Positions 1 to 54,550 of a DNA stretch of 54,550 bases are shown one piece after another (the first letter of the stretch is position 1; each line of letters opens with the position of its first letter). Source of the stretch: Actinomycetota bacterium (GTDB lineage: Bacteria > Actinomycetota > Rubrobacteria > Rubrobacterales > Rubrobacteraceae); contig CADDYV010000020.1 in the NCBI GenBank assembly GCA_902810695.1, positions 1-54,550 on the forward strand, in the 5' to 3' direction. A program made the translations under genes and the position numbers. The notes beneath the pieces were generated by a model, which did not search any database, was not told the DNA's origin, and saw nothing but the letters and a program-made list of their open reading frames with translations.

Positions 1-210
1 AGCCGCAGAGTTGTCCACAGCCGAAGCCGCCCCATTGGCGTTGCCGGTACCGCCAGCCGCAGTGCCGTACTGACCGCTCAAGGCAGCCTGCACCTGGGAG
101 CAGTCCACGTACTGGGCGCTGATGTTACCGGCGGTTGCCTGCGCGAGAGCAGGAGCCGCAGCGGCCAACACCATGGCCAGCATCGCTGCCAATAACATTA
201 GCTTTCTCAA
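1..210 (-). CDS. Putative secreted protein, N-terminal part, cut by the window edge
   Basis: The reading frame starts on the minus strand at TTG 210-208 and is open to base 1, so only the first 70 residues are seen. An AGGGGG Shine-Dalgarno lies 5-6 bases upstream; ATG at 198-196 is an in-frame alternative. The first 23 residues form a clear signal peptide: MRK, a Leu/Ala/Met-rich hydrophobic core, then PALA with predicted cleavage before Gln24. The mature part is rich in Ala, Gly, Asn, Gln and Ser and has one Cys. I do not recognise a family and assign no function beyond export. It is divergent from tilS and has its own promoter. Translation of this strand is my own reading. Confidence 0.7.
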   Translation of the reverse strand, partial: MRKLMLLAAMLAMVLAAAAPALAQATAGNISAQYVDCSQVQAALSGQYGTAAGGTGNANGAASAVDNSAA

Positions 211-251
211 GCTTTACCCCCTTACTTTTGAGGATTTACATACCTCTATTA

Positions 252-280
252 ATATTCCCAAAGTTTTGTTAATGTGTCAA
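252..280 (-). promoter_or_regulatory. Promoter of the secreted-protein gene
   Basis: On the minus strand a perfect -35 TTGACA (280-275) is followed by a 17-base spacer and the -10-like GAATAT (257-252). The predicted start of transcription near 245 gives a leader of about 35 bases before the TTG start at 210. The surrounding 211-475 interval is markedly AT-rich compared with the window. Confidence 0.6.
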
Positions 281-463
281 GAGCAGAACGCAATATATGG
301 TGGTTTTGATGGGGCCCGATTTAATTTGTCTGGCTGTTTACCGTTATTTCTATCGGCTGCGAGTAAAAGGGATATAACTTACTAGGCAGACTGTTGCTCG
401 GGCGATTTGAGGCTGACCATTGCTGGTATCAGTAACTGGTCCTTCTAGATTTTATCTATCTCT

Positions 464-469
464 TAAACT
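464..469 (+). promoter_or_regulatory. -10 box of tilS, leaderless geometry
   Basis: TAAACT ends exactly six bases before the tilS ATG (476), which places the predicted transcript start on the A of the start codon. No Shine-Dalgarno is visible upstream of that ATG, and no good -35 box is seen. The same arrangement occurs at radA. Confidence 0.45.
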
Positions 470-475
470 ACCTGC

Positions 476-1819
476 ATGAACCCGGATGAGTTTCTCGCTA
501 AAGTTCGATATACGGCCTTGCGCTACGGCATGGAGCTTTCGCGCCCGCTGGTGCTGGTCTCCGGCGGACCGGATTCTGTGGCGATGCTGCGGGCGCTCGT
601 CGGGTTGGGATCCCAACCGGTGGTGTTGCATGTAGATCACGGCTTGCGTGGGGAAGAGTCCCGCGAGGACGCCCGGTTCGTGCAGGAGCTGTGCGAAAGG
701 TTGGGGCTTGATTTCGAGATCAGGGTGCTGAAGCTGGACGGAGTATCCAATCTTCAGGAGCGGGCGCGTCGGGAGAGATACCGGCTGGCAGAGGAACTTG
801 CTGCGAACCTCGGGCTGGATATTATCGCGACCGGACATACCGCCGATGATGTTGCGGAGACGGTGCTGATGAACCTGGCGCGGGGAGCCGGTCTGCGCGG
901 CGTATCTGGCATACCTCCGGTCTCCAGTAGCATCGTGAGGCCACTGATAGAGTGCCGCCGCGCGGAGATACTGGCTTACCTCGGAGAGATAGGCCAGCCC
1001 TATCGTACGGACCCGACCAATCTCACTCCCAAGTACGTCCGCAACCGGGTGCGCCTCGAAGTGCTACCGGTACTTGAAGAGTTGTATCCCGGCGCGGGAG
1101 TGAATATAGCGAGGGCGGCGGCGCTTTTCAGAGAGGATCTTGGAGTCCTCGAAACCCTGGCTGACAGGGCCGTCCGCTGGCAGGGTGAAGAAGCCGTAAT
1201 TTCGCTAGAGGAATTGGCGGCGATGCCGCGCGCGCTACGCTGCCATGCGATCCGTCTGGCGTACTCCAGGCTGCTTCCCGAGAACCCGCCCCTGGTCTCG
1301 GAGAGGGTGGAGGACGTTCTGGCATTGGCGGCGGGGGATGAAGGTACAAAGACGCTGGACCTTCCCGGTGGTGTCGTAGCTGTCAGACGCGTGACCGGGG
1401 AACTGGCACTCTATAAATATAGGGAACAGAGAGAAAAAGAGGCGCAAGTCGTGCCGGGAGAGTTTCGCTTTGCAGGCTGGAGCGTGCAGAGCAAGGAAGT
1501 CTCGCGCTTCGATGCGGTAGATGCGGCGCGGCAGGAGGTCGCCTATCTGGATGCTGCGGCGGGGCCTTACAAGGTGCGGCTGGTAAAGGAGGGAGATGTC
1601 ATTCGCCCGCTGGGGCTTGGAGGAACCAAAAAAGTGCTGCGGGCGATGATGGATCGCAAGGTTCCCGGTGATCTCCGGCGCCGGAGGCCGGTTGTGGTGG
1701 ACAGGCTGGACAGGGTGGCCTGGATCTTCCTGGGAGAAACTGGAGAAGAGTTCAAGGTAGGAGAGAAGACAGAAAAAATACTGCGTCTGGAGGTAAGAAA
1801 AATCCGTGAAGATGAATAG
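476..1819 (+). CDS. tilS: tRNA(Ile)-lysidine synthase
   Basis: TilS uses ATP to attach lysine to C34 of the CAU-anticodon tRNA-Ile, switching it from AUG to AUA decoding. The 447-residue protein has the family PP-loop SGGPDS at residues 29-34, HVDHGLRGEES near residue 52 and a GHTADDVAETVLMN segment near residue 118 that belongs to the N-terminal adenylation domain. A C-terminal TilS_C-like region follows (about 365-445, with VIRPLGLGGTKKV). Length fits the bacterial family. The ATG has no Shine-Dalgarno but has a -10 box six bases upstream, suggesting a leaderless mRNA. The end overlaps hpt by 14 bases, and the tilS-hpt-ftsH order is widely conserved, which supports the call. Confidence 0.95.
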   Translation: MNPDEFLAKVRYTALRYGMELSRPLVLVSGGPDSVAMLRALVGLGSQPVVLHVDHGLRGEESREDARFVQELCERLGLDFEIRVLKLDGVSNLQERARRERYRLAEELAANLGLDIIATGHTADDVAETVLMNLARGAGLRGVSGIPPVSSSIVRPLIECRRAEILAYLGEIGQPYRTDPTNLTPKYVRNRVRLEVLPVLEELYPGAGVNIARAAALFREDLGVLETLADRAVRWQGEEAVISLEELAAMPRALRCHAIRLAYSRLLPENPPLVSERVEDVLALAAGDEGTKTLDLPGGVVAVRRVTGELALYKYREQREKEAQVVPGEFRFAGWSVQSKEVSRFDAVDAARQEVAYLDAAAGPYKVRLVKEGDVIRPLGLGGTKKVLRAMMDRKVPGDLRRRRPVVVDRLDRVAWIFLGETGEEFKVGEKTEKILRLEVRKIREDE

Positions 1820-2372
1820 TATGATAGCCGACGTGAAGGAAGTGCTCATACCTTCCGAGGAAATCCAGAGCAAGGTGCGCGAGATAGGCGAGCGCATCAC
1901 CGAGGACTATGAGGGTGAGAAGCTGCTCCTGGTAGGCATCCTGCGTGGGGCGGTGGTCGTCCTCGGAGATCTGATGCGCCACATAGACCTGCCGTGCGAG
2001 ATAGATTTTATGGACATAAGCTCCTACGGCACCGGGGCGAGCAGCAGCGGGGTCGTCCGCATCCTCAAGGATCTCGAAGAGGACATAACCAACCGCCACG
2101 TCCTGGTCGTCGAGGACATAATAGACACTGGGCTCACGCTCTCGTATCTGCGCCGTTCTCTTCTCGCGCGCAACCCTGCCTCTCTGGAGATATTCGCGCT
2201 TCTCAGCAAACCTTCCCGCCGCAGGGTGGATCTGGAAGTGAAATACCTGGGCTTCGAGGTGCCCGACGAGTTCGTGGTCGGCTATGGTCTCGACTATGCG
2301 GGCTCGTACCGCAACCTCCCCGATGTCTGCGTCCTGAAACCGGAGGTCTTCGGCAACACGGAGACTTCGTAA
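1806..2372 (+). CDS. hpt: Hypoxanthine phosphoribosyltransferase
   Basis: Transfers phosphoribosyl from PRPP to hypoxanthine or guanine in purine salvage, in the cytosol. The PRPP-binding signature VLVVEDIIDTGLT lies near residues 98-110, preceded by LVGILRGAVVVLGDL, the PPi-binding loop region. Length is 188 residues from GTG 1806, which is preceded by GGAGG with a 12-base spacing. ATG 1812 or ATG 1821 (MIADVKEVLI) are in-frame alternatives, and the last fits the usual family N-terminus best. The gene overlaps the end of tilS, so the two are probably translationally coupled. HprT interacts with TilS and FtsH in Bacillus; whether that holds here is unknown. Confidence 0.93.
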   Translation: MKMNSMIADVKEVLIPSEEIQSKVREIGERITEDYEGEKLLLVGILRGAVVVLGDLMRHIDLPCEIDFMDISSYGTGASSSGVVRILKDLEEDITNRHVLVVEDIIDTGLTLSYLRRSLLARNPASLEIFALLSKPSRRRVDLEVKYLGFEVPDEFVVGYGLDYAGSYRNLPDVCVLKPEVFGNTETS

Positions 2373-2414
2373 GAGAGCCGTAAAGCTGCTCACCCCTACT
2401 CAAAGTGCAGGTAG

Positions 2415-2420
2415 TATAAT
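2415..2420 (+). promoter_or_regulatory. Consensus -10 box upstream of ftsH
   Basis: A perfect TATAAT lies 43 bases before the ftsH TTG start, with no convincing -35 at 16-18 bases. Just downstream, GATATG (2423-2428) and CATATC (2437-2442) form a perfect 6-bp inverted repeat at the predicted transcript start, which could be an operator or a 5' hairpin. Confidence 0.45.
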
Positions 2421-2462
2421 CCGATATGTCCCTTGCCATATCTTCATGAGAGGTAAAGACAG

Positions 2463-4337
2463 TTGGGAAGATTTGTAAGAAGCGGCGGATTACTGTACAT
2501 CATCATACTGCTCGTCTTCGCGGTGATCCTGGTTCGCTTCCTATCCGCTGACGGGCAGAACGTAAAGACGCTCAACTCCCAACAGTGGAATCAGGATATA
2601 AAGCGGCACGCCTTCGTCACCAACGTGCCCAACAGCAGCAGTAACATGCTCACGGTCCACGACCAGGACCAGAAGGTTACGGGTAAGCTCAAAAGCGGCA
2701 AGCAGTTCCAGTATTCGTACCCTGAACATTACGATGTAGCCAGCGTACTCAACAAGGCGAACATCGCCTTTGTAACCGACACGCAGCAGACCAGTACGTG
2801 GCTGAGCCTGCTCATAAACGTCGCTCCCTTCCTCTTGATCTTCATAATCCTCATACTCTTCATGAGTTCCTTGCAGGGCGGCGGCAACCGGGTGATGAGC
2901 TTCGGTAAGAGCCGGGCGAGGCGGATGACCAAAGACCAGCCCAAAGTAACCTTTGCCGATGTTGCAGGGGCAGATGAAGCGGTGCAGGAGCTTACCGAGA
3001 TCAAGGAGTTCCTCGAAGCTCCGCAAAAGTTCCAGCGCCTCGGCGCGCGCATCCCCAAGGGTGCTCTGCTTGTGGGCCCCCCGGGAACCGGTAAGACCCT
3101 CCTTGCAAGGGCGGTTGCCGGAGAGGCCGGTGTTCCTTTCTTCTCGATCTCGGGCTCCGACTTCGTGGAGATGTTCGTAGGCGTGGGCGCAAGCCGGGTT
3201 CGTGACCTCTTCGAGCAGGCCAAGCAGAATGCCCCTTGCATCATCTTCATGGATGAAATAGACGCTGTGGGCCGCCAGCGGGGCGCCGGGATGGGGGGTG
3301 GACATGATGAGCGCGAGCAGACCTTGAACCAGCTACTTGTGGAGATGGATGGCTTTGACACCAAAAGCGGCATCATCATGATCGCAGCCACCAACCGCCC
3401 CGACATCCTCGACCCGGCACTCTTGAGGCCAGGCAGGTTTGACCGGCAGATAACCGTAGACCGCCCGGATCTTCCGGGCCGGGAGAAGATCCTCTCGGTG
3501 CACTCTAGGGGCAAGCCCCTTGCAGATGATGTCAGCCTCTCAACCATAGCAAGAGGCACACCGGGGTTTACCGGAGCAGACCTTGCGAACCTGGTCAACG
3601 AGGCGGCCTTGCTCGCTGCGCGCCATGACAAGGACCAGATCAGCATGTCCGAGATGGAAGAGGCCATAGACCGCGTTATTGCCGGTCCAGAGAGAAAGAC
3701 CCGCATCATCTCCGAGAAAGAGAAAGAGATAACTGCCTACCACGAAGCAGGACACGCCATAGTAGGGGCGCTTCTGCCCGAGGCAGATCCGGTACACAAG
3801 ATCACCATCATCCCCCGTGGACAGGCTTTGGGAGTAACGATGAGCCTGCCAACAGAAGATAGGTTCATGATGAGCCGCGGGCAGATGATGGCCCAGCTAG
3901 CGCAGATGCTAGGGGGAAGGGCAGCAGAAAGGGTCACCTTCGATGAAATAACAACAGGCGCCTCAAACGACCTGGAGAGGGTAACCCAGCTAGCCAGGCA
4001 GATGGTAACGCGCTATGGGATGAGCGAGAAGCTGGGGCCTCTGGCTTTAGGGCAGCACGATGGGCAGGTGTTTTTGGGTCGTGACTTCCAGACCCGCCCT
4101 GACTACTCCGATGAGATAGCCTTCCAGATAGACAAGGAGATAAGGCGTCTTGTGGATGAGTCCTATGACACAGCGGAGGACTTGTTGATCCGCAACCGGG
4201 CACTTCTGGAGAAGCTGGCTCACGACCTCATCGAGTATGAGACGGTGGGTGCTGAGCATCTCAAGCGTCTCGTCGAGGAGTACGCTGTAGACAAGGTGCC
4301 TTCTGAGGGACCGTCAAGGAACGGTCGCCAGGAGTAG
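2463..4337 (+). CDS. ftsH: ATP-dependent zinc metalloprotease FtsH
   Basis: Membrane-anchored AAA+ protease that degrades misfolded membrane and short-lived regulatory proteins. The 624 residues show TM1 (about 9-28), an extracytoplasmic domain, TM2 (about 113-135), Walker A GPPGTGKT near 203, Walker B IIFMDEID near 260, the SRH with [17 protein letters not shown], and the zinc site HEAGH at about 427-431. The start is TTG 2463 after AGAGG; the nearby ATG 2454 frame closes at once. The stop abuts folP. The distal part (roughly 3700-4200) uses many GTA, CTA, ATA and GCA codons, unlike the first half, resembling the tuf genes. This could reflect recombination with another ftsH copy. Confidence 0.97.
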
Positions 4338-5204
4338 TTGAGGTCCAGGCTAGATACCCGTGGCACGCTCAGGGTCGGGGACCGCACGCTCGGCCCCGGC
4401 CCTGTTCTTGTGGGAATCCTGAACGTTACCCCGGACTCATTCTCTGACGGGGGCGATCACTTCGATCTCGAAGCGGCTGTGCGTCATGCCGCGAGGATGC
4501 TGGACGAGGGGGCACAGGTTATAGACGTGGGCGGGGAGTCTACCCGGCCCGGCTCGGACCCTGTTCCGGCTGAAGAAGAGGTACGGCGGGTGGTGCCCGT
4601 GATCCGGAAGATTGTAAGTGATTACCCGGATGCGATCATCTCCATAGACACTTACCGCACTTCTACCGCGAAAGCCGCCCTCGAAGCAGGAGCGCGGATA
4701 GTCAACGACGTCACGGCGCTCAGGAAGGACCCCGAGATGACGAATCTCGTGGCCGATGCGGGATGCCCGGTGATCCTGATGCACATGCAGGGCGAGCCGA
4801 AGACCATGCAGCAGAACCCCAGCTACGAAGAGGTGGTGCGCGAGGTGCGGGATTTCCTGGCCGAAAGAGCGGATCGCGCGATATCGGCGGGTGTAAAACC
4901 GGAGAATATCGTTCTCGATCCCGGCATCGGTTTTGGGAAGACGCTGGAGCATAACCTGAAACTGCTCAAATACCTTGATGCGATCGTGGACCTTGGCTTC
5001 CCGGTGCTCGTCGGGACCTCACGTAAGGGCATGTTCGGCAAGATTCCGGGCGCTGGCTCCCCGGAGAACCCTAAAGAGCGCCTCTTCGGAACGGTGGCGG
5101 CGAACGTCATGGCCTACGAGCGTGGCGTGACCTTCTTTCGGGTGCATGATGTTAGAGAGAATCGCGAGGCGCTTGCGGTGGCCGAGGCCGTACGCGGCGC
5201 TTGA
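4338..5204 (+). CDS. folP: Dihydropteroate synthase
   Basis: Joins p-aminobenzoate to hydroxymethyl-dihydropterin pyrophosphate to make dihydropteroate; the sulfonamide target. The 288-residue TIM-barrel protein carries both family signatures, GILNVTPDSFSDGG near residues 29-42 and STRPGSDPVPAEEE near 75, then IVNDVTALR, LMHMQGEPKTMQ, DPGIGFGKTLEHN and GTSRKG. The TTG start follows the ftsH stop with no gap, implying coupling. The 3' end touches the folK start. The usual folB (dihydroneopterin aldolase) between folP and folK is missing here, so that step must be encoded elsewhere or done by another enzyme. Confidence 0.96.
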   Translation: MRSRLDTRGTLRVGDRTLGPGPVLVGILNVTPDSFSDGGDHFDLEAAVRHAARMLDEGAQVIDVGGESTRPGSDPVPAEEEVRRVVPVIRKIVSDYPDAIISIDTYRTSTAKAALEAGARIVNDVTALRKDPEMTNLVADAGCPVILMHMQGEPKTMQQNPSYEEVVREVRDFLAERADRAISAGVKPENIVLDPGIGFGKTLEHNLKLLKYLDAIVDLGFPVLVGTSRKGMFGKIPGAGSPENPKERLFGTVAANVMAYERGVTFFRVHDVRENREALAVAEAVRGA

Positions 5205-5698
5205 TGCCCAGAGCATTTCTGAGTCTGGGGAGCAACCTGGGAAATCGGCTCGAATACCTGCGTGCCGCGGTCAAGGCTCTGAGGGGAAGTCCGCAGATCG
5301 AGGTGCTCGCCGTATCCAGAATTTACGAGACCGAGCCGGTCGAAGTTGGAGAGAGCCAACCAGAGTATCTGAACTGCGCCATCGAAGTTCGGTGTGAGAT
5401 GCCAGCGGTCGAGCTGATGCGTTTCTGCCAAGGAGTCGAGTCGGCTCTGGGGCGCGAGCGCAAAGGCGAGAGGGCGCCGCGTACCCTGGACATAGACCTG
5501 CTGGTATTCGGAAGAGAAGTCTTGGATACGCTGGATCTGGTAGTGCCGCATCCGGGCGTAACGCGGGCCTTCAACCTGAGAGGTTTGGCGGATATCGACC
5601 CGGATCTGTATATTCCGGGATACGGCGTTGTGAGAGAGTTGCTCGCGAAGGCCGAGCTGAGCGGGATAAGAGAGCTGGAGGGGGAAGAACTTTGCTGA
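5204..5698 (+). CDS. folK: 2-amino-4-hydroxy-6-hydroxymethyldihydropteridine diphosphokinase
   Basis: HPPK pyrophosphorylates hydroxymethyl-dihydropterin, the step before FolP. The 164-residue protein begins MPRAFLSLGSNLGNR, matching the family N-terminus, and contains RTLDIDLLVFG and VPHPGVTRAFNLRGLADI, which hold the ATP and Mg ligands. ATG 5204 shares its A with the last base of the folP stop; an in-frame TTG at 5201 would add one Met. The last seven bases overlap coaX. Position and overlap indicate one folate and CoA transcript unit. Confidence 0.94.
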   Translation: MPRAFLSLGSNLGNRLEYLRAAVKALRGSPQIEVLAVSRIYETEPVEVGESQPEYLNCAIEVRCEMPAVELMRFCQGVESALGRERKGERAPRTLDIDLLVFGREVLDTLDLVVPHPGVTRAFNLRGLADIDPDLYIPGYGVVRELLAKAELSGIRELEGEELC

Positions 5699-6471
5699 TG
5701 GCCGCCGACATCGGAAATACGCAGACGGTGCTCGGAATCTTCGAGGCCGAAGAGTTGAAGGCCCGCTGGCGGATAGCGACCGAGTCATACCGCACCGCGG
5801 ATGAGGTCGGGGCAAGCTGCGCGGCGCTGCTGGGATTGCGCGGGATGAGCTTCGAGAACGTAACGGCTCTGATCGTTTCCAGCGACGTCCCGCCGCTCAT
5901 CCGCTCCTACAGAAACTTCGCGGATTACCTTCTCGGTGTCCCATTCTACTTTGTCAGTCCGGAGATGAAGACCGGGCTCCAAAACCGCTACGACGATCCT
6001 TCCCAGGTCGGCTCGGACAGGATCGTCAACTCCGTGGCGGCGAGCCGCTTCTACGGGTTACCTGCGATAATCGTTGACTTCGGTACGGCTACGACGGTCG
6101 AGGCCGTGGACGCGGACGCGAACTACAAAGGCGGGGCGCTGATGCCCGGCGTCTACATCTCCCTGGACGCCCTCGCCAGCCGGGCGGCCAAGCTCGCCAA
6201 CGTAGACCTGGAAGAGCGAGTGCCGAAGGCCATCGCCACCAACACCTCAGATTCCATCCGCAGCGGGTTCATCTACGGCTATGCCGGAGCGGTGGACTCC
6301 CTGATCCGGCGCTTCAAAGAGGAGATGGGAACACAGCGGGAGGGTTTCCAGGTTATCGCTACGGGCGGGCCTGCTCCGGCGATCGTCCCTCACTGCCGCG
6401 AGATCCAGGTTCTGGACTCCGACCTGACGCTGAAAGGTCTTCTCGCTCTCTACGAGATGAACGCCGTTTGA
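5692..6471 (+). CDS. coaX: Type III pantothenate kinase
   Basis: Phosphorylates pantothenate in the first committed step of CoA synthesis. The 259-residue ASKHA-fold protein starts MLMAADIGNTQTVLGIF (phosphate-1 motif with DIGNT), then GSDRIVNSVAA, VDFGTATTVEAV (phosphate-2 motif) and a late ATGGPAPAIV adenosine motif. TTG 5692 is chosen because GGAGGGG lies about seven bases upstream and the resulting N-terminus aligns with the family; ATG 5698 would drop two residues. It overlaps folK. Some annotations call this family Baf, but the kinase motifs are intact. Confidence 0.95.
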   Translation: MLMAADIGNTQTVLGIFEAEELKARWRIATESYRTADEVGASCAALLGLRGMSFENVTALIVSSDVPPLIRSYRNFADYLLGVPFYFVSPEMKTGLQNRYDDPSQVGSDRIVNSVAASRFYGLPAIIVDFGTATTVEAVDADANYKGGALMPGVYISLDALASRAAKLANVDLEERVPKAIATNTSDSIRSGFIYGYAGAVDSLIRRFKEEMGTQREGFQVIATGGPAPAIVPHCREIQVLDSDLTLKGLLALYEMNAV

Positions 6472-6498
6472 GCTCCAAAAATTTATACGAGGGGGCCA

Positions 6499-6527
6499 TT
6501 GAAACTTTTGAATACCGCTCTTATACT
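6499..6527 (+). promoter_or_regulatory. Promoter of greA, leaderless or nearly so
   Basis: TTGAAA (6499-6504), a 17-base spacer and TATACT (6522-6527) form a near-consensus housekeeping promoter. The -10 box ends ten bases before the greA ATG (6538), so transcription should begin at about 6534-6538, leaving 0-4 bases of leader and no room for a Shine-Dalgarno. Confidence 0.7.
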
Positions 6528-6537
6528 CTTCCAGCTT

Positions 6538-7023
6538 ATGAGCGAGAAGAACCAGGAGCTGCTGACTCCTGAGGGGTACAGGAAGCTCCAAGAGGAACTT
6601 GCATATTTGACCGAGACCCGGCGGAAGGAAGTTGCCGACCGTATTCGCCAGGCGCGGGAATTTGGCGACATCTCCGAGAACTCGGAGTACGATGATGCCA
6701 AGAACGAGCAGGGGCTGCTGGAACGCAGGATCAGCGAAATCCAGCGCCGCCTGCGTAGCGCGAAGGTGGTCGAACCTTCTAATGCGAACAAGGACTCGGT
6801 GGACCTGGGCAGCCGCGTTACCCTGCGGGTCGTAGGCGAGGGCAAGGAGCGTACCTTCGAGATCGTAGGGGCCAACGAGTCAGATCCCACGAGCGGGAAG
6901 CTCTCGCACTCCTCACCCGTGGGCCGGGCGGTGCTCAAGCGCCGCGTCGGAGACAAGGTAGTGGTTAGCACTCCCAGAGGCGCCACGGAGTACGAGATCG
7001 TCAACGTCGAGGTTGCGAGCTAA
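6538..7023 (+). CDS. greA: Transcription elongation factor GreA
   Basis: Binds the RNA polymerase secondary channel and stimulates cleavage of backtracked transcripts. The 161 residues show the N-terminal coiled coil (about 10-75) with the tip motif REFGDISENSEYDDAKNEQ, whose acidic residues coordinate catalytic Mg, and a C-terminal FKBP-like domain ending SPVGRAVLKRRVGDKVVV. I use ATG 6538 (MSEKNQELLTPEGY), which matches the family length. An in-frame TTG at 6499 would add 13 hydrophobic residues, but it coincides with the promoter -35 box, so it is very unlikely to be translated. Confidence 0.96.
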   Translation: MSEKNQELLTPEGYRKLQEELAYLTETRRKEVADRIRQAREFGDISENSEYDDAKNEQGLLERRISEIQRRLRSAKVVEPSNANKDSVDLGSRVTLRVVGEGKERTFEIVGANESDPTSGKLSHSSPVGRAVLKRRVGDKVVVSTPRGATEYEIVNVEVAS

Positions 7024-7049
7024 ACAATCCGGCGCGAGCCGTATTACTC

Positions 7050-7055
7050 TATAAC
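7050..7055 (+). promoter_or_regulatory. -10 box upstream of the lysS leader ORF
   Basis: TATAAC ends five bases before ATG 7061, the start of a 9-codon ORF, placing transcript initiation at or next to that ATG. No -35 match is visible at 16-18 bases. greA ends at 7023, so this gives lysS its own promoter. Confidence 0.4.
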
Positions 7056-7060
7056 CCGTG

Positions 7061-7090
7061 ATGGCTAACCCGATCGGGAGCGGCAAGTGA
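7061..7090 (+). CDS. Putative leaderless 9-codon upstream ORF (MANPIGSGK)
   Basis: ATG 7061 opens a 9-codon frame reading MANPIGSGK and stopping at TGA 7088-7090. Its stop overlaps the lysS start as GTGA, the usual layout for translational coupling. Its last sense codon is AAG (Lys), directly before a lysyl-tRNA synthetase gene. The -10 box five bases upstream would make it leaderless. It is not in frame with lysS. A role in lysine or charging-dependent control is inference; with only one Lys codon it could equally be a chance frame. Confidence 0.35.
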   Translation: MANPIGSGK

Positions 7091-8550
7091 GCGAAACGCG
7101 CATCTCCATACCCGGCTGGGCCGAGAGGATGGCGGATCGCCTGGGTGAGGGACCGCATGTGGTCGTTACCGGCATCAGCCCCTCCGGCAACATCCACAAC
7201 CTGCGCGAGGTGCTCGTCGCCGAGGCGGTGGCGAACGCGCTCAAGGAGCGGGGCGCGGGGGTACGCTTCATCTTCCACGCGGACACCATAGACCCGCTGC
7301 GCAAGATCGCACCCGGCATCCCGGAGAGCTTCGAGAAGTACATGGGACGAAGCCTCTCTCACATCCCGGACCCGGAAGGTTGCCACGCATCCTACGCCGA
7401 GCACTTCCTCTCTCCGTTCGAGGAAGCCCTCGAAGAGATGGAGATGGACATCGAGGTGCTGCGCTCGCACGAGATCTACGAGAGCGGCGTCTACACGGAT
7501 GTAACCTGCGAGGCCATCGAGCACACAGACGAGTTGCGAAAGATTATGCAGGAAGTAACGGGCCGGAAAATGCCGGAAGGCTGGTCGCCGTACCTGCCGC
7601 GTGCTTCGTCGGGAGACCTCACCGGAAACCGCGTCCTGGAGCACCTGCCGGAGGAGAGCAAGGTCATCTTCGTGGACCGCGACGGCAACGAAGGTGTCGC
7701 CGACTACTCAAAGGGCGAGGGCAAGCTCGGCTGGCGGACGGAGCTTGCGGCGCGGTGGAAGGCTCTGGGAGTTACCTTCGAGCCGTTCGGCAAGGATCAC
7801 ACCAGCCGCGGCGGTTCGACCGATACCGCGGACCGGATGTCCCGCGAGGTTTTCCACTACCCGGTTCCGGGTCGCTACGAGTACGAGTGGATCTCCATAA
7901 AAGGCAAGGGTCCCATGAGCAGCTCAAAAGGCGTAGTCCTCTTGCCTAAAGACCTGTTGAAGATCATGCCCCCCGGCGCCCTCAGAAAGATGATGCTCGG
8001 ACGTGACCCGGCCCGTGCTCTGGACCTCGACCTCGAAGGCGGCTTTCCACGCTTCATGGACGAGTACCGGGCTGAGGTGGGAGAGGAATATGTGCCCTTC
8101 ACCCACCTCGTTACTGTCGCCCAGACCGTCGGCGGCGATACAGAAGCCGCGGCACAGATGCTCCGGCGGGGCGGCTACGAAAAAGCCGCCGCAGACCAGG
8201 GGAAACTCGCCCGCGACCTGTCATACGCCCTCAACTGGGCGAAGGAGTGGGCTCCCGAGTCGCTGCGGTTCAGAATCCTGAGCGAGGAGGAGGCCAAAGA
8301 AGCGGCGCAGGGGCTTAGCGCGGATCAGAGAAGGTACCTTGCTGCGGTTTCCGGGAAGTTGAAAGCGGGTATGGACGGTGATGAGGTACAAAACCTGCTG
8401 TACTCCACGGCTGGCGAGTGCGGGCTCAAGCCCAAGAAGGCTTTTGCGGCGCTCTACTCGGTTCTGCTGGGTAAGAAGAGTGGCCCCAAAGCCGGACCGT
8501 TTGTCGCCGGTCTTCCTACCGAAGTCGTGCGGCAGAGGCTCTCGGTGTAA
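7087..8550 (+). CDS. lysS: Class I lysyl-tRNA synthetase (archaeal type)
   Basis: Charges tRNA-Lys using a class I Rossmann fold, unrelated to the class II enzyme most bacteria use. The 487 residues show TGISPSGNIHNLREVL at about 28-43, HADTIDPLRKIAPGIP, SYAEHFLSPFEE, EPFGKDHTSRGGS and the KMSKS equivalent MSSSKG at 277-282, all in the order seen in class I LysRS. The HIGH region lacks two residues: family members read SGPIHxGNLRE, this one SGNIHNLRE, so the conserved x-Gly after His37 is gone. GTG 7087 is preceded by GGGAG at a 6-base spacing. It sits in the slot where Bacillus carries class II lysS. Full activity is not certain given the motif change. Confidence 0.88.
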   Translation: MSETRISIPGWAERMADRLGEGPHVVVTGISPSGNIHNLREVLVAEAVANALKERGAGVRFIFHADTIDPLRKIAPGIPESFEKYMGRSLSHIPDPEGCHASYAEHFLSPFEEALEEMEMDIEVLRSHEIYESGVYTDVTCEAIEHTDELRKIMQEVTGRKMPEGWSPYLPRASSGDLTGNRVLEHLPEESKVIFVDRDGNEGVADYSKGEGKLGWRTELAARWKALGVTFEPFGKDHTSRGGSTDTADRMSREVFHYPVPGRYEYEWISIKGKGPMSSSKGVVLLPKDLLKIMPPGALRKMMLGRDPARALDLDLEGGFPRFMDEYRAEVGEEYVPFTHLVTVAQTVGGDTEAAAQMLRRGGYEKAAADQGKLARDLSYALNWAKEWAPESLRFRILSEEEAKEAAQGLSADQRRYLAAVSGKLKAGMDGDEVQNLLYSTAGECGLKPKKAFAALYSVLLGKKSGPKAGPFVAGLPTEVVRQRLSV

Positions 8551-8588
8551 GTCGAAACACCGAAGTTATCGCAGACGGGCGCTAGACT

Positions 8589-8617
8589 TTGAGCTAAACT
8601 ACAAGGTTAATTGTACT
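8589..8617 (+). promoter_or_regulatory. Possible upstream clpC promoter
   Basis: TTGAGC (8589-8594), a 17-base spacer and TGTACT (8612-8617) resemble a vegetative promoter. It lies upstream of the ClgR-like site and would give basal transcription. The match is moderate. Confidence 0.35.
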
Positions 8618-8633
8618 GTCGGCGAAAACGCAA

Positions 8634-8646
8634 ACGCTTAGAGCGT
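8634..8646 (+). promoter_or_regulatory. ClgR-like operator
   Basis: ACGCT-TAG-AGCGT is a perfect 13-base inverted repeat. Its core fits the actinobacterial ClgR consensus CGCYNANRGCG exactly; flanking positions of the longer consensus match only partly. Its centre lies about 57 bases before the transcript start predicted from the 8685-8690 box, a usual place for an activator. ClgR is known to activate clpC and clpP genes in actinobacteria. Confidence 0.6.
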
Positions 8647-8684
8647 AAAGTGCTCAATTGGACTATATTTGGGCAAAACCTTTG

Positions 8685-8690
8685 TATACT
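8685..8690 (+). promoter_or_regulatory. -10 box of the main clpC promoter
   Basis: TATACT is a 5-of-6 match to the -10 consensus. No good -35 box lies 16-18 bases upstream, as expected for an activator-dependent promoter; the ClgR-like operator is centred about 45 bases upstream of this box. Confidence 0.45.
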
Positions 8691-8852
8691 CATAAGTGGT
8701 TGGTGCAGATCTATTGAGAAAGGCTCAAATGGTTCCGAAAATCGGGATTTTGGCTATGTGTAATCCATTTGTAGAGATGAATCGTATACCCTTTAGAAGA
8801 ACTGTCCCCGACGCCGTGAAGGACCCTCGGGATACAGAGGAGGCTCCCGCTG

Positions 8853-11354
8853 ATGTTTGAACGGTTTACCGAGAGAGCCCGCAAGGTCGTTGTCCTGGCT
8901 CAGGAAGAAGCGCGGCATTTCAATCACAACTACATCGGAACCGAGCATCTGCTGCTTGGCCTTCTGCGCGAGGATGAGGGTGTTGCTGCCAAGGCCCTGA
9001 CTTCGCTGAACGTCACGCTCGATGATGTCCGCGATCAGGTCGAGAGCATCGTCGGTTACGGCGAGGAGAACACGGGTGGGCAGGCGCCCTTCACCCCGCG
9101 TTCGAAGAAGGTTTTGGAGCTCGCCTTGAGAGAGGCGTTGCAGCTCGGGCACAACTACATCGGAACCGAGCACATCCTGCTCGGGCTGGTAAGGGAGTCC
9201 GAGGGCGTCGCCGCGAGGGTGCTCGCCAACCTGGATGTTGACTCGGACAGGGTGCGCCGGAAGGTCGTCGAACTTCTCGGCGGCGGAAGGGCGCAGAGAG
9301 GTCGCGGCGGAGAAGCCGCCGGACGCGGCGGTGCCGAGGCGCGCAGGCCCAAGACCCGCCAGCTCGACCAGTACGGCAGAAACCTCACCGCTCTCGCCGA
9401 GGAAGACAAGCTCGACCCGGTGGTCGGACGCACCCAGGAGATCGAGCGGATCATGCAGATCCTGGTGAGGCGCACCAAGAACAACCCCGTGATCATCGGC
9501 GAGCCGGGCGTCGGCAAGACGGCCATCGTCGAGGGGCTGGCGACGGAGATCGCCGAGGGGCGCGTCCCGGAGCTTCTGGCAAATAAAGAGGTCTACACGC
9601 TGGACCTCGGCGCGCTGGTCGCGGGCTCCAAGTACCGCGGCGAATTCGAGGAACGCCTCAAGAAGATAATGAAGGAGATCACCGACCACGGCGACATCAT
9701 CCTGTTCATAGACGAGATCCACAACCTCGTCGGAGCAGGTGCCGCCGAGGGCGCGATAGACGCCGCTTCGATCCTCAAGCCGGCGCTCGCGCGCGGAGAG
9801 TTGCAGGTGATCGGCGCGACCACCATTGATGAGTACCGCAAGTACGTGGAGAAGGACAAGGCCCTGGAGCGCCGGTTCCAGACCATCCAGGTCGGCGAGC
9901 CGACGGTCGAGGAGACGGAGCTCATCCTCAAGGGTCTGCGCGACAAGTACGAGGCGCACCACAAGATCCAGATAACCGACGAGGCGCTCAAGGCGGCCTC
10001 GCAGCTCGGCGACCGCTACATCTCCGATCGCTTCCTGCCGGACAAGGCCATAGACTTGGTGGACGAGGCGGCCTCGAAGATGCGGATCAAAACTATGTCG
10101 CAGCCGCCTTACTACAAGGAAGTTGACGACGAGCTGGCCGAGGTGCGCTCTCAGAAAGAAGCCGCCATTGATGGCCAGGAGTACGAGAAGGCCGCTCGCC
10201 TGAGAGACAATGAGCGCGAGCTGACGCTCCGCCGTCGCGAGCTCGAGCGGCAATGGCGCGAGGGAGAAGGCGAGAAGCGCGTCTCCATCGGGGAGAACGA
10301 GATCGCGGAGATCGTCTCCATGTGGACCGGCATCCCGGTCAAGAAACTGACCGAGGAGGAGTCCGAGCGTCTCCTGCACATGGAAGAGGCGCTGCACGGG
10401 CGCGTCGTGGGGCAAAACGAGGCCATCAAGGCCGTCAGTCGCTCCATCCGGCGCACGATGGCGGGTATCAAAGACCCGAACCGTCCGAGCGGATCGTTCG
10501 TGTTCCTCGGTCCCACCGGGGTCGGAAAGACCGAGCTTGCCCGCACGCTCGCCGAGTACATGTTCGGTGATCAGAACGCCATGATCCGGCTGGATATGTC
10601 CGAGTACATGGAGCGGCACACGGTCAGCAGGCTCGTCGGCTCGCCCCCCGGATACGTCGGCTACGACGAGGGTGGCCAGCTCACCGAGCAGGTCCGCCGG
10701 AAGCCCTACAGCGTGGTGCTCTTCGACGAGATCGAGAAGGCCCACCCGGATGTGTTCAACATCCTGCTCCAGATCCTGGAGGACGGTCAGCTTACCGACG
10801 CCCAGGGCCGACAGGTGAACTTCAAGAACGTCGTCCTGATCATGACTTCCAACGTCGGGGCGCAGACGATCAACAAAACCAGGTCGCTGGGCTTCGGCGG
10901 CAACGAGGAAGGTATCTCCTACAAGGAGATGAAGTCGCGGGTTACGACCGAACTCAGGAAGATCTTCCGTCCCGAGCTTCTGAACAGGATCGACGAGACC
11001 ATCGTCTTCCACAAGCTGGAGCGCGAGGACGTGCGCCAGATCATCGAGATCCAGATAAAGCGCCTGCGTCAGCAGCTTCTTGAGCGCGATGTAACCATCG
11101 AGTTCACCACCGAGGCGCTCGACAAGCTCTCGGAGGCGGGCTACGACCCGGCATTCGGCGCCCGACCCTTAAAGCGCGTCCTGCAGCGCATGGTCGAGGA
11201 CCCGATGAGCGAGATGATCCTGCGCGGCGAGGTCCCGAACGGCTCGAAGATCGTGATCGAGGCTAACGACATCTCCACCGACGATGCGACCGATGATCAG
11301 TCCATCGTGGACTTCAAGGTCATCCAGCCCAAGGAAGTCGTGAAAGCCGAGTAG
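8853..11354 (+). CDS. clpC: ATP-dependent Clp protease ATPase subunit ClpC
   Basis: HSP100 unfoldase that feeds substrates to ClpP. The 833 residues contain two Clp N-terminal repeats (about 1-145, each with [13 protein letters not shown]-like text), D1 with Walker A GEPGVGKT near 216, a UVR-type coiled middle region (about 420-460), D2 with Walker A GPTGVGKT near 553 and a C-terminal ClpB_D2-small domain. The N-repeats plus UVR segment identify ClpC rather than ClpB or ClpA. A Gly/Arg/Ala-rich linker (about 150-175) joins N domain and D1. The Bacillus partners ctsR, mcsA and mcsB are absent upstream, and control appears ClgR-like instead. A strong terminator follows. Confidence 0.97.
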
Positions 11355-11379
11355 TATCGCAACTGTAAGCTACACAGAG

Positions 11380-11410
11380 GCCGGGGCGCTTTTTACGCCC
11401 CGGCTTTTTC
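11380..11410 (+). terminator. Rho-independent terminator of clpC
   Basis: GCCGGGGCG (11380-11388) pairs perfectly with CGCCCCGGC (11396-11404) around a 7-base loop, followed by TTTTTC. It separates clpC from radA. Confidence 0.92.
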
Positions 11411-11448
11411 TTGACTCGGTGGCGGGCGGAGACTGCTGATCTATCCCG

Positions 11449-11454
11449 TACAAT
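11449..11454 (+). promoter_or_regulatory. -10 box of radA, leaderless geometry
   Basis: TACAAT ends six bases before the radA ATG (11461), so the predicted first transcribed base is the A of the start codon. No Shine-Dalgarno precedes the ATG, and the clpC terminator lies just upstream, so radA needs its own promoter. No -35 match is seen. Confidence 0.6.
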
Positions 11455-11460
11455 AACCTC

Positions 11461-12849
11461 ATGGCTACTAAGACTTTGTATGTTTGCTCGAACTGCGGGC
11501 ACGAGGAACCCAAGTGGCTCGGCAGGTGTCCGGACTGTGGAGAGTGGAGCACCTTCGTCGAGGAGGTGCGCGAGGACAGGAAGGCCAGCGGTTTCGCGGC
11601 CCGCGCCACCAGACCGAAGCGGGGTGCTGGCCGCACCATGTCTCTGGGAGATGTCCGGGCCGAGAAAGAGGCGCGACTGGACACCGGGATCAGGGAGCTA
11701 AACCGGGTGTTGGGCGGCGGGATCGTACCGGGCTCGATGGTTCTGGTCGGTGGGGAACCCGGTGTCGGCAAAAGCACGCTGCTCCTGCAGGTGATGGGGC
11801 ATCTTGGAGACAAATGCCTGATGATATCGGGCGAGGAGTCGCCACGTCAGGTGGCGATGAGCGCCAGAAGATTGGGGGTCGAGGGTTCGGGTTTCCGGGT
11901 GCTCGCGGAGACCGATGTGGATGTGATCGAGGCGACCATCCTGGAAGAACGTCCACGGGTTGTGGTCGTGGATTCGGTGCAGACTCTCTACTCTTCAGAG
12001 CTCTCCGGGGCGCCGGGAGGAGTCGGGCAGGTTCGAGAGACGGCGGCGCGTCTGATGCGGCTCGCCAAGAGCGAGGGCATCGCGATGATCCTGGTCGGGC
12101 ACGTAACCAAGGAGGGCTCCATCGCCGGGCCGCGCGTCCTGGAGCACATGGTTGATACGGTCTTGCAGTTCGAGGGGGATCGGTTCCAGGCGTTCCGGGT
12201 TTTGCGGGGGCTCAAGAACAGGTTCGGCTCCACCAACGAGGTCGGGGTGTTCGAGATGACCGGCTCCGGGATGACCGAGGTCGCGGACCCCTCGGCGTTT
12301 TTCCTCTCGCAGCGGGAAGGCAGGATGCCCCCCGGTGTGGTTACGGTCTGCCTGCTGGAGGGCACCCGTCCCATGCTGGTCGAGATCGAGAGCCTCGTCT
12401 CTCCCAGCCCGCTTGCGGTACCGAGGCGCGTCGCCAACGGTGTGGATACCGGGCGTACCAACATGCTGTGCGCTGTGCTCTCGCGTCGCGCCGGGCTCGC
12501 TCTGGGGAGCCAGGATGTCTACGTCAACGTCTCGGGCGGGGTTCGCGTCGAGGAACCCGCCGCGGACCTGGGGGTTGCGCTGGCGATAGCCTCCGCGTTG
12601 AAGGATCGGCCCATCGGGGCTGGGACGGCGTGTTTTGGAGAAGTCGGGCTCACCGGGGACTTGAGGTTTGTAGCCGGGGCCGAGCGCAGGGTGGGTGAAC
12701 TTCTCAAGATGGGCTTCGAGCGTATAATAAAACCGGAGGGCAAGCCTGGAAGACGAACCGATGATGGAGGTGTCAATCGGTCCGGGAAAGAAAAAAGCGT
12801 GATCGAGGCAAAGACTCTGGAGGAGGCCGTCGAGGCGGCGCTCCTGTGA
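11461..12849 (+). CDS. radA: DNA repair protein RadA (Sms)
   Basis: RecA-related ATPase/helicase that drives branch migration in recombination repair. The 462 residues hold an N-terminal zinc finger (Cys9, Cys12, Cys23, Cys26), Walker A GEPGVGKST near residue 100, the RadA-specific KNRFG motif, and a C-terminal Lon-like domain with DVYVNVSGGVRVEEPAADLG. ATG 11461 has no Shine-Dalgarno but a -10 box six bases upstream. Its stop overlaps the disA start as GTGA. RadA binds and restrains DisA in Bacillus and Mycobacterium, so the coupling fits a joint DNA-damage function. Confidence 0.97.
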   Translation: MATKTLYVCSNCGHEEPKWLGRCPDCGEWSTFVEEVREDRKASGFAARATRPKRGAGRTMSLGDVRAEKEARLDTGIRELNRVLGGGIVPGSMVLVGGEPGVGKSTLLLQVMGHLGDKCLMISGEESPRQVAMSARRLGVEGSGFRVLAETDVDVIEATILEERPRVVVVDSVQTLYSSELSGAPGGVGQVRETAARLMRLAKSEGIAMILVGHVTKEGSIAGPRVLEHMVDTVLQFEGDRFQAFRVLRGLKNRFGSTNEVGVFEMTGSGMTEVADPSAFFLSQREGRMPPGVVTVCLLEGTRPMLVEIESLVSPSPLAVPRRVANGVDTGRTNMLCAVLSRRAGLALGSQDVYVNVSGGVRVEEPAADLGVALAIASALKDRPIGAGTACFGEVGLTGDLRFVAGAERRVGELLKMGFERIIKPEGKPGRRTDDGGVNRSGKEKSVIEAKTLEEAVEAALL

Positions 12850-13931
12850 GCCGGTCCCGCCGGCGTATACCCGATGAGCTCTCTGACGCCCTGGAAATCG
12901 TGGCTCCGGGCACGGAATTGCGAGACGGGATAGAGAATGTGATCCGGGCTAACAATGGAGCTCTGATCGTCGTCTCCTCCCCGGAGAAGCTCGAAAAGCT
13001 CGGGGTCATCTCCGGTGGCATGAAGATCGGGTGTACCTTCACGCCGATGCGGCTCTACGAGCTGGCGAAGATGGACGGGGCGCTCATCGTCTCGCCGGAC
13101 TTCTCCGTGATCCACTACGCCAACGTCCAGCTCAACCCGGATTCATCCCTCCCGTCCGAGGAGACCGGGATGCGGCACTTGGCCGGACACCGCACCGCCC
13201 AGCAGACGGGGGATCTGGTAATCGTCGTCTCCGAGCGGCGGCAGGTGGTGAGCCTGTATCGCGGGCCTTACGGACCGCATGTTCTGGAGGACATCGGAGT
13301 GATGCTCTCGAAGGCGGACTCGGCCATAGCCACGCTTGAGAAGTTTACCAGGCGGCTCAGGGAGGAAGCGCGCGTGCTCACGATACACGAGTACGATGGG
13401 GTGGTAACGCTCAGGGAGGTCGTGGGCGCCATCGGCACCTTCGAATACTCGGTACGCATCGCCGAGGAGATAGAGGCATACGTTCGGGAACTCGGGAGTG
13501 AGGGGCGTCTGGTCGAGATGCAGCTGGAGCAGGCCTTCCACAATGTTCCCGAACAGTACGACGCGCTATTGAGGGACTACATTGACGAGGGTGTGGACTA
13601 CCGAGAGGTCCGCACGGCTCTGCACGAACTCAGCTCCGAGGAGCTTTCGGAGCCCATGCAGATCACGCAGCTTCTGGGGTACGGCTCTGTCGGACAGACG
13701 GAGGATTTCTTCCTCAAGCCGCGCGGCTACCGCCAGCTCGTGCGCGTTCCCCGGTTGCCGAAGAAGGTTACAGAGAGGCTTATCAAGGAGTTCGGCTCCC
13801 TCAAAGGGCTCCTCGACGCCTCGGAGGATGAACTGGATGACGTTCAGGGGGTAGGACAGGCGCGGGCCCGCGCCATCCGGCGCGGTCTAAAGCGCCAGCG
13901 AGATCTGGAGCCTTCCGAGGAGATCATGTAG
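12846..13931 (+). CDS. disA: DisA family DNA integrity scanning protein / diadenylate cyclase, altered motif
   Basis: DisA makes cyclic di-AMP from two ATP and scans DNA for branched structures. The 361 residues show the N-terminal DAC domain with the DGA motif in LAKMDGALIVSPDF, a helical linker, and a C-terminal helix-hairpin-helix (LDDVQGVGQARARAIRRG). The second signature, normally TRHRTAER, reads MRHLAGHRTAQQTG: Arg110-His111 are kept but the third position is Leu112, and the preceding Thr is Met. The overall length of this segment equals the family's, so this is substitution, not an obvious frameshift. Cyclase activity may be changed. GTG 12846 overlaps radA by four bases. Confidence 0.93.
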   Translation: MSRSRRRIPDELSDALEIVAPGTELRDGIENVIRANNGALIVVSSPEKLEKLGVISGGMKIGCTFTPMRLYELAKMDGALIVSPDFSVIHYANVQLNPDSSLPSEETGMRHLAGHRTAQQTGDLVIVVSERRQVVSLYRGPYGPHVLEDIGVMLSKADSAIATLEKFTRRLREEARVLTIHEYDGVVTLREVVGAIGTFEYSVRIAEEIEAYVRELGSEGRLVEMQLEQAFHNVPEQYDALLRDYIDEGVDYREVRTALHELSSEELSEPMQITQLLGYGSVGQTEDFFLKPRGYRQLVRVPRLPKKVTERLIKEFGSLKGLLDASEDELDDVQGVGQARARAIRRGLKRQRDLEPSEEIM

Positions 13932-13976
13932 CGTGTCCGGGGCTTTTGGGGAGAGCGAGAGGGGAGGCGGGTAACC

Positions 13977-14690
13977 TTGTCCGCAGTTGCTCTGGTGCTT
14001 GCCGGCGGGATCGGGAGCCGGATGGGCCGTCCCAAGCAGTTTATAGACCTGCTCGGGCGTCCTGCGCTCTACTATACCCTGGACGCATTCGAGAAATCCC
14101 CTGCTATAGATCGGATCTACGTGGTCGGGGACCGGCTGCGGGTAGAGGAGCTTGTCGCCAGCGCGGATATAACCAAGTATGCAGGTTGCGCGCCCCCAGG
14201 AAATTGCCGGGCGCACTCCGCAAAAAACGGGCTCTCGATGTGCAGCGAAGACGAGGAGTGCGTGGTCCTGGTTCACGACGGCTCGCGCTGTCTGATTACG
14301 CCGAGGCTCATCGAGCGTGTCGTGGATGCCGCCGCCGAGGGCCTGGCGGATGGTGTGATCCCCACGCTCCCGGTCCACGACACCATCAAGGTTGCCGAAG
14401 ATGGCATCGTCCTGAAGACCCTCGACAGAAGCAGCCTCCACGCCGTCCAGACGCCGCAGGCATTCCGGCTCGGGATGCTCAGGCAGGTGCACGACATCCC
14501 CGAAGAAGCCCTGCACTCGGCCACCGACGATGCTTCTCTCATCGAGCAGGCCGGAGGACGGGTGATGGTGGTGCCGGGAGAGAAGACAAACATCAAGCTC
14601 ACCTCCCCGGAGGACCTCATCCTTGCCGAAGCCATCATGATCGCCCGCAATGGCATACACCGGAGCGTACTGCACAGGATCCGAAGCTGA
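13977..14690 (+). CDS. ispD: 2-C-methyl-D-erythritol 4-phosphate cytidylyltransferase
   Basis: Third enzyme of the MEP isoprenoid pathway: transfers CMP from CTP to MEP. The 237 residues start with the nucleotide-binding motif LAGGIGSRMGRPKQF, followed by VLVHDGSRCLITPRLIE, a TLPVHDTIKV segment and HAVQTPQAFRLGML, all typical of IspD. TTG 13977 is preceded by GGGGAGGCGGG, a good Shine-Dalgarno. Its stop TGA overlaps or lies just before the start of ispF. Bacillus has the same ispD-ispF pair after disA, with one extra gene (yacL) that is missing here. Confidence 0.95.
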   Translation: MSAVALVLAGGIGSRMGRPKQFIDLLGRPALYYTLDAFEKSPAIDRIYVVGDRLRVEELVASADITKYAGCAPPGNCRAHSAKNGLSMCSEDEECVVLVHDGSRCLITPRLIERVVDAAAEGLADGVIPTLPVHDTIKVAEDGIVLKTLDRSSLHAVQTPQAFRLGMLRQVHDIPEEALHSATDDASLIEQAGGRVMVVPGEKTNIKLTSPEDLILAEAIMIARNGIHRSVLHRIRS

Positions 14691-14698
14691 GCTTCAGG

Positions 14699-15172
14699 GT
14701 GGGGATAGGAACGGATGTGCACGCCTTCGCCGCACCGGACGAAGAGAGGAGCCTGATCCTCGGCGGCGTGGAGATACCTTTCGAGCGTGGTCTCACCGGC
14801 CACTCGGATGCCGATGTTCTGGCCCACGCCGTAACCGACGCTCTGCTGGGCGCAGCCGGTCTCGAAGATATCGGGCACTACTTCCCCGATACCGACGAGC
14901 GTTACAGGAACGCCGATTCCATAGAACTGTTGCGTCGGGCGCGGGAGCTGGTCGGAGATTCGTGGAGCGTCGCGAACGTGGACGCGGTGGTCGTCTGCGA
15001 GCGGCCCAAGATAAGGGATTACCGCCAGAAGATGCGTGAGAATCTGGCCGGGGCCCTGGGAGTTAGCGTATCGCAGATAAGCGTGCGCGGCACTACCACG
15101 GAGAAGCTCGGCTTCCTGGGACGCGGCGAAGGCATTGCGTCTCAGGCCATCTGCCTGCTGGAGGCGCGCTGA
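14699..15172 (+). CDS. ispF: 2-C-methyl-D-erythritol 2,4-cyclodiphosphate synthase
   Basis: Fifth MEP-pathway enzyme: cyclises CDP-ME 2-phosphate with release of CMP. The product has GTDVHAF with the zinc ligands Asp and His, GLTGHSDADVLAHAVTDALLGA, DIGHYFPDTDE and a TTTEKLGFLGRGEGIAS tail, all family hallmarks. There is no ATG in frame. I give GTG 14699 (157 residues), but it cuts two residues of the first strand. CTG 14687, overlapping the ispD stop as CTGA and preceded by AGGAT, gives SFRVGIGTDVH and aligns better. The start is therefore unsettled. gltX begins two bases after the stop. Confidence 0.93.
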   Translation: MGIGTDVHAFAAPDEERSLILGGVEIPFERGLTGHSDADVLAHAVTDALLGAAGLEDIGHYFPDTDERYRNADSIELLRRARELVGDSWSVANVDAVVVCERPKIRDYRQKMRENLAGALGVSVSQISVRGTTTEKLGFLGRGEGIASQAICLLEAR

Positions 15173-15173
15173 G

Positions 15174-16463
15174 ATGGTGCGGGTACGTTTTGCCCCGAGC
15201 CCTACGGGCATGCTGCACCTCGGGGGGGCGCGCACGGCGCTCTTCAACTACCTCTTCGCCCGACATTACGAGGGGAAGATCCTGCTTCGCATCGAGGACA
15301 CCGACCTGCAGCGCAGCAGCAGGGAGTTCGAGCGGGCCCAGATCGAAGACCTCTCCTGGCTCGGCATCTCCTTCGATGAAGGGCCTTACCGCCAGAGCGA
15401 GCGCGCAGAAATCTACGAAAAAGCCGCAGAGCGGCTCGAAGGGAAAGGTTTTATCTACGAAGCCGCCGATGAGTCTGGACGCCGGGCTCTCTACTTCCGC
15501 CCGCCGGAGAGAAGCGGGGTTTTTCGGGACCGGTTGCGGGGGGAGGTGCGGTTCTCGAAAGTCGGAGACTTCGTGATCCGCAAGTCCGACGGCACGCCTT
15601 CGTACAACTTCGCGGTCGTAGTGGACGACGCGGAGATGGGGATTACCCACGTCATCCGGGGCGAGGAACACCTATCGAACACCGGACGCCAGGCGCTCCT
15701 GTACCGGGCGCTCGGCGAAAAGGAGCCAGAGTTCGTACATCTCGGTGTGATCCTGGGTCCCGACGGCAAGAAGCTCAGCAAGCGCCACGGGGCCGCAAGT
15801 GTCGCCGACTACCGCAGGGAAGGTTATCTGCCGGAGGCTCTCGTAAGCTACCTCGCGCTTCTCGGCTGGTCGCACCCCGAAGGCAGGGAGGACTTCTCAA
15901 GCCTCGAAGATCTGGTGCGGGAGTTCGACCCCTCGCGGCTCGGCGCGAGCCCTGCCATCTTCGACGCCGACCGGCTGCTCGTCGCAAACGCCCGCCGCAT
16001 CCGCGGGCTGTCGCTGGAAGAGCTGCTCGGTCGCCTGGAGCCTTTCCTGGGCAATGTTTCACTACCAGAAGAACGGAGGCTCATGACGGCGGAGGCCATC
16101 CAGAGCGAGCTCCACAAGCTCTCCGAGGCGCCGCACCTCATCCAGGACATTACCGGCTCGGTAGACGCGGATGCTTTCGCCGGGGATCTGCCGGAGTCAA
16201 GCGTCACGGTGTATGCGCACACTTGCAGGACCCTGGAGGGGCGTGAGATAAAAACCGTAGAGGAGGCCAGAGGCTTTGTCGGGGAGCTGAGGACCTGGGC
16301 GAAGGAAAACGGGATAAGAACCCGCGAGCTTCTGCACCCTCTGCGGCTCGCGCTTACGGGCCGCAACTCTGGGCCGGAGATGCCGTATCTCTTTGCGGTG
16401 CTCGGGCCGGAAGAGGCGCGCTTGCGGATAGAAGCGGCGAAAGAGGCTAGACTAAAAGCATGA
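15174..16463 (+). CDS. gltX: Glutamyl-tRNA synthetase
   Basis: Class I synthetase that charges tRNA-Glu, and in organisms using the GatCAB route also tRNA-Gln. The 429 residues start MVRVRFAPSPTGMLHLGGAR, where the HIGH equivalent is HLGG, and contain the KMSKS equivalent KLSKRHG after DGK. The catalytic Rossmann domain is followed by an all-helical anticodon-binding region. ATG 15174 is chosen over an in-frame ATG at 15135, because the family N-terminus begins at VRFAPSPTG and 15135 would overlap ispF. The stop overlaps cysS as ATGA. Confidence 0.96.
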   Translation: MVRVRFAPSPTGMLHLGGARTALFNYLFARHYEGKILLRIEDTDLQRSSREFERAQIEDLSWLGISFDEGPYRQSERAEIYEKAAERLEGKGFIYEAADESGRRALYFRPPERSGVFRDRLRGEVRFSKVGDFVIRKSDGTPSYNFAVVVDDAEMGITHVIRGEEHLSNTGRQALLYRALGEKEPEFVHLGVILGPDGKKLSKRHGAASVADYRREGYLPEALVSYLALLGWSHPEGREDFSSLEDLVREFDPSRLGASPAIFDADRLLVANARRIRGLSLEELLGRLEPFLGNVSLPEERRLMTAEAIQSELHKLSEAPHLIQDITGSVDADAFAGDLPESSVTVYAHTCRTLEGREIKTVEEARGFVGELRTWAKENGIRTRELLHPLRLALTGRNSGPEMPYLFAVLGPEEARLRIEAAKEARLKA

Positions 16464-17872
16464 GCGTTTACGTGCGAGACACCTTGAGCGGACGGAAGGT
16501 AGAGGTCGGGCAGAGCGGCAGGGTGGGCCTCTACATCTGCGGCCCGACCGTCTACAACCACATCCACATCGGGAACGCCCGGGCGCCCCTCTTCTGGGAC
16601 GTGGTGGCGAGGTATCTCAGGAGCCGGGGATACGATGTTACCTTCGTCCAGAACATAACCGATGTGGAAGACAAGATCATTGCCAGGGCCAACGAGGAGG
16701 GCGTCTCCTGGAAGGAGATCGTACGCCGCTACACCGACTCTTTCCACGAGCGCCTGGAGCTTCTGGGCGTAGGGCTCCCCGACATCGAGCCGCGCGCCAC
16801 GGAGCACATACCCGAGATGATCTCGCTCATAGAGGAGCTGGTCGAACGCGGCCACGCTTACGCTCCGGGCAACGGGGACGTCTATTACTCCGTGGAAAGC
16901 TTCCCGGAGTACGGACGTCTCTCCCACCAGGTGCCTGCAGAGATGCGCGAGACGGAGAAGGGAGCGACAGGCTACAAGAGAAGCCCGCTGGACTTCACGC
17001 TCTGGAAGGCGTCCAAGCCCGGCGAGCCCGTCTGGGAGAGCCCGTGGGGAGAGGGCCGTCCCGGGTGGCACATCGAGTGCTCGGCGATGGTCGAGAAGCA
17101 TCTTCCCGAAGGCGCCGACATCCACGGCGGAGGAACTGACATACGCTTTCCACACCACGAAAACGAGCTTGCCCAGAGCAAGGGCGCGCACCCGGATCGC
17201 ACCTTCGTGAGGGCCTGGGCGCACCACGGGATGGTCAACTTCGCCGCCGACAAGATGGCGAAGAGCGTCGGCAACGTCGTGGATGTGAAGGAGGCCGTGG
17301 AGAGGCACGGGCGCAACGCGATCCGCATGTGGCTCTTGCAGAGCCACTACTCCCAGCCCGCGGACTATGCCGAAGAGATCCTGGAGGAGAAGAAGCGTTC
17401 CTACGAACGCCTGATGCGTCTCTACCGCCAGATCTCCGGCTCCGAAAGCTCCGGTGACCTTTCAGACAATCTTGCTGCGGAGCTTCGCGAACGGTTCGAC
17501 GAGGCGATGTCCGATGATTTCAACACCCCGGAGGTCATGGCGGCGATCTTCGACGCTGCCGGGCGTGCCGGACAGGAGATCTCCGCCCGCCCCGAAGCCA
17601 CCCAGGAATTCGGTTCTCTGAGAGAAGTTATGGATGAGATCCTGAGCGTCTTCGGCTTTGATCTTGCGGGAGAGACCTCAATCGAGGTAGACGGGGTTCG
17701 CATCCGCTACACCGATAAGCCAGAAAGCGAGATCCTGAACCAGGTTGCCACGCGGGAGCGGGCGCGGTGGGAGAAGGACTGGGCCGTGGCCGACGGCCTG
17801 CGCGAGAAACTGCACGCCGCGGGTTGGACCGTGGAGGATACGCCCGAAGGTCCTGTCCTGAGCCGCCGGTAG
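16460..17872 (+). CDS. cysS: Cysteinyl-tRNA synthetase
   Basis: Class I synthetase for tRNA-Cys. The 470 residues show ICGPTVYNHIHIGNAR with the first zinc Cys and the HIGH motif, RPGWHIECSAM with the second zinc Cys, the zinc-ligand region GGGTDIRFPHHENELAQ, and KMAKSVGN as KMSKS. The C-terminal DALR and anticodon regions complete the fold. The ATG overlaps the gltX stop by four bases. In Bacillus cysE lies between gltX and cysS and mrnC follows; both are absent here. Confidence 0.97.
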   Translation: MSVYVRDTLSGRKVEVGQSGRVGLYICGPTVYNHIHIGNARAPLFWDVVARYLRSRGYDVTFVQNITDVEDKIIARANEEGVSWKEIVRRYTDSFHERLELLGVGLPDIEPRATEHIPEMISLIEELVERGHAYAPGNGDVYYSVESFPEYGRLSHQVPAEMRETEKGATGYKRSPLDFTLWKASKPGEPVWESPWGEGRPGWHIECSAMVEKHLPEGADIHGGGTDIRFPHHENELAQSKGAHPDRTFVRAWAHHGMVNFAADKMAKSVGNVVDVKEAVERHGRNAIRMWLLQSHYSQPADYAEEILEEKKRSYERLMRLYRQISGSESSGDLSDNLAAELRERFDEAMSDDFNTPEVMAAIFDAAGRAGQEISARPEATQEFGSLREVMDEILSVFGFDLAGETSIEVDGVRIRYTDKPESEILNQVATRERARWEKDWAVADGLREKLHAAGWTVEDTPEGPVLSRR

Positions 17873-17882
17873 CGGGCTGGAG

Positions 17883-18608
17883 ATGGCTCCGGACCGTGAG
17901 ATCATCTACGGCTTGCGCCCGGTGATAGAAGCCCTGAAAGGCGGGCGCCGCAGAGTCCATGAAGTTACGTGCGTGGTGGAGAACGAAGAGGTACGCTCCG
18001 TAGCCGCCGCGCGCAGCGTTCCCGTGAGGCGCGTCTCGCGCGAGAAGGTCGAGAAGCTGGCGCCGGGGGCGGCGCATCAGGGCGTGGCGGCCAGCGTGGG
18101 TTCCTATACGTATTGCAGCCTCGAAGAGATCCTTTCCGCTCCGGAGCCGCTGATCGCAGTGCTCGACGGCATTACGGACCCTAGGAACCTGGGAGCTATC
18201 TTGCGGGTGGCCGATGGGGCCGGGGCGAGCGGCGTTGTGATCCCAAAAGACAGGGCGGTGGGTGTTACCGCGGTCGCGGTCAAGGCCAGCGCCGGCGCGA
18301 GCGAGCACGTGCGCGTCGCCAGAGTAACCAACCTGCGCCGGGCGCTGGATCGGATGAAAGAGGCGGGAATCTGGGCGTACGCCGCTGAGGGTGGAGGAGA
18401 GAGCACGTACTGCGAGACGGACCTTCGGGGACCGGTCGCGCTGGTTCTGGGCAGCGAGGGGAAAGGGGTGCGCAGACTCGTGCGCGAGGGGTGCGACGGG
18501 ACGATCTCCATCCCGATGAGGGGAGCGGTTGCGTCGCTCAACGTCTCGGTTGCGGCTGCTATTCTGCTCTACGAAGCCGTGAGGCAGCGGGAATGGCTTC
18601 GTACCTGA
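17883..18608 (+). CDS. rlmB: 23S rRNA (guanosine-2'-O-)-methyltransferase RlmB (SpoU family)
   Basis: Knotted SPOUT methyltransferase predicted to methylate a 23S rRNA ribose (G2251 in E. coli) using SAM. The 241 residues consist of an L30e-like N-terminal substrate-binding domain starting at IIYGLRPVIEALKGG, then the SPOUT domain with DGITDPRNLGAILRVADGAGA, LVLGSEGKGV and IPMRGAVASLNVSVAAAILLYE motifs 1-3. ATG 17883 follows cysS by ten bases. The exact target nucleotide cannot be read from sequence, and other TrmH-like enzymes are close relatives. It overlaps the yacP-like gene by 16 bases. Confidence 0.92.
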   Translation: MAPDREIIYGLRPVIEALKGGRRRVHEVTCVVENEEVRSVAAARSVPVRRVSREKVEKLAPGAAHQGVAASVGSYTYCSLEEILSAPEPLIAVLDGITDPRNLGAILRVADGAGASGVVIPKDRAVGVTAVAVKASAGASEHVRVARVTNLRRALDRMKEAGIWAYAAEGGGESTYCETDLRGPVALVLGSEGKGVRRLVREGCDGTISIPMRGAVASLNVSVAAAILLYEAVRQREWLRT

Positions 18609-19099
18609 TCCTGGACGGCTACAACGTCATCGGGGCGCTGGAGCGTTACCGGAAGCGCGACACCGGAGACCTCGACGCCATCCGCGAGCTTCTCGTGAAC
18701 GATGCGTTGAAAGCGGCGGGCTGGACCGGGCGGACGGTAGTGGTGGTTTTCGATGCGCACCGGAGTCCTGGACCGAGGAGCGAAGAACCCCGGGCCAAGG
18801 GGGCGGTGCGTGTGATCTACAGCGCCGCCGGGGAGTCGGCCGATGATGTTATAGAGCGCCTGGTTGATGACCTCGACGGCGCGGTTACGGTCTATACGGC
18901 GGACTTCGCCCTGCAGCGCTCCGCTCTCGCGCACGGTGCCACCCGCGCTACCCCGCAGGAGTTCCAGGAACTATTAGACGAGATGCCTGCGCTCGCCCGG
19001 ACCCCGCGTCGCCCGAGGCGTTCGAGCCTCTCGGACAGGCTCTCTCCCGATGCGCTGCGCTCTCTGGAGGAGATCCGTCGCAGGACGCAGGATCGCTAG
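18593..19099 (+). CDS. NYN-domain (YacP/Rae1-like) ribonuclease
   Basis: The 168-residue protein starts MASYLILDGYNVIGALERY, the NYN/PIN-like signature with the metal-binding Asp in DGYN, followed by VVVFDAH and DDVIERLVDD plus VTVYTADFALQRSALA, which carry the other acidic residues. The YacP family member Rae1 of Bacillus cleaves mRNA at the ribosome; by homology this is a candidate ribosome-associated endonuclease. The C-terminal 30 residues are Arg-rich and could bind RNA. ATG 18593 lies inside the end of rlmB, the same neighbour as in Bacillus. Confidence 0.85.
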   Translation: MASYLILDGYNVIGALERYRKRDTGDLDAIRELLVNDALKAAGWTGRTVVVVFDAHRSPGPRSEEPRAKGAVRVIYSAAGESADDVIERLVDDLDGAVTVYTADFALQRSALAHGATRATPQEFQELLDEMPALARTPRRPRRSSLSDRLSPDALRSLEEIRRRTQDR

Positions 19100-19100
19100 A

Positions 19101-19106
19101 TATAAT
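19101..19106 (+). promoter_or_regulatory. Consensus -10 box ahead of the tRNA cluster
   Basis: A perfect TATAAT directly follows the yacP stop, 37 bases before tRNA-Thr. The predicted transcript start is near 19113. No good -35 box lies 16-18 bases upstream. Confidence 0.5.
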
Positions 19107-19143
19107 CACTGGCTGAATCGGGAGATAGTTGGTGGACTACCAG

Positions 19144-19215
19144 GCCTGGGTAGCTCAGCGGTAGAGCAGCCGCCTTGTAAGCGGCAGGTCGGGGGTTCGA
19201 ATCCCTTCCCAGGCT
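19144..19215 (+). tRNA. tRNA-Thr (anticodon UGU)
   Basis: A 72-base cloverleaf. Acceptor GCCTGGG pairs with CCCAGGC (19208-19214), the D-arm has GCTCAGCGGTAGAGC, the anticodon stem GCCGC/GCGGC encloses CTTGTAA (anticodon TGT), and the T-loop is TTCGAAT. The discriminator is T and CCA is not encoded. It reads ACA and related Thr codons. Confidence 0.95.
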
Positions 19216-19236
19216 CTCTGGTCCGGGCGACTTTTG

Positions 19237-19264
19237 TTGAAAAGTGCGCGGCTTTTGCTACCAT
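19237..19264 (+). promoter_or_regulatory. Promoter between tRNA-Thr and tRNA-Tyr
   Basis: TTGAAA (19237-19242), a 16-base spacer and TACCAT (19259-19264) predict a transcript start near 19271, 23 bases before tRNA-Tyr. It may give the Tyr-Thr-Met-tuf part independent transcription. Confidence 0.45.
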
Positions 19265-19293
19265 AGCGGGGCGCTTCAGCAGGAAGCGTAGCC

Positions 19294-19376
19294 GGGGGTG
19301 TGCCCGAGCGGCCAAAGGGAGCAGACTGTAAATCTGCCGGCTATTGCCTACGGAGGTTCGAATCCTCCCGCCCCCA
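19294..19376 (+). tRNA. tRNA-Tyr (anticodon GUA)
   Basis: An 83-base tRNA with a long variable arm, as in other class II tRNAs. Acceptor GGGGGTG pairs with CGCCCCC with one G-U pair; the anticodon stem CAGA/TCTG encloses the loop with CTGTAAA (anticodon GTA). The T-arm has GGTTCGAATCC. Discriminator A, no encoded CCA. Confidence 0.95.
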
Positions 19377-19388
19377 TGAACAAAGCGT

Positions 19389-19461
<73 letters not shown>

Positions 19462-19506
19462 CTTGGAGACCAGTGGAGAGGCTGCTGGCCCACAACACAT
19501 AGACAC

Positions 19507-19580
19507 GGCGGTGTAGCTCAGTTGGTTAGAGCAGCGGAATCATAATCCGCGTGTCGCAGGTTCGAGTCCTGCCACCGCTA
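19507..19580 (+). tRNA. tRNA-Met (anticodon CAU), elongator type likely
   Basis: A 74-base cloverleaf. Acceptor GGCGGTG pairs with CACCGCT, giving a G-U first pair; anticodon stem GCGGA/TCCGC encloses ATCATAA (anticodon CAT). The position beside tRNA-Thr and rpmG matches elongator tRNA-Met in other actinobacteria. A TilS-modified tRNA-Ile (CAU) cannot be ruled out from the anticodon alone. The three G-C pairs typical of initiator anticodon stems are lacking. Confidence 0.88.
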
Positions 19581-19620
19581 CTTTCGGTTTTCCGGTGGAA
19601 GCGAGAAAGGAATCCTGAGA

Positions 19621-20822
19621 ATGGGCAAGGCGAGATTTGAGAGGACCAAGCCACACATAAACATCGGCACCATAGGGCATGTGGATCACGGCAAGACCAC
19701 CCTCACCGCTGCCATTACCAAGGTGCTGCACAAGAGAGTGCCCAACGACAGCGCCAACAAAGTGGTGGCCTTCGAGCAGATTGACAACGCTCCCGAGGAG
19801 AAGCAGAGAGGGATAACAATAGCCACCTCTCACCAGGAGTACGCTACCGAAAAACGCCATTATGCGCATGTGGACTGCCCTGGGCATGCTGACTACGTAA
19901 AGAACATGATTACCGGGGCTGCCCAGATGGATGGGGCCATTCTGGTGGTATCTGCAGCAGATGGACCCATGCCCCAGACCAGAGAGCACATCCTGCTAGC
20001 CAGGCAGGTAGGGGTACCTTCCATAGTTGTGTTTTTGAACAAGGCGGACATGGTAGATGATGCGGAGCTACTTGAGCTGGTAGAGATGGAAGTGAGAGAG
20101 CTACTTACCGAGTATGACTTCCCAGGCGATGAGGTACCGGTAATAGTAGGCTCTGCCCTAAGAGCCTTAGAAGGCGATGAAGGGGAGTACGGCGAAGAGG
20201 CGATCATGAAGCTCATGGACGCCGTAGATGAGTATGTCCCAGAGCCAAAAAGAGACACCGAGAAGCCCTTCCTACTGGCCATAGAGGATGTCTTCTCCAT
20301 AACCGGGCGAGGAACGGTAGCCACAGGGCGGGTAGAGCAGGGGATATTGCGTCTCAACGAAGAAGTAGAGATAGTAGGGATAAGGCCCACCCGAAAGACG
20401 GTAGTAACGGGCATAGAGATGTTCAACAAGAGTATGGATGAGGCGCAGGCAGGAGACAATGTAGGAGTTCTCTTAAGAGGGATAAGAAGAGATGAGATAG
20501 AGCGGGGGCAGGTTTTGGCCAAGCCTGGGAGCATAACCCCCCACACCCGCTTCAAAGCGGAGGTATATGTCCTCTCCAAAGAAGAGGGGGGACGTCACAC
20601 CCCGTTTTTCAGCAACTACCGTCCGCAGTTCTACTTCCGCACCACTGATGTAACGGGGGAGATCACCCTCGAAGAAGGAGTAGAGATGGTGATGCCGGGG
20701 GACAACACGGTAATGGAAGCGAAGTTGATCTCACCTATAGCGATGGATGAGGGCTTAAACTTTGCCATAAGGGAAGGTGGCCGCACTGTTGGTGCTGGTG
20801 TGGTTACGGAAATCATAGAGTA
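19621..20822 (+). repeat. Long direct repeat, tuf copy 1 (partner 34802-36003)
   Basis: A 1202-base tract appears identical to 34802-36003, in the same orientation 15.2 kb away. Identity begins at the A of ATG (preceding base A here, G there) and ends within the stop codon (TAG versus TAA). Such sharp limits indicate recent gene conversion or strong homogenisation confined to the coding region. Confidence 0.93.
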
Positions 20823-20823
20823 G
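19621..20823 (+). CDS. tuf: Elongation factor Tu, copy 1
   Basis: GTPase that brings aminoacyl-tRNA to the ribosome. The 400 residues show G1 GHVDHGKT, G3 DCPGHADY, G4 NKAD and the three EF-Tu domains; ATG 19621 follows AAAGGA. It lies after four tRNA genes and before rpmG, tRNA-Trp and secE, the position of tufB in enterobacteria. By my line-by-line comparison it is identical to the second tuf from the ATG to the second base of the stop (TAG here, TAA there), while the flanks differ. Codons AGA, GTA, ATA and CTA are common, unlike neighbouring genes. Confidence 0.98.
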
Positions 20824-20838
20824 GCTAACTTATGTGTG

Positions 20839-20867
20839 GGGGCGGGATCTCACCCGCCCCTCTTTAT
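20839..20867 (+). terminator. Terminator after tuf copy 1
   Basis: GGGGCGGG (20839-20846) pairs perfectly with CCCGCCCC (20853-20860) around a 6-base loop, followed by TCTTTAT. The T tract is imperfect, so some read-through into rpmG is likely; rpmG has no other evident promoter nearby. Confidence 0.75.
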
Positions 20868-20883
20868 GGATTGAAGGAGAAGT

Positions 20884-21033
20884 ATGAGGCAGTTGGTTAC
20901 GCTGGCTTGCGAGGAGTGCAGGCGCAGGAATTATCACAGCCGCAAGAACCGGCGGAATACCCCGGACCGCATCCAGCTCAAGAAATACTGTCCGTGGTGT
21001 CGGCACCATACGACACACCGGGAGACCAGGTAG
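20884..21033 (+). CDS. rpmG: 50S ribosomal protein L33 (zinc type)
   Basis: A 49-residue protein, [12 protein letters not shown] then a basic stretch and [17 protein letters not shown]. Two CxxC pairs (Cys9/Cys12 and Cys36/Cys39) form the zinc ribbon of C+ L33. ATG 20884 has AAGGAG six bases upstream. It lies between tuf and tRNA-Trp, ahead of secE-nusG, as L33 does in Bacillus and many actinobacteria. Confidence 0.96.
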
Positions 21034-21053
21034 TAAGATAATGAGCATAGCAG

Positions 21054-21126
21054 AGGGCAGTAGCTCAGTTGGTAGAGCAGCGGTCTCCAAAACCGCAGGT
21101 CGGGGGTTCGAGTCCCTCCTGCCCTG
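21054..21126 (+). tRNA. tRNA-Trp (anticodon CCA)
   Basis: A 73-base cloverleaf. Acceptor AGGGCAG pairs with CTGCCCT, anticodon stem GCGGT/ACCGC encloses CTCCAAA (anticodon CCA), and the T-loop is TTCGAGT. Discriminator G as usual for Trp; no encoded CCA. It lies between rpmG and secE. Confidence 0.96.
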
Positions 21127-21155
21127 CTTGGTGTGTAGGATCTAGCGAGGGAACA

Positions 21156-21422
21156 ATGGGTAACAGGCGTGGTTCCACGACGGCCAGAGGAGCCAGAGGC
21201 AGAAAAGCTCAACAACAGAAGAAGCGGCGGTTTGGAGCCGGGGTTCTGGACTTCTCGCGGGACGTCCGGGCCGAGCTGAGACGGGTGAGCTGGCCGAACC
21301 GGGACCAGTTACGGCAGAGTACGGCGGTCGTGCTCATCGTCGTCATAACGCTCGGTATTTACGTTACCGTTTGGGATTACATATTCCAGTTCCTCTCGAA
21401 TTTGGTCTTCCTCGGTGGCTAG
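21156..21422 (+). CDS. secE: Preprotein translocase subunit SecE
   Basis: Small essential clamp subunit of the SecYEG channel. The 88 residues have a basic, low-complexity N-terminus (about 1-27), the conserved amphipathic region with ELRRVSWPNRDQLRQST, and a single membrane span (about 58-78). ATG 21156 is preceded by GAGGGA; earlier in-frame starts fall inside tRNA-Trp and are rejected. Followed by nusG after 12 bases. Confidence 0.95.
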   Translation: MGNRRGSTTARGARGRKAQQQKKRRFGAGVLDFSRDVRAELRRVSWPNRDQLRQSTAVVLIVVITLGIYVTVWDYIFQFLSNLVFLGG

Positions 21423-21434
21423 GAGCGGGTTGTT

Positions 21435-21965
21435 TTGAAGAAGTGGTATGTCGTTAACACATACTCCGGGCACGAGAACAAGGTCCGCACGACGATGGAG
21501 CGGCGGATCGAGTCGTTCGGGCTGGGCAGATATTTCGGGGACATAAAGATTCCTACGGAGAGCGTCATCGAGATCAAAAACGGCAAGAAGGTGCCGACCA
21601 CGCAGCGGCAGTTTCCCGGATACATCCTGGTAAACATGGACATGAACGACGATACCTGGCGACTGGTCAGGCAGACGCCGGGGGTTACGCAGATCGTCGG
21701 AGCCGGGGAGAAGCCGATCCCGCTCTCGCGGGCGGAGGTAGAGAGGCTGCTGCATCCGGGTGAGGTCGAGACCCGCGAGAAGGTCAAGACGACGGTGGAC
21801 TACGAGATCGGGGAGACTGTCAGGGTCATAAGCGGGCCGCTCTCGGACTTTACGGGCGAGATCTCGGATATAAACGTGGACCAGTCGAGGTTGAAGGTTC
21901 TGGTCTCGATCTTCGGGCGTGAGACGCCGGTGGAGCTCTCTTTCAGCCAGGTAGCCAAGCTGTAG
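21435..21965 (+). CDS. nusG: Transcription termination/antitermination factor NusG
   Basis: Binds RNA polymerase and couples transcription to translation or Rho. The 176 residues show the NGN domain from [16 protein letters not shown], with [13 protein letters not shown] and TPGVTQIVG, and a C-terminal KOW domain with [21 protein letters not shown] 21435 gives the canonical N-terminus. The secE-nusG-rplK-rplA order is near-universal in bacteria. Confidence 0.96.
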
Positions 21966-21980
21966 TAGAAAGGAATTTGT

Positions 21981-22424
21981 ATGGGTAGAGGACGCGGCAG
22001 AGGCCGCAGGGTTGCCAGAAAACTGAAGCTGCAGATAACCGGTGGGCAGGCAAACCCGGCGCCGCCTGTGGGTCCGGCGCTGGGCCAGGCGCAGGTGAAC
22101 ATCGGGGAATTCGTGAGGCAGTTCAACGACGCCACACGGGATCAGATGGGACAGTTGATCCCGGTGGAGATCACGGTCTACGAAGACCGCTCGTTCACCT
22201 TTGTAACCAAGACGCCGCCTGCGGCGTTCCTGCTGAAGCAGGCCGCCGGTGTGGAGAAGGGCAGCGGCGAGCCCAACCGCGACAAGGTCGGTACGGTCAG
22301 CCGCGAGCAGATCGAGGAGATAGCGCGTACCAAGATGCCCGATCTCAACGCCGCAGATATCGAGGGTGCGGCGAGGATCGTCGAGGGTACGGCCAGAAGC
22401 ATGGGGATCACGGTCAGTGGGTAG
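21981..22424 (+). CDS. rplK: 50S ribosomal protein L11
   Basis: uL11 binds 23S helices 43-44 at the GTPase-associated centre and is needed for stringent RelA activation and thiopeptide action. The 147 residues contain [25 protein letters not shown] and a C-terminal RNA-binding domain. The N-terminus carries an unusual GRGRGRGRR run before VARKLKL. ATG 21981 follows AAAGGAA; the end overlaps rplA by 8 bases. Confidence 0.97.
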
Positions 22425-23106
22425 GAAACTTCTAGAGCAGAAAGCAAGAATAGACAGAGAGCGCCTGTACTCGCCCCGCGAGGCGATAGAGCTTCTGAAG
22501 GGGCTGGATGGCGCGAAGTTCGACGAGAGCATCGAAGCGCACATCAACCTCAACGTGGACCCGCGCCGGGCGGATCAGATGGTGCGCGGTACTCTGATGC
22601 TCCCGAACGGTACGGGCAAGACACAACGAGTAGCGGTCTTCGCCGACGGCGAGGCGGCTCGCGAGGCCGAAGAAGCGGGAGCCGACGTGGTAGGGACCGA
22701 TGATCTGGTGGCTCGCATCAGGGACGAGGGGTTCATGGACTTCGACGTGGCGGTGGCGACGCCAGACCAGATGCGGATCGTGGGCCGCCTGGGTCAGATC
22801 CTCGGCCCGCGCGGGCTGATGCCTAACCCCAAGAGCGGCACCGTAACGCAGGATGTGGGCAAGACCGTCAGCGAGTTGAAGCAGGGCAAGATCGAGTACC
22901 GCGTGGACCGCTACGGCATAATCCACAGCATCCTCGGAAAGAAGTCTTTCGATACGGACAGCCTGGTCGAGAACTACTTCGCCCTGCGCGACGAGTTGCA
23001 GCGGGTACGCCCGGCACCGGTCAAGGGACGTTACTTCAGGTCCGTCAGCATAACCAGCACGATGGGGCCGGCTATAAAGGTTGACCCCGCGGTAACAAAG
23101 GATTAG
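22417..23106 (+). CDS. rplA: 50S ribosomal protein L1
   Basis: uL1 forms the mobile L1 stalk that moves deacylated tRNA out of the E site, and in E. coli represses its own operon. The 229 residues start [20 protein letters not shown] and contain the family signature region [25 protein letters not shown] 22417 lies in the last codons of rplK and gives the usual length; an earlier in-frame ATG would overlap rplK by about 59 bases and is not needed. Confidence 0.96.
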
Positions 23107-23129
23107 TATCAGGCGCGGAATTTAGAAAA

Positions 23130-23256
23130 AGCAAAGACCGGAGACAACCGGGGCTCGAAGTAGCTTAAACGTCTCGAAAGAGACGCCCGGTCGAGGTCGC
23201 AGGGAGTGAAGACGGGATATTCAAGCCCCGGGTGCCTCTGCGGCCCCGGGGTTTTC
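23130..23256 (+). ncRNA. L10 leader (rplJL autoregulatory mRNA leader) with attenuator
   Basis: The 173-base gap between rplA and rplJ holds an ordered structure: GACCGG (23136-23141) pairs with CCGGTC (23187-23192), enclosing CGTCTC-GAAA-GAGACG (23170-23185), and a downstream G/C hairpin (23226-23251) followed by TTTTC acts as a terminator. Position and layout match the L10 leader, where the L10-L12 complex binds and lowers rplJL expression. The assignment to the family is from layout, not a covariance search. Confidence 0.75.
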
Positions 23257-23279
23257 GGCGTAGAGAAGGAGTTTTGGAG

Positions 23280-23804
23280 GTGAAACGGGAAGAGAAGGCT
23301 CGGGTTGTCGAGGAGCTGACCGAAAAGCTCAAGAGCGGCTCGGCGGTGGTCGTTGACTACCAGGGCATGAACGTGGCGCAGAGCACCGACCTGAGGCGGC
23401 GTAGCCGGGAGCTGGGCGTAGAGTTCGTGGTGACGAAGAACACGCTGGCTCGTCGGGCTGCGTCCGCAGCCGGGGTTGACGGGTTTTCCGGGTTTCTGGT
23501 CGGACCTACGGCCATAGCGTTTAGCGGGGACCCGGTTGCCAGCGCCAAGCTGATGGCCGAGTTTGCGGACCAGATCGAGACGTTCGCCCTCAAGGGCGGG
23601 CTGATGGAAGACGGTCGCGTACTCGGCGAGGAAGAGGTTGTTGCGCTCTCGAAGCTGCCGGGACGCGAGCAACTCATCGCCCAGCTCGTCGGCGGGCTTG
23701 CAGCCCCGATATCGGGCCTGGTGAACGTGCTCAACAACACCGTTCAGGGGCTTGTGATCGCGCTGAACCAGATCGCCGAGCAGAAGAAGGCGCAGGAGTC
23801 GTAG
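23280..23804 (+). CDS. rplJ: 50S ribosomal protein L10
   Basis: uL10 is the base of the ribosomal stalk, binding L11-region rRNA and the L12 dimers. The 174 residues begin [17 protein letters not shown] and include [23 protein letters not shown] and [11 protein letters not shown], as in the family, with a C-terminal helix for L12 dimers. GTG 23280 has AAGGAG eight bases upstream. An earlier ATG at 23232 falls in the leader hairpin and is rejected. Confidence 0.96.
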
Positions 23805-23823
23805 AGTAGTTAGAGGAGGAAAA

Positions 23824-24210
23824 ATGGCGCTAAGCAAGGAAGAGTTGATCGAGTCCATCGAGAACATGTCGGTCCTGGAGCTCTCGGAGCTGGTGAAGGC
23901 TCTGGAGGAGAGGTTCGGGGTATCAGCGACGGCGGTAGCAGCCGCTCCCGCTGCTGGGGCTGCGGCCGGTGAGAGCGCAGCGGCTGCCGAGGAGGAGCAG
24001 ATCGAGTTCGACGTTGTTCTGCAGGCCGCCGGCGACAAGAGGCTGCAGGTCATCAAGGAGATCCGGGCCGCCACCGGTCTCGGCCTCAAGGAGGCCAAGG
24101 CGCTGGTTGACGAGGCGCCGAAGCCGGTCAAGGAGGCCCTCTCCAAGGAGGATGCCGAGAATCTCAAGGCCAAGCTGGAAGAGGCCGGGGCTACGGTGGA
24201 GCTCAAGTAG
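23824..24210 (+). CDS. rplL: 50S ribosomal protein L7/L12
   Basis: bL12 dimers recruit elongation and initiation factors to the ribosome. The 128 residues have an N-terminal dimerisation domain (about 1-35), an Ala/Gly-rich hinge (about 37-60) and the C-terminal factor-binding domain with [23 protein letters not shown] 23824 follows GAGGAGG. It is co-transcribed with rplJ. Confidence 0.98.
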
Positions 24211-24255
24211 CCCACAAGAAAAGTAGCGCACGGCGCAAAGCTGTGCTAAACTTCT

Positions 24256-24281
24256 GGGCGTTGGACACGAAACCAACGCCC
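24256..24281 (+). terminator. Hairpin between rplL and rpoB, probable partial terminator
   Basis: GGGCGTTGG (24256-24264) pairs perfectly with CCAACGCCC (24273-24281) around an 8-base loop. The tail ATATTTATC is AT-rich but not a clean T run. It lies where E. coli has an attenuator and RNase III site lowering rpoBC relative to rplJL. Confidence 0.6.
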
Positions 24282-24314
24282 ATATTTATCCTGAATATTT
24301 TGCCTTTCGTTTCC

Positions 24315-24343
24315 TTGACTTATCTAGGGATGAGAGGTAAGAT
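24315..24343 (+). promoter_or_regulatory. rpoBC promoter
   Basis: TTGACT (24315-24320), a 17-base spacer and TAAGAT (24338-24343) give a strong match to the vegetative consensus. The predicted transcript start near 24350 leaves a leader of about 48 bases before the rpoB TTG, with GGAGGAG in place. Confidence 0.75.
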
Positions 24344-24397
24344 ATTCGTTCGCGTGTTTAACCGTTCTTCAACGATCCGTCGCGGAGGAGAGTCAAT

Positions 24398-27300
24398 TTG
24401 GTAGTGCCCATCGTGCGCCGTAAGAGGCGTCCTTATTCGCGGACGCAAACGCTCGATTTTCAGATGCCTGGTCTTGTGGAGATCCAGCGCAGCTCCTTCG
24501 AAAAATTTATAAAGGAGGGAATCCGGCAGATACTCCAGGAGATCTCGCCGATAGAGGACTACACCGGCTCCTACGCGGTCGAGTTCGGGGAGCCGTATTT
24601 TGAAGAGCCGCAGGTTTCCGTTGATGAGTGCGTCTCCAAGGACAAGACCTATGCGGCCCCGCTTTTCGTGCGGGTGCGCTTCATAGTCAAGGAGACGGGT
24701 GAGATCCGGGAGCAGGACGTCTTTATGGGCGATTTCCCGCTCATGACGGACTGGGGCACGTTCATTATCAACGGGACCGAGCGGGTTGTGGTAACCCAGC
24801 TCGTCCGCTCTCCCGGAGCCTACATAATGGAGCCCAAGGACCCGACCAAGCAGGTTCTCACCGCGAGCCTGATGCCGGGGCGGGGTTCCTGGCTCGAATT
24901 CGAGGTGGAGACCAAGGGATACGTCTCCGTACGTATTGATCGCAAAAGGAAGCTCCCGGTTACAGTTCTCCTGAAGGCGCTCGATATAGGCGGTGGGCCG
25001 GAGGAGATCCTGGAGCGTTTCGGGGACTCCTGGCTGATGCGCAACACCCTGGAGCGCGACGACACCACTTCGCGGGATGAAGCTCTGCTGGAAGTCTTCC
25101 GGCGGCAGCGTCCCGGAGAGCCGGTCAACCTGGAGAACGCCAGAAATCTGGTCGAGGGTCTCTTCTTCGATCCCAAGCGTTACGACCTTACCGAGGTTGG
25201 TCGCTACAAGGTCAACAAGAAACTCAAGCTCGATGTGCCAAAGGACGTTTACACGCTCACCAACGAGGACATCGAGGGGCTCTTGAGGCGCCTGATCGAG
25301 ATCGCCGAGGGGTTCGCCGAGGAAGAGGAGTTCGGCCGGATCAACTACGAGCGGCACCGGCACCTTCTGGACGAGTACGAGCACCTCGGAAACAGGCGGC
25401 TCAGGACCGTCGGAGAACTGGTGCAGGAAGCGTTCCGGATCGGGATGTACCGCATGGAGCGCGTGGTGCGCGAGCGGATGACCACCCAGGACGAGGAGAA
25501 CATAACCCCTCAGAGCGTGGTCAACACCAAGCCGGTGGCGAGCGCCATCAAGGAATTCTTTGGATCCAGCCAGCTCTCGCAGTTCATGGACCAGACCAAT
25601 ACCTTGAGTGGTCTGTCCCACCGCAGGCGTCTTAACGCGATGGGCGCGGGCGGCCTCTCGCGGGAGCGGGCTCCCATCGAGGTCCGCGACGTTCACCCGA
25701 CGCACTACGGCCGGATGTGCCCGATAGAGACGCCCGAGGGACCGAACATCGGCTTGATCGGGAACCTCTCGTCGTTCGCGATCGTGAACGAGTACGGCTT
25801 CGTGCAGACGCCGTACCGCAGGGTCGTGGATGGTGTGGCGACCGAGGAGATCGTCTACCTCTCGGCTGATGAGGAAGAGGACCTCATTATCGCGCAGGCC
25901 AACACCCCGGTAGACCCGAAGACCGGCAGGATCATCGAGGATCAGGTCCTCGCCCGCACCAGGGGCGGCGATGTCTCGACGGTGCCGCCCGAAGAGGTTG
26001 ACTACATGGACGTGGCCCCGTTGCAAACCGTCTCGGTGGCAACAGCTCTAATCCCGTTCCTGGAGCACGACGACGCCAACCGGGCACTCATGGGGGCGAA
26101 CATGCAGAAGCAGGCCGTCCCGCTCTTGCGGAGCGAGGCCCCATACGTGGGGACCGGGATGGAGTTCAGGGCTGCTGCGGATACCGGTGATGTGCTCCTC
26201 GCCCGCAACGCCGGGAAGGTCGAGAACGTTACGGCTTCCAGGATCTCGGTTCGTCGGGAGAGCGGGGAACTCGACGAGTACCGTCTGAGGAAGTTTGCCC
26301 GCTCCAACCAGGGAACCTGCGTAAACCAGCGCCCGATAGTCAAGGAAGGTGAGGAAGTCGAGGCCGGGAGCGTGCTGGCCGACGGTTCCTCGACCGATGA
26401 AGGCGAGCTGGCGTTGGGGAAGAACCTGTGTGTGGCGTTCATGCCGTGGGAAGGGTACAACTTCGAGGATGCGATCATCGTCTCCGAGCGTCTCGTCAAG
26501 GACGATGTGCTCTCCTCTATCCACATCGAGGAGTACGAGGTGCAGGCCCGCGACACCAAGCTGGGTCCAGAGGAGATCACCCGCGACATCCCCAACGCTT
26601 CCGACGATGTGCTGATGAACCTCGACGCCGACGGCATCATCCGCATCGGGGCCGAGGTCGGTTCGGGGGATGTCCTGGTAGGCAAAGTTACCCCGAAAGG
26701 CGAGAGCGAGCCGACGCCTGAAGAGAAGCTTTTGCGTGCGATCTTCGGCGAGAAGGCGCGAGAGGTCAAGGACTCCTCCCTAAAGGTCCCGCACGGCGAA
26801 GGCGGCGTCGTCATAGATATCAAGCGTTTCAGCCGGGACAACGGCGACGAACTTGCGCCTGGAGTGAACGAGATGGTGCGGGTCTTCGTCGCGGCGAAGC
26901 GCAAGATCGCCGAGGGCGACAAGCTCGCCGGGCGTCACGGAAACAAGGGCGTCATCTCCAAGATCGTGCCCGAAGAGGACATGCCGTTCATGGAGGACGG
27001 TACTCCGGTTGACGTGATCCTCTCGCCGCTCGGCGTGCCGAGCCGGATGAATATAGGCCAGATTCTGGAGACTCACCTCGGCTGGGCGGCGAGCAAGGGA
27101 TTTGGCGAGAACGGCGGCGAGCCTCAGTTCGTCTCGACGCCGGTCTTCCAGGGCGCTTCGGTGGACGACATCAGCGAGGCGATCGAGAAGGTCCGCCAGG
27201 ATGGTGGCGCGAGGGTCGGCATGGGCCGTGGCGGGAAGGTTACGCTCTACGACGGGCGCACCGGGGAGCCTTTCGACGGCAGGATCACGGTCGGTTGCAT

Positions 27301-27772
27301 GTACATCATGAAGCTGAATCACCTGGTGGACGACAAGATCCACGCCCGCTCCACGGGTCCGTACTCGCTGGTCACCCAGCAGCCGCTCGGCGGTAAGGCG
27401 CAGTTCGGCGGGCAGAGGTTCGGCGAGATGGAGGTGTGGGCGCTCGAAGCCTACGGCGCGGCGCACACCCTGCAGGAACTTCTGACGATAAAGAGCGACG
27501 ACCGGATCGGGCGGGTCAAGAGCTACGAGTCTATCGTCAAGGGCGAGAATATCCCCGAGCCCGGCGTGCCGGCGAGCTTCAAGGTGCTCCTGAAGGAGAT
27601 GCAGTCTCTGGGGCTCTCGGTCAAGCCGGTCTACAACGCCGAGGCCGCTGAGGACACCGACCAGCGCGACTGGGACGAGGCCGCGCGGGCTTTGGGGATC
27701 AACCTCAGCCGCGAGGAACCAATAGGAAATTTGGATGACACGCCGGATACGTTCTCCAGAGGAGGGATGTAA
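24398..27772 (+). CDS. rpoB: DNA-directed RNA polymerase subunit beta
   Basis: The 1124-residue subunit forms one half of the RNA polymerase active-site cleft and the rifamycin pocket. Conserved blocks include [51 protein letters not shown] and [14 protein letters not shown] 24398 is preceded by GGAGGAG at seven bases. In the rifamycin region, His408 (E. coli H526) is kept, but the position of S531 is Asn413, L533 is Met415 and N518 is Thr, which may lower rifampicin binding. rpoC starts three bases after the stop. Confidence 0.98.
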
Positions 27773-27775
27773 GGG

Positions 27776-30700
27776 TTGCAGAGCCTAGAGCGCGACATAG
27801 ACATAAACAAGCTGGAGAAGATCTCCATCGGCCTCGCCTCCGCGGAGGAGATCCGGGAGTGGTCCCGCGGCGAGGTCACCAAGCCGGAGACGATCAACTA
27901 CCGTACGCTGCGTCCTGAGAAGGACGGGCTGTTCTGCGAGCGGATCTTCGGACCCTCGAAGGACTTCGAGTGCTACTGCGGCAAGTACAAGAGAATCCGC
28001 TTCAAGGGCATCATCTGCGAGCGGTGCGGCGTCGAGGTTACCCGTGCCCGCGTCCGTCGCGACCGGATGGGCCACATCGAGCTCGCCGCGCCGATAGCGC
28101 ACGTATGGTTCGTCAAGGGCGTGCCGAGCCGGATGGGATACCTGCTGGATATAAGCCCGAAGGATCTCGACCGGGTGCTCTACTTCGCCAGCTCCATAGT
28201 TACCTGGGTTGATCGGGAGGCGCGGGCAAACGACATAGACACCCTGCGCGAGCAGGTCGAGATGGAGATCCAGCAGCTCGAACAGGACCGGGAAGAGGAA
28301 GTGACCCAGATCCAGGCCCTCAGAACCAAGCGCGAGAGCGTTATCAAGGGCGAGAGCAGCCCGGATGAGCTGACCGAGGAGTACGCGGACATCCCCGAGG
28401 AGAACCGCGAGGCTGCTATCGAGAAGGTCCACAAGCAGGCCGAAGAAGATATCGCCGACATCCGGCGCTCGATGGACGAGCAGATAGAGCTGGTTCGCAG
28501 GGCCTGGGAGGAGTTCCAGACTTTAGAGCCACGCCAGATCGTGGACGACGAGGAGCTCTTCCGCGAGATGAAGGACCGCTTCGGTGATGAGTGGGGTTTC
28601 GGCGTGTACTTCCGCGGCGGCATGGGTGCGGAGTCCATCCGCGACCTCATCCAGCAGGTTGACCTGGAGGAAGAGGCACAGGGACTCAGAGAGACGATCA
28701 ACGAGTCTCGCGGCCAGAGGCGCCAGAAGGCCATCAAGCGTCTGAAGGTCGTTGACGCTTTCCGCACCAGCGACAATGACCCCGCGTGGATGATCATGGA
28801 TGCCATCCCGGTTCTGCCGCCGGACTTGAGGCCGATGGTCCAGCTAGACGGCGGCAGGTTCGCCACGAGCGACCTCAACGACCTCTACCGCCGGGTCATA
28901 AACCGCAACAACCGCCTCAAGAGGCTGCTGGACCTCGGAGCACCGGATGTGATCGTGAACAACGAGAAGCGGATGCTTCAGGAAGCGGTTGACGCGCTGT
29001 TCGATAACGGCAGGCGCGGGCGCGCCGTAACCGGAGCGGGCAACCGGGCGCTCAAGTCCCTCTCCGACATGCTCAAAGGGAAGCAGGGGCGGTTGCGCGG
29101 GAACCTTCTGGGCAAGCGCGTTGACTACTCGGGCCGCTCCGTCATCGTGGTCGGGCCGGAGCTGAAGATGCACCAGTGCGGCCTGCCACGTCTCATGGCG
29201 GTCGAGCTGTTCAAGCCGTTCGTGATGAAGATGCTGGTAGACCGGGCGCTTGCGCCGAACATCCGGAGCGCCAAGCAGATGGTCGAGCGGCTGCGTCCCG
29301 AAGTCTGGGATGTGCTCGAAGATGTGATCAAGGAGCATCCGGTCCTGTTGAACCGCGCCCCGACGCTGCACCGTCTCGGTATCCAGGCGTTCGAGCCGGT
29401 TCTGGTAGAGGGGAAGGCGATACAGGTCCACCCGCTAGTGTGCGCGGCGTTCAACGCGGACTTCGACGGGGACCAGATGGCGGTGCACGTGCCGCTCTCG
29501 CCGGAGGCGCAGGCTGAGGCACGCCTCTTGATGCTCTCGACGCAGAGCATCCTGCAGCCCTCGAACGGGTTCCCGATCGCCGTTCCCTCGCAGGACATGG
29601 TGCTCGGCCTCTACTACATCACCTACGCCGACGACGACTTCGAAGAGCAGGAAGTAAAGGGTTTCCTCTCCTCCTACGACGAGGCAGAGGCGGCCTACAA
29701 GGAAGGAACTCTCAAGGTACACGACAAGGTCTTGCTCCGGCGCAATGGCGAGAGGGTGGAGACGACACTTGGGCGTGCGATCTTCAACGAGAATATCGAG
29801 CACACCCTGGAAGACTATCTCGGCGACGCCTACGATCCCGAGGATTACGAGTTCGTCAATCACACCCTCAAGAAGGGTGAGATCAAGGACCTCGTCGCCC
29901 GGTACGTGAACCGTTATCCGACCGAGCTTACCAGCCGGCTTCTCGACGCCCTGAAGAAGATGGGCTTCCACACGGCGACGCGTGCTGGCGTCTCCATCGG
30001 CAAGAACGACATCGTCGTGCCGGAGCAGAAGCCAGAGATCCTTGCCAAGTACGAGGCCCTGGTGAACGAGGTCGAGGAGCAGTGGGATCAGGGCTTCATC
30101 TCCGATGACGAGCGTTCCGAGCGGGTCATCAACCTCTGGACCCAGGCCAAGAACGAGGTCGAGGACGCGATGAAGGCGAACCTCTGGAAGCTGAACCCGG
30201 TCTACATGATGGCCAACTCCGGTGCCAGGGGTAACTACTCCCAGATCACCCAGCTCGCCGGGATGCGCGGCCTTATGACCAACACGAAGGGTGAGATCAT
30301 TGACGAGCCCGTGAAGAGCAACTTCATGGAGGGGCTCTCGGTTCTGGAGTACTTCACCTCGACCCACGGCGCGCGAAAGGGCCAGGCCGATACCGCGCTC
30401 AGGACAGCAGACTCCGGTTATCTGACCCGGCGTCTGGTAGATGTCTCCCAGGGCGTCATCATAAGCGGCGAGGACTGCGGCACCGACGAGTACACGGATA
30501 TACCACTGTACCTGGAGAGCGGAGACCCCAACGACTCCGTGGCCGCACGCTATCTGGCGCGCGACCTGATCAATCCAGAGACCGGCGAGGTCGTGGCCGA
30601 GGCGGGGACGGACATTACGCCGACCCTGATGGCCCGCTGGCGCGAAGAGCTGCCACGCGAGACGATGGTCCCGGTGCGCACGCCGACCAAGTGCCGTAGC

Positions 30701-31660
30701 CCGCACGGTATCTGCCGGAGGTGCTACGGGCGCGCTCTCTCGACCTACCGTCCCGTGGACGTGGGCGAGGCCGTGGGTATCATCGCGGCCCAGTCAATCG
30801 GCGAGCCGGGCACCCAGCTCACGATGCGTACCTTCCACACCGGCGGCGTCGCGGGTGAGGACATCACCGCGGGTCTGCCGAGGGTCGTGGAGCTCTTCGA
30901 AGCCCGCCACCCCAAGGCCGAGGGCATTATCTCGGAGATTGACGGGCGCGTGAGCCTGGAGGATGAAGGCGACCGGATGATCAAGGTCACGGTCACTTCC
31001 CCGGATGGGACCGAGTCCAGGGAGTACAGGATGGAGCGCCAGCTCCTGAGCGACAAGATCGTGGAGGGCGCAGAGATCCAGGCGAACACCCCGCTCACCG
31101 ACCCGGAGAGCACGGCGATCTACCCGCATACGATCCTGGAGAACGACCTGCGCTACGATCGCGGCACCACTGCGACCGAGCGTTACCTCGTCAACGAGGT
31201 TCAGAAGGTCTACCGGGCACAGGGCGTGGACATCCACGACAAGCACATCGAGGTCGTCGTCCGGCAGATGCTCCGCAAGGTCGTCGTTGACGAGCCAGGG
31301 GACACGAGTTTCCTGCCCGAGCAGGTCACCGATATGTTCGCGGTGGAGCAAGAGAACGAGCGGGTCGAAGCCGAGGGAGGCCAGCCGGCCACCTTCCACC
31401 GGATCCTGATGGGCATAACCAAGGCTTCGCTCGCCACCGACAGCTTCCTCTCGGCGGCTTCCTTCCAGGAGACGGCACGGGTGCTGACCGACGCGGCCAT
31501 CGAGGGCAAGAAGGACGATCTCAGAGGCCTCAAGGAGAACATCCTTATCGGCAAGCTGATCCCCGCTGCCACCGGTCTGCCGCAGTACCGGCGGCTTACG
31601 GTGGCGGTCGAGGGCTACAGAGCCGAGGATGTGGATGAGCTTGACATAGCGGCTTCCTGA
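27776..31660 (+). CDS. rpoC: DNA-directed RNA polymerase subunit beta'
   Basis: The 1294 residues include the N-terminal zinc site [20 protein letters not shown], the catalytic Mg motif NADFDGD near residue 560, the second zinc site [13 protein letters not shown], and the trigger-loop/bridge region with [21 protein letters not shown] long acidic coiled insert sits near residues 155-245, as in other actinobacterial proteins. TTG 27776 follows rpoB by three bases. The 3' end contains the -35 box of the str promoter. Confidence 0.98.
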
Positions 31661-31669
31661 GCCTAAAAT
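31641..31669 (+). promoter_or_regulatory. str operon promoter, overlapping the end of rpoC
   Basis: A perfect -35 TTGACA (31641-31646) lies in the last codons of rpoC, then a 17-base spacer and TAAAAT (31664-31669). Transcription should start near 31675-31678, giving a leader of about 100 bases before rpsL. Confidence 0.8.
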
Positions 31670-31671
31670 AG

Positions 31672-31724
31672 CGCGTCGCAGCTACGGGCGAGGGGCGATG
31701 CTGCCCTTTTGTGGCTGCGGCGCG
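31672..31724 (+). promoter_or_regulatory. Structured leader upstream of rpsL
   Basis: CGCGTCGCAGC (31672-31682) pairs with GCTGCGGCGCG (31714-31724) with one G-U, enclosing a smaller GGGC/GCCC stem (31686-31689 with 31703-31706) that is followed by TTTT. It lies wholly between rpoC and rpsL. It could be an r-protein binding site or attenuator; this is inference from position and pairing. Confidence 0.5.
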
Positions 31725-31777
31725 TAACTTTGTTGTAAACCCCTTTTCTACAGAAACGAGAAAGGAGAGGCGCGGCT

Positions 31778-32146
31778 GTGCCAACGACCAACCAGCTTGT
31801 GCGCAAAGAGCGGGTAAAACAGACCAAGAAGACAGCGACACCGGCGCTGCGTCGCTCGCCGCAGCGGCGGGGAGTGTGCACGCGCGTCTCGACCCAGACC
31901 CCCAAGAAGCCGAACTCGGCTCTGCGCAAGATCGCCCGAGTAAGGCTCACGAACGGGCATGAGATCACAGCATACATCCCGGGAGAGGGGCATAACCTGC
32001 AGGAGCACTCGGTCGTGCTGGTACGCGGCGGGCGTGTCAAAGACCTGCCGGGCGTGCGCTACAAGGTCGTGCGCGGGGCCCTGGACACCCTGGGCGTCAA
32101 CGACCGCAAGCAGAGCCGCTCCAGGTACGGGACCAAGAGGTCTTAA
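31778..32146 (+). CDS. rpsL: 30S ribosomal protein S12
   Basis: uS12 lies at the decoding centre and controls accuracy. The 122 residues contain [20 protein letters not shown] and [24 protein letters not shown]; both lysines linked to streptomycin resistance when changed are intact, as is the Asp normally methylthiolated. GTG 31778 is preceded by AAGGAG. First gene of the str operon. Confidence 0.98.
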
Positions 32147-32162
32147 AGGAGGGTATGTAGAG

Positions 32163-32633
32163 ATGCCGAGGCGCGCAGCACCGCCGAAGAGGAAGATCCC
32201 GCCCGATCCCGTGTACGGGAGCGTTCTCGTCCATCAGCTTATCAACAAGGTCATGACCGACGGAAAGAAAGGCAAGGCCGAGAAGATAGTCTACGACGCG
32301 CTCTCGATGGTTGAGGAGAGAACCGGCAACAACCCGGTCAACGTCCTCAACAACGCGGTGGACAACGTAAAGCCCCGCCTTGAGGTCCGTAGCCGCAGGG
32401 TGGGGGGGGCAACCTACCAGGTCCCGGTAGAGGTTATTCCCCGCCGGGCGAACACGCTGGCTCTGCGCTGGATCGTGGGCTACGCCCGCCAGCGCCGGGA
32501 GAAGACGATGAGCCGCAGGCTGGCCGGAGAGATCCTCGACGCCAACGACAACGTGGGATCGAGCGTCAAGCGCAAGGACGATACCCACCGGATGGCCGAG
32601 GCCAACCGGGCGTTCGCACACTATAGATGGTGA
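32163..32633 (+). CDS. rpsG: 30S ribosomal protein S7
   Basis: uS7 nucleates the 16S head domain and contacts E-site tRNA; in E. coli it represses the str operon. The 156 residues begin [20 protein letters not shown] and include [32 protein letters not shown], both conserved. ATG 32163 follows AAAGGAGGG; the upstream in-frame starts lie inside rpsL. Confidence 0.97.
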
Positions 32634-32648
32634 TGAGGTGCTTGTTAT

Positions 32649-34790
32649 ATGGCTGTATCCGTAGCTAGAAAAACCCCGCTGCGCCGGGTCCGAAATATCG
32701 GGATCATGGCGCACATAGACGCGGGGAAAACCACGACAACCGAACGTATCCTCCTGTACACAGGGCTCACCCACAAGCTGGGCGAAGTCCATGACGGCAA
32801 CGCCGTTATGGACTGGATGTCACAGGAGCGTGAGCGCGGCATTACCATAACCAGCGCCGCCACAACCGTGTTCTGGGGCGGCATCGAAGGCTCCTCCAAA
32901 AACGGTAAACAGGGGACCTCCCACAGCCGTATCCCCGAGCAGTACCGGATCAACATTATAGACACGCCCGGACACGTGGACTTCACGGTCGAGGTGGAGC
33001 GGTCGCTGCGGGTTTTGGACGGGGCGATCGCTTTGTTCGACTCCGTGGCCGGGGTTGAGCCGCAGTCGGAGACCGTGTGGCGGCAGGCGGACAAATATCA
33101 TGTGCCGCGCATAGCGTTCGTGAACAAGATGGACCGGATCGGGGCCGACTTCTATCACGCGGTCCAGACCATGAAGGACAGGCTCGGGGCGAATGCGGTT
33201 CCGGTGCAGCTTCCGATCGGCTCGGAGAGCGAGTTCGAGGGGATCGTAGACCTCGTGGAGATGAAGGCCATCATCTACGAGGACGACCTAGGAGCCGAGT
33301 GGAGAGAGGCGGAGATACCTGACGACCTGAAGACGCTTGCCGAGGAGTACCGGGAGAAGCTGCTCGAGGCGGTCGCCGACCAAGACGAAGAGCTGATGAT
33401 GATGTACCTGGAAGGCGAGGAGATAGACCCGGACCAGCTCCGGGCGGCGATACGGAAGGCCACGCTCGCCATCCAGATGACCCCGGTATTCTGCGGATCG
33501 GCGTTCAAGAACAAAGGTGTGCAGCCGCTCCTGGACGGAGTAATAGACTACCTGCCGAGCCCGCTGGATGTACCTCCGATCCACGGGGAGACGATGGACG
33601 GTGAGGAGATCACCCGCGAGGCTAACGAGAACGGGCCTCTGGCGGCGCTCGCCTTCAAGGTTCAGACCGACCCCCACGTCGGCAAGCTCACCTACATGCG
33701 GGTCTACTCCGGGACGCTCAAGGCGGGATCCTACGTGTACAACACGAGCAAGGGCAAGCGCGAGCGCGTGGGACGCCTGTTGCAGATGCACGCCAACTCC
33801 CGCGAGCAGCGCGAGGAGGTCTACGCCGGGGAGCTAGTCGCGGCCATCGGGCTCTCGGATACGGGTACGGGAGATACGATCATCGCGGCGGACGATCCGG
33901 AGCAGATCGTGCTGGAGCAGATGGTGTTCCCGGAGCCTGTCATCCATCAGGCCATCGAGCCCAAGACCAAGGCCGACCAGGAGAAGCTGAGCCAGGCTCT
34001 CCAGCGTCTCGCGGACGAAGACCCTACCTTCACCGTCAGGACGGACGAGGAGACGGGGCAGACGATCATCGGCGGTATGGGCGAATTGCACCTGGAGATC
34101 ATACTCGACAGGCTCCTGCGGGAGTTCCGGGTGGACGCCAACATCGGAAAGCCCCAGGTCGCCTACCGGGAGACGGTTCGCCGGCGGGCCGAGAACGTCG
34201 AGGGCCGGTTCGTCCGGCAGACCGGCGGTCGGGGTCAGTACGGGCACGCCGTCATCAACCTCGAACACAACGACGAGGGCGGTTACGAATTCGAGAACAA
34301 GATCGTCGGCGGCGTTATTCCGAGGGAGTTCATTCCGAGCGTTGACAAGGGTATCCAGGACGCGCTGGACTCCGGCGTTGTGGCGGGGTATCCGGTCGTG
34401 GATATCAGGGTGGAGCTGGTGGATGGCTCCTACCACGAGGTTGACTCCTCGGAGATGGCGTTCCAGATCGCGGGTTCCATGGCCGCCAGGGAAGCCCTCA
34501 AGCGGGCCAACTCGGTCCTTCTGGAGCCGATCATGGACGTCGAGGTTGTTGTGCCGGAGGAGTTCATGGGAGATGTGATGGGCGACCTATCGTCCAGGCG
34601 CGGTCACATACAGGGCATGGACTCCCGCGGCGGTGGGCAGGTCATCCGGGCGATGGTCCCGCTGGCAGAGATGTTCGGGTACGCCACGACCGTCCGGAGC
34701 AAGACCCAGGGCCGGGCGACCTTCACGATGCAGTTCGACCACTACGACGAAGTGCCCAAGAGCATAGCGCAGGAAATAGCCGAGAGGTAA
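32649..34790 (+). CDS. fusA: Elongation factor G
   Basis: GTPase that drives translocation and, with RRF, ribosome recycling. The 713 residues show G1 [12 protein letters not shown], switch [13 protein letters not shown]3 DTPGHVDF, G4 NKMD and the C-terminal domains III-V. Between switch I and G3 there is a hydrophilic stretch (about 77-98, [12 protein letters not shown]...) clearly longer than the short loop in most bacterial EF-G. It lies between rpsG and tuf, as in most str operons, so it is taken as the main EF-G. Confidence 0.97.
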
Positions 34791-34801
34791 GGAGGAAGAA
34801 G

Positions 34802-36003
34802 ATGGGCAAGGCGAGATTTGAGAGGACCAAGCCACACATAAACATCGGCACCATAGGGCATGTGGATCACGGCAAGACCACCCTCACCGCTGCCATTACC
34901 AAGGTGCTGCACAAGAGAGTGCCCAACGACAGCGCCAACAAAGTGGTGGCCTTCGAGCAGATTGACAACGCTCCCGAGGAGAAGCAGAGAGGGATAACAA
35001 TAGCCACCTCTCACCAGGAGTACGCTACCGAAAAACGCCATTATGCGCATGTGGACTGCCCTGGGCATGCTGACTACGTAAAGAACATGATTACCGGGGC
35101 TGCCCAGATGGATGGGGCCATTCTGGTGGTATCTGCAGCAGATGGACCCATGCCCCAGACCAGAGAGCACATCCTGCTAGCCAGGCAGGTAGGGGTACCT
35201 TCCATAGTTGTGTTTTTGAACAAGGCGGACATGGTAGATGATGCGGAGCTACTTGAGCTGGTAGAGATGGAAGTGAGAGAGCTACTTACCGAGTATGACT
35301 TCCCAGGCGATGAGGTACCGGTAATAGTAGGCTCTGCCCTAAGAGCCTTAGAAGGCGATGAAGGGGAGTACGGCGAAGAGGCGATCATGAAGCTCATGGA
35401 CGCCGTAGATGAGTATGTCCCAGAGCCAAAAAGAGACACCGAGAAGCCCTTCCTACTGGCCATAGAGGATGTCTTCTCCATAACCGGGCGAGGAACGGTA
35501 GCCACAGGGCGGGTAGAGCAGGGGATATTGCGTCTCAACGAAGAAGTAGAGATAGTAGGGATAAGGCCCACCCGAAAGACGGTAGTAACGGGCATAGAGA
35601 TGTTCAACAAGAGTATGGATGAGGCGCAGGCAGGAGACAATGTAGGAGTTCTCTTAAGAGGGATAAGAAGAGATGAGATAGAGCGGGGGCAGGTTTTGGC
35701 CAAGCCTGGGAGCATAACCCCCCACACCCGCTTCAAAGCGGAGGTATATGTCCTCTCCAAAGAAGAGGGGGGACGTCACACCCCGTTTTTCAGCAACTAC
35801 CGTCCGCAGTTCTACTTCCGCACCACTGATGTAACGGGGGAGATCACCCTCGAAGAAGGAGTAGAGATGGTGATGCCGGGGGACAACACGGTAATGGAAG
35901 CGAAGTTGATCTCACCTATAGCGATGGATGAGGGCTTAAACTTTGCCATAAGGGAAGGTGGCCGCACTGTTGGTGCTGGTGTGGTTACGGAAATCATAGA
36001 GTA
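34802..36003 (+). repeat. Long direct repeat, tuf copy 2 (partner 19621-20822)
   Basis: Same-orientation partner of the first tuf tract. Recombination between the two would delete or duplicate about 15 kb including rpoBC, so selection should act against it while gene conversion keeps the copies equal. Confidence 0.93.
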
Positions 36004-36004
36004 A
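34802..36004 (+). CDS. tuf: Elongation factor Tu, copy 2
   Basis: Second EF-Tu gene, in the standard str-operon place between fusA and rpsJ. The 400-residue protein is identical to copy 1, with [16 protein letters not shown] and NKAD GTPase motifs. ATG 34802 follows AAGGAGG. Coding sequence identity to copy 1 stops at the third base of the stop codon. Codon choice (AGA, GTA, ATA, CTA) again differs from fusA and rpsJ on either side. Confidence 0.98.
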
Positions 36005-36007
36005 GCG

Positions 36008-36319
36008 ATGGCCGTCTCGAAGATAAGGATCAAGCTAAAAGCCTATGACCACGAGGTCATAGACAAGACGGCCAAGTCCATCGTGGACACGGCGGAGCGG
36101 ACCGGGGCCTTCGTTTTCGGCCCCGTCCCGCTGCCTACCAAGCGGAGCCGTTACACGGTGGTGCGGAGCCCTTTCAAGGACAAGGACTCCCGGGAGCACT
36201 TCCAGTTGAACACGCACAAGCGACTGATAGACATCCAGCAGCCCACACCCCGCACCGTGGACTCGCTGCAGCGACTGGACCTCCCGGCGGGCGTGAGCAT
36301 CGAGATAAAGGCGACCTGA
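36008..36319 (+). CDS. rpsJ: 30S ribosomal protein S10
   Basis: uS10 sits in the 30S head and, as NusE, joins NusB and NusG in antitermination. The 103 residues include [24 protein letters not shown] and a C-terminal [15 protein letters not shown] 36008 follows the tuf stop by three bases. There is no visible terminator or promoter between, so str and S10 operons appear continuous. Confidence 0.97.
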
Positions 36320-36323
36320 AGTT

Positions 36324-36941
36324 ATGGCTACGGCAGTTTTCGGACGCAAGAAGCATATGACGCAGGCCTTCGAGGACGACGGCACGCTGGTCGGCGTAAC
36401 CGTGATCGAGGTCGAACCGAACTTCATTACCGCGGTCAAGACCGAGGACGACGATGGTTACAACGCCGTGCAGGTGGGGTTCGGGATCGTGCCTACTCGC
36501 AAGGTCAACCGGCCGCACGCAGGCCAGTTCGAGAAACACGAGACTCCGCCGCGCAGACACCTCAGAGAGGTAAGGGACGCTACGGGAGAGATCGGCCAGA
36601 CCATCGGTGTTGACGCTTTCGAGGTCGGAGATAAAGTGCACGTGAGTGCGACCAGCAAGGGCAAGGGTTTTCAGGGAACCGTCAAGCGGCACGGCTTCGG
36701 AAGAGGCCCGGTCTCGCACGGCTCGCACAACATCCGCCAGCCGGGCTCGGTCGGGGCTTCGGCGGACCCTTCCCGCATCTTCCCGGGTCAGAAGATGCCG
36801 GGGCAGACCGGGAACAGGACAGCCACGATCAAGAACCTGCGCGTGGTCAACGTGGACCCGGAGAGGAACGAGATCTGGGTTCGCGGCGGGATCCCCGGCG
36901 GGAAAAACGCCGTGGTCAGGATCCGGAAGGCAGGTGATTAG
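36324..36941 (+). CDS. rplC: 50S ribosomal protein L3
   Basis: uL3 is an early assembly protein reaching the peptidyl transferase centre. The 205 residues start [20 protein letters not shown] and include [19 protein letters not shown] and GRTGNRT-like text ([15 protein letters not shown]), which are family hallmarks. ATG 36324 lies four bases after rpsJ. Its stop overlaps no neighbour but is one base from the rplD start. Confidence 0.97.
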
Positions 36942-36942
36942 G

Positions 36943-37578
36943 GTGGCCCAGGCGCAGCTTTTCGACGCGAAGAGCGGACAGAAGTCGTCGCTGGAGCTCG
37001 AAGGCGGACACTTCGACGTGCAGCCGAACGAGCATGTCATACACCGGGCCGTGGTCGCGGAGCTTGACGCGAAGCGGCGCTACACTGCCTCGACGAAAGG
37101 GCGCAGCGAGGTCCGGGGCTCCGGCGCGAAGCTCTACCGCCAGAAGGGAACGGGCCGCGCGCGGGCTGGAGACATCAAAACGCCCATCCGGATCGGGGGC
37201 GGAACCTGGGGCGGCCCCAAACCCAAGCCCGGACGTTACGGCAAAAGGATCAACCGCAAAGAGGCCCGCGCGGCGTTCTACGGGGCGCTCTCGGCCAAGG
37301 CCGAAGACGGCGAGCTGTACGTGCTCGACTCTATGAGCTTCGAGGCTCCTTCGACCAAGCAGGCAAAGGCGCTGCTCGGAAATATGGGACTCGAAGGTCC
37401 TGTCCTGCTGGTCGTTACGGAAGAAGATGAGAACGCGGCGCTCTCGTTCAGGAACCTGCCGGAGGTTACGGTCGTGGGGCCGCGGGAGTACGGGGTATAT
37501 GAGGTCTTGCGCTCCCGAGAAGTCGTGTTCTCGCGGGCGGCTTACGAGAGGCTCACCGGAAATCGGGAGGGAGAGTAA
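36943..37578 (+). CDS. rplD: 50S ribosomal protein L4
   Basis: uL4 lines the exit tunnel with L22 and in E. coli controls the S10 operon. The 211 residues begin [12 protein letters not shown] and contain [26 protein letters not shown], the conserved tunnel loop. I choose GTG 36943; GTG 36934, inside rplC, would add three residues. Macrolide-contact residues in the loop look normal. Confidence 0.95.
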
Positions 37579-37579
37579 G

Positions 37580-37867
37580 ATGGACCCGCATCAGGTGATA
37601 ATCCGGCCGGTCATCAGCGAGAAGAGCTACAACCTGATCGAGAACGAAGGGCAGTACACCTTCGAGGTGGACCGGCGGGCGAACAAAAACCAGATAAAAC
37701 GCGCCGTCGAGGAAGCTTTTGATGTGAGCGTACAGCGGGTGAATACCACCAACGTCAAGAGCAAGCCCAAGAGGCAGGGCCTGACGCGGGGCCGCACCTC
37801 TACCTGGAAGAAGGCCGTGGTGAAGCTGGCCGAAGGTGATCGTATAGAGCTGTTCGAGGGGGTCTGA
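37580..37867 (+). CDS. rplW: 50S ribosomal protein L23
   Basis: uL23 surrounds the tunnel exit and is the docking site for trigger factor and SRP. The 95 residues start [20 protein letters not shown] and contain [22 protein letters not shown] and a C-terminal [19 protein letters not shown], as in the family. ATG 37580 follows GGGAGGGAGAG. Confidence 0.97.
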
Positions 37868-37869
37868 TC

Positions 37870-38709
37870 TTGCCTGCAAGACGTTACAAACCAACGAGCG
37901 CGGGCCGCAGGAACTCCTCGGTCCTCACGCGCGACTCGGTTACCAGGGAAGAGCCGGAGAAGGGGCTTCTCAAGAAGCTGCACAAGACTGGCGGGCGCAA
38001 CAACAAGGGCCGCATCACCACCCGCCACATCGGGGGCGGGCACAAGCGGCGCTACCGGCTCATAGACTTCAAGCGCAACAAGGATGGGGTTCCGGCGACG
38101 GTTGCGGCGATCGAGTACGACCCGAACCGCTCGGCGAACATCGCGCTCCTGCACTACCACGATGGGGAGAAGCGCTACATCCTCGCCCCGCGTAACCTGA
38201 CCGTGGGCTCGGTAGTCATGAGCGGGCCGGAGGCCGAGGTGGACGTGGGCAACACGCTGCCGCTGAACAGGATACCGGTAGGTACCGTGGTGCACGCCGT
38301 AGAGCTGGAGCCGGGACGCGGGGCGCAACTGGCCCGGAGCGCCGGGACCAGCGCCCAGCTCGTGGCGCGCGAAGGCAAGCTCGTTACGCTGCGCCTGCCT
38401 TCCGGAGAGCGCCGGCGCGTACGCGCCGAGTGCCGGGCGACCGTTGGGGTCGTCGGCAACCAGTCGCACCAGAACGTCAGGTGGGGCAAGGCGGGCCGCA
38501 AGCGCCATCTGGGCGTCAGGCCGACGGTGCGCGGTACGGTGATGAACCCGGTTGACCACCCGCACGGCGGCGGCGAGGGCAAGTCCACGCCGGGCCGGGC
38601 TCCGGTTACGCCGTGGGGTCAGATCACCCAGGGCCATCCCACGAGGAAGAGGAAGAAGCGTTCGGACGCCATGATCGTCCGGCGTCGCGGTAAAGGAAGG
38701 AGACGCTAG
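37870..38709 (+). CDS. rplB: 50S ribosomal protein L2
   Basis: uL2 is a core protein next to the peptidyl transferase centre and needed for subunit joining. The 279 residues contain [22 protein letters not shown] and the conserved [14 protein letters not shown] with the functionally important His. TTG 37870 lies two bases after rplW; the basic C-terminus ([21 protein letters not shown]) is typical. Confidence 0.97.
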
Positions 38710-38710
38710 G

Positions 38711-38992
38711 ATGACGCGCTCATCCAAAAAAGAGCCGTTCGTCGAAGAGCGCCTGATGGAGCGCATCCGGCGCATGAACGAGAACAACGAGAAGCGGATG
38801 CTCAAGACCTGGAGCCGGGCGAGCGTGATCTACCCGGAGTTCGTCGGCCATACCATCGCCGTTCATGACGGGCGCAAGCACGTCCCGGTCTTTGTCACGG
38901 AGAGTATGGTCGGACACCGGCTCGGAGAGTTCGCCCCGACCAGGACCTTCCGCACGCACATCAAGAGTGACCGCACCGTCAGGAGGCGATGA
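38711..38992 (+). CDS. rpsS: 30S ribosomal protein S19
   Basis: uS19 lies in the 30S head and forms bridges with the 50S subunit. The 93 residues include [45 protein letters not shown], split here from the family signature, and end in basic residues. ATG 38711 is one base after rplB. Confidence 0.97.
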
Positions 38993-38993
38993 G

Positions 38994-39371
38994 ATGAGGG
39001 CCGTTGCGAGATACGTCCGCATCGCGCCCCGCAAGGCGCGGCTCGTGGCCGATCAGATACGGGGCAAGAGCTACCCCGAAGCGGTAACGCTGCTTCAGTT
39101 CACCAACAAGCGGGCGGCCAAGGTCATAGGCGAGGTGCTCCACAGCGCCGCCGCCAACGCGGAGAACAACCACGACACCGATCCCGAGGAGCTTTTCGTT
39201 CGGGATATACGGGTGGACGAGGGGCCGACCCTCAAGCGTTACCGGGCGCGGGCGATGGGCCGAGCCACCATGATCCGCAAACGCACCAGCCACATCACCG
39301 TACAGCTCGGAGCCCCCGCGGATGTCGTGGCTGCTGGTTCGGTAGACACGCCCGGAAGCGAGGAGGAATAG
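38994..39371 (+). CDS. rplV: 50S ribosomal protein L22
   Basis: uL22 spans the subunit; its loop forms part of the exit tunnel and macrolide site. The 125 residues start [20 protein letters not shown] and contain the family signature [22 protein letters not shown] 38994 follows AGGAGG at a 7-base spacing. The acidic C-terminal tail after HITVQL is longer than in E. coli. Confidence 0.96.
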
Positions 39372-39372
39372 A

Positions 39373-40038
39373 GTGGGTCAGAAAGTACATCCCGAAGGCT
39401 TCAGGCTCGGCGTCAAGCGCAAGGGCGAGAAGCTAACCCACAAGAGCAACTGGTATTCAGAGAGAGACTACGCCGAGCTTTTGGGCGAGGATCTCAAGAT
39501 CCGGGAGCACATAACGAAGAAGCTCACCCGCGCCGGAATCGCCGACATACAGATCCGCAAGGCCGCCGAGCAGGGTGAAATCGCGGTAGACATCCACACC
39601 GCCCGTCCCGGAATCGTGATCGGCAAGGGCGGGAGCGAGGTGGATGCGCTGCGCGGCGAACTGGAGAAGCTCACCAAGAAGAAGGTCCAGATCAACGTCC
39701 GCGAGGTCTCCAGGCCGGAGCTCAACGCCTACCTGGTGGCAGAGTCCATCGCGGAGCAGCTCGAAGGTCGGGCCTCGTTCCGGCGGGCGATGAAGCGCGC
39801 CCTGACCAGCGCCAGGCGCAGCGGGGCCGAGGGCGTTCGGATCCGCTGTGGCGGGCGTTTGGGCGGCATCGAGATGAGCCGCGAGGAGACCATCTCCGAG
39901 GGACGGGTGCCGCTGCATACGCTGGATGCGGACATTGACTACGGCTTCAAGGAAGCCAAGACCCAGATGGGTCAGATCGGGGTCAAAGTCTGGATCAACC
40001 ACGGCATCCACGAGGACGGGGAAGCTGGAGGTAGGTAA
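39373..40038 (+). CDS. rpsC: 30S ribosomal protein S3
   Basis: uS3 lines the mRNA entry channel and has helicase activity with S4. The 221 residues begin [18 protein letters not shown], hold a type II KH domain with [17 protein letters not shown], and a C-terminal domain with [26 protein letters not shown] 39373 follows GAGGAGGAA. Confidence 0.97.
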
Positions 40039-40458
40039 ATGCTAGTACCCAAGAAGCTCAAGTACCGCAAGCCCCAGCGGGGCCGGATGAGGGGACTCTC
40101 CAAGGGCCAGACCGAAGTGCAGTTCGGCGAGTACGGATTGCAGGCGCTGGAGCCGGCCTGGATCACCAACCGCCAGATAGAGGCCGCCCGAATCGCGATG
40201 ACCCGTAAGATCCGGCGCGGCGGGAAGGTCTGGATCAACATCTTCCCCCACAAGCCCGTAACCAAGAAGCCCGCCGAGACCAGGATGGGCAGCGGCAAGG
40301 GCAGCCCCGAGGAGTATGTGGCGGTCGTAAAGCCGGGACGGGTGATGTTCGAGATGAGCGGCGTGAATGAGCAGCTCGCCCGCGATGCTATGGCACTTGC
40401 TGCTCAGAAACTCCCGATAAAGAGTCGCTTCGTCGTGCGGGGAGGTACGCAGCAGTGA
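40039..40458 (+). CDS. rplP: 50S ribosomal protein L16
   Basis: uL16 helps place tRNA in the A and P sites and is added late in assembly. The 139 residues start [19 protein letters not shown] and include [21 protein letters not shown] and [19 protein letters not shown], both conserved. ATG 40039 abuts the rpsC stop. It overlaps rpmC by four bases. Confidence 0.97.
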
Positions 40459-40652
40459 AGGCAGCCGAAGTACGAGAGCTGGATGTTGAGGAGCTCGAGC
40501 AGCGCATCGCCGAGACCAGGCGGGAGCTCTTCAACCTACGCTTCCAGCACGCAACCGGTCAGTTGGAGAACACGGGACAGTTGAAGGAAGTTCGCAAGAA
40601 CATAGCGCGGCTCCTTACCGTCCTTAACCAGAAGAAGCAGGAGACGCAATGA
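40455..40652 (+). CDS. rpmC: 50S ribosomal protein L29
   Basis: uL29 is a small helical protein beside L23 at the tunnel exit. The 65 residues include [32 protein letters not shown], which has the family signature. GTG 40455 overlaps the rplP stop as GTGA, and its own stop overlaps rpsQ as ATGA. Confidence 0.96.
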
Positions 40653-41020
40653 CAGAGGAACCCGAAAACCAAGAGCTGGTAGAGGAACCGGTAGAAGATT
40701 CCGAACCAGCTGTCGGCACGGGACCGAGGCTGGACCAGGATCGCGGCCAGGTACAGAAGTCCGGCTCGGAGCGCAACCGGCGTAAAGAACGCGTCGGGAT
40801 GGTAGTCTCGGACGTCGCGGACAAAACCGTAACCGTCTCGGTAGAGACGCTGGTGCAGCATCCTCTCTACAAGAAGCGCCTCAGGCGTTCGAAGAAGTTT
40901 CTGGTACACGACGAGCGCAACGAAGCGCACGTCGGCGACACAGTGAGGATTATAGAGACCCGGCCTCTCAGCAAGAGGAAGCGCTGGCGGCTGGCTAGAG
41001 TCGTGTCGAGGGCCGAGTAG
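40649..41020 (+). CDS. rpsQ: 30S ribosomal protein S17, with acidic N-terminal extension
   Basis: uS17 is an OB-fold assembly protein of the 30S body. The core (about 45-123) has [22 protein letters not shown] and [22 protein letters not shown]. Ahead of it are about 40 acidic, Pro/Gln-rich residues ([17 protein letters not shown]...), making 123 residues instead of the usual 80-90. No Shine-Dalgarno-supported internal start was seen, and ATG 40649 overlaps the rpmC stop, so the extension seems genuine. Confidence 0.94.
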
Positions 41021-41389
41021 ATGATCCAGAACGAAACGAGGCTACGCGTGGCGGATAACACCGGGGCCCGGAGCCTGCTCTGCATCCGGGTTCTCGGTGG
41101 CAGCAGACGTCGCAGCGCCGGGATAGGCGATGTGATAGTAGCCACCGTCAAAGAGGCCACGCCGGGTGGCGCCGTGAAGAAGGGTGATGTCGTGCAGGCC
41201 GTGGTCGTCAGGACCACGAAGGAGACGCGACGCGACGACGGGTCGTACATCCGCTTCGGCGAGAACGCGGGTGTGATCATCAACCGGGATGGCGCCCCGC
41301 GCGGGACGCGCATCTTCGGCCCCGTCGCACGCGAACTCAGGGACAAGGGCTACACCAGGATAATCTCGCTCGCACCGGAGGTGTTGTAG
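41021..41389 (+). CDS. rplN: 50S ribosomal protein L14
   Basis: uL14 lies at the subunit interface and binds silencing factor RsfS. The 122 residues start [27 protein letters not shown] and contain the signature ending in [27 protein letters not shown] 41021 directly follows the rpsQ stop. Confidence 0.97.
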
Positions 41390-41392
41390 CAG

Positions 41393-41710
41393 ATGGGGCT
41401 CAAGATCAGACGCGGAGACACCGTGGTGGTGATATCCGGCAAGGAGAAGGGCAAGCGCGGCGAGGTCGAGCGGGTCATCCCGAAGAAGAACCGGGTTGTG
41501 GTGAGCGGGGTGAACGTCCGCACCCGTCACGCGAGGCCGAGCCAGAACAACCAGGAGGGGCTGTACACCTTCGAGGCCCCGATAGACGTCTCGAACGTGA
41601 TGCTGGTAGATCCGAATTCCGGTGAACCAACCAGAGTGGGATACAGGTTTGCGGATTCGGGAGAGAAGGTCCGGGTAGCCAAAAAATCCGGGAAGGACAT
41701 AGATGGCTAG
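41393..41710 (+). CDS. rplX: 50S ribosomal protein L24
   Basis: uL24 is an assembly initiator near the tunnel exit. The 105 residues contain the KOW motif [23 protein letters not shown] and [28 protein letters not shown] 41393 lies three bases after rplN; the last eight bases overlap rplE. Confidence 0.97.
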
Positions 41711-42245
41711 GCTGAAAGACAGGTACAGAGAGGATATCGCCCCCGCCCTGCGGGAGAGGTTCGGGATCGAAAATGTCATGCGGACACCGAACCTGGAGAA
41801 GATCATCGTGAACATGGGTGTTGGCGAGGCTGCGCAGGATGGCCGCAGGCTCGAAGGCGCGATGAACGACCTGGCGAGGATCACCGGCCAGAAGCCGCAG
41901 GTGCGGCGGGCGCGCAAGAGTGTTGCGGGGTTCAAGATCCGCGAGGGGATGCCGGTCGGGGCCCGGGTTACGCTCCGCGGCGAGCGCATGTGGGAGTTTC
42001 TGGACAGGCTCATCACGATCGCGCTCCCGCGCGTCAGGGACTTCCGGGGGATAAACCCGAACTCCTTCGATGGACGGGGCAACTTCGCGTTGGGACTGCG
42101 CGAGCAGCTCATCTTCCCGGAGATCCCCTACGACGAGGTAGACGCGACCCGCGGCATGGACGTGGCGATCGTGACCACCACCGAGAGCGACGAAGAGGCC
42201 AGGGAGCTTTTGAGGCTCATCGGAATGCCTTTCAGGAGCAGCTAA
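41703..42245 (+). CDS. rplE: 50S ribosomal protein L5
   Basis: uL5 binds 5S rRNA and forms the B1b bridge. The 180 residues include [19 protein letters not shown] and [32 protein letters not shown], both family signatures, then [24 protein letters not shown] 41703 overlaps rplX, implying coupling. Confidence 0.97.
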
Positions 42246-42257
42246 AGGAGAAAGTTT

Positions 42258-42443
42258 GTGACCAGAAAAGCACTTCTCGCAAAGCAGAAAAAGAAGCAGA
42301 AGTATTCCACGAGGGAGTACAACAGGTGCCAGAGATGCGGGCGGGCGCACGGCTACTACCGGAAGTTCGGTTTGTGCCGGATCTGCCTGCGGCAACTGGC
42401 GCATGAGGGGAAGATCCCCGGTGTAACGAAGGCGAGTTGGTAG
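42258..42443 (+). CDS. rpsZ: 30S ribosomal protein S14, zinc type (S14Z)
   Basis: uS14 sits in the 30S head. The 61-residue form has Cys24-x2-Cys27 and Cys40-x2-Cys43 ([20 protein letters not shown]), so it is the short, zinc-binding C+ type, not the about 100-residue type of Proteobacteria. GTG 42258 follows AAAGGAG. Often labelled rpsN in Gram-positives. Confidence 0.96.
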
Positions 42444-42449
42444 GCGAAG

Positions 42450-42851
42450 ATGTCTGCTGTTAACGATCCTATAGCGGATATGCTGACCCGCATCCGCAAT
42501 GCGGGAATGGCCAGGCACGAAACCGTGGAGATCCCACACTCCAGGCTCAAGAGGGAGATAGCCCGCATCCTCAAGGAGGAGGGCTACATAAGCGATTATT
42601 CGGAGAAGGGGGCGGGAGTAAACGCGAGGCTCGTTCTGGAGCTCAAGTACGGCCCCGACGGCCAGCGGGCGATAACCGGGCTGAGGCGGATGAGCCGCCC
42701 GGGCCGGCGAGTCTACCGCAAGCAGGACAGAATTCCCAGGGTCCTCGACGGGCTCGGGGTTGCGATCCTCTCGACCTCTCGCGGGATACTCACGGACCAT
42801 GAGGCGCGCCGGATGGGCATCGGTGGCGAAGTCCTCTGCTTCGTGTATTAG
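42450..42851 (+). CDS. rpsH: 30S ribosomal protein S8
   Basis: uS8 is a primary 16S-binding protein; in E. coli it represses the spc operon. The 133 residues start [19 protein letters not shown] and end with [26 protein letters not shown], the family signature. ATG 42450 lies six bases after rpsZ. Confidence 0.97.
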
Positions 42852-42868
42852 AGGAGGTTCCTTTAGAG

Positions 42869-43402
42869 ATGTCTAGGGTAGGAAAAGCGCCGGTCGAGGT
42901 TCCGGGTAGCGTAAACGTAGAGATAAAGGGCCGCAGCGTGAAGGTTACGGGACCGAAAGGCGAGCTTACGGTTCCCATAGGCCGGGGAGTCGAGGTCCGC
43001 CAGGAGGACGGTACGCTCGTTTGCGAGCGTGCCTCGGAAACGCCGGTGCACAAGGCGATGCACGGGCTTACCCGGGCCCTGATCCAGAATGCGGTCACCG
43101 GCGTTACGGACGGCTACACCAAGACGCTGCAGATATCGGGGGTCGGATACCGGGCGCAGCTCCAGGGACAGAACATAGCCCTGCAGGTCGGTTTCTCGCA
43201 CCCGGTTACCATCGCGCCGCGCGAGGGGATACAGTTTGAGGTTCCCAACCCGACGACCATCGTGGTGCGCGGGATAGACAAGCAGCGTGTGGGACAGACG
43301 GCGGCGGATATACGGGCCGTGAGACCCCCCGAGCCGTACAAGGGCAAGGGAATACGCTACGAGGGTGAGCAGATCCGGCGCAAGGTCGGCAAGGCTGGCT
43401 AG
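42869..43402 (+). CDS. rplF: 50S ribosomal protein L6
   Basis: uL6 supports the sarcin-ricin loop region where translation factors bind. The 177 residues start [21 protein letters not shown] and end in the signature [28 protein letters not shown] 42869 follows GAGGAGG. Two tandem L6 folds are recognisable. Confidence 0.97.
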
Positions 43403-43422
43403 CGAGGCTAGGAGAGGTTGCG

Positions 43423-43776
43423 ATGAAGACCGTTGAAGCCAAGAGGGTTCACAAGAGCAGGCGCCGGGCGCGCATCAGGCGCAAGATCTACGGTACGGCG
43501 CAACGCCCGAGGCTTTCGGTGTACCGCTCGAACGTACACATCTACGCGCAGCTCGTGGACGACGATAGAGGGCATACTCTGGTCGCCGCCGACTCGCGTG
43601 AAGTAGGGGAGGCGGAGAACCGTACCGAGGCTGCGCGCAAGGTCGGAGAATTGGTGGCGCAGAGAGCCGCCGAAGCCGGGATAGAGACCGCGGTGTTCGA
43701 CCGTGGCGGCAACAAGTACCACGGACGGATCGCGGCGCTCGCAGAGGGCGCGAGATCCGGCGGTTTAAGGATATAG
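43423..43776 (+). CDS. rplR: 50S ribosomal protein L18
   Basis: uL18 binds 5S rRNA with L5. The 117 residues have a basic N-terminus ([17 protein letters not shown]), [19 protein letters not shown], and end [23 protein letters not shown], as in the family. ATG 43423 follows GGAGAGG. Confidence 0.97.
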
Positions 43777-43786
43777 GAGGAAGATT

Positions 43787-44413
43787 TTGGGACGACGCTC
43801 TGATAGCAGCAGAGGACAGGGTCCTTCCGGGAGCAGCCGTGGCGGGGGAATGGATACCCGCGGGGGCGCTCGCGGAGGAGGCGGCACTACCAAAGAGCGT
43901 AGTGATGGCCGGCCTCGTCCTCGCGAGCGCCAGCGCGAAGAGGGCTCGGAGCTTCAAGATAGGCTCGTAGAGATCCGGCGCGTCGCCAAGGTTGTGAAAG
44001 GCGGTCGCCGATTCAACTTCAGCGCGCTGGTCGTAGTCGGCGATGGCAACGGGCGTGTCGGAGTGGGACTGGGCAAGGCCAACACCGTTCCCGCCGCTAT
44101 CGCCAAGGGCCAGGAGAAGGCCAAGCACGATATGTTCAATGTGCCGATGAGGGGCACCACGATCCCGCACGAGGTCGTGGGTCGTTTCGAGAGCTCCTCG
44201 GTTCTGCTCAAGCCCGCCTCCGAGGGTACGGGTGTGATCGCGGGCGGCGCTGTCCGGGCCGTCCTGGAGCTGGCCGGGATCAAGGACGTACTCACCAAGG
44301 CTCTGGGCTCGACGACCGCCATAAACCTGGTGCGGGCGACGGAGCAGGGCTTGAGGTCGCTGCGGACGAAGGCCGACATCGAGGAGACGAGGGGGGTGAA
44401 GATCAGGCTATGA
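43787..44413 (+). CDS. rpsE: 30S ribosomal protein S5, with Gly/Arg/Ser-rich N-terminal extension
   Basis: uS5 helps accuracy and mRNA unwinding with S3 and S4. The core (about 55-208) includes [23 protein letters not shown] and [18 protein letters not shown]. Before it lie about 50 Gly-, Arg- and Ser-rich residues ([20 protein letters not shown]...), likely disordered; similar but shorter tails occur in actinobacteria. TTG 43787 follows AGGAGGAAGA. The stop overlaps rpmD as ATGA. Confidence 0.95.
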
Positions 44414-44595
44414 GCCCCTTGAAGGTTACCCAGATCAGGAGCACCATCGGTTCTATCGGGAAGCACAAGCGGACGGTCCGATCCTTGGGCCTCAAGCACA
44501 TCCGGGACTCGAAGGTGCACGAGGATACGCCGCAGGTGCGGGGTATGATCCACAAGGTGAGCCATCTGATCCACGTCGAGGAGGTGGATGAGTGA
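44410..44595 (+). CDS. rpmD: 50S ribosomal protein L30
   Basis: uL30 is a small 23S-binding protein. The 61 residues include [25 protein letters not shown], the family signature, and [17 protein letters not shown]. The gene overlaps rpsE upstream and rplO downstream by four bases each. Confidence 0.96.
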
Positions 44596-45050
44596 GGTTG
44601 AACGAACTCTCCCCGGCTTCCGGCTCGAAGAGGGAGCGCAAGCGGGTCGGGCGCGGCGCGGGTTCCGGGCACGGTAAGACCGCCGGACGCGGGACCAAGG
44701 GGGCCGGCGCCAGATCCGGGACCCACATACCAGCCGGATACGAGGGAGGCCAGATGCCGCTCCAGCGCCGGCTTCCTCGTTTGAAGGGCATGGCTCGCGG
44801 GAGGCATACTCCGGCGCATCCGACCGTCTACGCCGAGGTCAATGTCGGACAACTCGAAAACATCTCCGGTGATACTATAGGTGTGGAGGAGCTGAGAGCC
44901 GCCGGACTCGTCGGCAAAAAAGAGATGCCGGTCAAGATCCTCGGAGACGGAGAAATCGGAAGAGCCGTGACTGTCAGGGCTCATGCCTTTTCCAGGTCGG
45001 CGAGGAGCAAGATAGAGGCAGCCGGCGGGAGCATCGAGATAGTGGAGTGA
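44592..45050 (+). CDS. rplO: 50S ribosomal protein L15
   Basis: uL15 is a late assembly protein. The 152 residues start [22 protein letters not shown], followed by [20 protein letters not shown] and a globular C-terminal domain with [26 protein letters not shown] 44592 overlaps rpmD. It immediately precedes secY, as in nearly all bacteria. Confidence 0.97.
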
Positions 45051-45054
45051 TAAC

Positions 45055-46335
45055 ATGCTGGAAGCCCTAGCAAACGCCTGGAAAGTCCCGGAGTTACGCC
45101 GGAAGCTGATGTTTACGGCGGCGATGCTGGCGCTCTACCGGTTGGGAGCGTACATACCCGCACCCGGAGTCAACCGGCAGACCATAGCCGCTGGCGCCAA
45201 TACTACCGGAAACGCCATAACCAACCTTTTCGGGGCTTTTACCGGCGGGGCTTTCAACAATCTCTCGGTGTTTGCTCTGGGAATCATGCCCTACATCACG
45301 GCGGCGATCGTGATGCAGCTGCTCACGGTCGCGGTGCCGAGGCTGCAGGAGCTTGCCAAGGAAGGCGAGACCGGGCAGCAGAAGATCACGCAGTATACCC
45401 GCTACTTCACGCTGGCTCTGGGCCTTGTACAGTCGTGTGCCTTCGTTTTGCTCTACATGCCGCAGGTGTTCGGCGCAACGTTCGCGGTGGACTGGCTGCA
45501 CAAGTTCCTCATCATTATCAGCATGACCGCCGGGGTGATGATGATCATGTGGCTCGGGGAGCTTATAAGCCAGCACGGCTTGGGCAACGGCATGTCACTC
45601 ATAATTACGGCGGCGATTCTCTCGCGTGCGCCGCTGGCGTTCAAGGCTTTGAGCGAGAACGGCAACATCCTGACCTACGTATCTCTGGCGATTATCGCGG
45701 TCATCATCGTTGCGGCCATCGTGTTCGTCAACGAGGGACAGCGTCGCATTCCCATAACCTACGCCAAGCGCCAGGTGGGACGCAGGATGAGCCAGGGGGG
45801 AACGACCTACCTGCCTCTCAAGGTGAACATGGCCGGTGTCGTCCCGATACTCTTCGCCTCCGCGCTTTTGATCGTGCCTATCACGATCACCCAGTTCGCC
45901 GGGGGTGGCAACCCGACCACGGCGCTGGGCCGGCTCGCGCAGTTCTTCCAGCCCGGAGGCGGTCCATACCTCATCCTGGAGGCGCTTCTGGTCATAATGT
46001 TCACCTACTTCTACACGGCTGTGCAGTTCAACCCGATAGAGCACGCCGACAACCTCAAGAAAACCGGCGGCTACGTTCCGGGCATACGTCCGGGACAGCC
46101 GACGGCGCTCTACCTGAACCAGGTTTTGACCAGGATCACGCTCTTCGGGGCGATATTCCTGGCGGTTATAGCGGTTTTGCCGTACCTCGTTACGGGCGCG
46201 CTTAGCCTGCCGAACACGATATATATAGGGGGCACTTCTATCCTGATCGTGGTCGGCGTCTCGCTGGATACGGTGCGCCAGCTCGAGAGCCAGCTCATGA
46301 TGCGCAACTATGAGGGCTTCTTGAGGAAGCGATGA
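45055..46335 (+). CDS. secY: Preprotein translocase subunit SecY
   Basis: Ten-span protein-conducting channel of the Sec pathway. The 426 residues start with an amphipathic segment, LANAWKVPELRRKLMFTAAM, then hydrophobic spans with NLSVFALGIMPYITAAIVMQLL (plug/TM2 signature) and GMSLIITAAIL. The cytosolic loop EGQRRIPITYAKRQVG contacts ribosome or SecA. ATG 45055 lies four bases after rplO; the stop overlaps adk. Confidence 0.98.
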   Translation: MLEALANAWKVPELRRKLMFTAAMLALYRLGAYIPAPGVNRQTIAAGANTTGNAITNLFGAFTGGAFNNLSVFALGIMPYITAAIVMQLLTVAVPRLQELAKEGETGQQKITQYTRYFTLALGLVQSCAFVLLYMPQVFGATFAVDWLHKFLIIISMTAGVMMIMWLGELISQHGLGNGMSLIITAAILSRAPLAFKALSENGNILTYVSLAIIAVIIVAAIVFVNEGQRRIPITYAKRQVGRRMSQGGTTYLPLKVNMAGVVPILFASALLIVPITITQFAGGGNPTTALGRLAQFFQPGGGPYLILEALLVIMFTYFYTAVQFNPIEHADNLKKTGGYVPGIRPGQPTALYLNQVLTRITLFGAIFLAVIAVLPYLVTGALSLPNTIYIGGTSILIVVGVSLDTVRQLESQLMMRNYEGFLRKR

Positions 46336-46967
46336 GGATAATACTGATCGGACCACAAGGTGCCGGTAAAGGCACCCAGGCCAAGCGCCTCGCGGAGAAG
46401 ACCGGCGCACGCATCATCTCGACGGGAGACATGGTGCGTGAGGAGATAAAGTCTGACTCGGAACTCGGGCGGAAGGTAAAAGAGTACAACGACCGGGGCG
46501 AACTGGTGCCGGATGACATCATCGTCGAGATGGCTAAACCCCACCTCGGCGCGCCAGAGGGCTGGGTGCTTGACGGATTCCCTCGCAATGAGGCCCAGGC
46601 GCGGACGCTTGACGAAACCCTTGAGGAGTTGGATGTCGAGGTAGACAGGGTCGTGGCGCTCGAAGCCCCGGACGAGGCACTCGTCAAACGTCTTTCGGGA
46701 CGGCGACAGAGTCAGACTACAGGTAGGATCTACCACATCGAGCACGATCCACCGCCACAGAACAGCGAGGAGGACCCCGGTCCTTTCGTGCAGCGGGACG
46801 ATGATACCGAAGAGGCGATCCGGCGCCGCCTGGAGATCTACCACGAGCAGACCGAGCCGCTGAAGGATTACTACGCCGAGCGGGGTCTTCTGGTCGAGGT
46901 GGATGCAACGCGGAGCATTCCAGAGGTTACCGAAGAGGTTCTGGATGCCGTGGGGGAGCGCGCGTGA
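46332..46967 (+). CDS. adk: Adenylate kinase
   Basis: Converts AMP and ATP to two ADP. The 211 residues start MRIILIGPQGAGKGTQAKRL (P-loop), then TGDMVREEIKS, the signature LDGFPRNEAQA and a LID region with TGRIYHIEHDPPPQ. The LID has no Cys, so it is not the zinc form of many Gram-positives. ATG 46332 overlaps the secY stop as ATGA; the stop overlaps map. The secY-adk-map-infA order is typical. Confidence 0.97.
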   Translation: MRIILIGPQGAGKGTQAKRLAEKTGARIISTGDMVREEIKSDSELGRKVKEYNDRGELVPDDIIVEMAKPHLGAPEGWVLDGFPRNEAQARTLDETLEELDVEVDRVVALEAPDEALVKRLSGRRQSQTTGRIYHIEHDPPPQNSEEDPGPFVQRDDDTEEAIRRRLEIYHEQTEPLKDYYAERGLLVEVDATRSIPEVTEEVLDAVGERA

Positions 46968-47740
46968 TCGTCCGCAAGAGCCGCAGCGAGCTTGAGGCGA
47001 TGCGCGAGGGCGGGCGGATAACAGCCGCCTGCTTGCGGCTGCTCTCCGAGAATGTCCGTCCCGGCATCACGACGAAGGAACTCGACCGCGTGGCCGAGGA
47101 GTTCATCCGGGGGCGGGGCGGGAGGCCGGAGTTCAAGGGTTACGAGGGGTTTCCGGCTTCGATCTGCGCCTCGCCGAACAACATGATCGTACACGGCATC
47201 CCGGGCAACTACCGGCTGAGAGAGGGAGACATAATCTCACTGGATGTAGGTGTTCGCTACGAAGGTTTCGTGACCGACAGTGCGACTACCGTCGCGGTTG
47301 GAGAAGTCCCAGCGGAGACGAAAGCGTTGCTCGATGTTACCCGTAGGTGCCTGGTGGCGGCCACGGAGCAGGTACGGGCCGGGGGGCACCTCGGAGACAT
47401 CGGGCATGCTATACAATCGGTGGCCGAACCGGAGGGTTACGGGGTCGTGAGAGACCTGGTTTCGCACGGGGTCGGGCGCAGGATGCACGAAGACCCCCAG
47501 ATACCCAACTACGGCAAGCGGGGGACGGGGCCACGGCTTTTGCCCGGAATGACCTTCGCCATCGAGCCCATGATAACTCTGGGCACCTACGAGATACGCC
47601 TGGATAAGCGGGATGGCTGGTCCATCTACACCGCAGACGGGTCGCTCGCGGCCCACTACGAGCACACCATTGCCGTTACCGAGGACGGTCCCTGGGTGTT
47701 GACCCGAGAAGAGCCGGAAAGCGCGGAAAAATCGGCGTAA
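46964..47740 (+). CDS. map: Methionine aminopeptidase, type I
   Basis: Removes N-terminal Met from new proteins. The 258 residues show [15 protein letters not shown], the metal-ligand region [18 protein letters not shown] with two Asp, [16 protein letters not shown] with His, EPMI with Glu, and [11 protein letters not shown] with the last Glu-side region. GTG 46964 overlaps the adk stop. No N-terminal zinc finger is present. A 79-base gap follows before infA. Confidence 0.97.
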
Positions 47741-47767
47741 TAGGTGTGATAAGCGGCGTTTGCGTGG

Positions 47768-47773
47768 TAACAT
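47768..47773 (+). promoter_or_regulatory. Possible -10 box ahead of infA
   Basis: TAACAT fits the -10 consensus at four of six bases and lies in the 79-base map-infA gap, the largest inside the spc-alpha part. No clear -35 is seen. It may give internal transcription of infA-rpmJ-alpha genes. Confidence 0.3.
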
Positions 47774-47819
47774 AGCCGTTTGGTTTCTGTCATCTTGTAA
47801 CGGATTAGTGAGGAGGTCC

Positions 47820-48041
47820 TTGGCTAAGGAAGACGTCATAGAGGTAGAGGGCACGGTAACCGAGGCGTTGCCGAATACCCAGTTTCGGGTCGAGCTCGAG
47901 AACGGGCACGAGGTCCTGGCGCATATCTCCGGGAAGATGCGGATGAACTACATCCGGATCCTGCCCGGAGACAGGGTCAAGGTCGAGCTCAGCCCCTACG
48001 ACCTTAACCGGGGACGTATCACCTACAGGTTCAGGACCTAG
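47820..48041 (+). CDS. infA: Translation initiation factor IF-1
   Basis: Small OB-fold factor that occupies the A site during initiation. The 73 residues begin [22 protein letters not shown] and include [20 protein letters not shown], both family hallmarks. TTG 47820 has GGAGG at close spacing; an earlier in-frame ATG at 47760 would add 20 unrelated residues and is rejected. Confidence 0.96.
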
Positions 48042-48059
48042 AGGAAGAAGGAGAGAATT

Positions 48060-48173
48060 TTGAAAGTAAGAGCCAGCGTGAAGCCCATTTGCGAGCGATG
48101 CAAGGTCGTAAAGAGGCGCGGGGTGGTACGTGTGATCTGCTCTAACCCGCGCCACAAGCAGAGGCAGGGTTAG
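48060..48173 (+). CDS. rpmJ: 50S ribosomal protein L36 (zinc type)
   Basis: A 37-residue protein starting [17 protein letters not shown]. Cys11, Cys14 and Cys27 with His32 form the zinc site of C+ bL36. TTG 48060 follows AAGGAGAGAA. It lies between infA and rpsM as in most bacteria; the last residues are KQRQG. Confidence 0.96.
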
Positions 48174-48176
48174 CCT

Positions 48177-48545
48177 ATGGCGCGGATAGCAGGAGTAGAC
48201 CTTCCCAGGGAGAAGAGGATCGAGGTCGGGCTCACCTACATCTACGGTATCGGGCGCTCGACGGCGCGCAAGATCCTGGAAGAGACCAACATAGACCCGA
48301 ACACGAAGGTCCGGGATCTGGCCGAGGGCGAGGTCGGCACGCTCCGCAGCTACATAGACCAGAACGTGCGGGTCGAGGGCGACCTCCGGCGTGAGGTGAA
48401 CCAGAACATCCGCCGTCTGATAGAAATCGGCTGCTACCGGGGTATCCGGCACCGGAGGGGGCTGCCGGTTCGCGGGCAGCGCACCAAGACCAATGCCCGC
48501 GCGCGCAAGGGTCCGAGGCCGTCCATAGGGGGGAGGAAGAGATAG
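48177..48545 (+). CDS. rpsM: 30S ribosomal protein S13
   Basis: uS13 lies on the 30S head and contacts P-site tRNA and 50S. The 122 residues start [26 protein letters not shown] and contain the signature [20 protein letters not shown] with a basic tail. ATG 48177 lies three bases after rpmJ. Confidence 0.97.
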
Positions 48546-48965
48546 ATGGGCAGGCAACGTCAGCAGCAGCGTGCGCAGCGCGCACGGGGAGGACGCTCGC
48601 GACGCAGGGTACGCCGGAATATCTCGACCGGCATCGTCCACATAAAGAGTTCATTCAACAACACCATCGTCTCCGTCACCGACCAGGAAGGCAACGTTAT
48701 CGCGTGGGAATCGGCGGGCGCTCTGGGGTTCAAGGGCAGCCGCAAGAGCACCCCTTACGCCGCCCAGATGACTGCCGAGAGCGTGGCGAACAAGGCGATG
48801 GAGCAGGGCGTCAGACGGGTGGACATCCAGGTCAGGGGGCACGGCTCTGGCCGGGACATGGCCGCGAGAACCTTCCAGGCGCTCGGTATAGAGGTACTCT
48901 CGATCAAGGACGTTACGGGCCAGCCGCACAACGGCTGCCGGCCGCCCAAGAGGCGCAGAGGTTAG
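48546..48965 (+). CDS. rpsK: 30S ribosomal protein S11
   Basis: uS11 is on the platform near the Shine-Dalgarno helix. The 139 residues have a long Arg/Gln-rich N-terminus ([20 protein letters not shown]), then [19 protein letters not shown] and the signature with [20 protein letters not shown]-like text ([20 protein letters not shown]). ATG 48546 abuts rpsM. Confidence 0.97.
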
Positions 48966-48994
48966 CGAGAAGAGCAGGAGGTAAGAGAAGAGCA

Positions 48995-49597
48995 GTGGCG
49001 CGTTACACGGGACCGAGGGGCCGGCGCGACAGGCGGGCCGGGGTGATGATATCCTCCATGCGGAAAAACCCGATAGAGAAGAAGCCCTATCCGCCTGGGG
49101 AGCATGGCCGGGGACGCCAGAGGCAGACCGAGTACGGCATCCGGCTTCTGGAGAAGCAAAAGGCCCGCTGGTACTACGGGGTTTCGGAGAAGCAGTTCAG
49201 AAGGGCGTATGAGAAAGCCACCCGCACCCAGGGTGTTACCGGCGAGACCCTGCTACAGATGATGGAGCTCCGGGCAGATAACGTGGTCTACCGGATGGGA
49301 TTTGCCACCAGCAGGCCGCAGGCGCGCCAGCTCGTGGTGCACGGGCACTTCCTCCTCAACGGACGCAAGCACAATATCCCCTCGGCGATACTCAAACCGG
49401 GGGATGTGCTCACGGTGAGGGAGAAAAGTCAAAGGTTGGAGCCCATACAGAACGCTGTGGAGCAGGTCGTGGCGGTTCCGCCGTGGCTCGAGGCTGACCA
49501 CGAGAACTTCACCGGGCGTATCCTGCACGCCCCGAGCAGGGACGAGATAGACGCGCCGGTCGAAGAGCAGCTCATCATCGAGTTCTACAGCCGGTAA
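48995..49597 (+). CDS. rpsD: 30S ribosomal protein S4
   Basis: uS4 initiates assembly of the 30S body and helps accuracy. The 200 residues include EKQKARWYYGVSEKQFRRAYE, and an S4 RNA-binding domain with NVVYRMGFATSRPQARQLVVHGH. The N-terminus lacks the four zinc cysteines seen in some S4 proteins. GTG 48995 gives the normal length and has AGGAGGT twelve bases upstream; earlier in-frame starts lie inside rpsK. Confidence 0.96.
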   Translation: MARYTGPRGRRDRRAGVMISSMRKNPIEKKPYPPGEHGRGRQRQTEYGIRLLEKQKARWYYGVSEKQFRRAYEKATRTQGVTGETLLQMMELRADNVVYRMGFATSRPQARQLVVHGHFLLNGRKHNIPSAILKPGDVLTVREKSQRLEPIQNAVEQVVAVPPWLEADHENFTGRILHAPSRDEIDAPVEEQLIIEFYSR

Positions 49598-49630
49598 ACA
49601 GACGAATATTTTTCGGCAGGTGATGATAAT

Positions 49631-50569
49631 TTGACGATGTTGGACGTTGCTCCACCCCGTTTCAGGGTGGAAGAAGAGGAAGAGCGGCGGGCGATATTCG
49701 TCGCCGAGCCGCTGCCGCGCGGCCTGGGGCATACTTTAGGCAACTCGCTGCGGCGGGTGATGCTCAGCGGGCTCCCGGGGGCGGCTGTTACCAAGGTTCG
49801 TATAGAAGGTGTCTCGCACGAGTTCTCGACGATACCCGGCGTCAGGGAAGACGTCGTGGATATCATCCTCAACGTCAAGGAACTGAGGTTCAAGCTGGAG
49901 CGGGACGAGCCGATGGAGCTTGAGATCTCCAAGGACGGTCCGGGCGAGGTTACTGCGGCAGACATCGAGTTGAAGGCCGATATAGAGGTCGTAGAGCCGG
50001 AAGCGTACATCGCGAGTGTCTCCGAGGGAGGGCGCCTGGACATGCGCCTGACGGTCGAGCGGGGAATCGGCTACGTGCGGGCCGAGCAGAACAAGAGCGA
50101 TGCTGATCCCATCGGCGTAATTGCGGTTGACTCGCTCTTCTCGCCCGTCCAGCGGGTGAACTACTCGGTTTCGGAGACGAGGGCCGGAGCCAGAACCGAC
50201 CTCGACTCCTTGAGGATAGAGGTGTTCACCGACGGGCGCATCGCTCCCCGCGAGGCGCTCCAGGCGGCGGCGAAGCAGCTTATAGATATGTTCGGGCTGT
50301 TCACCGATGGCTACGAAGGGGCTCCTGTCGGCGAGAGCCGCTGGGGAGGTGGAAGGCCGGTGATCAGTGACGAACGCCCGGTCGAGGAGCTGGAGCTGAC
50401 CGTCCGCTCCTACAACTGCCTCAAGCGCGAGGGAGTGGACACCATCGGGCAGCTCGCGACGATGACCGAGGAGGAGCTGATGAACATCCGCAACCTCGGG
50501 ATGAAGAGCGTCGAGGAGATAAGGTCCAAGCTCGCCGAGTACGGATACCAGATGGAGAGCGAATCATGA
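49631..50569 (+). CDS. rpoA: DNA-directed RNA polymerase subunit alpha
   Basis: Dimeric scaffold of RNA polymerase; its C-terminal domain binds UP elements and activators. The 312 residues contain PLPRGLGHTLGNSLRRVMLSGLPGAAV (dimer interface) and the alpha-CTD (about 245-310) with RSYNCLKREGVDTIGQL and NLGMKSVEEIRSKL. TTG 49631 follows AGGTGAT; ATG 49637 is an alternative. The stop overlaps rplQ as ATGA. Confidence 0.97.
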   Translation: MTMLDVAPPRFRVEEEEERRAIFVAEPLPRGLGHTLGNSLRRVMLSGLPGAAVTKVRIEGVSHEFSTIPGVREDVVDIILNVKELRFKLERDEPMELEISKDGPGEVTAADIELKADIEVVEPEAYIASVSEGGRLDMRLTVERGIGYVRAEQNKSDADPIGVIAVDSLFSPVQRVNYSVSETRAGARTDLDSLRIEVFTDGRIAPREALQAAAKQLIDMFGLFTDGYEGAPVGESRWGGGRPVISDERPVEELELTVRSYNCLKREGVDTIGQLATMTEEELMNIRNLGMKSVEEIRSKLAEYGYQMESES

Positions 50570-50934
50570 GGCACGCCAAGAAGGGTCGCAAGCTCAGCCG
50601 CGAGGCCGCCCACCGCAGGGCGATGATGGGCACGATGGCCGGCCAGCTTATCAGCCACGGCCGGATAAAGACCACCGAGCCCAAAGCCAAGGAGCTAAGG
50701 AGGGTGGTTGACCGTTTGATCACCACCGCCAAGAAGGATGATCTGGCCGCGAGAAGACAGGCGGTCAGGGTTCTCAAGGATAAGACGGTGGTCCGCAGGC
50801 TGTTCGAGGACGTGGCCCCGGAGTTCGACGACCGCAACTCGGGCTACACGCGCATCCTCAAGCTCGGACCGCGTCCGGGAGACGGTGCCGAGCAGGTCTA
50901 CCTGGAGCTGGTCAACTACTCCCCGGAGGAGTAA
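50566..50934 (+). CDS. rplQ: 50S ribosomal protein L17
   Basis: bL17 lies near the tunnel exit. The 122 residues start MRHAKKGRKLSREAAHRRAMM and include the signature HGRIKTTEPKAKELRRVVDRLIT and YTRILKLGPRPGDGAEQVYLEL. ATG 50566 overlaps rpoA. It is the last gene of the alpha operon, followed by a strong terminator. Confidence 0.97.
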   Translation: MRHAKKGRKLSREAAHRRAMMGTMAGQLISHGRIKTTEPKAKELRRVVDRLITTAKKDDLAARRQAVRVLKDKTVVRRLFEDVAPEFDDRNSGYTRILKLGPRPGDGAEQVYLELVNYSPEE

Positions 50935-50971
50935 CAGCGGCAGGACCACGCGCCAACAGGAACTCTAGCCA

Positions 50972-51010
50972 GGGGGCTCACTTAAACGAGCCCCCTTTCG
51001 TTATTTTTTG
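50972..51010 (+). terminator. Rho-independent terminator of the ribosomal superoperon
   Basis: GGGGGCTC (50972-50979) pairs perfectly with GAGCCCCC (50988-50995) around an 8-base loop, followed by a T-rich run ending TTATTTTTTG. The T-rich tail runs directly into the N-terminal codons of ecfA1. Confidence 0.92.
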
Positions 51011-51812
51011 CGAGGATGTCAGCTACTCATATACCAGTGCCGGGTCCCCCGCGCTCTCACGGGTTGGTTTCAGGGTTCGTTCGGGGGAGCGTATCGGCAT
51101 AGTGGGACCCAACGGCGGCGGGAAGTCCACGCTGGTACGCCTGCTCAACGGATTGCTGAAGCCGGACTCCGGTGCGGTGCGGGTGCTCGGCTTGGATCCC
51201 GCCGAAAAACCTTTCGAGGTGCGCCGTCGCCTCGGGGTGCTTTTCCAGGACCCGGACAACAACCTGGTCGCGCCGTTCGTCGAGGATGATGTGGCGTTCG
51301 GGCTGGAGAACCTGGGTGTGCGGCGCGAGGAGATGCGGGAGAGGGTAAAAAAGGCGATCCGGGATGTAGGTCTCGAAGGCTTCGAGCGGCGCGAGCCCCA
51401 TACCCTCTCCGGCGGCGAGAAGCAGCGCGTCGCGCTGGCCGGAATCCTCGCGGTCGAACCCGACGTGCTAGTCCTAGATGAGCCGACTGCGATGCTGGAC
51501 GCCGAAGGACGCCGGGAGGTGCTGGACCGGATACGAAAGCTGAGGCGCACCAAGACCATCCTGCACGTTACGCACCACCTGGAAGAAGTGCTCGATGCGG
51601 ACCGTATTCTGGTGCTCAACGGGGGCAGACTCGTCGCCGATGTCAGCCCCGAACGGCTCGTCCTTGACGCGGGCCTTCTGCGCGAAAACCGTCTGGCCCT
51701 GCCGCCGGTGCTGCGGATATCGCACGAGCTTGGACTCGGGTTTTGCAGGACGCCCGAAGACCTCGCGCGGGCCATTCTGCAAAAGGCCGCAAAGAGGGCG
51801 GAGTTGAGGTGA
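51003..51812 (+). CDS. ecfA1: ECF transporter ATPase EcfA1 (no standard start codon in frame)
   Basis: ATPase of an energy-coupling-factor vitamin/metal transporter. The frame reads IFCEDVSYSYTSAGSPAL, which matches the EcfA N-terminus with the adenine-stacking Tyr, then Walker A GPNGGGKST, the Q-loop in LFQDPDNNL, LSGGEKQR and Walker B VLVLDEPT. No ATG, GTG or TTG occurs in this frame before GTG 51102, which would start at Walker A and remove an essential strand. I place the start at ATT 51003 (269 residues, normal length), so it may use a rare start or carry a start-codon mutation. It overlaps the rplQ terminator tail. Confidence 0.8.
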   Translation: MFCEDVSYSYTSAGSPALSRVGFRVRSGERIGIVGPNGGGKSTLVRLLNGLLKPDSGAVRVLGLDPAEKPFEVRRRLGVLFQDPDNNLVAPFVEDDVAFGLENLGVRREEMRERVKKAIRDVGLEGFERREPHTLSGGEKQRVALAGILAVEPDVLVLDEPTAMLDAEGRREVLDRIRKLRRTKTILHVTHHLEEVLDADRILVLNGGRLVADVSPERLVLDAGLLRENRLALPPVLRISHELGLGFCRTPEDLARAILQKAAKRAELR

Positions 51813-52624
51813 AGCTGGAGCTTGTGGACGTGTGGCACGTTTACTCGCCGGGAACCGAGTTCGAAGTCGCGGCGCTCCGGGGGGTGTCGCTCTCCGTGGA
51901 GAGCGGTGAGATCCTGGGCGTGGTAGGCGGCACGGGGTCGGGGAAGAGTACGCTCGCCCAGCACATGAACCTGCTGCTCACGCCTACCAGGGGCCGGGTG
52001 CTGGTGGATGGCGTGGACGCTGCGGCGATGAGAAAGAGGGATCTCAGGCGACGGGTGGGGCTGGTCTTCCAGTTTCCCGAGCAGGCGCTCTTCGCGCCAA
52101 CCGTGGAGGAGGACGTAGCCTTCGCTCCCAGGCAGTTGGGGCTGGGCGAGGATGAGATCCGGCGCCGGGTCCAAAATTCTCTAGAGGCGGTTGGGGCCTC
52201 GCACCTGACCGGAAGGTTTCCGCACGCGCTCTCCGGCGGTGAGAGGCGGCGGGTTGCCATCGCGGGCATACTGGCGATGGAGCCCGAAGTGCTGGTGCTC
52301 GACGAGCCAACCGCCGGGCTCGATCCCGCTGCGAGGGAGGATCTGCTGGGACTGGTAAGCAGATTCCGGGATGAGAGCAGGTCGGTGGTCCTGATCTCGC
52401 ACGACCTCGATGAGGTGGCGGAGGTCGCCGACCGGGTGTGTGTTCTGGAGAAGGGAGAGGTACGGGCCGTAGGTACGCCAGCGGAGGTCTTCTACGAAAA
52501 TCTGGATGTAGCTCCGGCGACGGTCCGGGTCGTCTCCGAGCTTCACGGCGTGTATCCAGATCTGGGCAGGCCCGTGCGTTTTGGGGAGACGCTGCAGGCT
52601 TTGAGGGGTTTGCTGGAGGCGTAA
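51809..52624 (+). CDS. ecfA2: ECF transporter ATPase EcfA2
   Basis: Second ATPase of the ECF module, pairing with EcfA1. The 271 residues start MKLELVDVWHVYSPGTEFE, with the adenine-stacking Tyr, then Walker A GGTGSGKST, Q-loop VFQFPEQALF (the FPE text is typical of EcfA2), LSGGERRR, Walker B VLVLDEPTAGLDP and the switch His in LISHDLDE. GTG 51809 overlaps the ecfA1 stop as GTGA, so the two should be coupled. Earlier in-frame starts lie inside ecfA1. Confidence 0.95.
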   Translation: MKLELVDVWHVYSPGTEFEVAALRGVSLSVESGEILGVVGGTGSGKSTLAQHMNLLLTPTRGRVLVDGVDAAAMRKRDLRRRVGLVFQFPEQALFAPTVEEDVAFAPRQLGLGEDEIRRRVQNSLEAVGASHLTGRFPHALSGGERRRVAIAGILAMEPEVLVLDEPTAGLDPAAREDLLGLVSRFRDESRSVVLISHDLDEVAEVADRVCVLEKGEVRAVGTPAEVFYENLDVAPATVRVVSELHGVYPDLGRPVRFGETLQALRGLLEA

Positions 52625-52627
52625 AAG

Positions 52628-53422
52628 ATGGTGGGTGCGGGGAGAACGTTCGGGAGATTCTATCCTGCGGTGTCGCTGCTGCACGAGCTGGACCCGCGGG
52701 CCAAGATCCTGGCCACGGCTATTTTCATACTGGGGATCTTCCTGGTCGGCTCCATCCCGGGATTACTGGAGGTGGCTGCCGCGCTTGCGGTGCTCGTGGT
52801 GGCGAGCAGAGTCCCGCCGGGTGTGTTCCTGCGGACTTTGCGCCCGGTAGCTATTATCGTGATCCTGACGGCTCTGTTCCAGATCCTCTTCTCTCGCGAA
52901 GGAGTGACGCTGTTTGAATGGGGTATCCTGCAGGTACACGAGGGCGGTCTCTCGATGGGGTTCTTCCTGGCGCTGCGAATACTCCTTCTGGTCCTAGCGG
53001 CGGGGCTTCTGACGGCCACGACCAGCCCGGTCGCGCTGGCCGATGGGGTCGAAGACTTGCTCTCGCCTCTCAAGCGGTTCCGTTTTCCGGCGCACGAGGT
53101 GGCGATGATGACGACGATAGCGTTGCGCTTCATCCCGACGCTGCAGGAAGAGGCCCAGAAGATAATGAACGCCCAGGCTGCGAGGGGTGCTAGCTTCGCC
53201 GAGGGCGGGCTCATCAGGCGCGCGCAGGCGTTCCGGCCGGTCCTCGTTCCGCTCACCGTCGGCGCGTTTCGCCGGGCTGATGAGCTGGCCGAGGCGATGG
53301 AGAGCCGGGGATACAGGGGTGGAGAAGGCCGCACCCGCTACCGCGAGCTTCGGTTTCAGGTCCGGGACGCGCTGGCTCTCGCGGTCGCGGCGCTCGTGAT
53401 CGCGCTCGGGGCGCTGCTGTGA
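52628..53422 (+). CDS. ecfT: ECF transporter transmembrane subunit EcfT
   Basis: Membrane scaffold linking the ATPases to exchangeable substrate-binding S components. The 264 residues have LHELDPRAKILATAIFI at the start, several hydrophobic spans (about 30-62, 68-85, 105-130 and one at the C-terminal end) and the coupling-helix motifs AAR-type NAQAARGAS and EAMESRGYRGG (Ala-Arg-Gly and Ser-Arg-Gly). No S component lies nearby, which marks a shared (group II) module. ATG 52628; the stop overlaps truA. Confidence 0.94.
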   Translation: MVGAGRTFGRFYPAVSLLHELDPRAKILATAIFILGIFLVGSIPGLLEVAAALAVLVVASRVPPGVFLRTLRPVAIIVILTALFQILFSREGVTLFEWGILQVHEGGLSMGFFLALRILLLVLAAGLLTATTSPVALADGVEDLLSPLKRFRFPAHEVAMMTTIALRFIPTLQEEAQKIMNAQAARGASFAEGGLIRRAQAFRPVLVPLTVGAFRRADELAEAMESRGYRGGEGRTRYRELRFQVRDALALAVAALVIALGALL

Positions 53423-54177
53423 GGTTCGCCGGGCTCGTCGAGTACGACGGCACGGACTTCTCGGGCTGGGCCGCGCAGCCGGGCCGGAGGACGGTCGAGG
53501 ATACGCTCGCGGACGCTCTGGCGACTGTGCTGCGCCAGCCGGTCAAGCTCACCGCCGCGGGCCGCACCGACGCCGGGGTGCACGCGAGCGGGCAAGTGGT
53601 GTCTTTCGATGCCGATACAGATCTCACACCGGACCTGATCTCCTACAAGACCACCGCCGTTCTCCCGGAGGACGTCGCGCTGCGCCGCTGCGTTCGGGTG
53701 AGCGATAGTTTCGACGCCCGCCGGTGCGCCAGGAGCCGCAGCTACGAGTACCGTATAACCAGCGCCCGCGTTCGCTCCCCGCTCATGCGGCGGTACACAA
53801 CCCACGTTGCCAGGGAGCTGGACGTGGATATCCTGCAACGAACGGCGAAGCTGATCCGGGGTACCCACGACTTCAGGGCTTTTACACCGGCGAAGACCTA
53901 CCATGTCCGATTCGAGCGGGTGGTCAAAGAATCTCTCTGGGAGAGGCGGGGCGAGTTGCTTATCTACAGCATCACCGCTGACGCCTTTCTCTACGGAATG
54001 GTCCGCGCCCTGGTAGGCACCATGCTAGAGGTTGCAGGCGGCAGGCGTACGGTTGAGAATTTCGGGCGGCTGCTCTCCGGCGCGGAACGTGGCGAGGCCG
54101 GTCCGACAGCGCCGGGCCAGGGACTCACGCTGGTTGGCGTGGAGTACGAAGGATTGGACCTGAAAGGAGGCGGGTGA
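53419..54177 (+). CDS. truA: tRNA pseudouridine(38-40) synthase
   Basis: Converts uridines 38-40 in tRNA anticodon arms to pseudouridine. The 252 residues start MRFAGLVEYDGTDFSGWAAQP, with catalytic Asp51 in GRTDAGVHASGQ, then RGTHDFRAFTP and FLYGMVRALVGTMLEVAGG, all family features. GTG 53419 overlaps the ecfT stop as GTGA. The ecfA-ecfA-ecfT-truA order after rplQ matches Bacillus, but rplM-rpsI do not follow here. Confidence 0.96.
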   Translation: MRFAGLVEYDGTDFSGWAAQPGRRTVEDTLADALATVLRQPVKLTAAGRTDAGVHASGQVVSFDADTDLTPDLISYKTTAVLPEDVALRRCVRVSDSFDARRCARSRSYEYRITSARVRSPLMRRYTTHVARELDVDILQRTAKLIRGTHDFRAFTPAKTYHVRFERVVKESLWERRGELLIYSITADAFLYGMVRALVGTMLEVAGGRRTVENFGRLLSGAERGEAGPTAPGQGLTLVGVEYEGLDLKGGG

Positions 54178-54550
54178 GGTTGCAAGGGGATCTCAGGCTG
54201 CTCGAAAGGATAGATCTATACGTAGAGAACCTGTTCGCTCCGCAGGATGACGCGATGGAGGCGGCTCTTGCGGAGTCGCGCCGGGCCGGGCTGCCGGAGA
54301 TACAGGTATCACCGAGTGAGGGCAAGCTCTTGCAGCTTCTGGCTACGATGATCGGTGCCCGAAGGATACTCGAGATCGGGACCCTGGGAGGCTACAGCAC
54401 GATTTACCTTGCCCGCGCGCTGCCCGAGGATGGGACCCTGATATCACTGGAACTCGAAGAGCGGCATGCCGAAATCGCCCGAAAGAACATCGCCCGTGCC
54501 GATCTTGAAGACAGAGTCGAGATCCGAACCGGCGACGCGAGGAAACTGCT
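54174..54550 (+). CDS. SAM-dependent O-methyltransferase, family 3, cut by the window edge
   Basis: The frame starts at GTG 54174, overlapping the truA stop as GTGA and preceded by AAGGAGG, and is open to the end (125 codons seen). It reads SPSEGKLLQLLATMIGARRILEIGTLGGYSTIYLARALP, the SAM-binding region of catechol-type O-methyltransferases, with the acidic motif SLELEERH after strand 2. The substrate cannot be told from this part. It takes the place where rplM-rpsI lie in Bacillus. Translation of this stretch is my own reading. Confidence 0.85.
   Translation, partial: MRLQGDLRLLERIDLYVENLFAPQDDAMEAALAESRRAGLPEIQVSPSEGKLLQLLATMIGARRILEIGTLGGYSTIYLARALPEDGTLISLELEERHAEIARKNIARADLEDRVEIRTGDARKL

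Follow-up and report, generated by a model that had tools for sequence, protein, structure and literature searches.

The window analysed here, the whole stretch of 54,550 nucleotides, encodes a class I lysyl-tRNA synthetase (LysRS1) in which the HIGH motif is two residues short. With a probability of about 0.66, this protein is a functional LysRS1 and the only LysRS of its cell, with a remodelled ATP site in which HIGH is re-registered so that N-I-H-N stands for H-x-G-N, together with corresponding changes on the facing wall of the site. Class I synthetases are defined by two signatures, of which HIGH is one, and the Gly of HIGH is regarded as necessary for adenine. The fact that Rubrobacter tropicus and some of its Rubrobacter relatives live on such a gapped enzyme as their sole LysRS suggests that a highly conserved catalytic motif can be rebuilt.

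The synthetase and its genomic setting

The features of the gene and its neighbourhood were as follows.
5692 to 6471, plus strand: coaX (type III pantothenate kinase), a neighbour in the conserved slot, from the ORF list
6499 to 7023, plus strand: greA, the upstream neighbour in the conserved slot, from the ORF list, found beside class II lysS in relatives of the phylum
7087 to 8550, plus strand: class I lysyl-tRNA synthetase (LysRS1, lysK-type), above the cut-offs of TIGR00467 and PF01921
7183 to 7209, plus strand: shortened HIGH region SGNIHNLRE (residues 33 to 41), as seen against the aligned LysRS1 of 21 canonical Rubrobacteraceae genomes and of other organisms
7915 to 7932, plus strand: KMSKS-type signature MSSSKG (residues 277 to 282), as in the canonical sisters
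8853 to 11354, plus strand: clpC, the downstream neighbour in the conserved slot, from the ORF list

The ORF used a start codon of GTG and encoded 487 aa. Profile searches gave 379 bits with TIGR00467 (cut-off 147.55) and 322.5 bits with PF01921 (cut-off 27). The predicted model had the class I fold with catalytic and C-terminal domains, and its top match in the PDB was 1irx (TM 0.77-0.79, E 4.7e-37), to our knowledge the only solved LysRS1. Alignment with 1irx spanned both domains, the C-terminal part corresponding to 404-519 of 1irx. The KMSKS-type loop of class I LysRS was present as MSSSKG, and the class I landmarks described in the earlier note, this signature included, were thereby borne out. 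By descent the protein is a LysRS1 beyond doubt. However, the HIGH signature HxGN was not found, the protein reading H--N with the Gly absent, and since this class signature is missing despite the LysRS1 descent, the protein was classed as a variant. It resembles class I LysRS (TIGR00467, PF01921, 1irx) in full-length homology, fold, KMSKS-type loop, C-terminal domain and status as the sole LysRS, whereas it differs from that class in lacking the x-Gly of HxGN and in carrying linked substitutions on the side of the KMSKS loop. It is also approximately 35 aa shorter than archaeal LysRS1. The canonical LysRS1 of Rubrobacter (R. marinus, R. taiwanensis and others) share 67-78% identity with it, come from the same genome family and are likewise the sole LysRS in each genome, but their HxGN is intact.

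The gene order in the window was folP-folK-coaX-greA-lysRS-clpC. In relatives of the phylum, class II lysS has coaX or greA before it, clpC after it, or both. The PF00152 profile, to which class II LysRS, AspRS and AsnRS all belong, matched a single gene in the genome of the window, aspS, and a search with it found no class II LysRS in any Rubrobacteraceae genome, only aspS. Nearly all of these genomes had one PF00152 gene each; it was in two pieces in 2 genomes and absent from 4 incomplete ones, and the additional copy to be expected from a class II LysRS was seen in none. As to the sensitivity of this search, PF00152 was positive in 14 of 14 controls, and TIGR00499 detected class II LysRS in 8 of 8 phylum relatives. 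Because the neighbours of the slot match those of class II lysS and the family has no class II LysRS, displacement of class II lysS in place by a class I LysRS is supported, as the earlier note had proposed from the gene order when it suggested looking for a class II gene elsewhere in the genome. Only one further family had a near homologue (G038), and there too greA lies upstream of LysRS1. LysRS1 is known to have spread laterally into bacteria, Streptomyces among them; Rubrobacter is not named in that report (PMC1475646).

The shortened motif, its distribution and the selection on it

The DNA at 7183-7209 was clean and read TCC GGC AAC ATC CAC AAC CTG CGC GAG. The missing x-Gly of HxGN maps to the junction 7197/7198; equivalently, the motif can be viewed as re-registered to N-I-H-N (residues 35 to 38). 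The LysRS1 of the window thus has SGNIH--NLRE where other LysRS1 have SGxIHxGNLRE, and the Pyrococcus LysRS1 (1irx) has SGYVHVGNFRE, two residues longer. Alignment with class I LysRS from archaea and Rubrobacter, two of the groups that the earlier note had named, showed these two extra residues in all LysRS1 read but the gapped set.

A pattern search showed the gapped motif in 9 of 39 Rubrobacteraceae genomes; counted over the 30 with a readable motif, 9 had the gap and the other 21 were long with HxG kept. The gap-bearing genomes were G000 (the window), G005, G007, G018, G020, G021, G024, G025 and G029, and the named MAGs with the gap, from the same set, were L034-L036, L040, L041 and L043. 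The contig of G005 carries only the N-terminal 183 residues of its LysRS1. G020 is R. tropicus SCSIO 52909, a pure-culture isolate with a complete genome; its second replicon has the same length as plasmid NZ_CP045120.1 of that isolate (205,328 bases) and matched it at 100% identity over the initial 6 kb, the part compared. Among the short forms, the first place of the motif was Asn, His or Ile and the fourth place Asn. His37 was invariant and the Asn nearly invariant in short and long types alike. Every other LysRS1 read kept HxG[N/H/R] (SGxxHxG[N/H/R]), that is, those of the 21 Rubrobacteraceae genomes, four named MAGs, one actinobacterium from a different family, another with a 9-Mb genome, Thermoplasmatota, haloarchaea and one Blastocatellia genome. 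When 246 genomes from the whole phylum were scanned with the pattern, no LysRS outside Rubrobacteraceae had the gap; the one extra-family match (G049) came from a genome without a LysRS1 catalytic domain. In the literature on class I LysRS, Rubrobacter LysRS and non-canonical HIGH motifs, as covered with few subscription papers, no description of a LysRS with a shorter HIGH motif was found.

The two-residue gap described in the earlier note was therefore real and recurred in 8 further genomes. That note had taken HxGN in related genomes as a sign of sequencing error. Most relatives do show HxGN, which is what an error of sequencing or assembly would lead one to expect, but the inference from it fell with nine separate gapped assemblies, a complete isolate genome among them. 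The codons flanking the gap differed synonymously among the nine genomes, so the gap is neither chance nor the error of a single assembly, and the probability left to an error is close to nil.

Exactly one LysRS1 was found in each genome with a match. In the genome of the window, the LysRS1 described here was the only PF01921 gene above the cut-off. A candidate for a second LysRS on contig C10 (PF01921, 22 bits, below the cut-off) was an IleRS. No second LysRS1 was found in the complete R. tropicus genome, and as that genome is complete, no assembly gap can hide a second LysRS there. The dN/dS of short-short pairs was 0.11-0.19 (catalytic domain 0.07-0.18) and that of long-long pairs 0.12-0.21 (catalytic domain 0.08-0.13), showing that the short LysRS1 is under purifying selection as strong as that on its canonical sisters. 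Because no other LysRS was found and the dN/dS is like that of the canonical sisters, an idle paralogue is very unlikely, and the suggestion in the earlier note of a paralogue that no longer charges tRNA-Lys did not survive these results. The loss of a near-universal catalytic Gly would suit a paralogue or a decaying gene; yet a gene that has lost tRNA-Lys charging is hardly to be reconciled with its being the sole LysRS of a complete genome, with selection equal to that on the canonical sisters and with the lack of stop codons, and such decay is highly improbable.

Descent, coupling with the KMSKS side and exchange of segments

The gap requires 5 changes on the LysRS tree, and still 5 when the motif and KMSKS columns are left out. 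On a tree of aspS, clpC and greA it requires 7 changes, 5 of them on well-supported branches. Genomes with the gap fell into five GTDB genera, of which g12 and g13 contain short and long forms side by side. With at least 5 changes on the trees, the gap does not follow descent cleanly. The lineage-specific active site supposed in the earlier note was thus upheld in substance as an altered active site but not as a lineage-specific one, given the five GTDB genera and the alternation of short and long forms in two of them. In addition, long-form relatives carried rare changes at otherwise conserved positions of the HIGH region: SVSG in L012, L014, L025 and L038 and STSG in L008, L009, L037 and L162 (Pro32 to Val or Thr), and NLLE in L021, L024 and L029 (Arg to Leu after HAGN). 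As most long forms in the clade of 19 sequences that encloses the short ones carry such changes, the HIGH stretch is unsettled throughout this clade.

The residues that went with the gap on the side of the KMSKS loop and in the strand before the HIGH loop were the following.
7168 to 7170, plus strand: Thr28, on the strand that precedes the HIGH loop; within the 19-sequence clade every short form has Thr here and every long form Ser
7894 to 7896, plus strand: residue 270 (Ser), in the strand into the KMSKS loop (strand from the predicted model); a perfect separator
7993 to 7995, plus strand: residue 303 (Met), in the helix after the KMSKS loop (helix 296-304 in the predicted model); a perfect separator

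Over 30 sequences and without exception, short forms had Ser or Tyr in column 270 and Met or Phe in column 303, and long forms had Gln, Gly or Asn in column 270 and Ile, Leu or Val in column 303. Every short form had Thr28, Ile271 and Lys281, and all or most long forms of the 19-sequence clade had other residues there; at position 281 most long sisters had Arg, and Thr28 was also found in long forms outside that clade. Among 3000 random label sets matched for size and number of tree changes, none had two perfect columns and 5 had one. A tree of aa 245-325 alone (the KMSKS region) joined all short forms with an SH-aLRT of 86, and trees of aa 60-240 and aa 330-487 did not join them. An independent-pairs test had 3-5 pairs only, too few for reaching 0.05. 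The gap and the residues on the KMSKS side thus come as a package. This coupling, however, rests on about five changes, and an old recombination could join both halves in the absence of a structural need. As a separate observation, EWIS and EWNY alternated in short forms just before the KMSKS loop (window 7891-7896; L006, L013 and L015), and this two-codon switch was seen in two genera, g8 and g12.

The union of all short forms on the KMSKS-region tree would be in keeping with a single old deletion in which no recombination took part, the other trees being wrong and the short forms making up one clade. Against such an origin, an AU test on the gene with motif and KMSKS columns left out rejected one clade of short forms (p 1e-45), and the aspS, clpC and greA tree with its 7 changes, 5 of them well supported, speaks likewise; a single deletion is accordingly a very weak candidate.

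Recombination within this essential synthetase gene was seen in a long form of genus g12 (G031; L025). Its flanks and C-terminal half were nearest to the short forms G020 and G029, but at approximately 600-950 bp of the gene it had 94-96% identity to the long form G011 and 77-86% to G020 and G029. Overall, the LysRS gene of G031 has a mosaic stretch from approximately 450 to 1200 bp from the start, the centre of which is nearest to G011. Informative sites showed the same mosaic for G031 and G027 (0 of 5000 permutations). These mosaics show that active-site segments were exchanged by homologous intragenic recombination, at least within genus g12. Identity of synonymous codons near the motif was 0.59 for short-short and 0.61 for short-long comparisons. 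That the short type passed between genera recently was rejected, as short-short synonymous identity was no higher than short-long, and without such an excess the sharing between genera is old or convergent, the package in the latter case having arisen more than once.

Predicted geometry, the IleRS2 parallel and possible selection

AlphaFold models of the short enzyme and of a long sister had pLDDT values of 92.2 and 93.5, and both matched 1irx first. In the predicted long form, helix alpha1 begins at residue 38, straight after His37; in the predicted short form its first residue is 39, the counterpart of 41 in the long form and one past the Asn. The pLDDT of the HIGH loop was 84 in the short model versus 95 in the long. 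From the Asn onward, the helix sequence NLREVLVAEAV was unchanged in short forms.

In the mechanism proposed here, the loss of two residues would shorten the HIGH loop so that N-I-H-N replaces H-x-G-N ahead of helix alpha1. The Asn at the opening of the helix would stay where it is, and His37 would become the third residue of the motif and could there take on the role of the canonical first His towards the phosphates and the transition state; the missing Gly would no longer give its flat contact to adenine. The changes on the opposite wall (Thr28, Ser or Tyr270, Lys281 and Met or Phe303) may hold the new geometry, in which case short and long forms would be two matched active-site packages. 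Normal activity of the short LysRS1 is probable, judging indirectly from its dN/dS and from its being the sole LysRS of a complete genome, and the roles given to individual residues, His37 included, as well as the reason for the change, are suggested by analogy.

The analogy is with IleRS2, in which G/AxHH stands for HxGH with no loss of activity relative to canonical enzymes: HIGH has moved nearer to the KMSKS loop, and this lets the third His act in place of the first (PMC10485003). Both cases have an altered HIGH in an essential class I synthetase, an involvement of the KMSKS side and a motif gained or lost repeatedly. The third-place His would be common to both if the LysRS motif is re-registered to NIHN; the predicted models fit either register. 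The two differ in that the first and third places were substituted in IleRS2, whereas two residues were deleted in the LysRS1 of the window. Moreover, the short LysRS1 forms begin the motif with Asn, His or Ile and end it with Asn, whereas IleRS2 begins it with Gly or Ala and ends it with His.

A functional LysRS1 could also absorb the missing residues by unwinding the first turn of helix alpha1, with His37 staying first in the motif. The short-form helix in the AlphaFold model begins three positions later in register than that of the long form and its loop is less confident, both of which fit an unwound turn and tell against re-registration, as does a first place of Asn, His or Ile and not Gly or Ala as in IleRS2. 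The invariance of His37 and near-invariance of the Asn in both types also suit unwinding. However, the confidence of the model is lowest exactly at the helix start, and the unchanged NLREVLVAEAV from the Asn favours a fixed helix. Unwinding is possible but doubtful, and because the IleRS2 precedent exists, re-registration was preferred; the IleRS of the window genome, which reads GFHH, likewise has a third-place His.

Why the motif changed is a question of its own, and a selective explanation is compatible with either re-registration or unwinding. Short and long forms may be alternative alleles that selection maintains because the change protects the ATP or lysine site of LysRS against a natural inhibitor; at low cost, it would be gained or lost by recombination as exposure to that inhibitor varies. 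The patchy distribution of the gap and the swapping of active-site segments within one genus would agree with this. The IleRS of the window genome reads GFHH (G000 C10, approximately 34.7-36.9 kb, minus strand; L002, L174), which means that a class I synthetase with a third-place His is already present in the cell. The same GxHH form, of the hyper-resistant type, was found at all 24 readable IleRS sites of Rubrobacteraceae (relatives L175-L198), but as GFHH occurs in genomes with short and long LysRS1 alike, it does not track the LysRS gap. We know of no inhibitor of class I LysRS made by a soil organism, and none was found in the literature searched. In IleRS2 the G/AxHH motif raises mupirocin resistance by up to 1000-fold and has been repeatedly gained and reverted (PMC10485003), whereas resistance of LysRS1 is here proposed by analogy. 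Selection by an inhibitor is on balance unlikely. The fuller scheme of two interchangeable LysRS1 packages (long HxGN and short xIHN), swapped between species by homologous recombination under selection by a natural LysRS inhibitor, can be put forward only tentatively, at slightly better odds.

If the preferred reading of a re-registered motif is true, HIGH can be rebuilt by deletion in the sole essential enzyme of a cultured bacterium, a second and independent case beside IleRS2, and the matched short and long enzymes would be a natural experiment on the co-evolution of HIGH and KMSKS. It may also point to a natural inhibitor of class I LysRS. Annotation based on motifs will misjudge such enzymes as inactive.

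Finally, a cluster of five tRNA genes was observed at 19144-21127 of the window: Thr(tgt), Tyr, Thr(ggt), Met and Trp.
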